From Falsibacillus albus (GTDB lineage Bacteria; Bacillota; Bacilli; Bacillales; DSM-25281), in assembly GCF_003668575.1 (NCBI RefSeq), contig NZ_RCVZ01000011.1, positions 62,001 through 126,000 on the forward strand: 64,000 nucleotides of DNA. Direction: 5' to 3'. The notes beneath the pieces are model-generated. The model saw only the letters and a list, made by a program, of their open reading frames with translations. It was not told where the DNA came from and did no database searches. Below, piece after piece: positions 1 to 64,000 of the stretch. Numbering within the stretch: position 1 is the first letter of the stretch; each line of letters starts with the position of its first letter. The translations under genes were made by a program, and so were the position numbers.

Positions 1-415
1 AGGCAATGAAGCAGTAAGGGATAAGGAGGACGAGTGAGGTTAGGATGCCAGGCGTGTAGCTCTTAAACATGATGGTTTGAACAATATGCACGAATGCCTG
101 CAGCACAAATAGATTTAGGATGGATGTAAATAAAAGAAAGCTGCCTCCATTTGATGAAAAATGGGCGGTCGTCCATGCAATGAAGGAAATGAACAGCAAG
201 ATCCATGCTGCTGAAACAGCAAGCTGGGCAGCGGTTGAGCCTAGTTTCTTCCTTGCATTTAATGCTTGTTGGACGAACTTGGTTTTCGGATGGTTGCTTG
301 CAGCCATGGAAGATTCAATGGTGATGATTTCTTCTAGGTCATGGAAAATAAAAATGATGGGAAGCATCCAGATGACTGTTTTGAGATCGAGAAATGGTTG
401 TAGAATTTCTAGCAT
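1..415 (-). CDS. HXXEE-domain membrane protein, 3' end cut by window edge
   Basis: An open frame on the minus strand starts at ATG 415 and runs off the left edge, giving 138 visible residues. AAAGGGG lies about 10 nt upstream. The protein is hydrophobic. Residues 25-29 are H-D-L-E-E, directly after a membrane segment, which is the signature that names the HXXEE family (Pfam). At least three further hydrophobic segments follow. The biochemical role of the family is unknown. The gene lies 91 bp downstream of the sporulenol cyclase on the same strand, so it may be cotranscribed, but nothing proves a shared function. The assignment rests on the motif and the membrane topology; the C-terminus is missing. 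Confidence 0.7.
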   Translation of the reverse strand, partial: MLEILQPFLDLKTVIWMLPIIFIFHDLEEIITIESSMAASNHPKTKFVQQALNARKKLGSTAAQLAVSAAWILLFISFIAWTTAHFSSNGGSFLLFTSILNLFVLQAFVHIVQTIMFKSYTPGILTSLVLLIPYCFIA

Positions 416-506
416 CTTTTCATTTGCCCCTTTCAGCTGAATTTCTCTCAACTGGTTGCTCCATTGTATGGGACAAGAGGTAAGAGTATACCAATATCCC
501 GCAGGC

Positions 507-2411
507 CTACATATTTTCTTGTGCCAAATCCTTCAGGAGCTGCCCGCCAGCCAGTTTTTGATAATGGGCAAGGGCAAGCAGTGGAAAGACATATTCATAA
601 CAATGGTAGTGAATATAAAAGGAGCCGGCCATTCCCCTTCCTTTTGTGTAGGTCGTCGTCCATTCCTTTTCTTTATGCTCTACTAGAAAAGCCGCACCGG
701 TTTCGATTTCGGGTGTGACACTCGTTGCCGCTGTGATGAGGGTGTCGAGGGCCCAAGCGGTATGAGTGCGGCTGCTTTCACCGAGAGGCACGTAGGAATT
801 CTCTAGATCACTTTTACAGGATTCTCCCCATCCGCCGTCGGAGTTTTGATTTTTCAGCAGCCAGGTTAGAGCTTTTTGGATAGCTGGATGCTCCTTAGAA
901 ACCCCGACGGCAAGGAGCCCCGTCACAGCTGCCCATGTGCCGTAAATATACACTCCCCAGCGCCCCACCCAGGATCCATCTGCCTTTTGCTGTTTCAGCA
1001 GCCAGCGAACCCCGCGCTTCATCTTGGGATGTTGTTGATCCAAATGGGTATAGTTCCCGAAGAATTCTAAAGTCCTTCCTGTTAAATCGACCGTCGATGG
1101 ATCGATTAATAAATCTTTTCCTCCCTCAATAGGCATCAAGCTCAACAGTTTTTTATCCACGTTCTTTTCGAACGCCGGCCAGCCGCCGTCTCTGTTTTGC
1201 ATGGAAAGGAGCCAGTTTACTCCTCGATCCCATGCCTGCCGGTAAACCACTTGCTCTATGGCCAGCGTTCGGATGGCTCTCAGTGCAGCGGTGGTATCGT
1301 CAATATCGGGGTGGATGGTGTTCATATCGGCAAAACCCCAGCCGCCCGGCAGCAGGTTCGGTTCATGAATGGCCCAATCTCCGTATTTGAGATGCTGCCG
1401 GGAGAGAATGTATTGATTTGCTTTTTGAATCGTGCCCGATGAATAGGGGACCCCGGCTTCTTGCAGCGCGTACGCAATTAAAGTCGTATTCCAGACAGTA
1501 GCTGTCGTGTACTGGCAGTGAAGTTTGCCGTCAATTCGGCATGTCATTGCTTTTAACCCTTTCACGGCGCGGGTAATCACTGGATGGGTATTCGAATACC
1601 CCCTCGCCAATAAGGCAAAAATCATTAAAATCGTTGAGCTGAAATAATTAAGATAGGTGCCGTCCGGTTCGATTCGGTCCAGCATATATTTTTCAGCGCG
1701 GTATAATGTCAATTCGCGCAGGTTTCCATGGTATTTCAGAGACTTAACTCCCTGTTTAATGAATTGGATCACTGAGCGAACGTCTTCTTCTTGATCCTCT
1801 GTGAAAAAGCGAACGTCCCTTTGTTGAAACAAATCGGAGAGATCGGGTGACCTTGGCGTCCTTCTGCGAAAATTCAAATTGGCAAGAAGTAAAAAAGGGA
1901 TCAAGTTGGCTCTTCCGTACACGGATAAATCAAAAAGATTGATTGGAAAGGAGTCTGGCAAAAGCATCACTTCAATATTGATGGGGAAGTGCGGCCATGC
2001 GCATTGTCCGGTCAGGGCCAATAGGATTTTCAAAAACAGATGGACTTCTGAAGCACCGCCGTTGGCCAGGATAAACCTTCTGGCAGCTTGGATTTTCTCG
2101 TCTTTTGGATCCCGGTAACCGGAATAAAGAAGAGCATAATACGCTTCCACTGTAGAAGTTACGTTGCCTTTCTCCTGATCATGGAATAGCTTCCAGGATC
2201 CATCTTCCTCCTGCTTTCCGGCGATGCGCTCCACCAATTCTTTAATGAGCTCCTCTTCATCGTTTATCTCCAATGTCCGTAATAGAATAATCATGCTGCA
2301 GTCTGAAGCGATCCCAGTCTCGAAAGGATACTGCCAAGCTCCGTTCTCTGCCTGGTCCAAGACAAACTGATTCGCGATTCTATTCATTTCCATCTTTACC
2401 CCATCCCTCAT
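507..2411 (-). CDS. sqhC: Squalene-hopene / sporulenol cyclase
   Basis: This 634-residue terpene cyclase matches the length of Bacillus SqhC (about 632). The catalytic DxDD motif appears as DIDDTT at about residues 369-374, and QW-type repeats (for example GSWxxxW, GGWP, GGWGES) are spread through both alpha-barrel domains. Bacterial cyclases of this class protonate squalene or tetraprenyl-beta-curcumene. In Bacillus the product is sporulenol, a C35 spore lipid; in other genera it is hopene. Sequence alone does not separate the two, but the Bacillus-like context favours sporulenol. The start at 2411 has GGAGAGG about 9 nt upstream; an internal ATG six codons later is a possible alternative. 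The enzyme is expected to sit on the membrane as a monotopic protein. Confidence 0.92.
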   Translation of the reverse strand: MRDGVKMEMNRIANQFVLDQAENGAWQYPFETGIASDCSMIILLRTLEINDEEELIKELVERIAGKQEEDGSWKLFHDQEKGNVTSTVEAYYALLYSGYRDPKDEKIQAARRFILANGGASEVHLFLKILLALTGQCAWPHFPINIEVMLLPDSFPINLFDLSVYGRANLIPFLLLANLNFRRRTPRSPDLSDLFQQRDVRFFTEDQEEDVRSVIQFIKQGVKSLKYHGNLRELTLYRAEKYMLDRIEPDGTYLNYFSSTILMIFALLARGYSNTHPVITRAVKGLKAMTCRIDGKLHCQYTTATVWNTTLIAYALQEAGVPYSSGTIQKANQYILSRQHLKYGDWAIHEPNLLPGGWGFADMNTIHPDIDDTTAALRAIRTLAIEQVVYRQAWDRGVNWLLSMQNRDGGWPAFEKNVDKKLLSLMPIEGGKDLLIDPSTVDLTGRTLEFFGNYTHLDQQHPKMKRGVRWLLKQQKADGSWVGRWGVYIYGTWAAVTGLLAVGVSKEHPAIQKALTWLLKNQNSDGGWGESCKSDLENSYVPLGESSRTHTAWALDTLITAATSVTPEIETGAAFLVEHKEKEWTTTYTKGRGMAGSFYIHYHCYEYVFPLLALAHYQKLAGGQLLKDLAQENM

Positions 2412-2507
2412 TTGACCGATCCTCTCCCCAAAAATTCATCTTTCAAATTCATATTCCGCCGGCGAGTTGAATATGTTCCTTTGATGGAGCGGATTGAATA
2501 GAGCCAC

Positions 2508-3662
2508 ATGAACTACTGTAAAAAGGGTGATGCCGTTTTGCTCGACTCTTTAACAGATGTCAAAAAAGAATTGAAAAAGAAGATGAAGAAAAAATCAGTC
2601 TGCCTTCCGTCGCTATCAGAAAAAGATCAAAAATGTATTGAAACGATAAGAGAAAAGACGAGGCAGTTAAATCAAGACAATGTCACAAGGACGCAGGCTT
2701 ATTATAAGTTTTACCTTCAATATCCTACGATACAATGGGCACTGCTCGGACATATGATCTCACGGAATGTTGGCTGGAACATGACCGATTTAAAAGGGGA
2801 ATTGCTGACGAAACTGTTATCTGAAAAGGAACAGCTAACATTTTTTACTTTTTTGGAGCGCGGCAGCTGGTTGATTTTCCAGGATGTATATCCTCAATTC
2901 TTGATTTATGACCTGAGTGTGAAGAGGGGTAAAGAAATGTTCCACCTTTTGCCGTTCTTTCATACATCGACATTCATGGAGACGATTTGGAGGTATTTTT
3001 GGCGCAGTGGGGACAGTTATACGCTGGCCATTGCAATGGTGATAAATGAACAAAGCTATTTGGAAAAAAGGTTGATTCAAAATGAGCATTTCCAAAAGAA
3101 TGTAACCGGTACGGTCAGCTTTAAAATGTATGAATTTTTGCGGCTGAATAACATTCTTTTTCCCTACTATCCTGGGGAAAAAGCGCAGAAAGCTTCCCTT
3201 GTTGGCGCCACTTCAAAGCAATTCACTTCACTCGACAAAAGAATTTTATTCGGTAAAAATCTGTACTCCCTTCTTTTTCAGCGTGAAGAGATCTTGAAAG
3301 GGGTCTTGAAATGGGCACAAGTATCGCCCCATACCGGCTCAAGGAAAGATTACTGGCCAGGTCTGTTTAATGATGTAAATGAATCTTATCCTCGAGCCAT
3401 CTATAAACGGCGGGTGAAGAATTGCTTGCTGAGAAAGGGGGCTAATCGATTGTACAGTCCGCCTCTAAAATACGCCTGGCCGGCTGCAGTCCATGATGAC
3501 ATGTGCGAAGAAGACTGGTTTGAGGATTGGATCGTCCTGGAGTATCTCAAAGAAAAAGCAATTTTCGATGGAGAGATTTTCAAAAGTTATTGTAAAACCT
3601 TTGAAACCATTGAACTGGCTGTCATGGCAAAGGAAGCCCTCCTGCTGAGGGGAGGGGATTAA
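2508..3662 (+). CDS. DUF2515 family protein (YppC-like)
   Basis: The protein has 384 residues, without signal peptide or clear membrane segments, and is rich in aromatic and basic residues. It resembles the DUF2515 family of Bacillus (B. subtilis YppC), whose function is unknown. A long conserved-looking core covers residues 50-370 and contains HMISRNVGWNMTDLKG. The first 30 residues are lysine-rich. The start is uncertain: ATG 2508 has only a distant GGAGCGG. TTG 2538 is preceded at good spacing by AAGGGTGATG and would give a protein ten residues shorter. The gene is divergent from the cyclase, with 96 bp shared between them. Confidence 0.75.
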   Translation: MNYCKKGDAVLLDSLTDVKKELKKKMKKKSVCLPSLSEKDQKCIETIREKTRQLNQDNVTRTQAYYKFYLQYPTIQWALLGHMISRNVGWNMTDLKGELLTKLLSEKEQLTFFTFLERGSWLIFQDVYPQFLIYDLSVKRGKEMFHLLPFFHTSTFMETIWRYFWRSGDSYTLAIAMVINEQSYLEKRLIQNEHFQKNVTGTVSFKMYEFLRLNNILFPYYPGEKAQKASLVGATSKQFTSLDKRILFGKNLYSLLFQREEILKGVLKWAQVSPHTGSRKDYWPGLFNDVNESYPRAIYKRRVKNCLLRKGANRLYSPPLKYAWPAAVHDDMCEEDWFEDWIVLEYLKEKAIFDGEIFKSYCKTFETIELAVMAKEALLLRGGD

Positions 3663-3695
3663 TCATTCTTGCGCGGTGATCCTTGGAAAGAATCT

Positions 3696-3733
3696 TCAAA
3701 AAAGAGAGAAAAGCCTCATCGGCTCTTCTCTCC
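3696..3733 (-). terminator. Rho-independent terminator of dus
   Basis: Read on the minus strand, a 12-bp stem (GAGAGAAGAGCC paired with GGCTTTTCTCTC, one G-U) with a 5-nt loop is followed by six T. It lies 38 bp past the dus stop codon. On the plus strand there is no T tract, so it mainly serves dus. Confidence 0.85.
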
Positions 3734-3770
3734 TGTAAAAATCTAAGAATGATGAAGAAAGGGGCTTTGC

Positions 3771-4769
3771 TTAAGAAACAGAAAAGCCTTCATCTTCTTT
3801 CACTCCATTTTTATCTGTATATTCATCCAGCAGGGCACGCACTCCATCGGTGGTCACTGTTTCCATCAGACGATTTCTCAGCTCACTCGCTCCCCGGAAT
3901 CCGCGGACGTAGATCTTAAAGAAGCGGCGAAGCGGTTTGAATGGGCGAGGTTCCAGATCATCGGAATACTTATCAAAAAGATCGAGATGCAGTCTTAGGA
4001 GATCAAGCAGTTCTTCACTCGTATGATCTTTCTTCTCTGTTTCGAACGCGAATGGGTTATGGAAGATCCCCCGTCCGATCATCACACCATCGACGCCGTA
4101 TTTTTCTACGAGTTCAAGTCCCTTGTGACGGTCCGGAATGTCGCCGTTGATCGTCAGTAATGTATGTGGGGCAACTTCGTCACGAAGTTTTTTGATCTCA
4201 GGAATCAGTTCCCAGTGAGCATCGACGTCACTCATTTCCTTTTTTGTACGAAGATGGATGGAAAGATTGACAATATCCTGTTCCAGGAGGTGCTTCAGCC
4301 AGTCGTACCATTCATCCACTTGTGTGTAGCCGAGACGGGTCTTCACACTGACGGGAAGTCCCCCTGCTTTGGCTGCCTGGATGAGTTCCGCTGCGACATC
4401 CGGACGTCGGATCAGGCCGGATCCTTTCCCATTCGCTGCTACATTGTGCACAGGGCAGCCCATATTGATATCGATTCCCCGGAAGCCCATTTCGGCCATA
4501 CCGATACTCATTTCCCGGAAGTATTCGGGCTTGTCCCCCCAAATATGGGCGACCATCGGCTGTTCATCTTCCGTGAACGTCAGACGCCCACGTACGCTGT
4601 CTTTTCCTTTCGGATGACAGTAGCTTTCTGTATTCGTAAATTCTGTGAAAAACACGTCAGGTCTCGCGGCTTCATTTACGACATGACGAAAAACGACATC
4701 CGTCACATCTTCCATCGGTGCCAGAACAAAAAACGGCCGCGGCAATTCATTCCAAAAATTATCTTTCAT
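3771..4769 (-). CDS. dus: tRNA-dihydrouridine synthase (YfjN-type Dus)
   Basis: This is a 332-residue FMN-dependent TIM-barrel enzyme. It would reduce uridine to dihydrouridine in tRNA using NADPH. The N-terminus [10 protein letters not shown] is the Dus phosphate/FMN signature. The catalytic cysteine is Cys105 in NMGCPV, with the following [14 protein letters not shown] (substrate/FMN contact) and GVMIGRG (FMN phosphate) are also present. It looks closer to B. subtilis YfjN than to DusB (YacF), because FFTEFTN replaces the usual DusB segment; which tRNA position it modifies is not evident. The start ATG 4769 has GGAAAGGG about 13 nt upstream. That site lies in an imperfect inverted repeat (about 4788-4802) that could partly mask it. 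Confidence 0.9.
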
Positions 4770-4984
4770 CTTATATCAAAACCCTTTCCTTAAGGGAAGG
4801 CACGTTCCCAAAATTAAAAGTGAGAATGTATCTGTCTGATCCATTACATATTGCCTGGATTTCAACCAGTATATACTTTAATACGAACAAACGAAAAGTG
4901 CAAGGGGACAAGCCGTCTTACGGGATTATGCGCTGTGTAGGTGTGAATCCTAGTGTATGATTTGTAATCCATTGAATCTTAGAT

Positions 4985-5112
4985 GTTGATTGGAGCGAGG
5001 AAAGGTTGGGCGGATGTTCGATTAAGTTCGGCACATCCGTGTGCCAGCATCGAACGACCTCACTTCGAGTGAGGCTCCTCGGAAAGCGAGCATCCTTCTG
5101 CGGAAATCAACC
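4985..5112 (+). repeat. Dispersed palindromic repeat, copy R1 (long form)
   Basis: The element runs from GTTGATTGGAGCG to GCGGAAATCAACC, and its two ends are complementary. Near the middle it holds a nested inverted module, GATGTTCGATTAAGTTCGGCAC against GTGCCAGCATCGAACGACC, followed by a small CTCACTTCGAGTGAG hairpin. Related copies lie at R2-R9. The flanking stretch between dus and yiaA (4770-5248) shows no other gene. Confidence 0.85.
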
Positions 5113-5248
5113 TTACATAACCTTCAATAAATAGCAACAAACTTTACTAAAAGAGCGTTTTAAAAAATCCATACATGTAAAAAATTACTATAATGTATTT
5201 GTAGAATCAGTTTAGGTACTTATTCTGAAAGACAGTAAAGGCGATCGG

Positions 5249-5722
5249 ATGATGTCTGGTATGAATGAAAATCCGTTATTGAAGAGCGAGGAAAAGAAAC
5301 CGAAGATCAAGGTGGAAAGAAAACAAGGGGAATCGACTACTGCCTTTAAAGGTGCAAGTTGGGCAGCTTTGGTGTTGGGTGTATCTGCTTATCTAGTTGG
5401 CCTGTTCAATGCAGGAATGCAATTGAATGAGAAGGGGTATTACTTTGCCGTTTTGGTATTCGGCCAATATGCCGCAGTATCTCTGCAAAAAGCGGCCAGG
5501 GACAGGGAAGAGGATATCCCGGTTTCTGGCATCTATTACGGACTCAGTTGGTTTGCCCTCATCGTAGCCAGTTCCTTGATGGCGATCGGACTGTATAATG
5601 CCGGAAGCATCATCTTAAGTGAAAAAGGATTTTATGCCATGGCATTTGTACTTAGTTTATTTGCAGCCATCACCATTCAGAAAAATATTCGGGATACACA
5701 GCTGGCTAAAGAAAGAGATTAA
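5249..5722 (+). CDS. YiaA/YiaB family inner membrane protein
   Basis: This small membrane protein has 157 residues. After a charged cytoplasmic N-terminus of about 30 residues come two similar halves, each with two hydrophobic segments (about 36-55 and 60-80; 96-115 and 120-140). Each half has the pattern GLFNAG / GLYNAG, followed by EKGYYFAVLV / EKGFYAMAFV and a final AAVSLQK / AAITIQK. This internal duplication is the hallmark of the YiaA/YiaB domain. Function is unknown. ATG 5249 is followed by two further in-frame Met codons within four residues, and AAAGGCGATCGG precedes it, so the exact start may shift slightly. It appears to be a single-gene unit closed by its own terminator. Confidence 0.8.
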   Translation: MMSGMNENPLLKSEEKKPKIKVERKQGESTTAFKGASWAALVLGVSAYLVGLFNAGMQLNEKGYYFAVLVFGQYAAVSLQKAARDREEDIPVSGIYYGLSWFALIVASSLMAIGLYNAGSIILSEKGFYAMAFVLSLFAAITIQKNIRDTQLAKERD

Positions 5723-5728
5723 TAATAA

Positions 5729-5762
5729 GGACGGTACTGCTGTAGTACCGTCCTTTGTCGTT
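5729..5762 (+). terminator. Terminator after yiaA-like gene
   Basis: A perfect 10-bp stem GGACGGTACT/AGTACCGTCC with a 5-nt loop is followed by TTTGTCGTT. It begins seven bases past the stop codon. The T tract is short, but the position fits. Confidence 0.8.
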
Positions 5763-5807
5763 CTGGATGAAGTTTTAAAGAAGTATGGGAAGCTTCTTTT
5801 TCCTACT

Positions 5808-6272
5808 TTAATACTCACCCTTGATCACAAAATACGAGCCCCGGATGGTACCAGCCAGCTTGGATTTTTGCCTGGCGAATTTGAATTTTCCTTCAAGCTC
5901 CTTCGGTACTTCCATTCCTTCGGACAGCTTAAAGCCGACAGCCCGCTTCTTCGGGTCATCAACCGTGTACATGACGTTGAGCACGAGGCCGTCTTCATAA
6001 ATGACGTAGGCAAATTGGATGTTTTCCACTTGAAATCGGGTCGTTTCCAGTGGCTTTGCCGCAAATTCAATATCGCGTTCTTCTTTCAAAATCCGATTTA
6101 CATAATCAATTGTCTCCTGGCTTTCGCCGGCGGGAACAACCGTGAACTCATGCTTGTATTTATTCATGAAGTAACGGGCTTCATTCGCACGCAGCCCTGC
6201 AAGCTTTTCTATAATAGGCGAGGATTCTAAACCAGTCGTAGACACATCTTTAAAATCAACGATATAGGACAT
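5808..6272 (-). CDS. Unrecognised conserved-looking protein downstream of YobU-like gene
   Basis: The protein has 154 residues, with no signal peptide or membrane segment. I do not recognise the family. Visible features are an N-terminal MSYIVDF strand, the segment ANEARYFMNKYKHEFTVV, an acidic central part, and a C-terminal basic segment. The first ATG of the long frame (6311) would overlap the upstream gene. ATG 6272 is preceded by a perfect AGGAGG at 7 nt, so I take that start. It lies 14 bp downstream of the YobU-like gene on the same strand and should be cotranscribed with it. This suggests a shared ligand or response, but no function can be assigned. Confidence 0.75.
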   Translation of the reverse strand: MSYIVDFKDVSTTGLESSPIIEKLAGLRANEARYFMNKYKHEFTVVPAGESQETIDYVNRILKEERDIEFAAKPLETTRFQVENIQFAYVIYEDGLVLNVMYTVDDPKKRAVGFKLSEGMEVPKELEGKFKFARQKSKLAGTIRGSYFVIKGEY

Positions 6273-6286
6273 GTTCATTCCTCCTA

Positions 6287-6766
6287 TTATTTCCTGACAA
6301 CAGGAATCCACATTTCTCCATATACCAAACCGTTGCGACGACCCATCTCAACCGCTGTATTCGGTCCGCCGACATAGGCGACATCCTTTGCTTCCGGAAG
6401 GGCTTGGCCAAAGGCTATCCCTGTAAGCATGGTGCTTAACTCAATATCTGTTTCCGCTTCTCCTTTTACCACCAGATAGGCGCCCTTTGGGAATTGGATG
6501 ATCCTTGTTGCATTCGGGACTGTTTCCTCTGTCATGACGCCGGCATAATGCATCATCTTGTTATTCACAGCTTCGTTCACAGTGAAAATGTAATCATTTT
6601 TTGCAACGGATTTTAACGCATCAAGCCTGCCATCTTCTTTGACGTCCGACCAAAAGTCTGCCTTTTCCTTGTTGATGGCGGCAAAGTCTCTGTAATCACT
6701 CTTAAGTTCTGTTCCAATGCCGACAACGGTGAAGCTTTCTTTTTCTTCCAACGTATAATCTGCCAT
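6287..6766 (-). CDS. GyrI-like / AraC effector-binding domain protein (YobU-like)
   Basis: This 159-residue stand-alone effector-binding domain resembles B. subtilis YobU and the Cass2/GyrI-like fold, which binds small, often cationic or aromatic ligands. The N-terminus ESFTVVGIGTEL is the typical first strand. The protein ends with GLVYGEMWIPV, matching the conserved E-x-W-x-P end of the fold. No DNA-binding domain is present. It is divergent from a YobV-like WYL regulator, the same pairing as in B. subtilis yobU/yobV. The inference is that it is a target, or a ligand-sensing partner, of that regulator. Confidence 0.8.
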   Translation of the reverse strand: MADYTLEEKESFTVVGIGTELKSDYRDFAAINKEKADFWSDVKEDGRLDALKSVAKNDYIFTVNEAVNNKMMHYAGVMTEETVPNATRIIQFPKGAYLVVKGEAETDIELSTMLTGIAFGQALPEAKDVAYVGGPNTAVEMGRRNGLVYGEMWIPVVRK

Positions 6767-6796
6767 CGTTCATCCCATCCTCTTTTTTGGATTCAC

Positions 6797-6815
6797 CAAA
6801 TGTTTTTTTCATTTG
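6797..6815. promoter_or_regulatory. Inverted repeat, candidate operator of the WYL regulator
   Basis: CAAATG - seven T - CATTTG is a perfect 6-bp inverted repeat between the divergent YobU-like and YobV-like genes. It lies just downstream of the minus-strand -10 box, a place where a bound repressor could block transcription. No other site in the window was found to compare it with. Confidence 0.4.
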
Positions 6816-6818
6816 ATA

Positions 6819-6846
6819 AGTTTATAATAGCTTTAAATCATGTCAA
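6819..6846 (-). promoter_or_regulatory. Sigma-A promoter of YobU-like operon
   Basis: On the minus strand there is a perfect -35 TTGACA (6846-6841), a 16-nt spacer and a weak -10 TAAACT (6824-6819), about 50 nt before the start codon of the YobU-like gene. On the plus strand TATAAT at 6823-6828 could serve the divergent regulator, but no good -35 accompanies it. Confidence 0.65.
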
Positions 6847-6872
6847 AAAATGATACTGTTTAGGAGGCTCTG

Positions 6873-7835
6873 ATGAAAAAAGTTGAACGGATCAATACGA
6901 TCATGCGGTATATCAACAACCGCGCCTACTTTACCATTTCTGAAATCATGAGGGAATTCAACATCTCACGTTCAACGGCTATTCGCGATATCAGGGAAAT
7001 CGAAGCCATGGGGATGCCGCTTGTCGCTGAAGTTGGGAGGGATGGGGGTTATTCTGTATTGACCAACTCCGTCCTGCCGACTGTTCGCTTTACAGATAAT
7101 GAGATTAAAGCGCTCTTTATTGCCTTTATGGCGACAAGAAATAAACAGCTTCCTTATCTAAAAAGCCGCCAGTCTTTAGCTGAAAAATTACTGGGCCTCA
7201 TCTCGGAGAACCAGCAGGAGGACCTAGTCCATTTAAATCAAATCTTGCTGTTTGAAGGGACAAACCCCAATAATCCAGATCTGCTTGAGCTTTCAGACCT
7301 GCCCCATCCAATGTTGGAAAAACTCATCGGAATCATCCTTTTGGACAATCAATTATTGATCACCGTCAATGAAGAGAATGTCATAAAGTCATATCCAATT
7401 TATCTTTTGCACCTTTATCACGAAAAAGGCATTTGGATGATTGAAGGTTTTGACTTTATGGATGATAAGAGGAGGATTATCCCAGTCGATAATCTCACCG
7501 ATATCAAACTGTATCCTGCGAAGGAACGATTGAGCAAGAAAAAGATTTTAGATAAACTGTGCAGGCAGGAAGAAGTGATGAATCTAGTCATTGAACTTGG
7601 TCCAAAGGCGATTGCACAGTTCAGAAAATACCATCCAATAAAAGCTTCCATTGCCTATACCGATCCGTACCAAACGACAGCCATCCTTAAGACTTTTATC
7701 AATGTCAATAATCCTGAAGAACGGGCCGAAATGACCAATTGGCTGCTGTTCCTGGGAGGGGATATCAAGGTAAGGGAAGTGCCAAAAGAGGTATTGGAAG
7801 GATTACAAGAGAGACTTACCGTATACAGCCCATGA
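6873..7835 (+). CDS. HTH/WYL-domain transcriptional regulator (YobV-like)
   Basis: The 320-residue protein has an N-terminal winged helix (residues 1-60, with FNISRSTAIRDIREIE as recognition segment) and a WYL-type ligand domain at about 140-220 (KSYPIYLLHLYHEKGIWMIEGF). A C-terminal WCX-like part follows. It is like B. subtilis YobV of the DeoR/YafY group. It is transcribed divergently from the YobU-like gene and probably controls it and itself. The ligand is unknown. The start ATG 6873 has AGGAGG at 5 nt. Confidence 0.85.
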   Translation: MKKVERINTIMRYINNRAYFTISEIMREFNISRSTAIRDIREIEAMGMPLVAEVGRDGGYSVLTNSVLPTVRFTDNEIKALFIAFMATRNKQLPYLKSRQSLAEKLLGLISENQQEDLVHLNQILLFEGTNPNNPDLLELSDLPHPMLEKLIGIILLDNQLLITVNEENVIKSYPIYLLHLYHEKGIWMIEGFDFMDDKRRIIPVDNLTDIKLYPAKERLSKKKILDKLCRQEEVMNLVIELGPKAIAQFRKYHPIKASIAYTDPYQTTAILKTFINVNNPEERAEMTNWLLFLGGDIKVREVPKEVLEGLQERLTVYSP

Positions 7836-8024
7836 CCAGCAAATCGCGGCGGACGGTTCTCATGCTTTTTTCTTGAAATGAGGAAGCAGTAGTACCTTCC
7901 CGGTGCTTTTCTATTATTTATTACATTTTTAATTCTGATAGACTAATAATACAAACGTTTCATAGTGAGTGATGAAAAAAATCATATTCACCAAATGAAC
8001 TACTATAGAAAAGGGCGGGATACC

Positions 8025-9143
8025 GTGAAAAAAAGAATAATGGCAGGAGCTTGTCTATTGGCCCTCCCTCAATTGTTAATTGGCTGTTCACAAGCAGTGA
8101 CTTCACAACAGCAAGATCTGGAGCTGAATGAAAAGTCGAAATTAACCTTTGAAGAAAAGCACTATGGCACTGATGGATTGGCAAAGTCTCCGAGATTCGC
8201 ACTTAAAGCAAACTATCAGGCTATCGAACCTTCCCAAAAGGCGCAGCCATTAGAAACAAAATATACAGATGAACAGTTGGCCCAAATACCAAAAGCAGAA
8301 GCGCATGGAGATAAACGGGAAAGAAGTGTCCCTTTAGGACAAGTATTACAAAAAGGGGCGACAGATCAATCAGATGGACCGCTCCAAAAAAATAGGATCG
8401 TTTCCTATTATGGAAACCCTCATTCGGTTCACATGGGGATTCTAGGAGAATATAATCCACAAACGTTAATGGATAAATTGATCGAACAAACCCGTGCATA
8501 TTCCGAACTTGATCCTGAAAGACCTGCTATTCCTGCAATTGAATTGATTACAACCATCGCACAGCGCAATCCCGGAAAAAATGGTCTTTATGTTCACCCT
8601 ACGCCCGCCGTCGACATCGAAGAGTATGCGAAATTAGCAAAAGAACATCATGCCTTATTAATTTTAGATGTTCAACTAGGTCGCGACACCATTATGAACC
8701 AAGTAAAATCACTAGAAAAATATTTAAAATTACCATATGTTCATTTAGCGATAGATACCGAGTTCCATGTCAAAGAAGGGCAAGTTCCAGGAGTCGATCT
8801 CGGGCATGTGGATGGCGAAAATATTCAGAAAGCGATCGAATATGTTTCAAACCTCGTGGAGGAGAATGGACTTCCGGACAAAGTCGTAGTCGTCCATCAA
8901 TTTGCCGACAAAATTATTAACAACAAAAGCGCCATTCATCCCGAAAAAAATGTAGAGGTTGTTTTAAATAATGATGGATTTGGATTTCCGGCTCTAAAAA
9001 GAACAGGGTATCATCAACTTGTACATAACCAACCTATTCAGTACGGCGGGTTCAAGTTGTTCTATAAAAATGATAAGCCTTTAATGACTCCTAAAGATGT
9101 ATTAGGGCTGGACCCAGCACCAGCATTTATTAATTATCAATAA
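8025..9143 (+). CDS. Putative lipoprotein with predicted alpha/beta-barrel domain
   Basis: I take GTG 8025 (372 residues), preceded by GGGCGGGA, because it gives a clean lipoprotein signal: KKR, then a hydrophobic stretch ending LLIGC, with the lipid cysteine at residue 21. A longer frame opens at 7965. After a low-complexity linker (to about residue 115), the main domain has regularly spaced strands: RIVSYYGNP, AIELITTIAQ, HALLILDVQLG, VHLAIDTEF and KVVVVHQF. This looks like a TIM-type barrel with acidic residues at strand ends. I recall similar unnamed actinobacterial lipoproteins but no characterised member. It is expected to be anchored outside the membrane. Enzyme activity is inferred only, and no operon partner is evident. 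Confidence 0.65.
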   Translation: MKKRIMAGACLLALPQLLIGCSQAVTSQQQDLELNEKSKLTFEEKHYGTDGLAKSPRFALKANYQAIEPSQKAQPLETKYTDEQLAQIPKAEAHGDKRERSVPLGQVLQKGATDQSDGPLQKNRIVSYYGNPHSVHMGILGEYNPQTLMDKLIEQTRAYSELDPERPAIPAIELITTIAQRNPGKNGLYVHPTPAVDIEEYAKLAKEHHALLILDVQLGRDTIMNQVKSLEKYLKLPYVHLAIDTEFHVKEGQVPGVDLGHVDGENIQKAIEYVSNLVEENGLPDKVVVVHQFADKIINNKSAIHPEKNVEVVLNNDGFGFPALKRTGYHQLVHNQPIQYGGFKLFYKNDKPLMTPKDVLGLDPAPAFINYQ

Positions 9144-9233
9144 CGGACCGAAAAAGCATGAGGACTCTCCCCATGCTTACTTAAAAGGTTGTTTAAGGCT
9201 TGCCAAAATTTAACCAAAAGGGGAGAACGTTTG

Positions 9234-10217
9234 ATGAAATTTGAAAAAGTCCGTTGGGGGATCATTGGATGCGGTGATGTGACTGAAGTGAAGAGCGGGC
9301 CTGCATTTCAAAAGATCAAAAACTCGGAGCTCTCTGCCGTTATGCGGAGAAGCAGTGAAAAAGCAAAGGACTATGCGAAAAGGCATCATGTTCCGAAATG
9401 GTACGATGATGCCGATGCGCTTATCAATGATCCCGATGTCGATGCCATTTATATTGCCACCCCGCCAGGATCACATAAGGAGTATACAATTAAAGCGGCA
9501 AAGGCAGGAAAACCCGTATATGTAGAAAAGCCGATGGCGCGTAATTGGGCCGAATGCCAGGAAATGATTGCTGCTTGCAAAGCTGCCGGTGTTCCTCTGT
9601 ATGTTGCTTATTACCGCAGGGCACAGCCGAGATTTTTAAAAATAAAAGAGCTGCTGGAAAGGAGAGCGATCGGTGAGGTTCGTTTCGTTTCAACCAAACA
9701 GTATCAAAAAGCCAGGGAAGCTGTGAAGGATCCAACCAATCTCCCTTGGAGGGTCCAGCCTGAATTGTCCGGAGGAGGACTGTTTTTTGACTTGGCGAGT
9801 CATACGCTGGATATTTTAGATTATTTGCTGGGACCGATCACCGAGGCAGAAGGTTTTGCTTCGAATCAAGCGGGTCATTACCAGGCAGAAGATATTGTGT
9901 CCGGCACATATCGATTTGAATCAGGGATCCATGGAGTAGGGAGCTGGTGTTTTTCTGCATTTGAAGATGAGGATGTGAACGAAATCATCGGCAGTAAAGG
10001 AAAAATTACATTTTCCACGTTTGGAGATGACCCTATTGTGTTGACGACTGCTGATGGAAAAAAGGAATGGAGTTTTGAACGGCCGCAGCATGTCCATCAG
10101 CCGCTTGTCGAAACAATCGTTGCTGAATTAACGGGGGAAACCACACAATGCCCAAGTACTGGAGTGACCGGTGCGAGAACCAATCGGGTCATGGATGCAC
10201 TGGTGAAGAGAAAATAA
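9234..10217 (+). CDS. Gfo/Idh/MocA family oxidoreductase
   Basis: The start ATG 9234 has AAAGGGGAGAAC upstream; a frame opening at 9189 is rejected for lack of a site. The protein has 327 residues. The N-terminal Rossmann fold begins GIIGCGDVTE (NAD(P) loop). The family signature EKPMARN lies near residue 98 and carries the lysine used in catalysis. The C-terminal domain includes SHTLDILDYLLG, supplying the usual Asp/His pair. The enzyme would oxidise or reduce a sugar, polyol or related compound in the cytoplasm. The substrate cannot be told from sequence. It is a single gene between a lipoprotein gene and its own terminator. Confidence 0.85.
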   Translation: MKFEKVRWGIIGCGDVTEVKSGPAFQKIKNSELSAVMRRSSEKAKDYAKRHHVPKWYDDADALINDPDVDAIYIATPPGSHKEYTIKAAKAGKPVYVEKPMARNWAECQEMIAACKAAGVPLYVAYYRRAQPRFLKIKELLERRAIGEVRFVSTKQYQKAREAVKDPTNLPWRVQPELSGGGLFFDLASHTLDILDYLLGPITEAEGFASNQAGHYQAEDIVSGTYRFESGIHGVGSWCFSAFEDEDVNEIIGSKGKITFSTFGDDPIVLTTADGKKEWSFERPQHVHQPLVETIVAELTGETTQCPSTGVTGARTNRVMDALVKRK

Positions 10218-10278
10218 GTAGATTCTATAAGAAAATTTTCTTCCTGAATAAATGCCGAAAATGGAATTATTGGTATGC

Positions 10279-10312
10279 AATGCCTTAATCAAATATGTTA
10301 AGGCATTTTTTG
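10279..10312 (+). terminator. Terminator after Gfo/Idh gene
   Basis: A perfect 10-bp stem AATGCCTTAA/TTAAGGCATT with a 9-nt loop runs into six T. The rest of 10218-10507 holds only the upstream region of mqo, in which I see no clear promoter. Confidence 0.88.
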
Positions 10313-10507
10313 TATTCCAAAGTCGAGATGGAAGGACTTCTCCCTTTTTTACCAGCCACAAATAGTTTATAATTATCAGAGAATAGAAGAAATTTTTAAT
10401 CTAATAATAATTGTAATCGGTTAATTTGTTAAATAAAGACAGAAAACGTATGTAACTAGGTTCGCCAACATCTTTTCTGCAAATTTCAGTGTATAAGGAT
10501 GGTAAAA

Positions 10508-12010
10508 ATGAGCAACAGAGAAACTAAAACAGACGTTATCTTAATCGGTGCCGGTATCATGAGTGCAACTTTAGGGACATTATTGAAAGAACTAGTGCCT
10601 GATATGAATATTAAAGTATTCGAGAAGCTTGATAAATCAGGCGATGAAAGTTCGAACGAGTGGAATAATGCTGGAACGGGGCATGCCGCCTTGTGCGAGC
10701 TTAACTATACTGTCGAGAAGCCCGACGGATCGATCGATATTAGCAAAGCGATTAAAATTAATGAACAGTTCCAGCTCTCCATGCAGTTTTGGTCTTATCT
10801 AGTAAAGAGGGGGCTGATCCAAAACCCGCAGGACTTTATCATGCCGCTGCCTCATATGAGCATGGTGCAAGGTGAAGACAATGTCACGTTTTTAAAAAAT
10901 CGATTTAAAGCGCTGTCAAACAATCCTCTGTTTCAAGGAATGGAATTTTCAGATGATCCAGAAAAACTGATGGAATGGATTCCGCTTATCATGAAGAACC
11001 GTCCATCGAATGAAGCGATCGCTGCGACAAAGATCGAAACTGGCACGGATGTTAACTTTGGTGCTTTAACACGCATGTTATTTGAGCACTTAGAGTCTAA
11101 AAACGTAGAAATCAACTATAAGCATAGTGTCGATAATATTCAGCGCACCAGCGATGGATCATGGGAGTTAAAAGTTCGAAATGTGGACAGTGGAAATGTT
11201 GAGCGCCATCAGGCAAGATTCGTCTTTATCGGGGGCGGAGGCGGAAGCCTGCACTTACTGCAAAAAACAGGCATCCCTGAAGGAAAGCATATTGGCGGCT
11301 TCCCGGTAAGCGGATTGTTCATGGTATGCAATAATCCAGAAGTGGTTGCGCAGCACCGCGCGAAGGTATACGGAAAAGCAAAGGTCGGCGCACCGCCGAT
11401 GTCTGTGCCGCATCTGGATACACGATATATTGATAATAAAAGATCATTGTTGTTTGGCCCCTTCGCCGGCTTCTCACCTAAGTTCTTAAAAAGCGGCTCC
11501 GTCTTTGATCTATTCACTTCGATCAAACCGGATAATATCTTTACGATGTTAGCAGCAGGTGCGAAACAAATGTCATTGACCAAATACTTGATCCAGCAAG
11601 TCATGTTATCGAAGGAACAGCGCATGGAAGAGCTGCGCGAGTTTATCCCGGATGCAAAAAGCGAGGATTGGGATTTAGTCGTTGCTGGTCAGCGTGTACA
11701 GGTCATCAAGGATACGGAAGCAGGCGGCAAGGGAACACTCCAATTCGGTACGGAAGTCATCACGGCTGCTGACGGCTCGATCGCAGCATTGCTTGGTGCA
11801 TCTCCGGGTGCTTCAACAGCGGTACATGTCATGCTCGAAGTATTGGAAAAATGCTTCCCTGAACGTATGACAGAGTGGGAGCCGAAGCTAAAAGAAATGA
11901 TCCCGTCTTTTGGCATCTCGCTAGTCGACAATCCAGAACTCCTGCATGAGGTTCATACCTTTACGGCAGAGGCGCTTGGATTAAGTGAGAAAGAGAGAGC
12001 ATATAGTTAA
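10508..12010 (+). CDS. mqo: Malate:quinone oxidoreductase
   Basis: This is a 500-residue FAD enzyme that oxidises malate to oxaloacetate and passes electrons to the quinone pool at the membrane. The FAD-binding motif [13 protein letters not shown] lies near residue 12. The family signature [20 protein letters not shown] follows at about 50-70, and [17 protein letters not shown] is in the middle. ATG 10508 fits the family length (about 500) and has AAGGATGG nearby; the ATG at 10499 lacks spacing. It is monocistronic with a strong terminator. It acts beside the glyoxylate shunt (aceB, aceA at 54-58 kb) in malate turnover. Confidence 0.95.
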
Positions 12011-12013
12011 TAA

Positions 12014-12055
12014 CATAAAGAAAAGACAGGCGTGATTGCCTGTCTTTTCTTTATG
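12014..12055 (+). terminator. Terminator after mqo
   Basis: A perfect 18-bp stem CATAAAGAAAAGACAGGC / GCCTGTCTTTTCTTTATG has a 6-nt loop, and the T-rich distal arm acts as the U tract. It can work on both strands. Confidence 0.88.
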
Positions 12056-12056
12056 A

Positions 12057-12110
12057 GGGGCTGACCGCCTGCCCCTTGGAAAGCGAGCATTCTACATCGG
12101 TAATCCACTT
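12057..12110 (+). repeat. Dispersed repeat remnant R2
   Basis: Only the 3' part of the repeat is left (GGGCTGACCGCCTGCCCCT, then GGAAAGCGAGCAT, ending near a degenerate AATCCAC). It is drifted compared with R7. Confidence 0.65.
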
Positions 12111-12138
12111 TTACATAAGGTATGTACAATAAATCTAG

Positions 12139-13389
12139 TTAAAAAATAGAAATGAGTTTGCTCACCGCCAATATGGCAAAAAGCAAAATACATGCGGTCA
12201 AAACGATATTCGATGCCAAGCTGCTTCGATAATCTTTTTCTACTTTTTTATTTAACAGCCAAATCAAACTGAATGATAGGAACGGCATAAATAGTGCCCC
12301 TAACGCACCATACAATATAATCAATTGAACCGGCTTGCCGAAAAATAACAGCAGCATCGGCGGGAAGGTAAGCCAAGCCAGATAAATGCGATATGCCGGG
12401 TCTTTTTCCGTCCCAGAACGGTCTGTTTGCTTTCTAACGATCCGGACAAAGTCAGCAAATAAGTAGGGAACTCCATTCCATACACCTAATAGGGAAGAAA
12501 AGGCTGCAGACCAAAAACCGATTAAAAACAGCCAGGAGACGATGGGTCCATATTTATGTCCAAGCAGTTCAGTCAGCTGAAATAGACCCTGTTCCCCTTT
12601 GACGTTGATCCCTGTACCATATAAAAACTGGCTACCGACAATCAGCAAGGATAGCGTAAAGACCGCGGTCATGATGTAAGCGGCCTTTGAATCCAGGCGC
12701 ATGGTCGGGATCCATTCTTTTCCGCTCCACCCTTTTTCCTTTAGCCAATAGCCGTATGAGGCCATCGTGATGGTGCCTCCAACCCCTCCAATCAACCCGA
12801 GGGCAAGCATGAAAGAACCTTCTGGAATGGTTGGCACGAATCCTTTTGCGAAATCACCAAGATGAGGCAGAAATAATGCCGCAGAACCGATGACCGTGAC
12901 GAACATCAAGCCAATCAACACCATCATGACCTTTTCGAATATTTGGTAGCGTCCGGTCCAAATCAATAAGAAACCGACAATGCCATGAATGATTGCCCAA
13001 GCCCAGAACGGCATGATCGGAAACATCGTACTCATGGCAAGTGCGCAGGCGGAAGTCGCCGCTGCCCCATAGACAAATCCCCAGATGACCGTATAGGCTC
13101 CGAAATACCCAGTCGCCCATTTGCCCATTTCCTGCCAGCCTTCAAGAATGGTCTTTCCGGTAGCTAAATGCCAGCGCCCGACTCCTTCATTCAGGAAATG
13201 CTTGAGAATGGCACCGACTATGATTGCCCAAATAAAGACTAATCCAAAGCCCGCCCCGGCCACTAAGGACGCAACCAAATCCCCAGTCCCGACCCCCGTT
13301 GCCGCCGCAACGAATCCCGGTCCGATAAGGAGGATGCGTTTTTTGAATGATGTTGGTGCGGTTACACTTGTGTTGACTTCTAGTGTCAT
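12139..13389 (-). CDS. Nramp-like transporter with non-canonical metal site
   Basis: This 416-residue membrane protein has about 11 hydrophobic segments and Nramp/MntH-like topology, starting with FKKRILLIGPGFVAAA. The canonical TM1 motif DPGN, which binds the metal, is replaced by GTGD (in GVGTGDLVA). The TM6 MPHN motif is not found; the equivalent stretch reads ITMASYGYW. These two places define the Mn/Fe site in Nramp proteins. This member therefore probably moves another substrate, perhaps Mg2+ as in NRMT relatives, or something else. ATG 13389 is preceded by AAAGGAG; the longer frame from 13422 lacks a site. It is divergent from the EEP hydrolase. Confidence 0.75.
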   Translation of the reverse strand: MTLEVNTSVTAPTSFKKRILLIGPGFVAAATGVGTGDLVASLVAGAGFGLVFIWAIIVGAILKHFLNEGVGRWHLATGKTILEGWQEMGKWATGYFGAYTVIWGFVYGAAATSACALAMSTMFPIMPFWAWAIIHGIVGFLLIWTGRYQIFEKVMMVLIGLMFVTVIGSAALFLPHLGDFAKGFVPTIPEGSFMLALGLIGGVGGTITMASYGYWLKEKGWSGKEWIPTMRLDSKAAYIMTAVFTLSLLIVGSQFLYGTGINVKGEQGLFQLTELLGHKYGPIVSWLFLIGFWSAAFSSLLGVWNGVPYLFADFVRIVRKQTDRSGTEKDPAYRIYLAWLTFPPMLLLFFGKPVQLIILYGALGALFMPFLSFSLIWLLNKKVEKDYRSSLASNIVLTACILLFAILAVSKLISIF

Positions 13390-13523
13390 TTTTTTCTCCT
13401 TTCTCGGTGTAAACGAATACATTTTTACAAATAATTAGAAAATTAATACTTTTCTTATACTAAACTTTTTTATACAATGTTTGCAATCCATCTTTCTACT
13501 TAATACAGAATGGGGAGTTAAGA

Positions 13524-14414
13524 ATGAATCAATTTGAAAAGATAAAATTGATGACCTTGAATACTTGGCTTGGCAGTTCAGTTGTTAAAGAAGGCATAAG
13601 CAAGTTAGTAAAAGCTGTAAAGGCGTCAGGTTCAGATATTGTAGGTTTTCAGGAAACACCTGACCCCGGGAAGGAAACTGCACTTAAGCTGGGTTGGTAT
13701 TTTCATCAAAATCAAGCCGGTCTTGCGAATTGCAGTATCATCAGTAAACATCCGATTATCGAAGGGGTTGATATCGGAGGGGTGAGTGCGGTGATGGTGA
13801 AAATTCAACTTCCTTCCGGAAAGGTGATTGTAGTGGTGAACACTCATTTGTACTATGATCCATATGGTCCGTATTGGGCGATGTTCAATGGAAAAACACC
13901 AGAAGAAATAATTTCAATGGAGAACGCGATACGGGGGGCAGAGATGGCAAAGGTGCTTTATGAACTTTCCCCATACATAGCCACAGACATTCCGGTTTTT
14001 CTTATGGGTGATTTTAATACACCTTCACATTTGGATTGGAATCGAGACATGAGCATGATTCATAAAGGGTTGGAGATTGATTGGCCGGTTACCTTGATGG
14101 TTGAAAAAATGGGACTGATCGATTCGTATCGCGCCATTCATCCTGATCCAGTAGATTCGCCAGGCTATACTTGGTCTCCTGTTCATACCCCCGAGTTTCC
14201 TTGGGGTAGCAATCCATATGAACCCCAGGACCGCATCGACTTTATTTTTTTTCATGGAAATTTGAAAGTGGTCAATTCCAATGTGTTCTTCTTAGGAAAA
14301 CCAAGGGGATACGGAAGCCATGAAGATAATGAATGGCCCTCTGATCATGCTGCGGTTATTTCAGATTTTCACATTACTAACAGTGATTCAAGAGAGCATG
14401 ATCGGATGTTTTGA
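13524..14414 (+). CDS. Endonuclease/exonuclease/phosphatase (EEP) family hydrolase
   Basis: The protein has 296 residues and no signal peptide. It shows the EEP fold landmarks in order: LMTLNTWLG (Asn), GFQET (metal-binding Glu), VVVNTHLYYD (His), FLMGDFNTPSHLDW (catalytic Asp/Asn), DRIDFIFF (Asp) and WPSDHAAVIS (terminal Asp-His). Metal-dependent cleavage of a phosphodiester or phosphomonoester is expected, but the substrate (nucleic acid, inositol phosphate or lipid headgroup) is open. ATG 13524 has GGGGAG at 7 nt. It lies just upstream of the sugar locus but separated by that locus's own promoter, so a link is not shown. Confidence 0.85.
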   Translation: MNQFEKIKLMTLNTWLGSSVVKEGISKLVKAVKASGSDIVGFQETPDPGKETALKLGWYFHQNQAGLANCSIISKHPIIEGVDIGGVSAVMVKIQLPSGKVIVVVNTHLYYDPYGPYWAMFNGKTPEEIISMENAIRGAEMAKVLYELSPYIATDIPVFLMGDFNTPSHLDWNRDMSMIHKGLEIDWPVTLMVEKMGLIDSYRAIHPDPVDSPGYTWSPVHTPEFPWGSNPYEPQDRIDFIFFHGNLKVVNSNVFFLGKPRGYGSHEDNEWPSDHAAVISDFHITNSDSREHDRMF

Positions 14415-14415
14415 A

Positions 14416-14445
14416 TTGACTAAAGACAAAATCAATCGATATAAT
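14416..14445 (+). promoter_or_regulatory. Sigma-A promoter of ROK-regulator operon
   Basis: -35 TTGACT (14416-14421), an 18-nt spacer and a perfect -10 TATAAT (14440-14445). The -35 touches the stop codon of the preceding gene. A short GGTAC-GACT-GTACC inverted repeat and the 25-bp AT-rich motif follow within 65 bp. Confidence 0.75.
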
Positions 14446-14482
14446 GTAAATAGGGTACGACTGTACCTGTTTATTTTCGTTA

Positions 14483-14507
14483 ATTATTTAATAAAATTAA
14501 TTAATTA
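14483..14507 (+). promoter_or_regulatory. AT-rich operator candidate 1 (ROK type)
   Basis: ATTATTTAATAA followed by A and ATTAATTAATTA. The same 25 bases with one change occur at 20987-21011 upstream of the second operon of this locus. Half-sites of the form TTATTTAATAA/TTAATTAA are typical of ROK (NagC/XylR-like) repressors. The site lies in the leader between the promoter and the ROK gene, where a bound repressor would block elongation. Confidence 0.65.
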
Positions 14508-14534
14508 TGTTTTTAAATGTAGAGGGTGGATGAA

Positions 14535-15689
14535 TTGAAATCATTTTTACCAAATGACATAAAGGATGAAAATAGAAAGATTGTTTTTGAAATTTTATTG
14601 CAAAATCCAGAACTTGCAAAGGTTGAAATCACAGAGAAAACAACCATGAGCTTTGTAACCGTCAGCAAAATTGTCTCTTTCTTTGAGCAAATAAAACTTC
14701 TCTCAGTCAGCGGAGAAAGTCGTGATGGTAGTGGGGGGCTTGGACGCAAAAGGTCTGTCTACCGGTTCAATGAGAATAGCTATGTTACGATCGGGGTGCA
14801 GCATATCGGCAAAAAAATTCTGGCTGTGCTTGTCAATTTACATAGTGAGGTCATCAGTACGTATACGCTGGATACCAACGTTCCATTTCATAGCGAAGCT
14901 TTCTTTGAGGTTTTTGTCGATATTATTAATAAGATGAAGGCTGAAGCAGAAGCGAAGAATGCGACGATTGTAGGTGTAGGGGTAGGGGTAGATGGAGCAA
15001 TCAACAATCGAAAGAAAACGATTAGGATGAAGATTGATGAAAGTAAAGAAGAAGATTACCCCTATGAGGATATTATACAAGGGTTGGAAGAGCAGATTGG
15101 CCTGCCAATCATCTTGGAAAATGATGTGAACGCTTCCACCATTGCAGAGTTTGCCAACATGGATCGTTTTGGGAATGGACCAAGTGATTTGGTTCAAATT
15201 GCTCTTGGGGATGGTATAGGGGCAGGGATAATGATCGATAAAAAATTGCATAGAGGCTACAACGCGAGTGCAGGAGAATTGGAATATATGTGTTTTGATC
15301 CAGAACATATCAATACTCCTTTATCCGTTGGCTGGCTGGAAAGCAGGCTGAATATCGACTATCTCTCGAAACACTTTGGCTTTGAAGTAGCTGACATTCC
15401 AGAAATGTCTCCCGCAGATGCTGAAAAGTGTGTGGATTATATCTCAAAACATATCGCATTAGCTATAACCAATATTATCAGCTTGTTAGATATTAATCAG
15501 ATTATTGTTAGCGGCAAAACCATCATATTGTTTTCTAATCACAAAATAGTTGAAAAGATCAAAGGATATGTAAACCGGCTTACTGGCTGGGATCCTAACA
15601 TTTCAGCAAGCTTTTCCAAGCAATCAACAGCTGTTGGGGCCGCCATTCTTTCCTTGCAGAGAGAAATGTCAAAAGTAATTTCAGGATAA
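14535..15689 (+). CDS. ROK family transcriptional regulator (NagC/XylR-like)
   Basis: The N-terminal winged helix (about residues 10-65; EKTTMSFVTVSKIVSFFEQ) is followed by a ROK sugar-kinase fold with GVGVGVDGAI, the ENDVNAS segment and GIGAGI. No clear N-terminal ATP site is present, as usual for ROK repressors. The zinc motif of the family (G-H then CxCGxxGC) is lost: the place reads GELEYMCFDPEHINTPLS. TTG 14535 is chosen because GAGGGTGG lies 5-6 nt upstream; GTG 14526 directly abuts that sequence. Length is 384 residues. As first gene of the operon it probably represses it, and the second operon, through the shared AT-rich motif. Confidence 0.85.
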   Translation: MKSFLPNDIKDENRKIVFEILLQNPELAKVEITEKTTMSFVTVSKIVSFFEQIKLLSVSGESRDGSGGLGRKRSVYRFNENSYVTIGVQHIGKKILAVLVNLHSEVISTYTLDTNVPFHSEAFFEVFVDIINKMKAEAEAKNATIVGVGVGVDGAINNRKKTIRMKIDESKEEDYPYEDIIQGLEEQIGLPIILENDVNASTIAEFANMDRFGNGPSDLVQIALGDGIGAGIMIDKKLHRGYNASAGELEYMCFDPEHINTPLSVGWLESRLNIDYLSKHFGFEVADIPEMSPADAEKCVDYISKHIALAITNIISLLDINQIIVSGKTIILFSNHKIVEKIKGYVNRLTGWDPNISASFSKQSTAVGAAILSLQREMSKVISG

Positions 15690-15710
15690 TAGGATGAGGG
15701 AAGTGAGTTA

Positions 15711-16424
15711 ATGCTAAAGATTTTTGAGAATGAAGAAATGACGGCTGCTGTAATTGCAAAAGAAATGAAAGACGAATTACAAAAAAGCAGCCCGGTTTTT
15801 TGCCTAGCTTCAGGCAGTACCCCTAAGAGAAGCTATTTACAGTTTGCAAAGGCTGTAGAAAACAGCCCGGATTTGAAAAGATTAAAAATCGTCAGCTTGG
15901 ACGAGTGGGTAGGAATTGATCGAAACACCAAGGGAAGCTGCTGCCAAATGCTAAACGAAGATTTATTTTCATTGGCGGGAATCGCTGATGGCCAAATAGA
16001 ATTTTTTGATGGATTGGCAGCAGATTTACATAAGGAATGCAGGCGGATTGATGCATTTATCGAAAATCATCCAATCACTTTCAGTTTAATGGGTGTAGGG
16101 ATGAATGGACATATCGGCTTAAATGAACCCGGATTGCCAATATTGGATCAAAGCAGCGTCATTCCGTTATCTGAAACAACTAAGGTTGTTGCCCAAAAAT
16201 ATTTCGATGCACCGACCGATTTAACTAAAGGCATGACCTTAAGCCTAAATCAAATCAAAAAGAGTTCAAAAGTTATTGTGGCTATTACCGGGGAAAGAAA
16301 AGCAGATATTGTAAAACAAATATTCGAACATCCGGAAGCAAAATTACCTGCACAGGAATTGCTTGGATACCCGCACATCGATTTCTATTTAGATCGGTCT
16401 GCTGCAAAATATTTGAATAAATGA
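15711..16424 (+). CDS. Hexosamine-6-phosphate isomerase/deaminase, AgaI/NagB-like
   Basis: This 237-residue member of the NagB/6-phosphogluconolactonase fold would convert a hexosamine-6-phosphate to a ketose-6-phosphate and ammonia. Motifs in order are CLASGSTPKRSY (phosphate loop), VSLDEWVGI (catalytic Asp), GVGMNGHIGLNEPG (His and general acid region) and KGMTLSL. The pattern LDEWV ... GxC and the shorter length look nearer to E. coli AgaI (galactosamine-6-phosphate) than to classical NagB. No NagA-like deacetylase is present in the locus. It is cotranscribed with the ROK kinase that could supply its substrate. Confidence 0.8.
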   Translation: MLKIFENEEMTAAVIAKEMKDELQKSSPVFCLASGSTPKRSYLQFAKAVENSPDLKRLKIVSLDEWVGIDRNTKGSCCQMLNEDLFSLAGIADGQIEFFDGLAADLHKECRRIDAFIENHPITFSLMGVGMNGHIGLNEPGLPILDQSSVIPLSETTKVVAQKYFDAPTDLTKGMTLSLNQIKKSSKVIVAITGERKADIVKQIFEHPEAKLPAQELLGYPHIDFYLDRSAAKYLNK

Positions 16425-16446
16425 ATTTTACGGGGAGTTTTTGTTT

Positions 16447-17373
16447 ATGGGAGATATGGTAATAGGAGTTGATATTGGAGGCACGAATATAAGAGTTGGT
16501 TTAATCAACAAAGACCTTCAGCTGCTAAGAAAAGAAACAGCCTTAACATCCAAATTTACACAAGCAAATGATTTCTTCCAACATATTAAAACAATGATTG
16601 AAAGGATAGATTTCCAGAGGGAAGCTTCTAAGATAGGCATGGTACTGCCCGTCCCCTGGGAGGAGAGCATGCAGAAAATTTCAGATGCTTCCAATCTTCC
16701 TTTTTTAGAAAATACGCAGGTCAATGAGATAAGATCTTTCTTTCCCGAGTATGAGCTCTATTTTGAAAATGATGTTAATGTCATCGCCTTGTTGGAATCG
16801 AATTTCGGATCATCTAAAAATTCAGAAAATTCTTTATATATTACAGTGAGTACCGGTATTGGAAGCGGCATGATCTTGAACAATTCCATCTATAGAGGGA
16901 CAAATGGCTACGCCGGTGAAATCGGAAGCATGATTATTTCAGATGAAAACAAACATCATCTTTTGCTCTACAAAGGGACCTTGGAATCATTATGCAGCGG
17001 AAGATCATTGGAAGCAGAGAGCATCAAACTATACGGTGAAAATTCGACGGCAAAGTTATTGTTTGAACACTACCAAAATGGTGATAAGAACGCAATTGTT
17101 GTAATCGAAGCATGGGTGGATTATTTTTCAAGTGCCATTGCGACTCTTATGCAAATAGTGGACCCGGAAGTATTTGTTCTCGGCGGATCAGTCATTTTTC
17201 ATAATCAATGGTTGATTGAAAGGATCATAATCAGCACTAAACAGAAGGTATTAAAACAATTAAAAGATAAAGTGAATATCAAATTGGCGAAATATGGTCT
17301 GGATGCCGGTATGATCGGTGCTGGGCACATGGCGATAAAAAATCAATCTTTTTATAGGAGTGAAATAATATGA
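16447..17373 (+). CDS. ROK family sugar kinase
   Basis: The 308-residue kinase has VIGVDIGGTNIRVG (ATP phosphate-1 loop), FENDVNVIAL (catalytic Asp), VSTGIGSGM (phosphate-2) and GYAGEIGSM. It is expected to phosphorylate a hexose or hexosamine with ATP in the cytoplasm. The zinc signature CxCGxxGCxE of most ROK kinases is missing: the region reads YKGTLESLCSGRSLE. ATG 16447 is used because GGGGAG is 9-10 nt upstream; TTG 16441 is too close. Its last four bases overlap the GH4 start (ATGA), so the two are translationally coupled. Confidence 0.85.
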   Translation: MGDMVIGVDIGGTNIRVGLINKDLQLLRKETALTSKFTQANDFFQHIKTMIERIDFQREASKIGMVLPVPWEESMQKISDASNLPFLENTQVNEIRSFFPEYELYFENDVNVIALLESNFGSSKNSENSLYITVSTGIGSGMILNNSIYRGTNGYAGEIGSMIISDENKHHLLLYKGTLESLCSGRSLEAESIKLYGENSTAKLLFEHYQNGDKNAIVVIEAWVDYFSSAIATLMQIVDPEVFVLGGSVIFHNQWLIERIIISTKQKVLKQLKDKVNIKLAKYGLDAGMIGAGHMAIKNQSFYRSEII

Positions 17374-18755
17374 AGAAATTGAAAGTTTCATTAGTCGGTG
17401 CAGGAAGCATTTCTTTTGCATTAGGTGCTTTACAGGATTTGGTTTTGTCTGAAAGACTTAAAAATCAAGTGGACTTGGAAATAGCTTTAATGGATATTGT
17501 TGAAGAAAATTTAAACCGGACATATAACTATGCCCATGAAATGTTTTCCGAATTCAATCATCACGCAAAGATTTGGAAAACGACGGAATTAAGGTCTGCA
17601 GTTGCAGATGCTGATTTTGTCATTGTGGCGATTGAAGTGGAGCGATATTTTTATTGGTCACAGGACTTCCATGTTCCACGTCGGTTTGGCAGTAAACAAA
17701 TTTATGGGGAAAACGGCGGTCCTGGTTCAATGTTCCATACATTGAGGAATTTAGGGCCGATGCTGGAAATCGCCAAAACAATGGAAGAAGTTTGCCCAGA
17801 GGCTTGGTTCATTAATTATACGAATCCAGAAGCAAAACTTGTCGAAGCCATTTCAAAATTGACGTCAATCAAAGTTGTGGGCTTATGTCACGGGTTGGAT
17901 ATGGGAATTGATCAAATATCGGAATTTCTGGAGATGGATAGAGAAGATATTGGGGTCGAGGGCGGCGGATTGAATCACTTTGGTTTCTTTACGAAAATAT
18001 GGGACAAACGGACGAATGAAGATTTATATCCCTTATTCCGTGAGAAAGAAAAGAAAGCCAATCGTTTAGCTCATTTCGACCATATCGCACTATCTCGAAC
18101 CATGTTCCATATCTATGGATATTATCCATATCCGGGGACAAATCACATTGGAGAGTATATCAGCTATGCCGATGATTTCTATGCAGGTTTGCCGCTGCAG
18201 TATAGATATGATCCAATCCATGAAAAGCTGTGGGAAAAAGGAGCAAGGACACCAGAATTTATTTATTGTGCCAATGGGGATTCATTGGATAAGCCTATGT
18301 TCTCAGAGGTTAAAACGCATGAGGTTTGGACAGAAGAAGCTTATATTTTTGACAAAAACCATGTAGGGTTCAGCAATGAATATGCTATTCCGATTATTGA
18401 AGCAATTTATTTCAATGACGAGGTTACCTTAAACGCCGTCAATATGCAGAATAAAGGTGCGATAAAAGGACTGCCGGATGACATGGTTGTAGAAACCCAA
18501 GCAATTGTGAACGGAAGCGGCATTTCATTAAAGGCGATGGAGGTGGAACTTCCAGCAGCCATCGTAGGAACCATCCATATTCAAGGGACCATTCACCAAT
18601 TATTAATCGAAGCGTTTTTGGAACAGTCAAAGACCAAGCTGCTTCAGGCAATACTATTGGACCCACAGGCACCAAGCTATTACCAGGCTTGTGCCATGAT
18701 TGATGAAATGTGTAAACTGCAAAAAGATGTTTTGCCGGAACTTGAATGGATTTAG
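17370..18755 (+). CDS. Glycoside hydrolase family 4 (NAD+/metal-dependent)
   Basis: This 461-residue protein has the GH4 architecture. A Rossmann fold begins VSLVGAGSISFALG, INYTNPEAKLVEA follows, and the metal/cofactor residues lie in VVGLCHGLDM (Cys, His) and GGGLNHFGFF (Asn, His). GTNHIGEY is a further GH4 landmark. These enzymes cleave glycosides by transient oxidation at C3 with NAD+ and Mn2+, and can act on alpha or beta linkages, often with a thiol reductant. The motifs are most like the alpha-galactosidase/LplD side of the family, not the phospho-glucosidases. It is cytoplasmic and coupled to the ROK kinase by a 4-nt overlap. Confidence 0.85.
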   Translation: MKKLKVSLVGAGSISFALGALQDLVLSERLKNQVDLEIALMDIVEENLNRTYNYAHEMFSEFNHHAKIWKTTELRSAVADADFVIVAIEVERYFYWSQDFHVPRRFGSKQIYGENGGPGSMFHTLRNLGPMLEIAKTMEEVCPEAWFINYTNPEAKLVEAISKLTSIKVVGLCHGLDMGIDQISEFLEMDREDIGVEGGGLNHFGFFTKIWDKRTNEDLYPLFREKEKKANRLAHFDHIALSRTMFHIYGYYPYPGTNHIGEYISYADDFYAGLPLQYRYDPIHEKLWEKGARTPEFIYCANGDSLDKPMFSEVKTHEVWTEEAYIFDKNHVGFSNEYAIPIIEAIYFNDEVTLNAVNMQNKGAIKGLPDDMVVETQAIVNGSGISLKAMEVELPAAIVGTIHIQGTIHQLLIEAFLEQSKTKLLQAILLDPQAPSYYQACAMIDEMCKLQKDVLPELEWI

Positions 18756-18807
18756 GCGGTGAGTTGGATTCAAGAAAGCCAATTCATCTTGATTGTGAGG
18801 TGCTTAT

Positions 18808-20928
18808 ATGAAAAGTGAACAAATTAAAGACCTATTAGGTCGGATGACATTGGAAGAAAAGGTCGGCCAGCTTTCGCAAATAACAGGGGAGCATTATGTA
18901 GGAAAAGTTAATGAAGAAATGGTGGAAACGGGGCCGGATTTTTCGAGCCTATCAATCAAGGAAGAGGCATTGTATACGATTGGCAGCATCATTGGTGTTT
19001 CCAGCGCGAAAATCACCAACTTGATTCAAGCTGAATATTTAAAAAAATCGAGGCTGAAAATTCCTTTATTATTTATGCATGACGCCATTCATGGCTACAA
19101 AACCATTTTTCCAATCCCATTAGCCTTATCATGCTCTTGGGATGAAGAAGTTGTACAGAAAACAGCTGAAGAAATTGCCTCTGAATTGCGGGCGGCTGGG
19201 ATCCATGTCAATTTTTCACCAATGGTTGATTTAGTCCGTGATGCAAGATGGGGGCGAGTCATGGAATCATTTGGAGAAGATCCTATCCTATCAGGAGTCC
19301 TGGGGAAAGCAATGGTTAGAGGATATCAAAAATCCGATGGAAGACAGATTCCACAAGATGGTGTTGCTTCTTGTCTGAAACATTTCGCAGCATACGGGGG
19401 CGCCATTGCGGGAAAGGATTATAATGCTGTAGATATGTCGATGAGGGAGTTCTTCGAATACTATGGCAAGACATATGAAATTGCCTTGGAAGAGAATCCC
19501 CGCTTTGTGATGAGTTCCTTTAATTCATTCAATGGTGTGCCGGTAAGTGCCAGCAAAGAATTGCTGCGGGATATCCTGCAGACCAAATATCATTTTGAGG
19601 ATATTCTCATTTCAGATTGGGGCTCCGTTGCTGAGCTTCAAAATCATAGGGTTGCTGCATCTCCGAAAGAGGCAGCAGATCTCGCCATTCAAGCTGGGAT
19701 CGAGATTGAAATGGTGTCCACAACCTATCTGCAGTACTTGGAAGAGTTGATAGAAGAAAATCCTGCTTTGCTGGAATATGTGGATCGGGCTGTATTAAAA
19801 ATATTGCATCTGAAAAATGATCTTGGTCTATTTGAGAACCCATATGTTGATGAGGAGAAGGAAAAAACTCATCACTTGAAAGAAGAGACCCTCCGGTTTG
19901 CGAAAGAAGCAAGCAAGAAAAGCTGTGTGTTGTTAAAAAACAATCAAGTACTGCCCATCAATAAAAATACTAAAAGAATTTTGATCGTAGGGCCATTTTC
20001 CAGCACGAGACAACTTCTGGGGAATTGGCATTGCAAAGGGAAATTCGAAGATGTCATTTCTCTTAAAGAAGGATTGATCGATGTCGCTCCGCAATTGGAA
20101 GTTCAAGCATATGAAACCTTGGAGGAATGCCCTGCACAGGCAATGCGAAATTGTGATTTTATCCTTGTTGCCATAGGGGAAAACTGGCAGCTAAGCGGCG
20201 AGGGTCATAGCAGCGTTCAGTTAGAATTAGAGCCCTTACAAAGACAGTTAATTAAAGATGTAAAATCCCTGGGTATTCCTTATGCTTGCATATGTTTCTC
20301 CGGACGGCCACTGGCGCTGCAAAATATAGTCGACGATATCCCAGCTTTGCTATGGTCTTGGTTTCCTGGAACGCAGGCAGGTACAGCCATCGCAGAATTA
20401 ATCATGGGGAAGGATACACCTTCCGGAAAATTGACGATGTCCTTCCCGCGTCATTCTGCACAAGTGCCAATCTATTATAATGAATATAGTTCTGGCAGAC
20501 CGGCAAATGATAGCAGCTACAGTAATCGCTATCAGGATTGTGAAATCGGACCGCTTTTCAACTTTGGACATGGGTTGACGTATACGAACACGACATATTC
20601 AGATTTCCAACTGTCCGACGAAAACATTACCGAGAATAACGAAATCATCATATCTTTTAAGATTCATAACCCAAGTGACTATGATTACTCGGAAATTGTG
20701 ATTTTATATATTGAAGATGTTATTTCACAGACAATCCGTCCAGAACGTGAAATGAAAAAGTTTAAAACGATCCCAATAGCTGCGAAACAGAGCGTGAAGG
20801 CTTCGATGACGATTCAAATGGACGATTTGAAATATGTGAACTCTAAATTGAAACGAACAATTGAAAGGGGAAATTTCAATATTTACATCAACGATACAAC
20901 GAAGCCGATTTTTACAATTGAATATTGA
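18808..20928 (+). CDS. Glycoside hydrolase family 3 (beta-glycosidase)
   Basis: The 706-residue protein has no signal peptide, so it is intracellular. Domain order is a TIM barrel (about 1-330) with LLFMHDAIHGYKTIFP, RWGRVMESFGEDP and the nucleophile Asp270 in ILISDWGS. An alpha/beta sandwich follows (about 370-560, with SGRPLALQ), and then a C-terminal fibronectin-III-like domain (FGHGLTYT onwards). This is the BglX-type layout, with likely exo-beta-glucosidase or xylosidase action on imported oligosaccharides. GH3 members that are hexosaminidases lack this C-terminal layout. It is the last gene of the first operon, and GAGGTG precedes the start. Confidence 0.88.
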   Translation: MKSEQIKDLLGRMTLEEKVGQLSQITGEHYVGKVNEEMVETGPDFSSLSIKEEALYTIGSIIGVSSAKITNLIQAEYLKKSRLKIPLLFMHDAIHGYKTIFPIPLALSCSWDEEVVQKTAEEIASELRAAGIHVNFSPMVDLVRDARWGRVMESFGEDPILSGVLGKAMVRGYQKSDGRQIPQDGVASCLKHFAAYGGAIAGKDYNAVDMSMREFFEYYGKTYEIALEENPRFVMSSFNSFNGVPVSASKELLRDILQTKYHFEDILISDWGSVAELQNHRVAASPKEAADLAIQAGIEIEMVSTTYLQYLEELIEENPALLEYVDRAVLKILHLKNDLGLFENPYVDEEKEKTHHLKEETLRFAKEASKKSCVLLKNNQVLPINKNTKRILIVGPFSSTRQLLGNWHCKGKFEDVISLKEGLIDVAPQLEVQAYETLEECPAQAMRNCDFILVAIGENWQLSGEGHSSVQLELEPLQRQLIKDVKSLGIPYACICFSGRPLALQNIVDDIPALLWSWFPGTQAGTAIAELIMGKDTPSGKLTMSFPRHSAQVPIYYNEYSSGRPANDSSYSNRYQDCEIGPLFNFGHGLTYTNTTYSDFQLSDENITENNEIIISFKIHNPSDYDYSEIVILYIEDVISQTIRPEREMKKFKTIPIAAKQSVKASMTIQMDDLKYVNSKLKRTIERGNFNIYINDTTKPIFTIEY

Positions 20929-20986
20929 ATCGGTTTTCATTTAATAAGCCGTGCCGCTGATTCGACTTTATATCAGTGGCTTGAAT

Positions 20987-21011
20987 ATTATTTAATAACA
21001 TTAATTAATTA
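20987..21011 (+). promoter_or_regulatory. AT-rich operator candidate 2 (ROK type)
   Basis: This differs at one base (A to C at position 13) from the 25-mer at 14483-14507. It ends 12 bp upstream of the -35 box of the second operon promoter, so a bound ROK protein could repress or activate from here. The gene-free stretch 20929-21322 is mainly regulatory. Confidence 0.65.
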
Positions 21012-21023
21012 AATAAAATTAAA

Positions 21024-21052
21024 TTGACATTAGATTTTTCGATTAGTATGAT
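21024..21052 (+). promoter_or_regulatory. Sigma-A promoter of lacI-ABC-GH operon
   Basis: A perfect -35 TTGACA (21024-21029), a 17-nt spacer and -10 TATGAT (21047-21052). It lies 270 bp before the lacI start, leaving a long leader. Confidence 0.8.
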
Positions 21053-21066
21053 TGTATTAACAAGAA

Positions 21067-21080
21067 AGATAACGCTTACA
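21067..21080 (+). promoter_or_regulatory. cre-like CcpA site in the leader
   Basis: AGATAACGCTTACA matches the catabolite-responsive element consensus TGWNANCGNTNWCA at 13 of 14 positions (A instead of the first T). It is centred about 15 nt after the expected transcription start, the usual place for CcpA repression of a sugar operon in Bacillus. Confidence 0.65.
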
Positions 21081-21289
21081 TAAAATTGGGGGGGAATGCA
21101 AGAGGAAAAAATAAAAGGCTGTTTCTCAAAGATTGTAGGTTTAATAGGTTTATAAAATTAATGATTATTGGGTTTATGAATCAATTAAAAGAAAGAGATT
21201 TATTTTTTTATCAAGAAAAGTCGGAATATTTAAAATCTTAAATGTTGCCGGCAGGAACATGTTCACGATTATTTTTGGTGGAAAGACCA

Positions 21290-21307
21290 TATAAAAACGT
21301 TTTTATA
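21290..21307. promoter_or_regulatory. Palindromic operator candidate A (LacI type)
   Basis: TATAAAAACGTTTTTATA is an 18-bp perfect palindrome with the central CG typical of LacI-family sites. It ends 15 bp before the lacI start codon, overlapping the region of its ribosome binding site. The core AAAAACGTTTTT recurs at 22356-22379. Confidence 0.7.
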
Positions 21308-21322
21308 AAAAGGAAGAGCCAA

Positions 21323-22363
21323 ATGAGTAAAGTAACAATAAAAGATGTAGCGAGAGAATCGGGGGTTTCGATTTCTACAGTTTCCAATGCGCTCAATGGC
21401 GTGGATGTATTGAACCCGGCCACGAAAGACCATATTTTAGAAGTTGCCAAACGTTTAAACTACGTCCCAAATCTCAATGGCAAGCTATTGAAATCAGGCG
21501 AAAGCAAGATGCTGGGCTTTCTGACAACAAGCATAAGCGGACCGTATTTTTATGTGCTGGCCGAGGCAATGGCTCGGATGAGTGAAAAACTTGGCTACGG
21601 ATTCAGTATCGTCATTGCGAAAGATAAGCAAGTCATTCTGAGCAATATACTAGGCAGGCGTGTGGACGGAGTCATTATTTTCGAGGAGTTAATGATTGAT
21701 GATAATGATGTTGCGACCATGGAAAAAGAGCAAGTACATGCGGTCTTTCTAGACCGTGTGATTCAAAAAGAAACGATGGGCAGCGTCATCTTCGATTCGT
21801 ACTTTTCAGGCTATGAAGCTGCCAAATACTTAATCAGCCTAGGACACCAAAAGATTGCTTACATAGCCGGTGTGGATACAATGTATGACAGTGTTCAGCG
21901 TCAAAAAGGATATTTGGCAGCATTGGAAGAACATCACTTTGAAGTGGATGAAGATTATATCCTTCAAGGTTATTTTGAAGAAGAAGGTTCTTATAATGCT
22001 GTAAAAACATTTATTCATTTGCATCAGGAGAAGGTGCCGGATGCCTTTTTAGCCGGAAATGATCTTAGTGCAATAGGATGCATCAAGGCATTGAAATCTG
22101 AAGGGTACCAGGTTCCTGATGATATTAGTGTCATGGGGTTTGATGATATTAATCTGGCACAATACTTTTCTCCGCCCCTGACAACGGTGAAAAATCAGAT
22201 AGCGAGACAAGGAAGGCTGGCAATAGAGCATCTTGTTCAGATGATTCAAAGGGAAGAAAAAGGAAAGATTCAAATGCTGAAGGGTGAAATTGTTGTTCGT
22301 CATTCGAGCAGCTTGAAATTGGATAAGGATTTTGTGTGGAAGGCAGCGGCAGCGGAAAAATAA
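21323..22363 (+). CDS. LacI family transcriptional regulator
   Basis: The start ATG 21323 has AGGAAG at 7 nt; the frame upstream to 21242 is rejected because it would place codons across the palindrome and before the HTH. The protein has 346 residues. The N-terminal HTH VTIKDVARESGVSISTVSNALN is followed by a hinge and a periplasmic-binding-like core with GVIIFEE, FLDRV, GHQKIAYIAG and FDDINLAQYFSPPLTTV. The first residues are classic for LacI. It is the first gene of the importer/hydrolase operon, and palindromes at both ends of the gene suggest autoregulation. The inducer is presumably a product of the imported sugar. Confidence 0.92.
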   Translation: MSKVTIKDVARESGVSISTVSNALNGVDVLNPATKDHILEVAKRLNYVPNLNGKLLKSGESKMLGFLTTSISGPYFYVLAEAMARMSEKLGYGFSIVIAKDKQVILSNILGRRVDGVIIFEELMIDDNDVATMEKEQVHAVFLDRVIQKETMGSVIFDSYFSGYEAAKYLISLGHQKIAYIAGVDTMYDSVQRQKGYLAALEEHHFEVDEDYILQGYFEEEGSYNAVKTFIHLHQEKVPDAFLAGNDLSAIGCIKALKSEGYQVPDDISVMGFDDINLAQYFSPPLTTVKNQIARQGRLAIEHLVQMIQREEKGKIQMLKGEIVVRHSSSLKLDKDFVWKAAAAEK

Positions 22364-22379
22364 AAACGTTTTTATTTTT
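22356..22379. promoter_or_regulatory. Palindromic operator candidate B (LacI type)
   Basis: A perfect 24-bp palindrome consists of five A, T, five A, then CG, mirrored by five T, A, five T. It overlaps the lacI stop codon (22361-22363) and lies upstream of the first permease gene. Sharing its core with site A, it could act as a roadblock between lacI and the importer, or as a second site for looping. It lacks the GC stem of a terminator. Confidence 0.7.
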
Positions 22380-22409
22380 GTATGAATATTATTCAAGTCT
22401 AGGGGTGAA

Positions 22410-23378
22410 GTGGTGAAGACATCAATTACTTTACAATCTAAAAGCAACATTGCTGTGGAGCGTCGAAAAAAGAAATTTTATTCTGGATGGAGAAACCAAT
22501 GGGAGCTTCAATCCATGATCCTCCCTGGTGTGATTTTTATGATCATCTTCAGTTACATACCTATGTATGGCGTGTTAATCGCCTTTAAACACTACACTGT
22601 TTTGGACACCTTCAGCACCGCACCTTGGGTCGGGCTGGAGAACTTCAAGATTATCTTCACTGATCAATATTTTTGGGGTGCAATGGTCAATACATTAGGG
22701 ATCAGTTTTTTGAAACTTGCTTTTGGGTTCATTACCCCCATTATTTTAGCCATTATGATTCATGAATTGGCAGACGGTCCATTCAAAAGAATGATGCAGA
22801 CCGTTTCATATTTGCCTCACTTCTTATCTTGGATTGTTTTAGGCGGAATGTTAATCACGTGGTTTTCGACTACAGGATTATTTAATGATTTGTTAATGTC
22901 AGTGGGATTATTATCAAAACATCAAAATTTCCTGTTGGATGAGGATAAATATTGGTGGATCGCCACACTATCCGACGTATGGAAGGAAGTTGGTTGGGGG
23001 ACCATTTTATACTTGGCGGTCATGACCAAAATTGATCCTACCTACTATGAAGCAGCCAAGATCGATGGTGCGACCCGCCTTAAGCAAATTTGGCACATAA
23101 CTATTCCTATGATGAAAAATATTATCAATTTAAATCTAATCTTATCCATCAGTGGCATATTAGGATCAAATCTCGATCAAACCTTAGTATTAATGAATTC
23201 TCAAAACCAAGCGAAAGCTGAAGTTCTGAGTTCGTATGTATACCGGATCGGGATGACGCAAGGAGATTTCTCGTATTCGACAGCTGTTGATTTAGGGACT
23301 TCCATCGTTTCAATTATCCTGCTGCTGACAGCCCATAAAATAACGAAGCGATTAAATGATAATGAATCGATCATATAG
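22410..23378 (+). CDS. ABC sugar transporter permease, LplB/YtcP group, first subunit
   Basis: This 322-residue protein has a charged N-terminus and six hydrophobic segments. The ATPase-contact EAA loop appears as EAAKIDGATRLKQIWHITIP at about residues 211-230. LPGVIFMIIFSYIPMYGVLIAFK is typical of the carbohydrate importer group headed by B. subtilis LplB. No ATPase gene is in this operon, as is common for such importers, which share an MsmX-type ATPase encoded elsewhere. Two adjacent GTG codons (22410, 22413) follow AGGGGTGAAG; either may be used. The partner permease starts 15 bp after the stop. Confidence 0.9.
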   Translation: MVKTSITLQSKSNIAVERRKKKFYSGWRNQWELQSMILPGVIFMIIFSYIPMYGVLIAFKHYTVLDTFSTAPWVGLENFKIIFTDQYFWGAMVNTLGISFLKLAFGFITPIILAIMIHELADGPFKRMMQTVSYLPHFLSWIVLGGMLITWFSTTGLFNDLLMSVGLLSKHQNFLLDEDKYWWIATLSDVWKEVGWGTILYLAVMTKIDPTYYEAAKIDGATRLKQIWHITIPMMKNIINLNLILSISGILGSNLDQTLVLMNSQNQAKAEVLSSYVYRIGMTQGDFSYSTAVDLGTSIVSIILLLTAHKITKRLNDNESII

Positions 23379-23393
23379 AAAGGAGAGGAATCC

Positions 23394-24281
23394 ATGAAAA
23401 GAAAAATCGTAAAAGAAGATGTGGATAGCCAAGTATTCAATTTTTTCAACATTCTTTTGATGATCATTTTTACCGCTATCATCATTATCCCCATCTGGAA
23501 TGTGCTGATCTCCTCGTTTAGCTCAGGGAAATCATTAGCTGAAGGCGGCTTTGCTTTATGGCCGAGGGATTTTTCGTTGGAAAATTATCGTGCTGTTTTC
23601 AGGGATGATTCAATCTGGCAGGCGTTTTTCATTTCTGTTGCAAAAACAGTCATTGGGGCGACGACCCATGTATTATTCTGTGCAATGGTGGCTTATGGCT
23701 ATAGTAAAAAACATCTTAAAGGCCGAAAGTTATATTCCGCAATCGGAATTGTGACGATGTTCTTCAGTGGCGGAATGGTGCCAACCTATTTGCTGATGAA
23801 GTCATTAGGTCTATTAGATAGTTTTTGGGTCTATATCATTCCAGCACTGTTGAGCTTTTTTGATGTCATCATTTTAATGAACTTCTTTAGAAGCATCCCA
23901 GACTCATTAGAAGACTCTGCGAAAATTGATGGGGCGGGGGATTGGAAGATTTTCATGAAAATATATTTACCGTTATCCAAGCCTGCTTTGGCTACCATTG
24001 CTTTATTTAATGGGGTTGGACAGTGGAATGACTTCTTCACCACGAAATTGTATATCACAAACAAGGCACTATACCCGCTGCAAATGAAAATCTATGAAAT
24101 CATTGTGCAATCACAAACACATACCATGCAGAACATCGGTGCTTCTGTTGTGCTTGAAACAACGGCAAAAGGAGTCCAATTAGCGACAATTGTCGTTACG
24201 ACACTGCCGATCATTTTGATTTATCCATTACTCCAAAAACACTTCCTCTCTGGAATGATGTTGGGGGCAGTAAAAGAATAA
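23394..24281 (+). CDS. ABC sugar transporter permease, LplC group, second subunit
   Basis: This 295-residue second permease subunit starts with AAAGGAGAGG at good spacing. Six membrane segments are visible. The EAA-type loop is EDSAKIDGAGDWKIFMKIYLP (about residues 188-208), with the family signature GGMVPTYLLMKSLGLLDSFW before it. It pairs with the preceding permease and the downstream lipoprotein to import an oligosaccharide. It ends with FLSGMMLGAVKE, the usual C-terminus of the LplC group. A 125-bp gap without a recognised gene separates it from the binding protein; it holds a second purine-rich AAAGGAGGGG stretch with no convincing long frame. Confidence 0.9.
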   Translation: MKRKIVKEDVDSQVFNFFNILLMIIFTAIIIIPIWNVLISSFSSGKSLAEGGFALWPRDFSLENYRAVFRDDSIWQAFFISVAKTVIGATTHVLFCAMVAYGYSKKHLKGRKLYSAIGIVTMFFSGGMVPTYLLMKSLGLLDSFWVYIIPALLSFFDVIILMNFFRSIPDSLEDSAKIDGAGDWKIFMKIYLPLSKPALATIALFNGVGQWNDFFTTKLYITNKALYPLQMKIYEIIVQSQTHTMQNIGASVVLETTAKGVQLATIVVTTLPIILIYPLLQKHFLSGMMLGAVKE

Positions 24282-24406
24282 ACATACAAATTGCGTGTTA
24301 TCGAACGACTCGACAATAAAGGAGGGGGTGCAGAGCAGAGTCATGCTGTTTAGCTTTAGGGTGATGGATGTAGCGTTTTTAGATCGTCTTAATTAAAGGG
24401 GGAAGA

Positions 24407-26008
24407 ATGATGATGAGAATAAAGTCTTTTCTTAATGCAGGTTTCCTATTATTGTTGGCGCTTTCACTTGTGTTGACCGGATGTACTTCCAAATCCAGCA
24501 GCGCAGTAAAAGGGAATACAGATTATAAACTTGATAAAAATACACCTGCTTGGAAATTGGATAAAACAAAGAAAACGACGACGTTAACCTGGTATGTTAA
24601 TGCGGATTGGTGGAACACCGATTATGGCCATGACTTTGTAACGAAGCAGATCAAAAAGGATTTGAATCTCGATATCAAATTCATCACTGGTGATGATACA
24701 AAGTTAAACGCCCTTTTTTCCAGCGGGCAGATACCTGATATTATCTCCATTTTCGATGCGAATTCTCAAATGGCGCAAAAGGCAAATACGTGGGCGCTGC
24801 CACTTGACGATTTAGCCAAAAAATATGATCCATATTTTAATAAAGTCGCTTCCAAAGAGACAATGGATTGGCATAAGCTGAGCGACGGCAAAACATATGG
24901 CTACTCAAACTACTCAAATACGAAAGCCGATTATGATAGCGGCATTATTCCTTCAACTACTGCATTCGTTATTCGCAAGGATGTCTATGATGCAATTGGC
25001 AAGCCTGAAATGAAGACTCCAGAGCAATTTGTGAGTGCCATGGAGAAAATCAAAACTCAATTTCCAAAGTTAATTCCATTTGGTCCAGGAGAAGCCTTTG
25101 GGGAAATTTTGCAAGATTATATCGGTGTTCCACTGCAAACGGATAGCGGGGAATTCTATAATCGTAATTTAGATGAGGATTATCTGACTTGGATCAAAAC
25201 ATTTAATACTGTTTATCGAAACGGCGGTATTAGCGATGATAGTTTTGCAGATGACGACACTGCGTTATCCGATAAGATCAAGTCTGGTAAGTATGCCTCT
25301 ATGTTAATCAGCGGCATCCCTCAAAAAGGCTCTGATTTACAAACCTTTATGACAAGCAACCCTGGCAAGGAATATATAGCGGTGGACGGACCACAGAGCA
25401 CTGTTGGACATGAGCCTACATTAAGCCAATCCGGGATTACGGGCTGGATGATGAACTACATTACGAAAAAGTGCAAAAACCCTGCGAAAGCGATGCAGCT
25501 TTTCACGTATTTACTAAGTGAAAAGGGTGAAACCTTGACCACATTCGGAATTGAAGGACAAACCTATACCGTAAATGCGGACGGGAAGTATTCATTTACA
25601 CCGGAATTAAAGGAAATGCGCCAAAAAAATCCTGAACAATTCAAAAAAGAATATAGGATGGGAGAGTTTTTCTTCTTTGGCCACGATAAATATAATGCGT
25701 TAAGTGATGATACGGCTCTAGAAGCTACGAAACAATTGACCGCTTGGGGCAAAGGCAAGCTCAAACCGCATTTCATCTTGGAAGGCATCGATCCGGATCA
25801 GGGAACACCTGAAGCCCGTGCAGTCAGTGAAATTCAAACATATTGGGATTCCTCATTGGTCAAAATGGTTCGAGCTAAGAACGACCAGCAATTTGATAAA
25901 GTTTTAGACAGTTACAAATCATTCCTAAAGCAAAACAACTGGGATAAGATCACAAAAATCAGAAGCGAAAAAATGGCGGAAAACCGAAAAAAATTAGGTC
26001 AGGACTAA
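24407..26008 (+). CDS. ABC transporter sugar-binding lipoprotein (LplA group)
   Basis: The 533-residue extracytoplasmic binding protein has a lipoprotein signal: MMMRIKS, a hydrophobic core, and lipobox LVLTGC with the cysteine near residue 26. The mature part is large (over 500 residues), as in the LplA/YtcQ binding proteins that go with LplB/LplC permeases. It begins with a lysine/serine-rich linker, then TTLTWYVNADWWN. It is tethered outside the membrane and delivers oligosaccharide to the permeases. Three consecutive ATG codons follow AAAGGGGG. The hairpin just behind the gene may raise its relative mRNA level. Confidence 0.9.
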   Translation: MMMRIKSFLNAGFLLLLALSLVLTGCTSKSSSAVKGNTDYKLDKNTPAWKLDKTKKTTTLTWYVNADWWNTDYGHDFVTKQIKKDLNLDIKFITGDDTKLNALFSSGQIPDIISIFDANSQMAQKANTWALPLDDLAKKYDPYFNKVASKETMDWHKLSDGKTYGYSNYSNTKADYDSGIIPSTTAFVIRKDVYDAIGKPEMKTPEQFVSAMEKIKTQFPKLIPFGPGEAFGEILQDYIGVPLQTDSGEFYNRNLDEDYLTWIKTFNTVYRNGGISDDSFADDDTALSDKIKSGKYASMLISGIPQKGSDLQTFMTSNPGKEYIAVDGPQSTVGHEPTLSQSGITGWMMNYITKKCKNPAKAMQLFTYLLSEKGETLTTFGIEGQTYTVNADGKYSFTPELKEMRQKNPEQFKKEYRMGEFFFFGHDKYNALSDDTALEATKQLTAWGKGKLKPHFILEGIDPDQGTPEARAVSEIQTYWDSSLVKMVRAKNDQQFDKVLDSYKSFLKQNNWDKITKIRSEKMAENRKKLGQD

Positions 26009-26017
26009 TTTGAAAAT

Positions 26018-26051
26018 GCCAACAGTGGAGGTTGTAGATCCTCCACTGTTG
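26018..26051 (+). terminator. Intercistronic hairpin after the binding protein
   Basis: A perfect 13-bp stem CCAACAGTGGAGG / CCTCCACTGTTGG with an 8-nt loop is followed by TTAGCTTTATTT. The tail is interrupted, so it probably stops only part of the transcripts or protects the 3' end of the binding-protein message. Downstream genes lack an obvious promoter. Confidence 0.7.
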
Positions 26052-26095
26052 GTTAGCTTTATTTACATCAGTTTAGATGAAGGGGTTAAACCGTT

Positions 26096-26707
26096 ATGCA
26101 GAAAGTCTTTAATGTAGATGGCAGGATCTTTTCGACTTTATCGAAGGTTTTCGACCTGCTGATTTTAAATATCCTTTTTTTAATCAGCTGTGTGCCCATT
26201 GTGACGATTGGCGCCTCATTGACTGCTCTTTATTCGGTTACATTGAAAATGGTGCGGAATGAAGAGCTTTTTGTTGCCAGGGAGTTTAGGAGCAGCTTCA
26301 TATCGAATTTAAAACAAAGTTCCATCATTTGGGTGGCTGCCTTGCTGTTCTTCGCTGCTTTGATATCGATAGGACACTTTGTTGTTCCCGTCAATTCTCT
26401 GATTCTATTTCCACTTTTATTACTGGCAACAATAATCTTGTTATCGTTCATGTATGTATTTCCCATGATAGCCAAGTTCAAAAACTCCAGTTTTCATATT
26501 TTGAAGAATGCACTATTTATTTGCCTGCACTCAACGGCTTATTCGATTTTATTATTCATAATGACGCTTTTCTTTTTAGTTGTCATTCCTATTTATATCC
26601 CAAAATTATTGTTCATTTGGTTGTTTTTAGGTTTTTCCGTATCAGCTTTTTTAAAATCATTTTTATTAGAGAAGGTTTTCAATACCTATGTCAAAAAGCA
26701 GCATTAA
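26096..26707 (+). CDS. YesL-like DUF624 membrane protein
   Basis: This 203-residue membrane protein has about five hydrophobic segments. The N-terminus FNVDGRIFSTLSKVFDLLILNILFLISCVPIVTIGAS carries the DUF624/YesL landmarks (a soluble start, then LISCVPIVTIGAS and TALYSVTLKMVRNEE). Such proteins are found beside LplABC-type sugar importers (for example B. subtilis YesL in the rhamnogalacturonan cluster). Their role is not established; assistance to the importer is inferred from context. It sits between the binding protein and GH30, in the same orientation. Confidence 0.85.
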   Translation: MQKVFNVDGRIFSTLSKVFDLLILNILFLISCVPIVTIGASLTALYSVTLKMVRNEELFVAREFRSSFISNLKQSSIIWVAALLFFAALISIGHFVVPVNSLILFPLLLLATIILLSFMYVFPMIAKFKNSSFHILKNALFICLHSTAYSILLFIMTLFFLVVIPIYIPKLLFIWLFLGFSVSAFLKSFLLEKVFNTYVKKQH

Positions 26708-26731
26708 CTTTGAACGAATAAGGAGACATAT

Positions 26732-28066
26732 ATGAATATAAAACTCATCACTACGACCTATCATGAGAATATCAAAAAAACTCGCGAGAGCAGTAATGAC
26801 TTTTCTGCTGATTGCGGAGTAGAAATGAATGTAGTCAATATTTATCCAGAAATGGAGTATCAAACATTTGAGGGGTTTGGCGGGGCTTTAACTGAGGCTG
26901 CATCCTATACCTATTCTTTGATGGGTGAAAACAATCAAAAAAGAATACTGGATGCTTATTTTGGAAGTGAAGGTAACCGTTATAATCTAGTCCGCACACA
27001 CATAGATAGCTGTGATTTTTCGGTAAATCAATATGCTGCCATTAATGATCCGTCTGATGCTGGATTAACTTCATTTAGCCTAGAGAGAGATGAGCAATAT
27101 ATTATTCCTTTTTTAGAAAAAGCCCAGCAAACAGCAAATAAAGAACTAAGTGTGATGCTGTCTCCATGGTCCCCTCCGGCTTTTATGAAAACGAATGGAC
27201 AAAGGGCTGGAGGAGGATCTTTAAAACCTGAATATAGACAATTCTGGGCAGACTACATCTGTCATTATATCAAACAATATCGAGAAAAAGGCTTCTCCAT
27301 TGACATGATCACGATCCAAAACGAGCCTAATGCTACTCAAACATGGGATTCCTGCTTATATACTAGTAAACAGGAGAAGGAGTTTTTACGAGATTATTTA
27401 TATCCCTCCCTCGAAGCTAATCGTTTAGGAGATATTGAGGTCTGCATTTGGGATCACAATAAAGAGAGAATGTTTGAACGGGCCTGTGAAATCATTGATG
27501 AGGACACAAACAAAATGGTAAAGGGAGTGGCTTTTCATTGGTATACCGGCGAGCATTTCGATGCGATTAAACTGGTCCGTGAAAAATTCCCCGATAAGAA
27601 GCTTATCTTCACCGAAGGCTGTGTGGAATACAGCCGATTTAGCGAAGCTGGGCAGTTGGAAAACGCTCAAATGTACGCTTATGACATTATCGGGAATATC
27701 AATGCCGGGATGAATGCTTTTATCGATTGGAACATCATTCTCAATAAAGAAGGCGGACCGAATCATGTAAACAATTTCTGTGATGCTCCCATCATGTGTG
27801 ACACAGATAACGATATCATTCAAGAAAACCTGTCTTACACGTATATCGGACATTTCAGCCGTTACATTGAGCCAGGCGCTAAACGTATTGCTTCAACGAA
27901 ATATACCGATAAGCTGGATGTTGTCAGTATGAAAAACCCTAATGGTTCCATTGTGATTGTATTGCTGAATCGTTCACAAGAAGCAGTCCCTGTTGCACTT
28001 CGAATAGCTGGTCAAGTGACAGAGTTTTCGGTACCAGCTGCCTCTATTGTTACAGGTGTTATTTAA
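26732..28066 (+). CDS. Glycoside hydrolase family 30
   Basis: The 444-residue protein has no signal peptide and is therefore cytoplasmic. QTFEGFGGALTEAASYTYS opens the barrel, as in GH30 (glucosylceramidase-like). The acid/base is Glu198 in ITIQNEPNA and the nucleophile is Glu295 in LIFTEGCVEY. A small beta domain closes the protein (from about 370). GH30 includes beta-1,6-glucanases, beta-glucosidases, beta-xylosidases and beta-fucosidases; the N-terminal and loop features here look like the glucosylceramidase-type subgroup. An intracellular location suggests action on short imported beta-linked oligomers. A strong AAGGAGA site precedes it. Confidence 0.9.
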   Translation: MNIKLITTTYHENIKKTRESSNDFSADCGVEMNVVNIYPEMEYQTFEGFGGALTEAASYTYSLMGENNQKRILDAYFGSEGNRYNLVRTHIDSCDFSVNQYAAINDPSDAGLTSFSLERDEQYIIPFLEKAQQTANKELSVMLSPWSPPAFMKTNGQRAGGGSLKPEYRQFWADYICHYIKQYREKGFSIDMITIQNEPNATQTWDSCLYTSKQEKEFLRDYLYPSLEANRLGDIEVCIWDHNKERMFERACEIIDEDTNKMVKGVAFHWYTGEHFDAIKLVREKFPDKKLIFTEGCVEYSRFSEAGQLENAQMYAYDIIGNINAGMNAFIDWNIILNKEGGPNHVNNFCDAPIMCDTDNDIIQENLSYTYIGHFSRYIEPGAKRIASTKYTDKLDVVSMKNPNGSIVIVLLNRSQEAVPVALRIAGQVTEFSVPAASIVTGVI

Positions 28067-28107
28067 CCAAGTCGAATATATTTAAGCAATCGCTGGAGGA
28101 GATCAAA

Positions 28108-29118
28108 ATGAAGCTGATTCAAGTGGGTCTTGGAGCTCATGGAAAATGGGTTGGCAGCCAGTTTGTCATCCCATCCACGGACTTCGAATATGCTGGATTG
28201 GTTGATGCCGATCCAAAATGTCTGAAAGAAGCAGCGGAGTTATTAGAAGTTCCGAAAGATCTATTGTATACCGAATATCACAAAGGGTTTAAGGATCTTC
28301 AAGCTGATGCAGTACTTATTGAAGCAGCGTCGCATGTCCACTATGAAATTTGTAAAGAAGCACTAAATAACAACCTACATGTCCTTATAGAAAAGCCATT
28401 TACATTACATATAAATGAGGCATTAGAGCTGGTAGAATTGGCCGCACAAAAAAACATGAAAATAATGGTCAACCAAAATTACCGCTGCAATTCCAATGTT
28501 CTTACCTTAAAGAAGGCAATCCAGGATGGAAATTTGGGGCAGCCGTTGTTTGTTAATTCTCAATTTTATTATCATCATGTGGGAAAACCATACCAGCGTG
28601 AAATGAAAGACTATATGCTGCTGGAAATGGCAGTACATCATATTGATATGATGCGATTTTTATTTGAATGTAATGTTGCAAGTGTTCAGGGAAAGACCTG
28701 GAATTCACCGGAAAGCGGTTATCAAGGAGACCCGAATGTTCATGCAGTCTATGAAATGGAAACAGGAATTCCAATTTTTTATCTGGGCAGTTTGCTTTCC
28801 AAGGGCAATGAAACCCCTTGGGAAGGAATATGGAGGATCCAATGTCAAGAAGGGTCCATTCATCTTGACGACCTGGGCAAAGGCTATGGGGTTTACTTGG
28901 TGGACTCAAGTCATACCCTTTCTAAAGTACAAAATTTTGTTCCAGACTTCGCCGATATTCATGGGATTCTTAGTGAATTTGCAGATTGTATTCGAAAGAA
29001 CAGGGATCCAAGAACTTCCGGGAGAGACAATCTTCACACATTGGCAGCCATTATGGCAACAAGCGCTTCTTCAGCGGAAGGAAAGGCTGTTCATCCCTCG
29101 GATTTTCTCAAAGCATAG
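28108..29118 (+). CDS. Gfo/Idh/MocA family oxidoreductase in sugar operon
   Basis: The 336-residue protein has a Rossmann motif QVGLGAHGKW at the N-terminus, the catalytic lysine in LIEKPFTL near residue 96, and AVHHIDMMRFLF in the C-terminal domain (the family His/Asp pair). It would oxidise or reduce a sugar with NAD(P). It lies between GH30 and GH2 in the operon. Together with the redox-type GH4 in the sister operon, this suggests that a keto-sugar step may be part of the pathway, which is an inference. GGAGGAG precedes the ATG. Confidence 0.87.
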   Translation: MKLIQVGLGAHGKWVGSQFVIPSTDFEYAGLVDADPKCLKEAAELLEVPKDLLYTEYHKGFKDLQADAVLIEAASHVHYEICKEALNNNLHVLIEKPFTLHINEALELVELAAQKNMKIMVNQNYRCNSNVLTLKKAIQDGNLGQPLFVNSQFYYHHVGKPYQREMKDYMLLEMAVHHIDMMRFLFECNVASVQGKTWNSPESGYQGDPNVHAVYEMETGIPIFYLGSLLSKGNETPWEGIWRIQCQEGSIHLDDLGKGYGVYLVDSSHTLSKVQNFVPDFADIHGILSEFADCIRKNRDPRTSGRDNLHTLAAIMATSASSAEGKAVHPSDFLKA

Positions 29119-29202
29119 AGGCATGATTATTAGTGCAGCTCTACAGATTATAATAAATTGCGGATGCTTTATAGGGTGTCCAGATTGGCAGGTGTCCGAA
29201 GA

Positions 29203-31545
29203 ATGATCAATTCAAAAGCAGGTCCAGCGTCATTAACTAACAGTTTGCGTTCCACTCTAAAATTAATGAAGATTGATGAAAAAATGATTCCTTTTCAAAA
29301 TGGAATTCCATATCCATCATTTGAACCTCAAAGCCGTATGGTCCAATCACTTGAGGGAGAATGGAAAAAGAAGCGCTTTGAAGCAGATCATGATTGGACG
29401 ATGACTAAGCGCGATGATAATTGGATAGCCAAAACAGAACAAGATTCATTCGGAATTACCGGAGTGGAATTTAATGATAGTACTTGGGAAACGCATTATA
29501 TTCCGCTGCCAGAAAATAAGCTAACAGGAAAAGAAGAAGTGAATGGTGCCGAGACTTATGAAAATGGGGTTTGGTACAGGCGATGCGTTTTCCTTGATGA
29601 AAACTGGTCTGGAAAAACAATATCCCTAAAATGCTTGGGGTTGTCCTATGTGGGTGACTTCTGGATCAATGGCAGCTATGTCGGGTATCACGAAGGTGGC
29701 TATACGCCTTTTTCATTCGATGTGACTTCTTATTTGATCAACGGTGAAAACACCATCGTAGTCAGGGTCGATAATCCTCCCTGGACTTCCCGTATCGATA
29801 CGATCCCTGCAGTTGATAATGATTTCTTCAACTATACGGGAATCATCCAAGATATTTTTCTTGAAGCGACTAGTGGGGTTCACGTCGCAAGGACAGATAT
29901 CGTACCCCAAAATGTTGATGGCGATCTGGATATAACAGTAGTAGTTGAAAACCGTACGGAGCAATCTAGAAATATTTCTTTAAAAGGGAATATCTTTGAA
30001 ACGGACTTTTTATCTGAAGACTGGCTTTCCGAACCTTGTGCGAAAAGCCTCTGCAAACAAAGGCTTGAAGTAAGGGGTCTTAAAGAAATGAAGGTAGAAC
30101 TTGCTCCTTTTGAAACAAAGGTGCTTAACTATAGGCTGTCTATAGAAAATCCTAAGCTTTGGAGCATCCGGGAGCCGAATTTATATGTGCTGGAAGTTTT
30201 AATGTCTGAAGGGCAGCTTGAGGTTGATTCTTTTTATTCTCAATTCGGAATCCGAACGATCAAAACAAATCAAGCAAAGATATGCTTGAATGAAGAATCG
30301 GTTTTTCTTGCTGGTGTTGCAAGGCATGAAGAATGGCCAGGATATGGAAGAACTGCCTCTTGGGATAGGATCAAGAGTGATTTCCATCAAATTGCGGACT
30401 TATCTGTCAATATGGTCAGAACTGCACATTATCCCAACCATATTTATACATTCATTATGTTGGACCGACTGGGATTGACGGCGATGAGCGAAATCCCGTT
30501 GTGGCAGTTTGAGACGCATCATTACGAAGTGCAGGAAAATAGAGGGATCTCTTATCAGATGTGGCGTGAAATGGTTTTCTCCCACTTCAATAGACCATCG
30601 ATCATCATGTGGAGCACTCAAAATGAATCCAAAGATGTAAAGCTTCGAAAAAAATACAATGAGAAATTAGTAAATGAGGTCCGGACTGCTTATAATGACG
30701 GCCGTTTGATTACGCAAAGCGCAGCAGCTGATCAGCCTGGCTTTGACGATGAATCGATGGAGCCATTGGATGTAGCGGGATGGACAATGTATTTTGGCAT
30801 ATTCCATGGAAGCACCCCGTATGAGGGAACGAGGGACTTCATTGAAAAAGCACATCAGAAATGGCCGGATAAACCCATTATCAATACAGAGTATGGAATC
30901 TGGAGCAATGCCGATGGAAGCAACCTGCAAGAGCAAGTTGCGATCTATAATGATGTTCAGTTGGCTTTGTTGGAAAAGGCAACCGTATCACCGCAAGGCT
31001 TTATAAATGAGAAAGGATTTATTGCGGGCATCGATTACTGGACAGCTTTTGATTGGTATGTCAACCATAACCAGTTCTATCAAACGATGGGTATGTATCA
31101 TATGGATCGAACAACGAAAAAACCTTTGTATCATCGCTTTATTGAGGACCATCAGCGTTTAATGAAAACGACAAATGGGCTTGGAAAATACCAAAGTCCT
31201 GAACCAATGATAACGTTGAAGTTTAAAGAAGAAATACTATCTTCCGGAATGGTTGAATATATATTAGAAGAACCAAAGAATATGAATATATTCAATTACT
31301 TAACAGTGAAATTAATGGATTCACAATCCTTGGAAGGCATTAATGTCCAAATAGCAGATGTGAAAGGGAATATAACTTCGTTTCAGACATATGGAATTCA
31401 GGTGAACAGAGTCTATGAAGTATTTGTTCCTCTCTGGAAATTAAGTCATGAAGTGATCGCCAATGCTGCATCGATTCAATTAACCTATAATCCCAATCGA
31501 CAATTAAAAGTTCTGGAACTGGCATGCATGATGGCTGGTAGGTAA
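29203..31545 (+). CDS. Glycoside hydrolase family 2
   Basis: This 780-residue protein, counted from ATG 29203, has no signal peptide. Order: sugar-binding jelly-roll domain (from SLEGEWKKKRF, with GVWYRRCVF, DFWINGSYVGYHEGGYTPF), an immunoglobulin-like domain, then a TIM barrel with acid/base Glu475 in STQNESKD and nucleophile Glu563 in INTEYGIW. An extra beta domain follows. The family has beta-galactosidases, glucuronidases and mannosidases; the active-site text alone does not settle the specificity. The frame is open upstream to 29158. AGGTG before 29203 is the only near ribosome site, so the start is uncertain within about 45 bp. It is the last hydrolase of the second operon. Confidence 0.87.
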   Translation: MINSKAGPASLTNSLRSTLKLMKIDEKMIPFQNGIPYPSFEPQSRMVQSLEGEWKKKRFEADHDWTMTKRDDNWIAKTEQDSFGITGVEFNDSTWETHYIPLPENKLTGKEEVNGAETYENGVWYRRCVFLDENWSGKTISLKCLGLSYVGDFWINGSYVGYHEGGYTPFSFDVTSYLINGENTIVVRVDNPPWTSRIDTIPAVDNDFFNYTGIIQDIFLEATSGVHVARTDIVPQNVDGDLDITVVVENRTEQSRNISLKGNIFETDFLSEDWLSEPCAKSLCKQRLEVRGLKEMKVELAPFETKVLNYRLSIENPKLWSIREPNLYVLEVLMSEGQLEVDSFYSQFGIRTIKTNQAKICLNEESVFLAGVARHEEWPGYGRTASWDRIKSDFHQIADLSVNMVRTAHYPNHIYTFIMLDRLGLTAMSEIPLWQFETHHYEVQENRGISYQMWREMVFSHFNRPSIIMWSTQNESKDVKLRKKYNEKLVNEVRTAYNDGRLITQSAAADQPGFDDESMEPLDVAGWTMYFGIFHGSTPYEGTRDFIEKAHQKWPDKPIINTEYGIWSNADGSNLQEQVAIYNDVQLALLEKATVSPQGFINEKGFIAGIDYWTAFDWYVNHNQFYQTMGMYHMDRTTKKPLYHRFIEDHQRLMKTTNGLGKYQSPEPMITLKFKEEILSSGMVEYILEEPKNMNIFNYLTVKLMDSQSLEGINVQIADVKGNITSFQTYGIQVNRVYEVFVPLWKLSHEVIANAASIQLTYNPNRQLKVLELACMMAGR

Positions 31546-31640
31546 GTGAGAAAAGAAGTGATGAGTGCGGCTCTGCACGCAGCACTTCTTTTTTAATGGC
31601 TATATTAAACCTTGGTGTTGATATTAGTCTGTTTCCAGCT

Positions 31641-31820
31641 GTTGATTGGAGTGCAAGTCGTAGACTCCGGCGGGAAAAGCGGAGTCAGGGAGACCCCGGA
31701 AGCGTTAGCCGAATAGGCAATAGGCGGATGTTCATTAAGTTCGGCACGTCCGGTGCCAACATCGAACGACCTCACTTCCTGTGAGGCCCGCGGATAGCGA
31801 AGACTTGCACGGAAATCAAC
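31641..31820 (+). repeat. Dispersed palindromic repeat, copy R3 (long form)
   Basis: GTTGATTGGAGTGCAAG to GCACGGAAATCAAC, with self-complementary ends, a CGGGAAAAGCGGAGTC/GACTCCG arm and the nested GATGTTCATTAAGTTCGGCAC / GTGCCAACATCGAACG module. It fills most of the gap 31546-31877 between GH2 and the serine hydrolase; nothing else is seen there. Confidence 0.85.
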
Positions 31821-31877
31821 AGCGGTATTTAAAAAAGCCTTTTTACATTGAAGTTTTAGTGGTTAGGAGGAAAAGCA

Positions 31878-33347
31878 TTGCAAATGAAAAGTAAATTGCC
31901 AAGAAGTTCTCCGGAGGAACAAGGAGTATCTTCAAAAGCTATTTCTCAATTCTTGGATAATATCCAGGAAGAAAAGCACGAGCTTCATAGCTTGATGATT
32001 TTGCGTCATGGTCATGTGATTACAGAGGGATGGTGGAATCCATTTAATAGTGATAATGAGCATGCGCTATTTTCCTTGACTAAGAGTTTTACGTCTATAG
32101 CAGTTGGGTTTGCAATAAATGAAGGTCTTTTCTCTTTGGAAGATACCGTTTCATCTTTTTTCCCTGATATAGAGATTAATCAAATCAATGGGTTCAAACC
32201 TATTCAAGTCAGGGATCTACTAACGCTGAGCGTCGGCCATGAAAAGGCGACAATGGGCTGGGATCTACAGCAAATTAAAGGGAGCTGGATAGAACACTTT
32301 TTAAATATTCCTCTGGATCATGAACCAGGTACTCGATTCCTGTATAACACAAGTGCTTCTCATATGCTTTCGGCCATTGTACAGCAGGTTACAGGCAAAA
32401 AACTAATTGATTTTTTAGAGCCTAGGTTATTTGGTCCGCTGGGGATCTCGAAGCCGAATTGGCAAACCTCGCCTGATGGGCATAACACCGGTGGCCATGG
32501 AATGAGTCTAAAAACAGATGATATTGCTAAATTCGGTCAATTTTTATTACAGAAAGGTTTTTGGGAAGGCAGACAATTGCTGCCGGTGAGCTGGATCGAG
32601 GAAGCTTCATCCCTTCAAATTCTTAATGGAGACAATAAGGATGACGATTGGCAGCAGGGATATGGCTATCAGTTCTGGCTTTGTCGACATGGGGCTTACC
32701 GTGCTGATGGGGCATATGGTCAGTTTTGTATAATCCTGCCCGATCAAGAGGCGGTCGTCATAATGACGGGTGCGGTTCAAAATGGTGCACGTGTTTTAAA
32801 TCTCGTATGGGAGTGTTTATTGTCCGCAATGAGAAAAGATCCATTTCCTAAAGACCTTTCAGCTCAAACGACTTTAAGACACCAATTGAAAAATTTGAGA
32901 TTGGAAATACCGGAACTGGCGGAAATTTCTCCACTTTCCAAGGTAATCTCAAACAAGATATATAAAATGGATTCTAACATTCACAACATCAAAGAAGTAT
33001 CGATCATGTTCGATTCAGATTCCTGTACATTCATGGTTATGGATAGCAGAGGCAAACATTATATTAAATGTGGTTATCAAGAATGGGTGGAAGGCACCAC
33101 GGTACTATTCGACAATGTGTATCATTTCCTGTACCAGCCGGAAGAAGTAAAGGTATATGCTAAAGCAGGTTGGAAGAATGAGAAAGAATTCGAGATGATT
33201 TGGTGTTTTATTGATACACCTTTTACCGACAAACTGACTTGCCGTTTTGACGGAAAAAATATTCAACTAAAGAGAGAGATGAATATGGTCCAAGATCATG
33301 GTCAATATACAATTGGTGGGAGAATGGAGAAGAAATCATTTAATTAA
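31878..33347 (+). CDS. Serine hydrolase of the beta-lactamase (class C/EstB) fold
   Basis: The 489-residue protein has no signal peptide. The catalytic SxxK is Ser66-Leu-Thr-Lys69 in LFSLTKSFTS. The Y-x-N motif is LYNTSAS, and HNTGGHGMSLK gives the third (H/K-x-G) region. After the hydrolase domain (about 1-320) a beta-rich C-terminal part of about 150 residues follows. It could be an esterase, peptidase or beta-lactamase-like enzyme; esterase action on decorated sugars would fit the neighbourhood but is inferred. TTG 31878 is chosen since AGGAGG lies 7 nt before it; the ATG two codons later is 13 nt away. Confidence 0.85.
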   Translation: MQMKSKLPRSSPEEQGVSSKAISQFLDNIQEEKHELHSLMILRHGHVITEGWWNPFNSDNEHALFSLTKSFTSIAVGFAINEGLFSLEDTVSSFFPDIEINQINGFKPIQVRDLLTLSVGHEKATMGWDLQQIKGSWIEHFLNIPLDHEPGTRFLYNTSASHMLSAIVQQVTGKKLIDFLEPRLFGPLGISKPNWQTSPDGHNTGGHGMSLKTDDIAKFGQFLLQKGFWEGRQLLPVSWIEEASSLQILNGDNKDDDWQQGYGYQFWLCRHGAYRADGAYGQFCIILPDQEAVVIMTGAVQNGARVLNLVWECLLSAMRKDPFPKDLSAQTTLRHQLKNLRLEIPELAEISPLSKVISNKIYKMDSNIHNIKEVSIMFDSDSCTFMVMDSRGKHYIKCGYQEWVEGTTVLFDNVYHFLYQPEEVKVYAKAGWKNEKEFEMIWCFIDTPFTDKLTCRFDGKNIQLKREMNMVQDHGQYTIGGRMEKKSFN

Positions 33348-33404
33348 TTCCATTTTTGTTAAAATGAACATCTTAAAGAATGTTTTTAAAAGAGGGATTA
33401 TTCA

Positions 33405-34994
33405 ATGAACGACATAAAAGATCGATATATACTTGATTCTCACCAGAGGTGTCTAAGTGTATATAAATTAGATCCTTATCAACTTTCATTTCCTAGAGTT
33501 TGTCTTACGAAAAATAGATTAGAACAAAAGAAAGAACGAATAAATGAACTTCTGTCAGCGGCAAGGAAATTTATGATGAAATTAATTTCTGACCTGGAAG
33601 GGAAAGCAGTGCTTATTGTAGTCACGGACCTTGAAGGCTATATCTTAGAAATGTATGGCGACGAAAAGATGAAAAGTGATATTCAATCTTTGGGACTATC
33701 GATTGGAATCAAACTAAAGGAAGAAGAGGTAGGGACAAATAGCATTGCGATGGCATTGGACTTGGAGCAGCCTGTGCTGATAAAAGGCACTGATCATTTC
33801 CAACATAGCTTACATCAAAGTGCATGTTTCTCTGTACCTTTCCTCTATTCAGGACAAACTGGAGGTACAATCTCTGTGATGATGAGCTCCAATGATGCGA
33901 ATTCATTCCATTTAGGACTACTACAATCAGCGGTAGATTCTATCGAACGGGAAGTAAGAGTGAATCAGCAGAATAAGCAGTTGATGGTGCTTAATCAAGT
34001 ATTGATCGAGAATAGCCGAAATGGAATCATTATTACGAATGATGCGGGATTGATCATTGAATTGAACCCATATGCGGAGAAGGTGCTATCAGGGCAAAAA
34101 GAAGATCTCTATCATAAACCCATATCTACTGTTGAGAAAATAGAGAGCTATATGGAGGATACGGTAAAATTCAACAGAAAATATGAAGATATTGAAATAA
34201 AGATTTCCGATAATATCTTTCTCTTTGACTCCTTCCCTATTTATAATGAATCCCATGAACTAATGGGAGCGATTGGCCAATTTAGAGATATTACAGATCG
34301 ATTGATGTTAGAAAAGCGTGTAATGGAAAATGAAAAGTTATCAGCAATTGGTAAAATAAGTGCGGGGCTTGCGCATGAAATTAGAAATCCGCTTACCTCG
34401 ATCATAGGATTGTTGAGATTAGTTAAACGAAACTTCCAGACTGAACAAAAGCAGGAAGCATATTTCCGTATTATCTTCAGTGAGTTAGAAAGAATCAAAA
34501 ATCTTGTACATCAATTAGTTTTGAAGGCCAAGCCAGATCAAAATGGAATCTCGAAATCGTTTTGTGCCATCGAAGAAATTATCCAAGATATCATTACTTT
34601 AATGGAAAATGAGTTGGAGAATAAAAAGATTTCAGTTGAAATCAAGTCAACCAATAAAGAAAAAATATTCATTGATCGTGATAAAATCAAACAGGTGTTC
34701 ATTAATATTTTACAGAACGCCATTGATGCTATCGATTCGTATGGTCAAATATCCATTTCAACCGATCCTGATATGAAAAAGAGCGGAATAGAAATAAGCA
34801 TTAGAGATGACGGAATTGGCATGGATGAAACTACATTAAAAAACCTATTTACTCCACTTTTTTCTACAAAAGAATATGGATCGGGACTGGGTTTATCAAT
34901 GAGCAAAAACATTATTCAAATGCACGATGGAGAAATCAGCGTAGATAGTGAAAAAGGCAAGGGGACAACATTTACCATCTGGCTTCCAAATTGA
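33405..34994 (+). CDS. Soluble sensor histidine kinase, GAF-like + PAS + HisKA/HATPase
   Basis: The 529-residue protein has no membrane segment. The first half (about 45-170) resembles the GAF-like sensor of AcoR-type activators (GIKLKEEEVGTNSIAMAL). A PAS domain follows (about 195-300, from LIENSRNGIIITNDAGLIIELNPYAE). The phospho-acceptor is His324 in GLAHEIRNPLTS. The ATP-binding domain has NAIDAI (N box), DDGIGM (G1), FTPLFSTKEYGSGLGLSM (F/G2) and GKGTTFTIWLP. No response regulator is adjacent. In spore formers, orphan PAS kinases of this kind often feed the Spo0F/Spo0A phosphorelay; that role is only inferred here. It is monocistronic with a strong terminator. Confidence 0.9.
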   Translation: MNDIKDRYILDSHQRCLSVYKLDPYQLSFPRVCLTKNRLEQKKERINELLSAARKFMMKLISDLEGKAVLIVVTDLEGYILEMYGDEKMKSDIQSLGLSIGIKLKEEEVGTNSIAMALDLEQPVLIKGTDHFQHSLHQSACFSVPFLYSGQTGGTISVMMSSNDANSFHLGLLQSAVDSIEREVRVNQQNKQLMVLNQVLIENSRNGIIITNDAGLIIELNPYAEKVLSGQKEDLYHKPISTVEKIESYMEDTVKFNRKYEDIEIKISDNIFLFDSFPIYNESHELMGAIGQFRDITDRLMLEKRVMENEKLSAIGKISAGLAHEIRNPLTSIIGLLRLVKRNFQTEQKQEAYFRIIFSELERIKNLVHQLVLKAKPDQNGISKSFCAIEEIIQDIITLMENELENKKISVEIKSTNKEKIFIDRDKIKQVFINILQNAIDAIDSYGQISISTDPDMKKSGIEISIRDDGIGMDETTLKNLFTPLFSTKEYGSGLGLSMSKNIIQMHDGEISVDSEKGKGTTFTIWLPN

Positions 34995-35032
34995 TTGTGT
35001 TATCCAGCTGGCTTAATATCCTCCCTGAAAGA

Positions 35033-35079
35033 ATAAAAGAATCCGCACATAGCACCATGCTATGTGCGGATTCTTTTAT
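35033..35079. terminator. Bidirectional terminator between kinase and hydrolase genes
   Basis: A perfect 22-bp stem with a 3-nt loop (CCA). The arms begin ATAAAAGAATCCGCAC and end in TTCTTTTAT, so T-rich tails exist on both strands. It separates the convergent histidine kinase and isochorismatase-like genes. Confidence 0.92.
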
Positions 35080-35104
35080 GAAGTCTAATCAATTGATATG
35101 GTGA

Positions 35105-35665
35105 TTACAGCCCTGCTGACCATTCATCCACTGTCATGACATCAGCCTGCCTTGGGAAGACCTTTTCAGTCAGGACGCGGTGGACTTCCTCGTCGCCATC
35201 CAGGCATGCGTCTGAAAGGACGCTCAGGCCATAGTCCTTATCCGCAGCTTCTCTTAAAGTGGACAACACCACTCCGCTTGTTGCAATGCCTGTCAGGATC
35301 AGCTGATCGGCTCCAAGGCCCCGCAGGACGACTTCAAGATCGCTTCCGCTAAATGCGCTTACCCGGCGTTTCGTTACGATTGGTTCATCCGCACGCGGCG
35401 CCAACGATTCATGGATCTGTGTGGATGCCTCTGATTGGACCATGCCGCCGTGTTTTCCGATGGCAGAAAACATTTTATTTTGCCCGCTGATTTCTGGATA
35501 GCCTTCACGGAATGCGACACGGACAAACACAACAGGAATTTCCGCTTTACGAGCGGCTTCAACAGCCTTCTGAAACGGAGTCAGCACCTCAGGCTTATCC
35601 GCATAACGGGATACGATCCCATTTTGAAGGTCCATGACCAATAATGCTTTCTTCGCTGATTTCAT
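35105..35665 (-). CDS. Isochorismatase-fold hydrolase lacking the catalytic cysteine
   Basis: The 186-residue protein starts at ATG 35665, with AGAGGA upstream; the longer frame to 35752 is not supported. ALLVMDLQNGIV carries the conserved Asp, and TKRRVSAFSGSDLE supplies the Lys region. At the cysteine position of amidase-type members (usual text TGxATDxCV) the sequence is TGIATSGVVLST. Without that cysteine a nicotinamidase-like mechanism is unlikely. An isochorismatase-like or unknown hydrolytic reaction remains possible. It is cytoplasmic and monocistronic, convergent with the kinase and divergent from the DUF2252 gene. Confidence 0.8.
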   Translation of the reverse strand: MKSAKKALLVMDLQNGIVSRYADKPEVLTPFQKAVEAARKAEIPVVFVRVAFREGYPEISGQNKMFSAIGKHGGMVQSEASTQIHESLAPRADEPIVTKRRVSAFSGSDLEVVLRGLGADQLILTGIATSGVVLSTLREAADKDYGLSVLSDACLDGDEEVHRVLTEKVFPRQADVMTVDEWSAGL

Positions 35666-35824
35666 CACATTCAATCCTCTCTGATATCTACTAGTACTTT
35701 TATTGTCCAATATGTCCTGTTCATGTTCAAGAAATCCGCCTCGTTCACCCAAGTTTGCGGTCGTTTTTCAGCGGGAAAAGAAATGATATGAACAATTCTA
35801 TTTGATTGATTAGGAGGAGAATGG

Positions 35825-37153
35825 ATGCAAAGTATCGATGCATTGAAATCTACGCTGCGGAAACATACCATAACGTCAGTATTCGATCATTATGATGGTG
35901 AGATACTCGGACTTGACCATAATAAAAGATCCATTAAATATAAAAAGATGAAAAACAGTCCATTCCAATTTTATCGAGGAAGCGCCTATTTATTTTACTT
36001 CGATATCTCCAGTCTCCCGCTTGCATATCATACCCCGAAAGACAAACCTACTTGGATTCAAGGCGACCTTCACTTCGATAACTTTGGTGGGTTTCGCAAC
36101 GAGAGTGGAGAGATGGTGTTTGACTCGAACGACTTTGACGAAGGCTATCTCGGGTCATACTTGTATGACGTCTTTCGAATGGCGACAAGCATCGGGCTTT
36201 ATGGCGATCAGCTGGATTTTGACAGCGAGCAGCAGAAGTCATTCATTGAAGCCTATATAAAAGCATATCATCAGCAGCTTGAGAAATTTACAGAGCAAGA
36301 AGTTGATCCTGCCACTCTATCATTTACAAAAAAGAACACAGCTGGCCCTGTTTCAGACACATTAAGCAGCTTTGAAGAACGTGATGCAGTGGAAAAGCTG
36401 GAGCAAATGACCGTTGTGGAGGATGGCAAACGACGTTTTAAAGTGGAAGGAGCAATCGAGGAGCTTTCCGATGAGGAAAGACAGGGTCTTGAAGCCGCAT
36501 GGCCGGAATACATTCAATCGCTCGATGAAAACAAACAATCCGCAGGCAGATTTTTTAAAATTAAGGATGCAGTCAAACTGATAGGGGCAGGGACTGGTTC
36601 CATTGGCCTTAACCGTTATTTCATCCTGATTGAAGGGGAAGGAAGCAATCAGATGGATGATGTGATTTTAGAGGCGAAGGAAGCCAGATACCCTGCAACG
36701 GGATATTATTTTCCTTATGACGATCTATTTAGCGATGAATCCGATATGCATCATGGCCGGCGCGTTATCAGGACCCAAAAGGCGATGCATTATCTTCAAG
36801 ATCCATATCTTGGTTTCTTTACAATCGCCGATAGCCACTTTTATGTAAGGGAAAATTCCACTTTTGATGAAGAGTTGGATCCTGAAACCCTGCAGCAAAG
36901 TGACGATATGGTAGAAACGGTTGAAACGATGGGCAAGGTGACGGCGAAGATCCATGCGCGGGCGGACCGTGATGTCGAAGAGTCCCTGCCTCATGATAGT
37001 GAGGCGGTCATATTGAAGGCAATCGGTGATATTGAGCGCTTTTGTGAGGATATCACGAACCTTTCTATGTTTTATAAACAACGGGTGAAACAAGACTATG
37101 AGCTATTCAACGAGTGGCTGGAGGAAGAATTTCTAGGTGAAGGAAAGGATTAA
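35825..37153 (+). CDS. DUF2252 family protein
   Basis: The 442-residue protein has a kinase-like fold signature of DUF2252. An N-terminal RSIKYKKMKNSPFQFYRGSA is followed by WIQGDLHFDNFGGFRN (resembling an aminoglycoside phosphotransferase catalytic loop) and VFDSNDFDEGYLGSYLYDVFR (metal-binding loop). AGGAGGAGAATGG precedes ATG 35825. The function is unknown; phosphotransfer to a small molecule is only suggested by the fold. It is probably monocistronic, and no terminator was recognised directly behind it. Confidence 0.85.
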   Translation: MQSIDALKSTLRKHTITSVFDHYDGEILGLDHNKRSIKYKKMKNSPFQFYRGSAYLFYFDISSLPLAYHTPKDKPTWIQGDLHFDNFGGFRNESGEMVFDSNDFDEGYLGSYLYDVFRMATSIGLYGDQLDFDSEQQKSFIEAYIKAYHQQLEKFTEQEVDPATLSFTKKNTAGPVSDTLSSFEERDAVEKLEQMTVVEDGKRRFKVEGAIEELSDEERQGLEAAWPEYIQSLDENKQSAGRFFKIKDAVKLIGAGTGSIGLNRYFILIEGEGSNQMDDVILEAKEARYPATGYYFPYDDLFSDESDMHHGRRVIRTQKAMHYLQDPYLGFFTIADSHFYVRENSTFDEELDPETLQQSDDMVETVETMGKVTAKIHARADRDVEESLPHDSEAVILKAIGDIERFCEDITNLSMFYKQRVKQDYELFNEWLEEEFLGEGKD

Positions 37154-37312
37154 CATTTCAGATTGCGCCGCAATGCAAAGAACAGATCATTCAATAGTGG
37201 AGAAAAGTCCTCTAAAAATACTTAAACACCTCAATTTAATTTTACTGAAACCTTCTTGCAAAGTTCGATTGGTAAAATAGAAGAATCGATTAAATGAAAG
37301 AGGGGTTGGACG

Positions 37313-37648
37313 ATGGAGGACCATGTAAAGAAGTCGTTGGAAGAGTGGAAGGATGAGATTTGCGATCTTTTAGATGAGATCGACCGTGAATATGACGGAA
37401 TCAAACGTGAGCTCCAAGTGTATTCTTATAAATTCAGCATCACGAAGCAAGTCATTCAATCGACGGTGAACGGCGATTTGATCAGAGACATCCGTGAGTT
37501 GTATCATACCCCTTTTGAGAAGCGGTTTAATCAGCTCAAAGAGGATATCAAAGATTTAGAGGAAAAAAAGAAAGTTTTCCAAATGTTCGTCGATAAAATC
37601 GACAAGGTCAAAGGAAAAGAAGAGGAGAAAGCGGGTCTGTCTGTTTGA
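37313..37648 (+). CDS. Small coiled-coil protein of unknown function
   Basis: A 111-residue, highly charged protein with heptad-like spacing through most of its length (LEEWKDEICDLLDEIDREY and LKEDIKDLEEKKKVFQMFV). No signal peptide, cysteine pair or known motif is present. AAAGAGGGG before the ATG and a hairpin just after the stop support a real gene. I do not recognise the family. Confidence 0.7.
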   Translation: MEDHVKKSLEEWKDEICDLLDEIDREYDGIKRELQVYSYKFSITKQVIQSTVNGDLIRDIRELYHTPFEKRFNQLKEDIKDLEEKKKVFQMFVDKIDKVKGKEEEKAGLSV

Positions 37649-37660
37649 AGGTAAGCTTGC

Positions 37661-37700
37661 CAATACAGCCTGTCTCTATGTAGACAGGCTGTATTGATGT
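37661..37700 (+). terminator. Hairpin after the coiled-coil gene
   Basis: A perfect 15-bp stem CAATACAGCCTGTCT / AGACAGGCTGTATTG with a 6-nt loop. The T tract is poor on both strands (ATGTTGC on plus), so termination may be partial. It lies between two convergent genes. Confidence 0.65.
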
Positions 37701-37709
37701 TGCAAATCA

Positions 37710-38231
37710 TCAGGTAGATTCAGATTGATGCGCCAAGATGCCCTTCAGTTTAATTAAGGCAAAGGCAGAGCGGGTTTTTGGAATGATCCAATAATCCAGT
37801 CCGAATTGTGTTGTTTTAGTAGAATAAATAAAAATGATGAATCCAAGAAGAAGCATTTCCGGGTTCGTACTGATAGATCCAGAAAACATGTAAGAGAAAT
37901 TCATTACGATTCCCATCAACACACCAAATCTAGTGAATATGCCAAAAATCAACGAAAGCCCTACTAGAAACTCTCCCCAAGGTACGAGAGTGTTGAAAAT
38001 TTCGATATGTGGTAAAGCGAAATGCTGCAGAAAATGAGCCCACCAGGATTGAACATCTGGATGAACTCCAGTCGTTTTGCTCAGTGCACCTTTAATGAAT
38101 CCTGCTGCGTTGAAGCTATTACCGGCCAATTTATTGAATCCTGCTTCGATCCAATCATATCCCAAGTATAAGCGAATAGCGGTAAAAATGATTGTCCCCA
38201 AAACTGAAAATGAGATAGTGTTTTTCATCAT
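37710..38231 (-). CDS. DoxX family membrane protein
   Basis: The 173-residue protein has four hydrophobic segments (about 8-25, 82-100, 103-122, 125-142). RLYLGYDWIEAGFNKL, then LVPWGEFLVGLSLIFGIFTRFG, is the DoxX/DoxD pattern (compare the small subunit of thiosulfate:quinone oxidoreductase). An extracytoplasmic loop lies between the first and second segments. In Bacillus such proteins are linked with redox or thiol stress, but the role of this one is not shown. AGGAGGTGTC precedes two ATG codons. Monocistronic. Confidence 0.85.
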   Translation of the reverse strand: MMKNTISFSVLGTIIFTAIRLYLGYDWIEAGFNKLAGNSFNAAGFIKGALSKTTGVHPDVQSWWAHFLQHFALPHIEIFNTLVPWGEFLVGLSLIFGIFTRFGVLMGIVMNFSYMFSGSISTNPEMLLLGFIIFIYSTKTTQFGLDYWIIPKTRSAFALIKLKGILAHQSEST

Positions 38232-38518
38232 GACACCTCCTTTTATTTACTTCAAATCCACTATAAAAGATTTATTTACATGGATTAAAGATGCAAAATG
38301 CCCATTATATACCAGTTCATTCATCGCATTTTTTGTAAAAGAAATTTTATATGAGAACCATTGAAAATTTACAAGACTTCAGCCTATCGGATAATTGGGG
38401 AGAATTTAAATAGTGAGAAAGAAACAGTTTGAGCCCATTATTTATTCTAATGTAATGATTGTTTTCTCAAAGCTCGATTCTTTTAACAGTTTTTCTGGAC
38501 AAGAATGCATCATTTGAA

Positions 38519-38543
38519 GGTGATTGGAGCGGAAGGTGCGAGA
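38519..38543 (+). repeat. Dispersed repeat remnant R4
   Basis: The first 25 bases of the repeat (TGATTGGAGCGGAAGGTGCG core) stand alone, with no 3' part. The gene-free stretch 38232-38697 otherwise holds only the strong hairpin at 38597. Confidence 0.6.
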
Positions 38544-38596
38544 AAATACAAAAAAGAGGATTAAGCGGGTAAGTGTACTTGACGGCAAGCTTGGCA

Positions 38597-38646
38597 AGCA
38601 ACAAAAACCTGTCCACGGTGACAGCTGTGGACAGGTTTTTGTTGCT
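38597..38646 (-). terminator. Terminator of the secreted protein gene
   Basis: A perfect 20-bp stem AGCAACAAAAACCTGTCCAC and its complement, with a 10-nt loop. On the minus strand the distal arm carries TTTTTGTT. It lies 52 bp past the stop codon at 38698. Confidence 0.85.
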
Positions 38647-38697
38647 GCTGAAAGAATAACTATTGATTGAAAGGGTACTATTGAACTCACATGAAAT

Positions 38698-39105
38698 TTA
38701 GTGGCAATACCATTTTTTCCAAATATCTGCGGAGCTTGTGCAGCCATCTTCGTTGCCCCAATGATATTTATTGTCACCACAGTCATCGTCGCCATGGTGG
38801 CCATCATGCCCCCCGTTATCATCTCCACCTTTTCCCCCATTATTGCACCAATTCCAAAAGTCATCCCACCAATTATCCTTATTCCCACCATCGTAGTTCC
38901 CATAATAACTATCTTCTTGCTTTTCATATTTTTGATAATCGCTCGCTGTCTTTTGAGAAGTGAATGATAAGAGGTAAGAAAAAGCTTGGAAGAGTCCATT
39001 ATTGGAAGTTGAGTGAGAAGTAGTACTTGATGCATACGCAGAAGAAGGGAAGAATAATAAACTTACGATTATTATCAATGTTGCCAGTCTAATTATTATT
39101 TTCAA
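38698..39105 (-). CDS. Small secreted Asp/Gly/His-rich protein
   Basis: The 135-residue protein has a clear signal peptide: KIIIRLAT, a hydrophobic core, then SSAYAS with likely cleavage after Ala25. The mature protein has a Ser/Thr/Gln-rich first part. A very hydrophilic second part follows (about 70-115), rich in Asp, Gly, His, Asn and Trp (DDNGGHDGHHGDDDCGDN), with four cysteines near the end. This would suit metal binding outside the cell, possibly disulfide-bonded, but no family is recognised. The start is TTG 39105; GAGGGGG lies about 11 nt upstream. A dedicated terminator follows. A longer antisense-frame reading (38442-39035) is judged spurious. Confidence 0.7.
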   Translation of the reverse strand: MKIIIRLATLIIIVSLLFFPSSAYASSTTSHSTSNNGLFQAFSYLLSFTSQKTASDYQKYEKQEDSYYGNYDGGNKDNWWDDFWNWCNNGGKGGDDNGGHDGHHGDDDCGDNKYHWGNEDGCTSSADIWKKWYCH

Positions 39106-39242
39106 ATACGCACGGACCCCCTCATTTCATTCGTTAAGAAGAAAAAAACGTTCTTTATAAAGAATGATAGTATAATTTATTTAGTTTGTAAACAATTTTT
39201 GATGCAGGGATTATAGAAATTCGTATAAAATTCAAGACACCC

Positions 39243-39271
39243 TTTACACGATCCATACAAACTATTAACTT
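39243..39271 (+). promoter_or_regulatory. Possible promoter of glpP-ugp operon
   Basis: TTTACA (39243-39248), a 17-nt spacer and TAACTT (39266-39271). It is moderate in quality, but it lies just upstream of the leader with the nested terminators. Confidence 0.4.
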
Positions 39272-39344
39272 TGTTTCAATACTTCGTTAATATTCGAGCG
39301 TTACATTAGAATTGCCAAGTAAATAGGTAGAACTCGGAGATATT

Positions 39345-39420
39345 AGAGAAATCTTTCAGCACAAAATTCTATGAGGATCCTTATAGATTTTTTTAGCCAT
39401 GAAGATTTCTCTTTTTGTTT
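39345..39420 (+). promoter_or_regulatory. Nested terminator leader, candidate GlpP antitermination site
   Basis: Inner hairpin: TCTATGAGG / CCTTATAGA (39368-39387) followed by seven T. Outer arms: AGAGAAATCTTTCA (39345-39358) and TGAAGATTTCTCT (39400-39412), complementary save one bulged base and enclosing the inner hairpin, followed by TTTTGTTT. Both are terminator-like and end 14 bp before the glpP start. In Bacillus, GlpP with glycerol-3-phosphate prevents termination in leaders of glp genes. By analogy this leader would be read by the product of the next gene. Confidence 0.7.
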
Positions 39421-39433
39421 GGAGTGAAAAGTA

Positions 39434-40039
39434 ATGGGAGTGAAAGAGGACTTATTGAAAGTACTGAAATGGGAGCAATTGATCGTTTCGATTAAAAATC
39501 CAAAAACCTTGGATCAATTCCTGGAATCGGATATTTCCACAGCTTTTTTGCTGATGGGCAATATCAATAACTTGCAAGGATATGTGCAGGAAATGAAACG
39601 AAGGAATAAGTTTGTCTTCCTTCATTTGGATATGGTCCAGGGGATCCGAAATGATCTTGAAGGATTGAAATTTTTATCACATTATATAAAGCCGCATGGA
39701 ATCATCACGACGAAAAAACAGCTGATTATTTCGGCTAAAAACCTTGGTTTCTTGACGGTTCAACGATTGTTCCTGGTAGATTCCGATGCGGTCCGTAATG
39801 GTTTGGAAATCACGAGGGAGTATCAGCCCGATTTCATTGAAGCGATGCCTGGGATCATTCCATCGATGTGCCAAGCGATTGCCGAAAAGGTTGATCAAGT
39901 CTTTATTACCGGCGGCCTTATCCAAAATCAGGAACAAATCCAAACGGCCTTGGATCACGGGGCATTCGCGGTTTCAACCAGTAATTTAAAGTTGTGCAAG
40001 GACATTTTGTCCAAGAAGAGAGGTTGTGAAGAAACATGA
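39434..40039 (+). CDS. glpP: Glycerol-3-phosphate responsive antiterminator GlpP
   Basis: The 201-residue protein has the GlpP family TIM-like fold: AFLLMGNINNLQGYVQEMKRR, FLHLDMVQGIRNDLEGLKFL, GIITTKKQLI, IEAMPGIIPS, and the phosphate-binding end ITGGLIQNQEQI with AFAVSTSN. With glycerol-3-phosphate bound, it interacts with leader mRNA and allows read-through. It is the first gene of the ugp operon; its stop overlaps the ugpC start by 4 nt. The nested terminators directly upstream are its likely target. Confidence 0.92.
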   Translation: MGVKEDLLKVLKWEQLIVSIKNPKTLDQFLESDISTAFLLMGNINNLQGYVQEMKRRNKFVFLHLDMVQGIRNDLEGLKFLSHYIKPHGIITTKKQLIISAKNLGFLTVQRLFLVDSDAVRNGLEITREYQPDFIEAMPGIIPSMCQAIAEKVDQVFITGGLIQNQEQIQTALDHGAFAVSTSNLKLCKDILSKKRGCEET

Positions 40040-41145
40040 AGAAAGTGGAGCTTCAAAATATTGTGAAGCGCTATGATAATCAACATCTAGCGGTTTCTGA
40101 CATTAATCTGACAATTGAACCAGGGGAATTCTTTGTATTGGTCGGTCCATCAGGGTGTGGGAAAAGCACCATGCTGCGCATGATCGCCGGACTTGAGACC
40201 ATCACGGAAGGTGAATTGAGGATTGGCGAAAAAACGGCTACCCACTTGCCGCCAAGCAAGAGAGATCTCTCAATGGTCTTTCAAAATTATGCCTTGTATC
40301 CACATTTAACCGTAGAGCAAAATATTGCATTTGGTCTGCATACTAAGGGATTAAATAAGATAGAACGCAAGAATAGGTGCGAAGAGGTTGCAGAGATGCT
40401 CGGCCTTGCCAGCTATTTAAAACGGAAACCGAAGCAGCTATCAGGGGGACAAAGGCAACGGGTGGCCTTGGCAAGGGCCATTGCCAGTCAATCGCCGATA
40501 TGCTTGATGGATGAGCCATTGTCCAACCTTGATGCGAAGCTGCGTGCCCATATGCGTTCAGAAATTAAACATCTACAACAAAAGCTTGGAATGACGCTTA
40601 TTTATGTCACGCACGATCAAGTGGAGGCCATGACAATGGCAGATCGCATGATGATTTTAAAGGATGGGAAGATTCAGCAAGTCGGCAAGCCGCTTGATAT
40701 TTACAACCGTCCTGCCAATCGTTTTGTGGCAGAATTCATCGGGACACCACCTATGAATATACTGCCGGCTGTCTATGATAAAGGATCAAATCAATTATTG
40801 ATAGATGAACAAAGGGCGTTAACTTCGTTTTCTCATGATTTTAAGGCTGATATGGATGTTTTCATTGGTATCCGTCCTGAACACATTACCTTCGCTTCAG
40901 AAGATGATACGCCGAATACCCTTCGTGGAATCGTCTATCATTCTGAAATCCTGGGAAATGAAACGATAACAGACGTAGAATTAGGGCCAGTAAAGTGTTT
41001 GGTCCGCCAATCCGGTCAACAGTTGTTTTCACCTGGACAAGAGGTTGCGGTTTCATTTCCTGAGGAATATATTCAATTTTTCGATAGCAATGGCGATTCT
41101 CTTCAGGCAAAAAGAAACGAAGGAAATAAGGTGAGGGTAGGATGA
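40036..41145 (+). CDS. ugpC: Glycerol-3-phosphate ABC transporter ATPase UgpC
   Basis: The 369-residue ABC ATPase of the MalK/UgpC type has Walker A GPSGCGKST, Q loop VFQNYALYPHLTV, signature LSGGQRQRVALARAIA, Walker B ICLMDEPLSNLDA and switch VTHD. The C-terminal part (from about 245) is the TOBE/OB regulatory domain, with FIGIRPEHI. It energises import of glycerol-3-phosphate through UgpAE. MalK-type ATPases can serve several importers, so it may also power the LplBC-type sugar importer, which has no ATPase of its own (inference). It overlaps glpP and ugpA by 4 nt each. Confidence 0.93.
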   Translation: MKKVELQNIVKRYDNQHLAVSDINLTIEPGEFFVLVGPSGCGKSTMLRMIAGLETITEGELRIGEKTATHLPPSKRDLSMVFQNYALYPHLTVEQNIAFGLHTKGLNKIERKNRCEEVAEMLGLASYLKRKPKQLSGGQRQRVALARAIASQSPICLMDEPLSNLDAKLRAHMRSEIKHLQQKLGMTLIYVTHDQVEAMTMADRMMILKDGKIQQVGKPLDIYNRPANRFVAEFIGTPPMNILPAVYDKGSNQLLIDEQRALTSFSHDFKADMDVFIGIRPEHITFASEDDTPNTLRGIVYHSEILGNETITDVELGPVKCLVRQSGQQLFSPGQEVAVSFPEEYIQFFDSNGDSLQAKRNEGNKVRVG

Positions 41146-42071
41146 AGGCCGGAAATACTGCTGAATTAAACGTTCAAAATAAAATAGCATTGAATTTAAG
41201 AGGATTCAAGGATTTTTTCATTGGGATTTTATATTTGCTCCCGTCTTTATTGCTGTTGGGTATTTTCATCTTTTACCCCATGATAAAGACATTTTATTTA
41301 AGTGTTTTTTTAACGGATCAGCAAGGGAATCCCGCTGCATATGTTGGACTTGAAAACTATCGATATTTGCTGACGGATCCAGGCTTTTTACATAGCTTTA
41401 AGGCCACGGTTCTATTCGTCCTCTATACTGTACCGTCGAGCATAATCATTGCGCTCTTTTTGGCATTGCTAACCAATGAAAAGTTGAAAGGCATCGGTCT
41501 ATTTCGAACACTATTTTCATCCACGATGGGAATCAGTGTGGCAGCTTCCTCGGTCATTTGGCTGTTTCTATTCAATCCGAGCATCGGGATGCTGAATCAG
41601 ATTTTGACTATGTTTCATCTTCCGACGTTTCATTGGCTTCAGGACCCGGATTCTGCGATCATTGCGGTTTCCATTACGACTGTATGGATGAACATTGGTT
41701 TTGCCTATCTTATATTGCTTGGGGGACTTCAGAATATCCCAGCTGATTTATATGAGCAGGCTAATGTGACTGGCACGGGATATTGGTATCAACTCTTTAA
41801 AATCACGATTCCCATGCTTTCTCCAACATTATTCTTTATTTCAACGGTTACACTTATCAATGCTTTTCAGACATTCGGACAAATTGATATTTTGACGAAG
41901 GGCGGCCCAAGCAATGCAACCAACCTGATCGTCTATTCCATCTATCAGGACGCATTTGTCAATTATCGTTTAGGTGAAGCAAGCGCCCAAGTTGTATTAC
42001 TGTTCTTCTGTATGATCTTCATTACGTTCATTCAATTTAAGTTAGGTGAAAAGAAGGTGCATTACCAATGA
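41142..42071 (+). CDS. ugpA: Glycerol-3-phosphate ABC transporter permease UgpA
   Basis: The 309-residue protein has six membrane segments. The first is LYLLPSLLLLGIFIFYPMIKTFYLS, the usual start of MalF/UgpA-type permeases. The EAA loop reads EQANVTGTGYWYQLFKITIP (about residues 205-224). The gene starts inside the ugpC end and its end overlaps ugpE, so all three are translationally coupled. The glycerol-3-phosphate specificity comes from context (GlpP, GDPD) more than from the permease itself. Confidence 0.9.
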   Translation: MKAGNTAELNVQNKIALNLRGFKDFFIGILYLLPSLLLLGIFIFYPMIKTFYLSVFLTDQQGNPAAYVGLENYRYLLTDPGFLHSFKATVLFVLYTVPSSIIIALFLALLTNEKLKGIGLFRTLFSSTMGISVAASSVIWLFLFNPSIGMLNQILTMFHLPTFHWLQDPDSAIIAVSITTVWMNIGFAYLILLGGLQNIPADLYEQANVTGTGYWYQLFKITIPMLSPTLFFISTVTLINAFQTFGQIDILTKGGPSNATNLIVYSIYQDAFVNYRLGEASAQVVLLFFCMIFITFIQFKLGEKKVHYQ

Positions 42072-42880
42072 GAATCGTCAAAAGCATAATTGTATACAGC
42101 CTCCTGTTGGTCAGCGCAAGTCTTATTCTTTTTCCTATTGTATATACGTTAATGGTCAGCTTCATGACAGGGGGGGAAGTGCTTCAAGGCCATTTTCTGC
42201 CGGAGCATATGACGTTGGAAAACTATCGGAGCGCTTTTCAAAAGGTTCCCCTCCTTCATTATTTAGTCAATAGTTTCATTGTTTCTCTTGTTGTAATGGT
42301 CGGACAGCTGATCGTGTCCAGCTTGGCCGCCTTCGCTTTTGTCTTCATTCCATTCAAAGGGAGGAATGCGATGTTCCTTCTCTTTTTATCGACGATGATG
42401 ATTCCGTGGGAAGCGACAATGATCCCGAATTTCATCACGGTTTCCAACTTTGGCTGGATCAATACCATCGCTGGGTTGACCGTTCCATTCTTTGCATTGG
42501 CATTTGGGACATTCCTATTAAGGCAAAATTTCAAGACGATCCCTAAGGAACTGGATGAAGCGACACAAATTGCAGGAATGAATAGATTTCAATTCTTTAT
42601 TCGTGTAGTCTTGCCCATTTCGAAGACAAGCCTGGTATCATTGGGGGCTTATGGATTTCTTACAACCTGGAATATGTATCTGTGGCCGCTGCTGGTCACG
42701 AACAATGACAAGGTGAGAACGATTCAAATCGGGTTAAAAGAAATGCAATCCCAAGAAGTTGCAACACAATGGGGGGTGGTAATGGCGGCAGTCATCATTG
42801 TGATACTGCCCACATTAATTCTATTATTCGCTGGTCAAAAACAGCTGCAAAAAGGGTTGATGGACGGAGCACTGAAGTAG
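42068..42880 (+). CDS. ugpE: Glycerol-3-phosphate ABC transporter permease UgpE
   Basis: The 270-residue MalG/UgpE-type subunit has six hydrophobic segments. LENYRSAFQKVPLLHYLVNSFIVS is followed by the EAA loop DEATQIAGMNRFQFFIRVVLP (about 157-177). It forms the channel with UgpA. Its first four bases overlap the ugpA end. It is followed by a 50-bp gap with a fresh AAGGAGTGG site for ugpB. Confidence 0.9.
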   Translation: MRIVKSIIVYSLLLVSASLILFPIVYTLMVSFMTGGEVLQGHFLPEHMTLENYRSAFQKVPLLHYLVNSFIVSLVVMVGQLIVSSLAAFAFVFIPFKGRNAMFLLFLSTMMIPWEATMIPNFITVSNFGWINTIAGLTVPFFALAFGTFLLRQNFKTIPKELDEATQIAGMNRFQFFIRVVLPISKTSLVSLGAYGFLTTWNMYLWPLLVTNNDKVRTIQIGLKEMQSQEVATQWGVVMAAVIIVILPTLILLFAGQKQLQKGLMDGALK

Positions 42881-42930
42881 TGCTTGCAATAGGACAAAAC
42901 AGTCAAACTTTTATCTAAGGAGTGGAAAAC

Positions 42931-44295
42931 ATGAGAAAAATGACAAACGTCTTCATGATTTTATTTTTGTTGTCATTAGCCGTATTATCAGGGTGTGGAA
43001 ATCAAACATCCGGACAGAATAGTGAGGGCAGTGATGCGAAAAATGGCAGTGATAATGGCAAAACCAAAGTGGTATTCTGGCATGCGATGGGCGGCGACCT
43101 CAAGCCTGTTCTTGAAAATATAGTGAAAAAGTTTAATGAAAAACATCCTGATATTGAAGTGGATCCTGTTTTTCAAGGAACATATGAAGAAGCGCTGACT
43201 AAATACCGCAGTGTCGGTGGTACGAAAAATGCACCAGCGATCATCCAGACTTTTGAAGTGGGAACAAAATATATGATCGACAGCGGGTACATACAGCCTG
43301 TTCAAAAATTCATTGATCAAGACCATTATGATATCAATCAATGGGAACCGAATATCCGTAAATATTACCAGGTAAATGGAAAACAGTATTCTATGCCGTT
43401 CAACTCTTCTACACCGGTTTTAGTTTATAATAAAGATGCATTCAAAAAAGCTGGCCTAGATCCGAATAAGCCGCCTCAAACGTATAGTGAGCTTATGGAA
43501 GATGCCAAAAAGCTGACTGTGAAAAGTGGAAACAAAACAGCACAATATGGATTCTCCATGTTAAACTATGGCTGGTTTTTTGAAGAGCTGCTGGCAGAAC
43601 AGGGCGCATACTATGTAAATCATAAAAATGGCCGTGCTAAACAAGCGACGAAAGCAGCCTTTAACGGACCTGAAGGTGTAAAAGTATTCAATCTATTGAA
43701 TAATATGAATAAAGACGGTTCATTCTTTAATGTAGGTTCCAACTGGGATGATATCCGTGCCGCATTCGTTTCCGGAAAAGTGGCCATGTATCTTGACTCT
43801 TCCTCTGGCATCAACAGCATTGTCGATAACTCAAAGTTTTCTGTCGGAGCAGGCTACCTGCCTCACCCGGACGGTAAAGATCCTCAAGGTGTCGTCATCG
43901 GAGGAGCTTCACTATGGATGTCAAAAGGAATCGGCGATAAGAAGCAGCAAGCAGCATGGGAATTCATGAAGTACCTTGCTTCTCCTGAAGTGCAGGCAGA
44001 ATGGCATACGAAGAGCGGATATTTTGCCATCAATCCGAAAGCATATGACAGCGAGATTGTGAAGGAACAGCATAAGAAGTATCCTCAGCTTGAAACAACT
44101 GTAAACCAGCTCCATGATACGAAGAGTACACCGGCAACTCAAGGCGCATTGATTTCCGTTTTCCCTGAATCGCGCCAAAAAGTGGTGACAGCCCTTGAAA
44201 AACTCTATCAGGGCGGAGATCCTCAACAGCTTCTTGATGAAGCAGCAAAAGATACGGATCGGGCGATGGAGATTGCCAACAAAACGAAAAAGTAA
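42931..44295 (+). CDS. ugpB: Glycerol-3-phosphate-binding lipoprotein UgpB
   Basis: I take ATG 42931 (454 residues; AAGGAGTGG upstream), not the GTG three codons earlier. The signal peptide ends in the lipobox VLSGC with the lipid cysteine near residue 22. A Ser/Gly/Asn/Lys linker follows and then the binding fold, starting TKVVFWHAMGGDLKPVLENIV, which is the UgpB pattern (FWHAM). NSSTPVLVYNKDAFKKAGL and the GGASLWM segment are typical. It captures glycerol-3-phosphate or glycerophosphodiesters outside the membrane and hands them to UgpAE. Confidence 0.92.
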   Translation: MRKMTNVFMILFLLSLAVLSGCGNQTSGQNSEGSDAKNGSDNGKTKVVFWHAMGGDLKPVLENIVKKFNEKHPDIEVDPVFQGTYEEALTKYRSVGGTKNAPAIIQTFEVGTKYMIDSGYIQPVQKFIDQDHYDINQWEPNIRKYYQVNGKQYSMPFNSSTPVLVYNKDAFKKAGLDPNKPPQTYSELMEDAKKLTVKSGNKTAQYGFSMLNYGWFFEELLAEQGAYYVNHKNGRAKQATKAAFNGPEGVKVFNLLNNMNKDGSFFNVGSNWDDIRAAFVSGKVAMYLDSSSGINSIVDNSKFSVGAGYLPHPDGKDPQGVVIGGASLWMSKGIGDKKQQAAWEFMKYLASPEVQAEWHTKSGYFAINPKAYDSEIVKEQHKKYPQLETTVNQLHDTKSTPATQGALISVFPESRQKVVTALEKLYQGGDPQQLLDEAAKDTDRAMEIANKTKK

Positions 44296-44328
44296 CTTTT
44301 TAGAATAATAACGTAGGCGGGAGAATTT

Positions 44329-45051
44329 ATGAAGAAAATGGTGTTTGCCCATCGCGGGTGCAGTGGAACACATCCTGAAAATACAATGGCTGCCATCCAT
44401 GCAGCGATTGAGGCTGATGTGGATGGGATTGAAATCGATGTCCAAAAAGCGAAGGACGGAACGTTGGTGGTCATGCATGATGAAGCAGTCGACCGGACTA
44501 CCAATGGGAAGGGGCTTATCAAGGATTTAACATGGGACGAGTTGAATTCCCTGGATGCCGGCGGCTGGTTCTCTCCAAAATTCAAAGGAGAGAAGGTCCC
44601 GGCCTTCGATGAAGTATTAGAGGCTTTAAAAGGGACATCCATCATCCTTAATGTTGAGATGAAAAATGACTTGATCGACTATCCCGATCTTGAACAAGAT
44701 GTCTATGAATCTTTGAAGCGATTTGGATTGGAAAAACAAGTGGTGATTTCCTCTTTCAATCACCGGTCATTATCAAGATTTTCAAAGATGTTCCCCGAGG
44801 TGGAGTTAGCCATTCTTTCAGAAAGCCCTCTTCAAAATCCGAAAGAATCAATGGCAAGTATCGGCGCGGCAGCCATTCATTGTCCATTGGAAGCTTACCG
44901 GGAAATGTTGATGAAAGAAGAGGGGAAAGGGCTGCACTATCGAATTTATACAATGAATTCCCCAACAGAACTAGGTGAATGGGGAATTCAAGATCAATAT
45001 GATGTCTTTACAGATTATCCGTTGGAAGCATTAAAGATTGTGCGTGAATAG
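44329..45051 (+). CDS. ugpQ: Glycerophosphodiester phosphodiesterase UgpQ
   Basis: The 240-residue GDPD enzyme has no signal peptide and is thus cytoplasmic like E. coli UgpQ. Motifs: FAHRGCSGTHPENTMAA (first catalytic His), GIEIDVQKAKDG (Glu and Asp metal ligands), VVMHDEAVDRTT (second His) and LNVEMKND. It cleaves glycerophosphodiesters to glycerol-3-phosphate and an alcohol, completing the job of the importer encoded upstream. Its presence at the end of the operon is the best evidence that the transporter handles glycerophosphodiesters. A terminator follows at once. Confidence 0.93.
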   Translation: MKKMVFAHRGCSGTHPENTMAAIHAAIEADVDGIEIDVQKAKDGTLVVMHDEAVDRTTNGKGLIKDLTWDELNSLDAGGWFSPKFKGEKVPAFDEVLEALKGTSIILNVEMKNDLIDYPDLEQDVYESLKRFGLEKQVVISSFNHRSLSRFSKMFPEVELAILSESPLQNPKESMASIGAAAIHCPLEAYREMLMKEEGKGLHYRIYTMNSPTELGEWGIQDQYDVFTDYPLEALKIVRE

Positions 45052-45057
45052 TTGGTA

Positions 45058-45094
45058 AAAGAGGCTGGCCAAATAGTGGTCAGCCTCTTTCATC
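45058..45094 (+). terminator. Terminator of glpP-ugp operon
   Basis: Stem AAAGAGGCTGGCC / GGTCAGCCTCTTT (13 bp, one G-U) with a 7-nt loop. It lies seven bases past ugpQ. Confidence 0.85.
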
Positions 45095-45112
45095 AGTTCT
45101 TACCATGATATA

Positions 45113-45121
45113 TGTTATACT
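45113..45121 (+). promoter_or_regulatory. Extended -10 promoter element of thioesterase gene
   Basis: TGTTATACT fits an extended -10 (TGn + TATACT), 25 bp before the start codon. No good -35 was found. Confidence 0.4.
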
Positions 45122-45146
45122 ATTCTGAAAAAGGGGGAATGAAAAA

Positions 45147-45626
45147 GTGGCTGAAAATATTACGAAGGCAATTCAAGATCAATATCCGGATGATTTTGCA
45201 TGGTGTTATGGATGTGGCCGTCTAAATGAACATGGCCATCATTTTCGTACAGGCATACAAGGCAATCAGACCATTACGGTTTATACCCCTCAAAAGGAGC
45301 ATATGGCCCTTCCAGGGTTTGTTTATGGCGGAATGATTGCTTCATTGATCGACTGTCATGGAACAGGCTCAGCTGCGATTGCACTCCATCAAAAAAATGG
45401 CCATGAAATCGGGGATGACACCGAGCCGCCTCGTTTCGTCACCGCTTCTCTCCATGTCGACTTTTTAAAACCCACTCCTCAAGACATACCATTAAAGGCG
45501 ATAGGAAAAGTTGAAGAAATTCATCCGAAGAAATTTAAAGTAATGACTGAGGTGTATGCCAACGATCATTTGTGTGCTCGGGGTGAAGTCGTAGCGGTCG
45601 TCATGCCCAGCACATTTACAAAATGA
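45147..45626 (+). CDS. Hotdog-fold thioesterase (PaaI-like)
   Basis: The 159-residue protein starts at GTG 45147, with AAGGGGG about 9 nt upstream. FAWCYGCGRLNEHGHHF, then FVYGGMIASLIDCHGTGSAAIAL, gives the hotdog helix with the G-G-x-x-A-x-x-x-D pattern of PaaI-like acyl-CoA thioesterases. TASLHVDFLKPTPQD is the second family strand. The substrate acyl group is unknown. The N-terminal CYGCG pair is frequent in this subgroup. It is a single gene between two terminators. Confidence 0.85.
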   Translation: MAENITKAIQDQYPDDFAWCYGCGRLNEHGHHFRTGIQGNQTITVYTPQKEHMALPGFVYGGMIASLIDCHGTGSAAIALHQKNGHEIGDDTEPPRFVTASLHVDFLKPTPQDIPLKAIGKVEEIHPKKFKVMTEVYANDHLCARGEVVAVVMPSTFTK

Positions 45627-45642
45627 TAGACTTTCACAATTG

Positions 45643-45675
45643 GACTGTTCCTTTCATTTGAACAGTCTTTTTTTT
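45643..45675 (+). terminator. Terminator after thioesterase gene
   Basis: Stem GACTGTTC / GAACAGTC with a 9-nt loop and eight T. Confidence 0.88.
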
Positions 45676-45777
45676 CTGTTCTATGGTCAATTACCCACTT
45701 CTCCTTTTCTTCTATTTTGCTTCCTTCCTCTTTAAAACTATTTTTAGTAGCTGTTTTATATATTGAGTTTGTGCACG

Positions 45778-45993
45778 GTTGATTTCCGCTTCAGGATGCT
45801 TGCTCTCTGAGGAGCCTCACACGAAGTGAGGTCATTCGATGTTGGCACAGGACAAGGAACACTTCGTGCGATGGGTCGCTGCCGAACTTAATCGAACTTC
45901 CTAATACCTCCTCGCTTCGCTGCGTGGTTGCATCTGTCTAGCTAACCGGTCTGCTGTTCCCATCGGAGTCTTGCACCTCCGGCTCCGATCAAC
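45778..45993 (-). repeat. Dispersed palindromic repeat, copy R5 (long form, inverted)
   Basis: The element is read on the minus strand: GTTGATCGGAGCCGGAGGTG at 45993 to GCGGAAATCAACC at 45778. It carries the module GTTCGATTAAGTTCGGCAG ... TGTGCCAACATCGAATGACC, with about 30 extra bases in the loop. It is opposite in orientation to R6, and the two bracket the segregation cassette. Confidence 0.85.
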
Positions 45994-46218
45994 TTCGTAT
46001 GATGAGTCATTTTAAAGAAAAACTGTTAAAAACAACAATCTTCGAGAAAAGAGCCTTTTCAAAAGAATTCCCTTCTCCTTTTGTGCTATTTTCCTCACTT
46101 AGCCTCTCACATCCGTTCATTTCAATTTGCAAAAAAAGAATAATAATTACGAAATTGCAGCACCTTACTGCGGAAGAAGGGGGGATATTTGTTGAATATT
46201 TTTGGATGAAAGTGGATG

Positions 46219-46377
46219 TATACAATTTTGTACACAAGAATACAAAAAGAAAACATTGAGTGTACAATGATGTACACATGTATACAAATGCGTACACATG
46301 TTGATTTTAAGGGATGTGTACAAAATGTAATACAAGTATACAGAAAAGATTACAAGTATTCGTTTTGAATACAACTT
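46219..46377 (+). promoter_or_regulatory. Iteron array, candidate parC centromere
   Basis: Twelve TACA cores occur in 159 bp, at 46221, 46231, 46241, 46263, 46273, 46283, 46293, 46319, 46331, 46339, 46351 and 46370. The first three, and the four at 46263-46293, are exactly 10 bp apart. The central four form tandem units close to TGTACACATG. Ten-bp spacing puts the cores on one face of the helix, as expected for ParR-type ribbon-helix-helix binding. The array ends just upstream of the parM promoter. Within the gene-free stretch 45627-46479, the 46000-46215 part shows nothing else. Confidence 0.75.
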
Positions 46378-46385
46378 AAGAATCA

Positions 46386-46414
46386 TTGACACCGTCCTCC
46401 CCCTTCGATAATCT
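46386..46414 (+). promoter_or_regulatory. Sigma-A promoter of parM-parR
   Basis: A perfect -35 TTGACA (46386-46391), a 17-nt spacer and -10 TAATCT (46409-46414), 66 bp before the parM start. Proteins bound to the iterons immediately upstream could repress it, as in plasmid par operons. Confidence 0.8.
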
Positions 46415-46479
46415 TGAATTAACGGGCTGATAGGAAACTATTAGACTCTCGATCTTTATTTTTCGAAAGGAATGATAAA

Positions 46480-47670
46480 ATGAGCAGCAAATCAAGAGTT
46501 ACAGCAATTGATGTAGGAAATGATTGTGTAAAAGCAATATTTGGGAAATTCGACCATGAATTATACATACCTAATGTAATCGCACGTGATACAGAGGACC
46601 GTCCGGTAATTGGAATCGAAGAGTTAAATGACAAGGATCCGCTCGATGGTATTCATATCCGCGTTCACTCCCCTGCTTTAAAAGAAAATAATGTCATTTA
46701 CCGTGTTGGAAATCTGGCAACAAAAAGTGATAATCCGACAGAATTAGATCCTGGCAGCAGCAAATCCGAAGAAGATCAAACATTGGTTATGCTTTTTGCC
46801 TCTCTTGCGTTGGACGCAGTCAGAGAAGAAAATTCGGAAATTTTCAAAAAGTCAAATAATGTAATCGATGCAAACTACACGCTTGGTACGGGGCTTCCTC
46901 TTCGTGAAGTAAAGGAAGGAAAGGATGTTGGCTACCGTGCTCAATTATTGAGCTCTGTCCATCAGGTAGAGTTTTTGGTGACGCCAAAATATCAAGGGCT
47001 AAAAGTAAATATTAAATTTGACCAAGTGAAAGTGTATCCGGAAGGCTTTGCAGCTTATATCAACCTCGTAATGGATAACGACTTAAACATCATCAATCGC
47101 GATTTGATCGATAAACGCATCTTGATCCAGGATATCGGCGGTTTGTCTACAGATGTGGCAGTCATTAAAAACCGCAATGTCGACGATGACAAAGCACAAG
47201 GCTTTAACATCGGCGTATCCGAAGCACTTGAACAAATCCGTGAAGAAATCAGGTCAAAGCATGGCGTCGAACTTGATAGCCGCAGGGATGTCGTTGACAT
47301 CATCACACGCAAAAATGACCGAAATCATATCATGGTGAAAGGAAGCCGGACAAGCGTCCACGATATCACCGACCGCATTTTGCTTGAGTTGGCGAAAAAA
47401 CAATACCGTTTCTTGCGCAATGTATGGCAAAAGAACTCCCAAACGGAGATCTGCTACTTTGTCGGCGGAGGTTCCATGGTATTGAAGGATTACCTCAAAA
47501 CCTTGAATAATAACCTTGATGGCTACAACATCGATTTCTTTGAGGATGAAAAAGAAAGCATTTGGATGATGGCCAATGCCTACTATAAACTCATCTCGGA
47601 TTTTGTAAGGAAGAACAATAAAGAACAACCTAAACCTAAAGAAAAAGAAAAGCAGGCTGCAGCCAAATAA
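46480..47670 (+). CDS. parM: ParM/StbA-family actin-like segregation ATPase
   Basis: The 396-residue protein has actin-fold landmarks: VTAIDVGNDCVKAIFGK (phosphate-1), RILIQDIGGLSTDVAVIKN (phosphate-2, near residue 212) and EICYFVGGGSMVLKDYL (adenosine motif, near residue 328). IDANYTLGTGLPLREVKEG is the ParM/StbA family segment. The C-terminus is a Lys/Pro/Glu/Ala-rich tail. Members polymerise into filaments that push or pull ParR-bound DNA. AAAGGAATG lies 7 nt before the ATG. An RHH/acidic adaptor gene follows in the same operon and the iteron array precedes it. It is unlike MreB in motif spacing and context, so a cell-shape role is unlikely. Confidence 0.88.
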   Translation: MSSKSRVTAIDVGNDCVKAIFGKFDHELYIPNVIARDTEDRPVIGIEELNDKDPLDGIHIRVHSPALKENNVIYRVGNLATKSDNPTELDPGSSKSEEDQTLVMLFASLALDAVREENSEIFKKSNNVIDANYTLGTGLPLREVKEGKDVGYRAQLLSSVHQVEFLVTPKYQGLKVNIKFDQVKVYPEGFAAYINLVMDNDLNIINRDLIDKRILIQDIGGLSTDVAVIKNRNVDDDKAQGFNIGVSEALEQIREEIRSKHGVELDSRRDVVDIITRKNDRNHIMVKGSRTSVHDITDRILLELAKKQYRFLRNVWQKNSQTEICYFVGGGSMVLKDYLKTLNNNLDGYNIDFFEDEKESIWMMANAYYKLISDFVRKNNKEQPKPKEKEKQAAAK

Positions 47671-47683
47671 ATAAGGTGATTTC

Positions 47684-48256
47684 ATGACGAAAAAGGGAAT
47701 TGAAAGGGGGCAGGCCATCACTTTTCGCCTACCTTCCGACACACCAGACCATATCCTGAAGCAATTACAGAAGCTGAAGGAAACAGAAAGAAGGAACTTT
47801 TCGAGTACGATTGCCCAATTCATTTTGGAAGGGGTCAATAATTCGCTATCAAAGGAGAGGGAGACGGTCACCATCCCTCTGCCGAAGCAATTAAGCAAGG
47901 AGCAGCGTAATTGGCTGCGCCATTCCCATTCTGAAGCATTGCTTGGCAGCATCATTTATCAATTATTGGCGGATCCGATGAGAGCGACATCTGTATTGGC
48001 GTCATTGAACAGCGGTGCGATCGATATAGATGAGGCACTTTATCTTCAGGAAGAAATTGAAGAAAATGAAGACGTGCAATTTGAAGAAATTGTAGATGAT
48101 TCACCATCCGTTGATAACGCTGATTTCGAAGATGATTTGATGAACTTTGATTGGGATCAAGCCAAACATGGGCATGCTTCGACGGAAGAAGACAATGATG
48201 AAGAGGAAGACGCCGACGATTTACTGGGCGATTTCCTTTCCAAAATGAATAAATAA
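47684..48256 (+). CDS. parR: ParR-like adaptor with RHH domain and acidic tail
   Basis: The 190-residue protein starts 13 bp after parM. The N-terminal 60 residues look like a ribbon-helix-helix DNA-binding domain: strand AITFRLPSDT, then helices HILKQLQKLKETE and NFSSTIAQFILEGVNN. A second basic helical part (about 70-125) is followed by a strongly acidic stretch (about 125-180). The protein ends in a short amphipathic LLGDFLSKMNK, which could be the filament-binding end, as in ParR. No sequence-level family name is certain; the call rests on architecture, gene order and the adjacent iterons. Confidence 0.75.
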   Translation: MTKKGIERGQAITFRLPSDTPDHILKQLQKLKETERRNFSSTIAQFILEGVNNSLSKERETVTIPLPKQLSKEQRNWLRHSHSEALLGSIIYQLLADPMRATSVLASLNSGAIDIDEALYLQEEIEENEDVQFEEIVDDSPSVDNADFEDDLMNFDWDQAKHGHASTEEDNDEEEDADDLLGDFLSKMNK

Positions 48257-48316
48257 ATTATTTTTTCAAAAGTTGTTATTGTGATCGTTTTTCTTGTAAA
48301 TCATTGATCAATTGCT

Positions 48317-48498
48317 GTTGATTGAAGCTGAAGGTGCGTGACTCCGGAGGGATTCGTGGGCAGGGTGAGACCCCGCAGCGGAGCGAGGAGAGGTAAGGCG
48401 GATGTTCGATTAAGTTCGACACGTCATGTGCCAACATCGAACGACCTCATTTCGTGTAAGGCCCCTCGGAAAGCGAGCATCCTTCCGCGGAAATCAAC
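48317..48498 (+). repeat. Dispersed palindromic repeat, copy R6 (long form)
   Basis: GTTGATTGAAGCTGAAGGTG to CCGCGGAAATCAAC, with the nested module GATGTTCGATTAAGTTCGACAC / GTGCCAACATCGAACGACC and the CCCCGCAGCGGAGCGAGGAG block also seen in R7. It lies just after parR. Confidence 0.88.
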
Positions 48499-48537
48499 TT
48501 AGCAGTAAACCATGCGAAAACAGCTTAAATAAATGTA

Positions 48538-48566
48538 AAACGGGAGGCTGGGCTTCCCGTTTTTTG
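48538..48566 (+). terminator. Terminator behind parMR and repeat R6
   Basis: Stem AAACGGGA / TCCCGTTT with a 9-nt loop and a T tract. It is the first terminator found after parR, which places repeat R6 inside the par transcript. Confidence 0.75.
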
Positions 48567-48650
48567 TTGGGCTGTTAAACGTTGTTAGGAAAGAACGGAA
48601 ATGATGACAAAAAGAACTATTGAGCAGTTATCGATGGAATATTCGATGCT

Positions 48651-48759
48651 GATATCGACGAAATTCACCAATATATCAGCGAAAAGCTCAATATATCCTC
48701 GAAATAGCAGTATTTATCTGCGAAAAATTCAATATATCGATTATTCTACATTATTCGAC
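48651..48759 (+). repeat. Tandem ~20-bp repeat array T1 (ATATCnnCGAAA)
   Basis: Units of 20, 20, 21 and 20 bp (starting 48651, 48671, 48691, 48712) follow the pattern ATATATCnnCGAAAAnnnCA. An end unit ATATATCGATTATTCTACA follows at 48732. The array at 62262-62372 has the same build and the same end unit. A 68-codon frame runs through it but is not convincing as a gene. The rest of 48567-48975 shows nothing else. Confidence 0.75.
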
Positions 48760-48975
48760 AAAAATTTACAGGCTCATGATCCTCATTGTCTAGCAAAAAC
48801 ACCATAAAATCAGCACCGCCTCATGTGAAAATATCAATTATTAGACCAAAGTCCGATTATTGAAATTTCCAATTCATTTTCCTTTCCAAATAAAAACAAT
48901 AAGAGTATCATAGTTCCTTGGATATCAAGAAACAAAATCTTAGCGAATGCAGCGGATGCGGAGAGGAGGATATGC

Positions 48976-50385
48976 ATGAAACCCGAATCCTACAACAAAG
49001 CTTCAATCGTAGCCCTCCTGATTGCAGGAACGTTTATTGCCATTTTGAATCAGACATTGATGATTACAGCAATCCCTCCAATTATGAAGGAAATGCATAT
49101 TACAGCCAATACTGCGCAATGGCTGACAACGGTATTTATGCTTGTCAATGGCGTCATGATCCCGATCAGCGCCTTTTTGCTTGAACGTTTCACTTCCAGA
49201 CAGCTGTTCCTTTCGGCGATGGGGATATTTATCGGTGGGACGATTGTGGCTGGTTTAGCCCCTAATTTTGGGGTGCTTCTGATTGGACGGATCATCCAGT
49301 CAAGTGGAGCAGGGATATTACTACCATTGATGCAAACCGTCTTTTTATTGATTTTTCCAGTCAACAAAAGAGGAGCGGCGATGGGGATGGTCGGATTGGT
49401 CATTTCATTCGCGCCAGCCATCGGTCCAGCCTTTTCCGGATGGGTCCTATTCCATTATTCTTGGCGGGTATTATTCTTTATCATCTTGCCGATTGCCATC
49501 ATCGATATGATCATTGCTTATTTTGCCATGCGGAATGTTACGGAATTGACTCGTCCGAAAGTCGATGTACCTTCGATCATCCTTTCTTCATTCGGGTTCG
49601 GCGGTCTGCTTTATGGGTTCACCAGTGCAGGCAATAATGGCTGGGGAGACATCATGACTATCGCCTCCTTAACGGCAGGGACAATTGCTCTGGTCATTTT
49701 CATCCTTCGCCAACTGTCCATGGAGCGCCCGATGCTCGAATTCAGGGTATTTAAGTACTTTATCTTTACGATTTCGACAATCATTGGAATGGTCGGTTTC
49801 ATGGGATTGATTGGTGTGGAAACCCTCGTTCCTCTCTATATGCAAAATATGAGGAGTTTCTCTGCCATGGAATCGGGAATAGCCATCCTTCCCGGTGCAT
49901 TGGTGATGGGGGCGATGTCGCCGATTACCGGCCGCATCTTTGATAAAGTGGGGGCACGCTGGCTGGCCATTACAGGTTTGACGATTGTAACGGCGACCAC
50001 TTGGGGCTACTCCTTTTTAACCCCATCGACGTCATTCATGTTCATCATGATCATGTATTCGATCCGGATGTTTGGGTTATCGATGGTAATGATGCCTGCA
50101 ACGACGGCAGGGCTTAATCAGCTGCCGAAACGGTTGATTCCCCATGGTGCTGCCATGAGCAATACGATGCGTCAAGTAGCGGCATCAATCGGAACAGCGA
50201 TCATCGTGACAGTCATGACCACGACAGCGCAGCATGCAAAAGTGCATGCGGTAATTGCCCATCCGTATATTCATGGGGTCAATGTAGGGTTCCAGGTCAT
50301 TTCCGCCCTAACCCTCATCGGCTTGATTTTGTCCTTTTATATAAAAAGAACGTACCCTCCTGCCGAAGAAAATGAAGCAGCATAA
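48976..50385 (+). CDS. MFS drug exporter, DHA2 (EmrB/QacA) family
   Basis: The 469-residue protein has about 14 membrane segments. IAILNQTLMITAIPPIMKEM (TM1), QWLTTVFMLVNGVMIPISAFL (TM2) and the motif-A/C region GRIIQSSGAGILLPLM with VGLVISFAPAIGPAFSGW (antiporter motif C) assign it to the 14-TM DHA2 group, close in look to B. subtilis LmrB/YhcA. It would export lipophilic compounds by proton antiport. The particular drugs cannot be inferred. GAGGAGG precedes ATG 48976. A terminator follows and no regulator is adjacent. Confidence 0.9.
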   Translation: MKPESYNKASIVALLIAGTFIAILNQTLMITAIPPIMKEMHITANTAQWLTTVFMLVNGVMIPISAFLLERFTSRQLFLSAMGIFIGGTIVAGLAPNFGVLLIGRIIQSSGAGILLPLMQTVFLLIFPVNKRGAAMGMVGLVISFAPAIGPAFSGWVLFHYSWRVLFFIILPIAIIDMIIAYFAMRNVTELTRPKVDVPSIILSSFGFGGLLYGFTSAGNNGWGDIMTIASLTAGTIALVIFILRQLSMERPMLEFRVFKYFIFTISTIIGMVGFMGLIGVETLVPLYMQNMRSFSAMESGIAILPGALVMGAMSPITGRIFDKVGARWLAITGLTIVTATTWGYSFLTPSTSFMFIMIMYSIRMFGLSMVMMPATTAGLNQLPKRLIPHGAAMSNTMRQVAASIGTAIIVTVMTTTAQHAKVHAVIAHPYIHGVNVGFQVISALTLIGLILSFYIKRTYPPAEENEAA

Positions 50386-50446
50386 TATTATGGTAAATCA
50401 TAAAGCTTTGTAAAAACTAATGGTTAATGGTTAGTACAGTTATTTT

Positions 50447-50488
50447 AAACAGTCTCGGATTATCTCGCCGGGGCTGTTTTTATTTTTC
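50447..50488 (+). terminator. Terminator after MFS gene
   Basis: Stem AAACAGTCTCGG / CCGGGGCTGTTT (one bulged T, one G-U), then TTATTTTTCTTTT. Confidence 0.75.
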
Positions 50489-50502
50489 TTTTGACAGTTT
50501 GA

Positions 50503-50625
50503 GGTTGATTGGAGCGGAAGGTGTGAGACTCAGGAGGGATCAGCGGACTGGGTGAGACCCCGCAGCGGAGCGAGAGGCTCACCGTCCGCCCCTCGGAAAG
50601 CGAGCATCCTGCCGCGGAAATCAAC
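50503..50625 (+). repeat. Dispersed palindromic repeat, copy R7 (short form)
   Basis: GGTTGATTGGAGCGGAAGG to GCCGCGGAAATCAAC, without the nested GATGTTCG module: the centre is GTGAGACCCCGCAGCGGAGC, then GAGGCTCACCGTCCGCC. The ends are complementary over more than 15 bases. Confidence 0.88.
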
Positions 50626-50708
50626 TTTGCACTACTTTTATTCAATAGCAGGATCCATTACGGGAAAAGCATTCTCTTTCATTGAAAACGCTTCCTTAAA
50701 ATTCGGGG

Positions 50709-50737
50709 TTGTAATACGTAAAAATTCCACTTATAAT
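50709..50737 (+). promoter_or_regulatory. Sigma-A promoter of hom-thrC-thrB
   Basis: -35 TTGTAA (50709-50714), a 17-nt spacer and a perfect -10 TATAAT (50732-50737). A weak cre-like TGAAAACGCTTCCT lies upstream at 50683-50696. Confidence 0.7.
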
Positions 50738-50823
50738 GTCCTCTATAAACAAACAAATGTCTTTCTCAAAAAGACTATTAATCAACAACAATGGTAAATA
50801 ACTAATTCATAGGGGTGATCAGG

Positions 50824-52122
50824 ATGAGTGGAAAGAAAGTGAAGGTTGGATTAATGGGCATGGGTACGGTCGGCACCGGGGTCATCCGCCTCGTAAATGG
50901 CCATAAAGAGGACTTGCACAATCAAACAGGAATGGAAATGGATATTGCCCGCATTCTTGTGCAGAATCCCAGTAAAGAAAGGGCTCTGTCTGTTCATTCA
51001 GAGTTGATCACGGATGATCCATATCAGCTTCTTCATGATCCTGAAATCGATGTAATCGTTGAAGTAATGGGAGGCATTGAACCGACCAAATCATACATAT
51101 TGGAAGCACTTGAGCACGGAAAGCATGTCGTTACAGCCAATAAAGACCTCGTGGCGCTGCACGGGGCAGAATTGCTGAAGAAAGCTGCGGAGAAAGAGTG
51201 CGATTTGTTTTATGAAGCCAGTGTTGCAGGCGGCATACCCATTTTAAGGGCGCTAGTAGAGGGTTTCTCATCCGACCGCATTACGAAGATGATGGGAATC
51301 GTCAATGGGACAACAAACTATATTTTAACGAAAATGACGGAAGAGGGAGCAGCGTATGAAGATGTCTTAAAAGAAGCACAAGAACTGGGCTATGCGGAAG
51401 CTGACCCATCCTCTGATGTAGGTGGCTTGGATGCGGCCAGGAAAATGTCCATCCTCAGTACACTTGGATTCCATGTCGGCATGAATTTGGAGGAAGTGGA
51501 GTGCAAAGGGATCTCTGAAGTTACAAAGGAAGACATTCTATTCGGGAAGAAGCTTGGGTATACGATGAAGCTGATCGGCATCGCCAAGCAGGATGATGGA
51601 TTGATTGAAGTGAGTGTCCAGCCGGCAATGGTGAAGCAGTCCCATCCACTCGCTTCTGTGAATGGAGTTTTCAATGCCGTCTATGTGTACGGAGAAGCGG
51701 TGGGGGAAACGATGTTCTATGGTCCAGGGGCAGGGGAACTCCCGACTGCGACAGCCGTGGTCTCCGATTTGGTGACGGTTGTGAAAAACCTGAAGCTTGG
51801 CGTGAATGGAAGAGGGATGGTTGCCCCTTACAAGGAGAAAAAACTTAAATCAGAAGAGCAAATTTGGGCAAAATATTTTATGAGATTGATAGTCGATGAT
51901 AAAAGCGGTGTATTGGCGCAGCTGACAAGCAAGCTCGCAGAGTATGAAGTCAGCTTGGAGCAGGTCATCCAACAGCCGTATAACAGCGGAGAGAAGGCAG
52001 AGCTGATCATGGTGACACATTCCTCCTCCAAGAAGAGCATCAACGGAATCTTGGCTCAGCTGAAGGAACTGGATTTTGTCGATGAAATCAAAAGCTGCTA
52101 TCGCGTGGAAGGAAGTGACTGA
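50824..52122 (+). CDS. hom: Homoserine dehydrogenase
   Basis: The 432-residue enzyme reduces aspartate semialdehyde to homoserine with NAD(P)H in the threonine/methionine branch. [16 protein letters not shown] is the nucleotide loop, [13 protein letters not shown] carries the conserved Lys, and [14 protein letters not shown] followed by [21 protein letters not shown] is the catalytic signature. An ACT domain (about 350-432) suggests threonine feedback. ATG 50824 matches the family length; a GTG at 50815 is less likely. It is the first gene of hom-thrC-thrB, as in B. subtilis; its stop and the thrC start are separated by one base. Confidence 0.96.
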
Positions 52123-52123
52123 T

Positions 52124-53197
52124 ATGGCCGGAATCCTTAGGAATTATGCCGATTATTTACCCGTTACCAAGAATACTCCAGGGCTGACGCTCCATGAGGG
52201 GAGTACACCTTTATTATTTGCTCCAAGGTTATCTGAACGGCTGGATTTGGAGCTTCATTTCAAATATGAAGGGCTGAATCCCACGGGGTCCTTCAAAGAT
52301 CGGGGGATGGTGATGGCAGTCGCCAAAGCGGTGGAGGAGGGGAGTCACACGATCATGTGTGCTTCCACAGGGAATACGTCAGCTTCTGCTGCTGCATATG
52401 CGGCACGGGCAAATATCAATTGCTTTGTGCTGATTCCAGATGGCCATATCGCCCTTGGGAAATTGGCGCAGGCCATGATATATGGGGCAAAGATCATGGC
52501 GATCAAAGGGAACTTCGATGAAGCCTTATCCATTGTCAAGGAGATTACATCCAAGGAATCCATCACGCTCGTCAATTCATTGAACCCATATCGGTTGGAA
52601 GGGCAAAAAACGGCTGCATTTGAAGTATGTGATGATTTGATGGGGGCTCCTGATATTCTAGCGATCCCAGTCGGAAATGCAGGAAATATTTCGGCTTATT
52701 GGAAAGGGTTTAATGAATATTATCAAAGCGGCGTGATTGATAAGCTGCCGCAAATGTTCGGCTTTCAAGCCTCCGGTGCGGCACCGATTGTAAGAGGAAG
52801 CATCGTCCAAAACCCTGAAACGGTAGCCACTGCGATTAGAATTGGAAATCCGGCGAGCTGGGAGAAGGCGGAAGAAGCCCTCGAGTCATCCCGTGGCCTC
52901 ATTGATGAAGTTACGGATGAAGAAATCTTGGAAGCTTATCACCTGCTTGCATCAATGGAAGGTATATTTGCTGAGCCAGCTTCTGCAGCTTCATTTGCAG
53001 GGATCATAAAGCTCAAGCAGCAGGGCAGGATTGAAGCCGGGAAAAAGGTTGTCTGTGTGCTGACTGGAAACGGTTTGAAGGATCCTGATTCTGCCATACA
53101 AAAGGCAGCAGTTCAGCCATGGAAGGTCAACAATGATTACGATGAAGTATTGAACGCCATCAGGCAATTGGCAGGTGATTCCCATGGAGTCGTTTGA
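52124..53197 (+). CDS. thrC: Threonine synthase
   Basis: This 357-residue PLP enzyme converts phosphohomoserine to threonine. The PLP lysine is in [11 protein letters not shown], the PLP phosphate loop is [16 protein letters not shown], and [18 protein letters not shown] is also present. ATG 52124 is one base past hom. The frame reads open upstream to 52076 but that part overlaps hom. The end overlaps thrB by 14 nt, so translation is coupled. Confidence 0.96.
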
Positions 53198-54107
53198 AGT
53201 AGAAGTCAAGGTGCCGGGCAGTACGGCCAACCTCGGACCGGGATTCGATACGATCGGGATGGCGCTGCAGCTTTATACAACCATCAAGATGAAAAGGGCT
53301 GAGAGGACTTTCATTCATTTGAGAGGGGGGAATCTAAACGGGATTCCCACGGATAAAAGCAATCTCGTCTATCAAGCTGCGAAACTGATTTTCGAGAAAG
53401 CCGGCTATGTTCTCCCTGATCTCGAAATAGATATCGAGAGTGAAATTCCTTTAACGAGGGGTCTCGGAAGCAGTGCGGCCGCTCTTGTCGGTGGGCTTAC
53501 GGCAGCGAATGTGCTTGCTGGTGAGCCTTTCAGCCGCAAAGAAATCTATGACTTGGCAACGTCGGTAGAAGGGCACCCTGATAACGTGGGGGCATCCTTA
53601 CTGGGAGGCATTGTCACAGCAGCCTGGGATCAGCAGCAAGTATCCTACGTCCGTATGCTCCCGATGAATGGAATCAAGGTGGTCGCTGCCATTCCCGACT
53701 TTGAATTATCAACGAACATGGCAAGGGATCTTCTTCCTTCAAGCTATTCAAGGGAAGACACCATCCATGCCATCAGCCATGCCGCCCTTCTTGCCAGTGC
53801 GCTGGCTACCGGAAATACGATGGTCCTGTCGCAAGCCATGAAGGACCGGATTCATCAGCCATATCGGATGCATATGCTTCCGGGTTTGGAACAACTGTTG
53901 AACCATGCCCGTGAATACGGGGCATTGGGAGTCGCTTTGAGCGGGGCAGGACCGACGATCATTGCCCTCACAGAAAACGAAGACGGACGTCTCCCGCAAT
54001 TTATGGAAAGCATTCTCCTTGAACATGGTGTGCCTTCCACGATAAAAACATTGCCCATTGATACTGTTGGTGCAGCTTCCGTAGAGGTATGCCCCAAACT
54101 GTTATGA
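53184..54107 (+). CDS. thrB: Homoserine kinase
   Basis: This 307-residue GHMP kinase phosphorylates homoserine with ATP. Motif 1 is [17 protein letters not shown], the ATP loop is [16 protein letters not shown], and motif 3 is [15 protein letters not shown] 53184 lies inside the thrC end with AGGTGATT before it. The last codons are part of the operon terminator stem. Confidence 0.95.
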
Positions 54108-54133
54108 AGCAGTTTGGGTGCATGCCTATTTTT
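54086..54133 (+). terminator. Terminator of hom-thrC-thrB, overlapping the thrB stop
   Basis: Stem GGTATGC + CCCAAACTG paired with CAGTTTGGG + T + GCATGCC (16 bp, one bulge, one G-U), followed by TATTTTTATGG. The thrB stop codon lies in the loop. Confidence 0.85.
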
Positions 54134-54170
54134 ATGGCTGTTTTCTAAAAGATTGTTGTTTTTTATAGAC

Positions 54171-54223
54171 GGGTCAGGTGTGAGGCGCCTCGGAAAGCGA
54201 GCATCCTGCAGGGGAAATCAACC
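54171..54223 (+). repeat. Dispersed repeat remnant R8
   Basis: 3' part only: GGTGTGAGGCGCCTCGGAAA, then GCGAGCATCCTGC and GGGGAAATCAACC. The rest of the gap 54134-54553 shows nothing else that I can name. Confidence 0.75.
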
Positions 54224-54553
54224 TGGCGGAAGTATTGATGAATAGCAACTAATTTTACGAAAAGGGCCTTGTTTTTTTATCGTTTTTCAATTTATTGAGA
54301 AGATTCAAATCGGCTGTTCAGTTAAATTTGCCAACTTTTCTGCCTTCTCTTACCTTTTTGCAAGACTCATTCTCTGCAGTAAACTTCTCAAGCAACTCCT
54401 CAAACCACTTGCCACAACTTAACTCATCGATTCCGTAGATAAAAAAATAAAATAATTTTCAAAAAAGTGTACACAAATGGATTTGATTGTTATATACTGT
54501 ACTACAACAGAAGAACAAAATAAAATCTGTACTATAAAAAGGAGAGGATCTTG

Positions 54554-54691
54554 ATGGCAATGCAAAGTCCAGTTGAATTCTTTAAGAAGCTTCCGAAGAA
54601 AAGGTGCCCTGAATGCGGGCAGCATATGGAGGAGCAGGCTGAGTCATACTTCATGGAATGTGAGCACTGCTTATCCAAGAAAGCGGAATAA
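54554..54691 (+). CDS. yhfH: YhfH family small zinc-ribbon-like protein
   Basis: The 45-residue gene has AAAAGGAGAGG upstream and a terminator overlapping its stop. The protein starts MAMQSPVEFFKKLPKKRCPE. It has two Cys pairs, C-P-E-C (about residues 18-21) and C-E-H-C (about 37-40), as in B. subtilis YhfH. Four cysteines at this spacing suggest a zinc ribbon. The function is unknown. It is transcribed toward aceB, but the strong terminator separates them. Confidence 0.85.
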   Translation: MAMQSPVEFFKKLPKKRCPECGQHMEEQAESYFMECEHCLSKKAE

Positions 54692-54710
54692 TAGCCGCTT
54701 TCTTCTTTTT
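54677..54710 (+). terminator. Terminator of yhfH
   Basis: Perfect 10-bp stem AAGAAAGCGG / CCGCTTTCTT, 8-nt loop, then CTTTTT. The stop codon lies at the loop. Confidence 0.9.
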
Positions 54711-54735
54711 GACAGGCGGTAAGTGAATAAGAGGT

Positions 54736-54747
54736 GTGTTATAACAC
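54736..54747. promoter_or_regulatory. Palindrome with extended -10 upstream of aceB
   Basis: GTGTTATAACAC is a perfect 12-bp palindrome. Within it TGTTATAAC reads as an extended -10 element. Only 63 bp separate the yhfH terminator from aceB, so a promoter is needed here, and a protein bound to the palindrome would cover it. Confidence 0.5.
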
Positions 54748-54773
54748 AGCGAAAACAGGGGAGGAAGTGATCG

Positions 54774-56369
54774 GTGGAGATGAAGACAGAAGAAAAAGGA
54801 ATTCAAATAACAGGAAAAATCGCGGAAGGATATGAACAAATAATATCCGATGATGCGATTAAATTCGTAGAACGGCTGGAACGGAAATTTGGTCAAAGAA
54901 GACGTGAGCTGCTGGAAAGAAGGAGAGAAATCCAAAAGAAAATCGATGATGGCTGGAATCCAGATTTTTTGCCGGAAACAAAGCATATACGTGAATCGGA
55001 CTGGACTGTGGAGAACATACCTGCCGACCTTGAAGATCGCAGAGTGGAAATTACGGGTCCTGTTGATCGGAAAATGGTGATCAATGCGTTGAATTCAGGC
55101 GCAAAGGTATTCATGGCGGATTTCGAAGATGCGAATTCCCCGACATGGGAAAACTGCATCGATGGGCAAATCAACCTTAGGGATGCCATTCGCGGAACGA
55201 TTTCCTATACGAATGATCAAGGAAAGCACTATCAGCTGATGAACAATCCTGCAGTGCTTAAGGTGAGACCGCGGGGGTGGCATTTGGAGGAGAAGCATTG
55301 TCTCGTGGATGGGAAGGCCGTTTCAGCAAGCTTATTCGATTTTGGATTGTATTTTTTCCACAATGCCCAATCGCTTAATGAAAAGGGAAGCGGTCCATAT
55401 TTTTATTTGCCGAAATTGGAGAATCATCTGGAAGCAAGGCTTTGGAATGATGTTTTTATTTTTGCCCAGGAAGAGCTTGGAATCAATCAGGGGACGATCA
55501 AGGCAACGGTGCTTATTGAAACGATCCTTGCTGCATTTGAAATGGATGAAATCCTGTTTGAACTGAAAGAGCATTCTGCTGGCCTCAACTGTGGGCGCTG
55601 GGATTATATCTTCAGCTTTATCAAGAAGTTCCGAAACCGGGAAGAAGTCATTTTTCCAGATCGTTCGGTCGTGACGATGACGGTCCCAAATATGAGGGCA
55701 TATTCGCTTCTTGCCATCCAAACTTGTCATAAAAGGCATGTCCATGCAATTGGAGGCATGGCGGCGCAAATTCCTGTCAAAGGTGATCCAGAAGCAAATG
55801 ATGAAGCATTCGCAAAGGTCCGAACTGATAAAGAACGTGAAGCGCGTGATGGGCATGACGGAACGTGGATTGCACATCCGGGAATGATCCAGACGGCATT
55901 GGATGTTTTTAACGAGCTTGTCCCAGCCCCAAACCAGATCCATCGAAAACGTGAGGATGTCTCCATCGATGGACAGCAGCTGCTTCAAGTGCCTGAAGGG
56001 TCCATCACGGAACAAGGAATGCGCACAAACATCAATGTAGGGATTCAATACATCGCTTCCTGGCTCTCAGGAAGAGGGGCTGCACCAATCCATCATTTAA
56101 TGGAAGATGCAGCGACGGCGGAAATTTCAAGGGCACAGGTATGGCAGTGGCTTCGTCACCCAAAAGGAGTATTGGATGACGGAAGAAATGTCGACCATGA
56201 AATGTTCCGGGCATTAAAGGACGATGAATTATCCAAAATCATGGTGGAAATAGGATTGGAAAGATACCAAGCAGGACGGTTCGAGGAAGCGGGCCATCTG
56301 TTCGAACGATTGATTTTAGACGATGAGTTTGTTGAGTTTTTGACCCTTCCAGCTTATGAAAGATTATAA
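54774..56369 (+). CDS. aceB: Malate synthase A
   Basis: This 531-residue enzyme of the glyoxylate shunt condenses glyoxylate and acetyl-CoA to malate. Landmarks: FMADFEDANSPTWENCI (metal and substrate), NNPAVLKVRPRGWHLEE, TVLIETILAAFEMDEIL (catalytic Glu region), GLNCGRWDYIFSFIKK and DGTWIAHPGM. Length fits malate synthase A (about 530). GTG 54774 has GGAGG at 9 nt; the ATG two codons on is possible. It is followed after 18 bp by aceA. Confidence 0.96.
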   Translation: MEMKTEEKGIQITGKIAEGYEQIISDDAIKFVERLERKFGQRRRELLERRREIQKKIDDGWNPDFLPETKHIRESDWTVENIPADLEDRRVEITGPVDRKMVINALNSGAKVFMADFEDANSPTWENCIDGQINLRDAIRGTISYTNDQGKHYQLMNNPAVLKVRPRGWHLEEKHCLVDGKAVSASLFDFGLYFFHNAQSLNEKGSGPYFYLPKLENHLEARLWNDVFIFAQEELGINQGTIKATVLIETILAAFEMDEILFELKEHSAGLNCGRWDYIFSFIKKFRNREEVIFPDRSVVTMTVPNMRAYSLLAIQTCHKRHVHAIGGMAAQIPVKGDPEANDEAFAKVRTDKEREARDGHDGTWIAHPGMIQTALDVFNELVPAPNQIHRKREDVSIDGQQLLQVPEGSITEQGMRTNINVGIQYIASWLSGRGAAPIHHLMEDAATAEISRAQVWQWLRHPKGVLDDGRNVDHEMFRALKDDELSKIMVEIGLERYQAGRFEEAGHLFERLILDDEFVEFLTLPAYERL

Positions 56370-56387
56370 AAAAGGAGGAATTTTGGA

Positions 56388-57677
56388 ATGAGACAAGAGA
56401 AAGCTAGAAAATTGGAGATGAACTGGAAAAATGATGCGCGGTGGAGCGGGATTGAACGTCCGTACTCTGCAGATGATGTAATACGGCTGAGAGGATCGAT
56501 CGATATTGAACATACACTTGCCAAGCGAGGCGCTGAAAAGCTCTGGAATCTGCTCCATACAGAAGAATATGTTCATGCACTTGGAGCGTTGACAGGGAAT
56601 CAGGCGATGCAGCAAGTGAAGGCTGGATTGAAGTCCATATACTTAAGCGGATGGCAAGTGGCGGCAGATGCAAATTTATCCGGAAATATGTATCCAGATC
56701 AAAGCTTGTATCCGGCAAATAGCGTTCCACAGGTGGTGAAGCGGATTAATCAGGCACTGCAGCGCGCGGATCAAATTCAGTATATGGAGGGAAAGGAAGA
56801 TGTTGATTGGTTCGCTCCGATCGTAGCGGATGCAGAAGCTGGATTCGGCGGACAGCTGAATGTATTCGAGTTGATGAAAAGCATGATTGAAGCAGGCGCT
56901 GCAGGCGTCCATTTCGAGGACCAGCTATCATCCGAGAAGAAATGCGGACACCTTGGAGGAAAAGTGCTCCTTCCGACACAAACGGCTGTCAGAAATTTAA
57001 TTGCTGCACGATTTGCAGCTGATGTAATGGGAGTTCCGACCATCCTTGTTGCCCGGACAGATGCCAATGCGGCCGACCTCATCACAAGTGATGTTGATCC
57101 GGCAGATGCTCCATTCATAACCGGCAACAGAACGCCAGAGGGCTTTTTCCAAACGAAAGCAGGTATTGATCAGGCCATTGCAAGGGGGCTTTCCTATGCA
57201 CCGTACGCCGACTTGATCTGGTGTGAAACATCCGAGCCGAACTTGGAGGAGGCTCGCCAATTTGCTGAAGCGATCCATGCGAAGTTCCCCGGGAAATTAC
57301 TTGCCTATAATTGTTCGCCATCCTTCAACTGGAAGGCAAAGCTTGACGATCAAACGATTGCTGGTTTCCAGCGTGAACTGGCAAAAATGGGTTATAAATT
57401 TCAATTTGTCACGCTTGCCGGCTTTCATGCCCTCAACCATAGCATGTTCGAATTGGCCCGACAATACAAGGATCGTGGAATGGCAGCGTATTCTGAGCTG
57501 CAGCAAGCAGAATTCAACAGCGAGCAATATGGCTACACCGCCACCCGCCATCAGCGTGAAGTGGGAACGGGCTACTTCGATGAAGTCGCCCAAGTGGTTT
57601 CAGGTGGAACTTCCTCGACAACGGCGCTTAAAGGATCGACCGAAACAGATCAATTCCATGCAGCGAAAGCCAATTAG
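56388..57677 (+). CDS. aceA: Isocitrate lyase
   Basis: This 429-residue enzyme splits isocitrate to glyoxylate and succinate. The catalytic signature is [13 protein letters not shown], with Cys at about residue 187. [21 protein letters not shown] and the active-site NCSPSFNW segment are also present. AAAGGAGG precedes the ATG. It forms an operon with aceB. B. subtilis 168 lacks this shunt, so the host can probably grow on acetate or fatty acids. Confidence 0.97.
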
Positions 57678-57689
57678 TCATTAAGCAAG

Positions 57690-57724
57690 GGTGGCCCCAA
57701 AGTGACAGGCACTTTGGGGCCGCC
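57690..57724. terminator. Terminator between aceA and the convergent gene
   Basis: Stem GGTGGCCCCAAAGTG / CACTTTGGGGCCGCC (15 bp, one G-U) with a 5-nt loop. T tracts are interrupted (TTCATTCATTT on plus). It can serve both strands. Confidence 0.8.
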
Positions 57725-57729
57725 TTCAT

Positions 57730-58101
57730 TCATTTAATGATGGAGAATCCGACGAGGGATTCAGGTGGATTTCCAAGGATAAGCAGGCTGATCTTGGCAT
57801 AGCCGCCCTCGGCGTGATCCTTCAGCAAACCTCTCAGTGTGTGGTTTGCATCGGCTGCTTTCAACTTTTCGATTTCCGCATGATAGAGTGCCATAACGGA
57901 ATCTTCTACATTCTTCGGGTGGAAGCGCAATGGGTTTTCATTCGCGATGAGGCTGCCCATATATTGATATTTAAACTGCAATTGACGAGTCAAATTCACG
58001 ACATGCAAGAAGTGGCCGAACAGTTCCGGTTCGCTCCCTTTCAGCGCTTGAAGTGAATCGTGAGCTTCCTGGAGTTGGTCTCTGCTTGATAATGCTAGCA
58101 T
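57730..58101 (-). CDS. Hypothetical protein, small helical
   Basis: The 123-residue protein starts at ATG 58101, where AAGGGGAAA lies about 6 nt upstream; the frame to 58143 has no site and would almost reach the thioesterase. The protein seems helical and soluble: LSSRDQLQEAHDSLQALKG, then FGHFLHVVNLTRQLQFKYQYMGSLI. It ends in a hydrophobic LVGFSIIK. No family is recognised. It lies 32 bp after the YkhA-like gene on the same strand, so cotranscription is likely. Confidence 0.7.
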   Translation of the reverse strand: MLALSSRDQLQEAHDSLQALKGSEPELFGHFLHVVNLTRQLQFKYQYMGSLIANENPLRFHPKNVEDSVMALYHAEIEKLKAADANHTLRGLLKDHAEGGYAKISLLILGNPPESLVGFSIIK

Positions 58102-58133
58102 TGGTATTTCCCCTTTCATACAACTTGTCAGCG

Positions 58134-58649
58134 TTATTCCCACGGCTTTTCAACAGTAATATAGCTGGCTAATTCTTTACTCTTTGTCCTTCTCAGCTTG
58201 CGGATTTCCGCTCTATCTTTGGCTGTATCATATAAGAACTTCTCTTCCTCAGTTTCTGGAAGAACAGGCGGTACTTCCACAGGCCGTTTATCTTCTCCGA
58301 GAGCGACAAAAGTCAAAAATGCTGTAGCAGCAATTCTTCGTTTTCCCGTCAGCATGTCCTCCGCAATGACCTTGCAGAATATTTCCATAGAGCTTTTTCC
58401 GGTATAAGAAACGAAGGATTCGATGCAGACGGAATCCGTTTGTTCGATCGGATATAAGAAATCGATGGAATCGGTGGATGCCGTCACGCATTCCTTCACA
58501 CGTGAATGCCTTCTGGCTGATAATGTTGCTGCGCCATCCAATTTCTTCATCAAAACGCCGCCAAACAATGTATTATAATTATTTAAATCACAAGATAAAA
58601 CTTGGTCTGTATTGACTATGCGGCTTTCTTTCGCTTTTTTTGGTTCCAT
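58134..58649 (-). CDS. Acyl-CoA thioesterase, hotdog fold (YkhA-like)
   Basis: The 171-residue protein has the length of B. subtilis YkhA. LNNYNTLFGGVLMKKLDGAATLSARRHS contains the active-site N..N..GG...D pattern of this group, and VTASTDSIDFLYPIEQTDSV and GKRRIAATAFLTFVAL follow. It hydrolyses acyl-CoA in the cytoplasm, with long-chain or branched substrates likely. AAAGGAAG precedes the ATG. It is the first gene of a two-gene unit with the small helical protein. Confidence 0.9.
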   Translation of the reverse strand: MEPKKAKESRIVNTDQVLSCDLNNYNTLFGGVLMKKLDGAATLSARRHSRVKECVTASTDSIDFLYPIEQTDSVCIESFVSYTGKSSMEIFCKVIAEDMLTGKRRIAATAFLTFVALGEDKRPVEVPPVLPETEEEKFLYDTAKDRAEIRKLRRTKSKELASYITVEKPWE

Positions 58650-58794
58650 GATGCTGCTTCCTTTCTGTGTGGAATCGGTAGAAAGTTACTTGCTTAGCCC
58701 AAGTGTAAAACCGCTTTTGTCATAAGTAAAATGGATAGTTTTCATCTTCATCATAGATAATATCTATGAAAATGCTTACATTAATAATAAAAAG

Positions 58795-58833
58795 GAATGA
58801 AGAAACCGATCCAAAATCATGATTCTGGATCGG
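58795..58833 (-). terminator. Terminator of pepT-lysR unit
   Basis: On the minus strand, CCGATCCAGAATCA / TGATTTTGGATCGG pairs almost end to end (effective loop about 4 nt), followed by TTTCTTCATTCC. It begins 17 bp past the LysR stop. Confidence 0.8.
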
Positions 58834-58849
58834 CCTTCGAATACACATA

Positions 58850-59740
58850 TTAGTTTGTTTCGATTGAAAGTTGTTCTTTTGTGAATCGCAGCCATTCCTT
58901 CGCTGCAAAAGATAGGTATTGATCTTTTCGCCAAATGATGGCGAGATTCCAATATATCGATGGATTGACGATTTTGATCGGACGTACATTGTCGTTCAGA
59001 TGACTGCAGATGCTGTCCGGCAAAAGCGTGATGCCAAGTTTGCATGCAACCATTTCCTCGATAAAATCCCACTGGGAGCTTTCCGAAATGATTTTTGGAT
59101 TGAAGCCAACGAAATTGCAGGAGGAAATAATCAAATCCCGGAGCACAAAATCCTTGTTAAAGAGAATGAAGGATTCCTCGCTCAATTCCTCCAATTGAAC
59201 TTCTTTCCTATCAGCCAGCGGATGGGAAGGAGGGACGATCAGCTTCAAATCCTCTTTTAAAAATGAAAAATGGTGAAACAGCTCTTCTTTGGTCGGGAGC
59301 ACGACCACCCCGATGTCCAAATCATTCTTTTCGACATCATCTTCGATTTTCTTTGAGCCATCTTCGACAAGCTGAAACGTAATATCCGGATAGTGCTCAT
59401 GGAAGCGGCCGATCACATTCGGGAAGAACCTCGAGTCGATGATTGGCGGGAGTCCGATCCTGACGTGCCCTTTTTTCAATCCCAAAAGGTTATCCAGCTC
59501 CGACTGCAGGTTGTTGAAGGCTTTCTCGATAAGTTTTGCCTGCTCCAACAACACGGTGCCGGCATCGGTCAAAATCAATTTCTTTCCAGATCGTTCAAAA
59601 AGGTCGACGCCCAATTCAGTCTCCAGATTCTTGATCATTTTACTGATTGTCGGCTGGGTGATGTATAAATGCTCTGCCGCTTTTGTAAAACTATTGAATC
59701 GGGTAACCTCGATAAAATATTGTAGATGTTTGATGTCCAT
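58850..59740 (-). CDS. LysR family transcriptional regulator (CidR/YwbI-like)
   Basis: The 296-residue protein starts at ATG 59740, with AGGTGA upstream. The winged helix MDIKHLQYFIEVTRFNSFTK ... TQPTISKMIKNLE is followed by a ligand domain with GHVRIGLPPIIDSRFFPNVI. The N-terminal text is like CidR/YwbI regulators of holin-like cid genes, but no cidAB is in the window, so the target is open. It is encoded 33 bp after pepT on the same strand, probably cotranscribed. Confidence 0.88.
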   Translation of the reverse strand: MDIKHLQYFIEVTRFNSFTKAAEHLYITQPTISKMIKNLETELGVDLFERSGKKLILTDAGTVLLEQAKLIEKAFNNLQSELDNLLGLKKGHVRIGLPPIIDSRFFPNVIGRFHEHYPDITFQLVEDGSKKIEDDVEKNDLDIGVVVLPTKEELFHHFSFLKEDLKLIVPPSHPLADRKEVQLEELSEESFILFNKDFVLRDLIISSCNFVGFNPKIISESSQWDFIEEMVACKLGITLLPDSICSHLNDNVRPIKIVNPSIYWNLAIIWRKDQYLSFAAKEWLRFTKEQLSIETN

Positions 59741-59773
59741 TGCATTCACCTGCTTTGTGGGCACACATTTGCC

Positions 59774-61009
59774 TTATTGCGCTTTTTCTGCAAATAGTTT
59801 GCTGATTTCAATGATGACTTTTGTGGCTTTGACCATGCTGTCGGCTGAAATGAACTCATAGCGGCCATGGAAGTTTTCTCCGCCTGTGAAAATATTGGGA
59901 GTCGGGAGCCCCATATAAGAGAGCTGAGAGCCGTCCGTTCCGCCGCGGATCGGACGGATGATCGGTTCGATGTCCAGGTTTTTCATGGCTTCATAAGCAA
60001 TATCGACGATTTCCATCACGGGTTCGATTTTCTCCCGCATGTTGTAGTACTGGTCGTTCATTTCCAATACAACAGCCGCCTCGCCATATTTCCCGCGGAG
60101 CTCCGAAACGATTCTGTTGATGGTTTCCTTTCTGGCATTGAACTGATCGCGGTCAAAATCACGGATGATGTAGCTTAGCTTCGTTTCTTCGACATCCCCT
60201 TTGATCGAGCTCAGGTGGTAGAACCCTTCGTAACCTTCTGTTGATTCCGGTGCTTCTTCAACGGGAAGCTTCTGATTGAATTCCATGGCTATTTTGGCAG
60301 AGTTGATCATCTTTCCTTTCGCTGTGCCAGGATGGACATTCTTTCCTTTGAAAGTGATCTTCGCAGCTGCCGCATTGAAGCTTTCATATTCAAGCTCGCC
60401 GACCGGTCCGCCATCGACTGTATAGGCAAATGAAGCATTGAAGGCTTTTACATTAAACTTATGCGGGCCTCTGCCGATTTCCTCATCCGGTGTGAAGGCC
60501 ACCCTGATTTTCCCATGCTCGATTTCGGGGTGTTTTGCTAAATAGGCCATCGCCGTCATAATTTCGGTGATTCCGGCTTTGTTATCCGCTCCCAACAGAG
60601 TCGTGCCGTCCGTCACGATCAATGTTTCGCCTTTGTAGCCTTTTAATTCAGGAAAATCTTCAGGTGACATCGTGATATGTAATTCTTCATTTAAAATGAT
60701 TTCGTTTCCGTTGTAGTGTTCAATGAGCTGAGGCTTAACATTTGTCCCGGTAAAATCGGTCGCTGTATCCAAATGGGCCAAAAATCCGATCGTTTGAACA
60801 TCCTTGTCGGTTGTTGACGGCAATGTTGCCATCACATAACCATTCTCATCGATGGTTACTTCCTCCATGCCGATGTCCTTCAGCTCCTCCACGAGCATGC
60901 GTGCCAGCGTCCATTGACCCTGTGTGGAAGGGCACGTATCGCTGTCTTCATTTGATTGTGTATCCACTTGTACATATGTGGCTAATCGTTTAATCAATTC
61001 TTCTTTCAT
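59774..61009 (-). CDS. pepT: Peptidase T (tripeptide aminopeptidase)
   Basis: The 411-residue di-zinc M20-family peptidase has [13 protein letters not shown] (first metal His/Asp), [10 protein letters not shown] (bridging Asp), [13 protein letters not shown] (catalytic Glu and metal Glu), [15 protein letters not shown] and [24 protein letters not shown]. It removes N-terminal residues from tripeptides in the cytoplasm. AGGGAGATG precedes the start. Length matches B. subtilis PepT. Confidence 0.95.
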
Positions 61010-61175
61010 TTCAATTCATCTCCCTAACTAAACTAAAATTATCATATCATGAGCAGAGAAAGGAAACACGTTTTGGAAGCGTGGGATGAAGCGGCATGTC
61101 GGTTTATAAAGGGGTCAATCAGGGAACTACTGCCAATATACTAACTGATGATCTATAGATAAGGAGGTGTGGGTT

Positions 61176-61997
61176 GTGCCCGAAGGTCCTGAAATACGCC
61201 GCGCAGCCGACAGCGTGGAAAAGGCATTGGTCGGACTGCCTGTTTTGGAGGTGTTCTTTGCATTTGAAGAATTGCAGGGCTATGAGCCGGCCTTGCAGGG
61301 AACGAATGTTCGAAGGGTCGATACTAAAGGCAAAGCGATGCTGATTCGCTTCGACAATGGCTGGACAATCTATTCCCACAATCAGCTGTACGGGAAATGG
61401 ATGGTGCGAAATGCTTATAACTACCCGAAGACAAATCGTCAGCTGAGGCTGGCTATACACAACGAAAAGAAATCTGCGCTGCTGTACAGCGCTTCTGATA
61501 TCGAAGTGCTGCGTGATGAAGAGGTAGACATGCATCCGTTCATAGCGAGGGTGGGGCCGGATATTTTGAGTGAAGACGTAAGTGAAGAACAGTTATTGGA
61601 CAGGTTTCAAAGCAAGAAATTTTATCGGCGGAAATGGTCCTCGCTTCTCCTGGATCAAAGCTTCATTGCGGGTATCGGAAATTATCTGCGCAGTGAAATC
61701 TTGTTTGTCGCCGGCATCCATCCAGATTTGCGCCCGACAGATTGTTCTGCTGAACAGTTGGAGAAGACGGCGGCAGCTGTCATCCAGCTAATGAAACAAT
61801 CATATGAAACCGGGGGCATTACGAACGACTTCGACCTAGCCATGAAATTGAAGGATAAAGGACAAAAGAGGCCGCAATATCGCCATTGGGTATTTAATCG
61901 CGGCGGTCAGCCATGCAGGGTGTGTGGAACCGAAATCGTCAAAACGATTGCAGCCTCGAGGCGGTTGTATTTTTGCCCGACATGCCAGAATAGGTAA
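61176..61997 (+). CDS. nei: Endonuclease VIII-like DNA glycosylase/AP lyase (Nei/Fpg)
   Basis: The start must be GTG 61176. These enzymes use Pro2 as the nucleophile and the next codons read P-E-G-P-E-I-R-R-A-A-D. AAGGAGGTG lies at ideal distance, and the three-codon longer frame would bury the proline. Length is 273 residues. Glu3 is present, the helix-two-turn-helix region includes SFIAGIGNYLRSEILFVAGI, and the end has a zinc finger with CRVC ... CPTC. The PEGPEIRRAAD start and YGKWMVR favour Nei (oxidised pyrimidines) over MutM (PELPEV). It excises damaged bases and nicks the DNA. Confidence 0.92.
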   Translation: MPEGPEIRRAADSVEKALVGLPVLEVFFAFEELQGYEPALQGTNVRRVDTKGKAMLIRFDNGWTIYSHNQLYGKWMVRNAYNYPKTNRQLRLAIHNEKKSALLYSASDIEVLRDEEVDMHPFIARVGPDILSEDVSEEQLLDRFQSKKFYRRKWSSLLLDQSFIAGIGNYLRSEILFVAGIHPDLRPTDCSAEQLEKTAAAVIQLMKQSYETGGITNDFDLAMKLKDKGQKRPQYRHWVFNRGGQPCRVCGTEIVKTIAASRRLYFCPTCQNR

Positions 61998-62000
61998 GTT

Positions 62001-62080
62001 GGTTGGCGGCGGGTGTGGGCCCCCGCAGAGGAGAGCCTACAGACACTCGGAAAGGGAGCATCCTGCTGTTGAGATCAACC
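62001..62080 (+). repeat. Dispersed repeat remnant R9
   Basis: Degenerate copy: GGCGGGTGTGGGCCCCCGCAG, then CTCGGAAAGGGAGCATCCTGC and GATCAACC. It begins just after the nei stop codon. Confidence 0.65.
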
Positions 62081-62261
62081 TTGAGCATCTTTTATGAATT
62101 TTCACGAGAATTTACGAATAAAGCGTGAAGATATCGCTCAAAAGTTAGCAGAACCATGAAGATTTCCTGCGAACAGCTATAATTTTCATCAACTGTTATT
62201 GAAAAAGGGAAAATGAAAGGTGGATTGCATGTTTGAAGATAAAAAGTGAAGAGCACCAAAC

Positions 62262-62372
62262 AAAATATCTTCGAAAAATGGGAAGATATCTTCGAAATTC
62301 TGATTTTATCTCCGAAAACTCCTCATTTATCTGCGAAAATCCAGAAATATCGATTATTTTACAAATTTCGAC
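62262..62372 (+). repeat. Tandem ~20-bp repeat array T2 (ATATCnnCGAAA)
   Basis: Four units of about 20-21 bp (AAATATCTTCGAAAAATG, GATATCTTCGAAATTCTG, TTTATCTCCGAAAACTCC, TTTATCTGCGAAAATCCAG) precede the end unit AATATCGATTATTTTACA and TTTCGAC. It matches array T1 in unit pattern and in the end unit. Confidence 0.75.
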
Positions 62373-62394
62373 ATCATTTTTTTGCTCGGTGCAC

Positions 62395-62425
62395 AAAAAT
62401 ACCTGCCCCTGTTAAAGGGGCAGGT
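62395..62425 (-). terminator. Terminator of the amidase gene
   Basis: Stem ACCTGCCCCT / AGGGGCAGGT with a 5-nt loop. On the minus strand ATTTTTG follows. It lies 10 bp past the stop codon. Confidence 0.85.
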
Positions 62426-62434
62426 TGAATCCGT

Positions 62435-64000
62435 TTATCTTACAACATCCACATCGGATGCTTTCACAAAAGCATAACGGTGATTGAAGTGGATGCGATA
62501 ATATTCTTCATTGCCGTAGACCATTTTATGGACGCCGTAAGGTGAAAGGGTGTAGACTTTGGCGTTATAGTAGTCTCCTTTGACCTTTTCCTCTGCGGCA
62601 TAGACTTGTCCTGCCGTAATCGAATATTGCAGCGGTAACAAGGATTTCGGCGTAACATCTTCTGGATATGCAGATTCTTCAGGCCAAGCTGCACCGTAGA
62701 CCGGAATGGAATCTATCCCTTCTTTCGGCGTCACCATCTTCAGCATTTTGCCCTCAACGCTGTTTTTGTTGTGCGGGTTATAGAACCACGCTTTTTGACC
62801 TGCATACCAGATGGCATCCCAGTCGCCTTGACTGTCCGCCAATACATACGTTTGGCCGGCTTCGGCTTTATTTCCCCAATTCAATGCTTCATCGTACCGC
62901 GCATCAGGAAGGGCCGCATCTGTGATTGTAGGTGCATCGAAGCTTGGTTCTGTATACAAGTAGACGAAGTTGGTCGAATGCTCGCGCAGATTTCCATCTT
63001 CCACGTCGACAATTTGTTTATTCGTTTCAAAATGCGGCTTCAATGTCACGATTTTTTTCGAACCATGTTCCGGCTTCAGCGGTGCACCTAGCAGCTCGAA
63101 ATAATGCTCCCAATCCCAGAAAGGACCCGGGTCAGTATGCATTCTGCTTTGAGAATAAGGCGACAGTCCCGGCACCTCGCTGTGGCTTAAAATATGGCCG
63201 CGGTCCAATGGAATATGATATTTAGTTGCTAAGTATTTGACCAGCTTGGCAGAAGCCCGGTACATCTGCTCACTGTACCAATCTCCCCCTTGAAGGGCAT
63301 ATCCTTCATGTTCGATACCGATGGAGTGCATATTGAAATACCAGTTCCCTGCATGCCAGGCGACATCTTTGTTTTGAACCATCTGTGTAATCTGCCCGTC
63401 GGCTGAACGGATCACATAGTTTGCCGATGCACCGTAAGGGTTGGCAAACAAATTGATGGTCGGTTCGTATTCCACTTCGGTGTCATGGATGACGATATAG
63501 CGGATGTCAGGGCCGAAGTTAGGGCGGTCTGCGACATCGTAGTCCGTATAGTTCCCAGGATTGTCGCTAAGTTGCTCATAAAACGCCGGGATGAACTGGG
63601 CATCCACACCTTTAGGAACTTCAAGGCGGGGATCCTGCTTGTTTTTATGGAAATGGAAATTTTTTGTCGTTTCATGATTTTCTTTCACTGATTCAGGTTT
63701 GATTTGCAGACGTTGTCCATCGGTTGTCGTCCTGGACAGCCCATTTTGGATAGTGCTGTAGACTTCATCGGCAAATCCTGTGGCGGCCGTTTCTTCCATG
63801 GAACCACTGAATTTGGCGACGGCGCCGTACCAATCTTCCGTTTTAGCCGGAACTGCTCCAAGTGAATCCTTCGCATACTGTGCGAGAAGTGCTGCAGCGC
63901 CGCGAATATTCTCTGCAGGGTCTTTCTTCAGGACATCCGGGTCTTCATTGATTAGCTTGGCCGCTTGATCCAACGTATGCTGGCCGGGCTGGCTGCTCAG
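62435..64000 (-). CDS. N-acetylmuramoyl-L-alanine amidase, N-terminus cut by window edge
   Basis: The frame is open to the right edge (521 visible residues), so start and any signal peptide are missing. An N-terminal helical part (to about 100) is followed by an Amidase_2/PGRP domain at about 165-300. It has IRYIVIHDTEVEYEP (zinc His), NYVIRSADGQITQMV, DVAWHAGN, GIEHEGYA, ILSHSEVPG and MHTDPGPFWDW (last zinc His). A C-terminal beta-rich part of about 200 residues, with DWDAIWYAGQKAWFYNP, looks like SH3-type repeats. It would cut the amide between muramic acid and L-Ala in peptidoglycan. Probably secreted, which cannot be checked here. Confidence 0.88.
   Translation of the reverse strand: MSSQPGQHTLDQAAKLINEDPDVLKKDPAENIRGAAALLAQYAKDSLGAVPAKTEDWYGAVAKFSGSMEETAATGFADEVYSTIQNGLSRTTTDGQRLQIKPESVKENHETTKNFHFHKNKQDPRLEVPKGVDAQFIPAFYEQLSDNPGNYTDYDVADRPNFGPDIRYIVIHDTEVEYEPTINLFANPYGASANYVIRSADGQITQMVQNKDVAWHAGNWYFNMHSIGIEHEGYALQGGDWYSEQMYRASAKLVKYLATKYHIPLDRGHILSHSEVPGLSPYSQSRMHTDPGPFWDWEHYFELLGAPLKPEHGSKKIVTLKPHFETNKQIVDVEDGNLREHSTNFVYLYTEPSFDAPTITDAALPDARYDEALNWGNKAEAGQTYVLADSQGDWDAIWYAGQKAWFYNPHNKNSVEGKMLKMVTPKEGIDSIPVYGAAWPEESAYPEDVTPKSLLPLQYSITAGQVYAAEEKVKGDYYNAKVYTLSPYGVHKMVYGNEEYYRIHFNHRYAFVKASDVDVVR

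Follow-up and report, generated by a model that had tools for sequence, protein, structure and literature searches.

The stretch of DNA analysed here (the window) comprises 64,000 nucleotides of Falsibacillus albus, bases 62001–126000 of a 178,939-base contig in a genome of 4.49 Mb. The sequence-only reading had proposed that it carries a complete parC-parM-parR-like actin segregation cassette, and a parC-like array, a promoter, parM and parR were each present at the locus. The features are as follows.

46217–46373, + strand: parC-like centromere array of TGTAYACA-type palindromic sites (TGTATACA, TGTACACA and GTTTAC variants).
46296–46314, + strand: central spacer splitting the half-arrays; consensus in relatives ATGTTGATATATAAGGAT (126-region alignment, columns partly conserved).
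46386–46414, + strand: sigma-A-type promoter TTGACA-N17-TAATCT, an exact match directly 3' of the array.
46466–46471, + strand: parM ribosome binding site AAAGGA; GAAAGGAATGAT is kept ahead of the start codon in relatives.
46480–47670, + strand: parM, encoding an Alp7A-type actin-like ATPase of 396 aa (Pfam matches, orthologue conservation).
ParM residues 11–14 (DVGN), 218–225 (DIGGLSTD) and 329–332 (GGGS): nucleotide-site motifs, most residues invariant.
47684–48256, + strand: parR, encoding a predicted DNA-binding adaptor of 190 aa, 13 nt 3' of parM.
ParR architecture: N-terminal RHH-like region (RGQAITFRLPSDTP...RRNFSS), helical middle, variable acidic linker and conserved C-terminal LLGDFLxxMNK tail.
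48542–48557, + strand: terminator-like hairpin with a T-run, a possible end of the parMR transcript (consensus scan, near chance level).

The genes around the cassette are chromosomal housekeeping genes, as had been claimed. ugpB-like and glpQ-like genes lie 5' of it, and an MFS efflux gene, hom-thrC-thrB and aceB-aceA lie 3'; mqo was identified as well, at window positions 10499–12010. The window's contig carries dnaA at 9306–10619, followed by spoIIIJ, mnmG, noc and Soj- and Spo0J-like genes, and the start of parM is about 98 kb from dnaA. Since dnaA, noc, soj and spo0J are on the same contig, the cassette is chromosomal and not plasmid-borne, and a plasmid or megaplasmid contig, which had been named among the findings that would undo the proposal, is contradicted. 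A search for parS sites in the window and in the initial 20 kb of the contig found none. An intergenic repeat reaching about 190 bp in length (70–95% identical, in both orientations) flanks the cassette at 45757–45930 and 48314–48500 and recurs at 4992–5133, 31638–31820, 50504–50634 and 54178–54223 and in several places in L159–L164; it resembles a REP/bcr-type repeat more than the ends of an element.

The upstream array is the window's densest stretch of its motifs, with TACA 12 times and TGTA seven times within 46217–46377, which agrees with the roughly twelve TACA iterons originally described. TGTAYACA palindromes, counted on both strands, number 12 in the window; 1.2 are expected, and 100 shuffles gave four at most. 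The sites are arranged in blocks with start-to-start spacings of 8 and 12 nt. Iterons lie 5' of parM in nearly all loci: across 126 non-identical upstream regions of relatives, strict TGTAYACA-type sites averaged 5.9 per region compared with 0.19 in dinucleotide shuffles, and a looser count of GTNNAC-type sites gave a median of 10, placed 109–275 bases 5' of the start codon with start-to-start spacings of 8, 12, 20 and 42. Alignment of these 126 regions displayed TGTATACA-N4-TGTATACATGTATACA blocks divided by a spacer like TGTTGATATATAAGGAT, and after the array a conserved TTGAC promoter element and then the GAAAGGAATGAT start region. A genome-wide search with a three-site array pattern hit the cassette locus only, apart from one further match that did not rise above the reversed-pattern control; parC is single in each genome, and it lies near oriC as parS does. 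In one relative, Peribacillus alkalitolerans (L047), the array is gone and unrelated repeat-like intergenic sequence stands in its place, with parM and parR intact.

The strong sigma-A promoter claimed at the start is an exact TTGACA-N17-TAATCT sequence, the sole match in the window (0.03 expected), and its -35 element is conserved in the alignment of relatives; a general promoter scan, which performed close to chance, overlooked it. Because the promoter adjoins the array, array-bound ParR could repress it, and we infer that parMR may be autoregulated by ParR.

ParM is by its sequence an actin-fold ATPase of the ParM/Alp group. It scored 132 bits against the Pfam family PF22128 (Alp7A_like_C; cut-off 22), and MreB-like_C and ALP_N were also above cut-off. 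The product had been called a ParM/StbA actin homologue; the StbA/ParM superfamily holds, and the nearest named family is Alp7A and not the R1 StbA family. An AlphaFold2 model matched the folds of BtParM, Dh-cParM1 and Alp7A (5ec0), although the model itself is weak (pLDDT 55), probably because the relatives are too alike. Across 128 orthologues, conservation exceeds 95% in 225 of the 396 ParM columns. One parM match (L129, G259:C1:4559953-4561122) contains a single in-frame TAG, possibly a stop read through before an extended frame.

parR lies directly 3' of parM, with a gap of 0–19 bases, at all 128 loci. Its product had no match in Pfam, NCBIfam or PHROG, and searches of the PDB by sequence and by fold gave nothing usable; its homology came solely from comparison with the proteins encoded at the parR position of plasmids. 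The first 95 residues are 42% identical to that protein of plasmid pBM69 (E 9e-28; hhalign 99.6%), and ParR relatives are encoded by 22 plasmids. The N-terminus has a strand-like motif followed by predicted helices at 22–34 and 39–60 (AlphaFold2 monomer of low confidence, pLDDT 64). Over the 128 loci, the N-terminal half and the C-terminal tail are kept and the acidic linker between them is variable, so that the acidic part and tail attributed to this protein were both recovered. By analogy with known ParRs, the LLGDFLxxMNK tail is likely to be the helix that contacts ParM.

We then looked at how widely the cassette is distributed. Some match to ParM was present in 226 of 397 sampled genomes of the order, and removal of 20 with weak E-values left orthologues in 206. 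An orthologue of at least 76% identity was present in 26 of 61 genomes (60 relatives plus the window's own), while the one same-genus genome compared was without the cassette. At class level, orthologues of at least 80% identity were found in two further families, and the remaining matches were copies 38–44% identical. A scan of GTDB contigs returned 435 stretches encoding a ParM relative; the best 80 of these include Metabacillus, Mesobacillus, Peribacillus, Psychrobacillus, Alkalihalophilus, Heyndrickxia, Jeotgalibacillus and Evansella among their genera. Two contigs filed under Gram-negative names, L056 (JAGGRA010000005.1, 'Pseudomonas sp. ISL-84') and L093 (JAGGQZ010000007.1, 'Chryseobacterium sp. 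ISL-80'), carry the Bacillales cassette at 85–87% identity and are probably mislabelled or contaminated assemblies. The Alp7A C-domain family was absent from 14 control genomes, B. subtilis included. Since about half of the order, B. subtilis among them, does without the cassette, it is not essential for chromosome segregation.

Where present, the cassette is conserved to the level of DnaA. In 23 genomes the mean pairwise identity was 81% for ParM, 83% for DnaA and 55% for ParR, and the distances of ParM and DnaA were correlated (Mantel r 0.73; no value as high in 2000 permutations), the pattern expected under vertical inheritance. The hom product, whose gene is 4 kb from the cassette in the window, is 50–60% identical to the window's in the same genomes.

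The sequence-only reading had left three options for a type II par system in a chromosome, namely a domesticated plasmid remnant, an integrated element, or a chromosome- or cell-biology filament system of its own, and had suggested searching both proteins against plasmid families and mapping synteny. Plasmid relatives were found by this search, with ParM at no more than 44% identity and ParR at 42% over 95 aa. ParM was matched by 95 of 72,556 plasmid records, none above 44% identity; these plasmid relatives are 35–44% identical and have the same gene order as the chromosomal cassette. When the chromosomal ParMs were placed in a tree together with five plasmid-type proteins, they fell on one side of a branch with support of 100/100; the plasmid side of that tree is uncertain owing to long branches. 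Diverged plasmid-type ParMs, 35% identical, occur elsewhere in the same genomes: one (L134, G176:C1:2349345-2350445) lies at 2.35 Mb, far from oriC, and holds an in-frame TGA, and a second (L135, G327:C2:187994-189097) is on a separate 250-kb contig. Phage records yielded two weak, partial matches only, and a phage origin of the cassette was rejected on that account; PADLOC gave no match at the cassette, and a defence system was likewise rejected.

As for synteny, the parM-parR pair is kept at 128 of 128 loci, and the flanks are variable. No family of neighbouring genes recurred at more than 18 of the 81 loci. Across 80 loci the immediate neighbours were of 44 kinds upstream and 39 kinds downstream, giving 56 contexts, and comparison of these 80–81 loci revealed no constant element genes or ends around the cassette. 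A stray plasmid remnant or integrated element is therefore poorly supported, because the cassette is widespread (206 of 397 genomes), forms a fully supported separate clade, is conserved to the level of DnaA and has ends without a constant neighbour. An ancient plasmid origin of the cassette family is possible. The shared gene order of the plasmid members would also fit a domesticated remnant of an integrated plasmid that no longer moves DNA, its filament being reused elsewhere or the whole being a decaying relic. We consider this improbable: the frames are intact, 225 of 396 ParM residues are nearly invariant, parC and the ParR tail are co-conserved, inheritance is vertical and there are no constant plasmid neighbours.

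Alp7A-type plasmids related to the cassette occur in the same genera as the chromosomal one, which could mean that a plasmid-incompatibility or decoy system resides in the chromosome, or that the host uses the cassette against plasmids with a like parC. However, the parC-like sites of the plasmids, GCATAC and GGATAC, are unlike those of the chromosomal array, the plasmid ParMs are at most 44% identical, PADLOC did not recognize the cassette, and an arms race would not yield DnaA-level conservation or a fixed place. Such a role is very unlikely.

We next mapped the cassette relative to the replication origin. In all 45 genomes with a mapped dnaA, from 25 genera, it lies 35–287 kb to the left of dnaA and is transcribed away from the origin; relocation or a switch of arm was seen in 0 of 45. 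Position controls were provided by hom and by a whole-arm comparison, because pepT, another neighbour, is itself partly linked to the origin (within 260 kb of dnaA in 16 of 25 genomes). hom is within 260 kb of dnaA in one of 44 genomes, the window's own, and is otherwise scattered over both arms. For the background of gene order we compared five left arms: that of the window's genome and, over 300 kb, those of four genomes that each represent another family. The share of reciprocal best hits between the arms was 96% at 0–15 kb, 79% at 15–30 kb, 32% at 30–60 kb, 9% at 60–100 kb and 13% at 100–170 kb, and beyond 45 kb from dnaA in the window's genome mqo, parM and parR alone were present in five of five arms. 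That the cassette is kept where 87–91% of genes lose their place pairwise is a strong hint of a constraint on its place. It is also possible that the place was inherited from an ancestral one at the edge of the conserved oriC block, relocation being rare. Origin proximity might then be mere ancestry and say nothing about cargo, a reading that fits the location of the locus at the edge of that block and the like behaviour of mqo; it is unlikely, as the neighbours have turned over, most genes of the zone have lost their place and none of the 45 genomes displayed a relocation or arm switch.

We therefore return to the third option, a filament system in its own right, which fits best of the three, the cassette being always origin-proximal and on the left arm. 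Its parts are conserved together, in single copy, at the level of DnaA and at a constant place near the origin. This conservation in sequence and place indicates that the cassette probably helps to move or position the chromosome origin. We consider it, with a probability of roughly 0.6, to be a functional type II (ParMRC) partition module of the chromosome that has the replication-origin region as its cargo; binding of ParR to parC, filament dynamics and the origin as cargo are what we infer from these data. The original interpretation as a whole is thus partly supported.

In ParMRC systems, ParR dimers coat the iterons and form a scaffold that presents their C-terminal tails, by which the ends of ATP-ParM filaments are captured, and ParR commonly represses the promoter beside parC. 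Following this scheme, the parC array, 98 kb to the left of dnaA, would be coated by ParR dimers, which when bound there would repress the adjoining parMR promoter. The C-terminal tails of the ParR-parC complex would capture and cap ParM filaments, and ATP-driven filament growth might take place between the two parC copies just made by replication, or between one of these and a pole. The origin regions would in this way be pushed or held apart by ParM filaments, in parallel to Soj-Spo0J-SMC. Since Soj-Spo0J is also present, the ParMRC module would be redundant or specialised, and capture of the prespore chromosome may be its main use. A tentative broader statement, on which we place appreciably less weight, is that about half of the Bacillales possess an actin-filament chromosome spindle acting on a single parC left of oriC, by which sister origins are segregated or positioned, and which in sporulating cells brings the origin flank into the prespore as a counterpart of RacA.

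Actin-driven DNA segregation is known for plasmids. DnaA-level conservation less than 300 kb from oriC over 25 genera makes the cassette a strong candidate for actin-driven segregation of a chromosome, which may explain prespore chromosome capture in spore formers other than B. subtilis. Relatives with complete genomes include Alkalihalophilus pseudofirmus OF4, Heyndrickxia coagulans 36D1 and Cytobacillus oceanisediminis 2691.

A link to sporulation was sought through SpoIIE, which is missing from 17 of the 397 genomes. The cassette was present in none of these 17 compared with 206 of the 380 genomes with SpoIIE (hypergeometric 2.7e-6, uncorrected for phylogeny); the real weight of the association is much smaller, because the 17 genomes represent only about seven genera. 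The DNA that becomes trapped in the B. subtilis prespore is centred slightly left of oriC, and the ram sites of RacA lie mainly within 250 kb left of oriC (PMC4949633). The parC zone, 35–287 kb left of dnaA, coincides with this ram zone, which is a correlation. A narrower form of our preferred reading is accordingly conceivable, in which the cassette would act at asymmetric division, anchoring the left flank of the origin in the prespore or dragging it there, and so do the job of RacA-ram. The SpoIIE distribution, the shared left zone (PMC4949633) and the lack of this ParM family in B. subtilis are in its favour, but the SpoIIE-less genomes come from so few genera, many spore formers are without the cassette, and the visible promoter is of sigma-A type with no obvious Spo0A or sigma-H site. 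We regard this form as doubtful, slightly more so than the spindle.

Finally, we compared the cassette with known systems. Its ParM shares the PF22128 Alp7A_like C-domain of Alp7A-Alp7R from the B. subtilis plasmid pLS20, Alp7A being matched by fold (5ec0). The cassettes of pBM69 of B. methanolicus and other plasmids have a ParM 35–44% identical, a downstream ParR homologous over about 95 N-terminal residues and TACA-type repeats upstream. Unlike these plasmid cassettes, the present one is chromosomal, single-copy and conserved to the level of DnaA, and it encodes a longer ParR with an acidic linker and conserved tail; its iterons (TGTATACA) also differ from the plasmid GCATAC and GGATAC sites.

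Chromosome-encoded ParMs (cParMs) were described in 2025 by Ali et al. in Desulfitobacterium and Clostridium, with Dh-cParM1, Cb-cParM and Bt-cParM1/2 among them; Bt-cParM of B. tropicus and further examples were unstudied and said to be conserved in Bacillus, no conserved cparC was found among Clostridium strains, and ParCMR had yet to be implicated in chromosome segregation (PMC12270681). A term search of that article yielded no passage on where cParM genes lie relative to oriC (PMC12270681). In the searchable literature, which covered few subscription papers, we found no closer report of a chromosomal ParM from Bacillus or Bacillaceae. An origin-linked, order-wide chromosomal ParMRC appears unreported in searchable text; Bt-cParM of B. 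tropicus may be a member of the present family. The concept of a chromosomal ParMR is common to the cParMs and the present cassette, and Dh-cParM1 was among the top fold matches; parC, parR and place are conserved here across 25 genera.

Soj-Spo0J-parS (ParABS), present in the same genome, likewise combines a centromere near oriC with an adaptor and an NTPase, but it uses a ParA-type ATPase without an actin filament, and short dispersed parS sites in contrast to the one iteron array of the cassette. In the RacA-ram system of B. subtilis, DNA sites left of oriC position the origin region (PMC4949633), as proposed for the cassette; RacA, however, is a sporulation-specific anchor between DNA and membrane that works without an NTPase or a filament.
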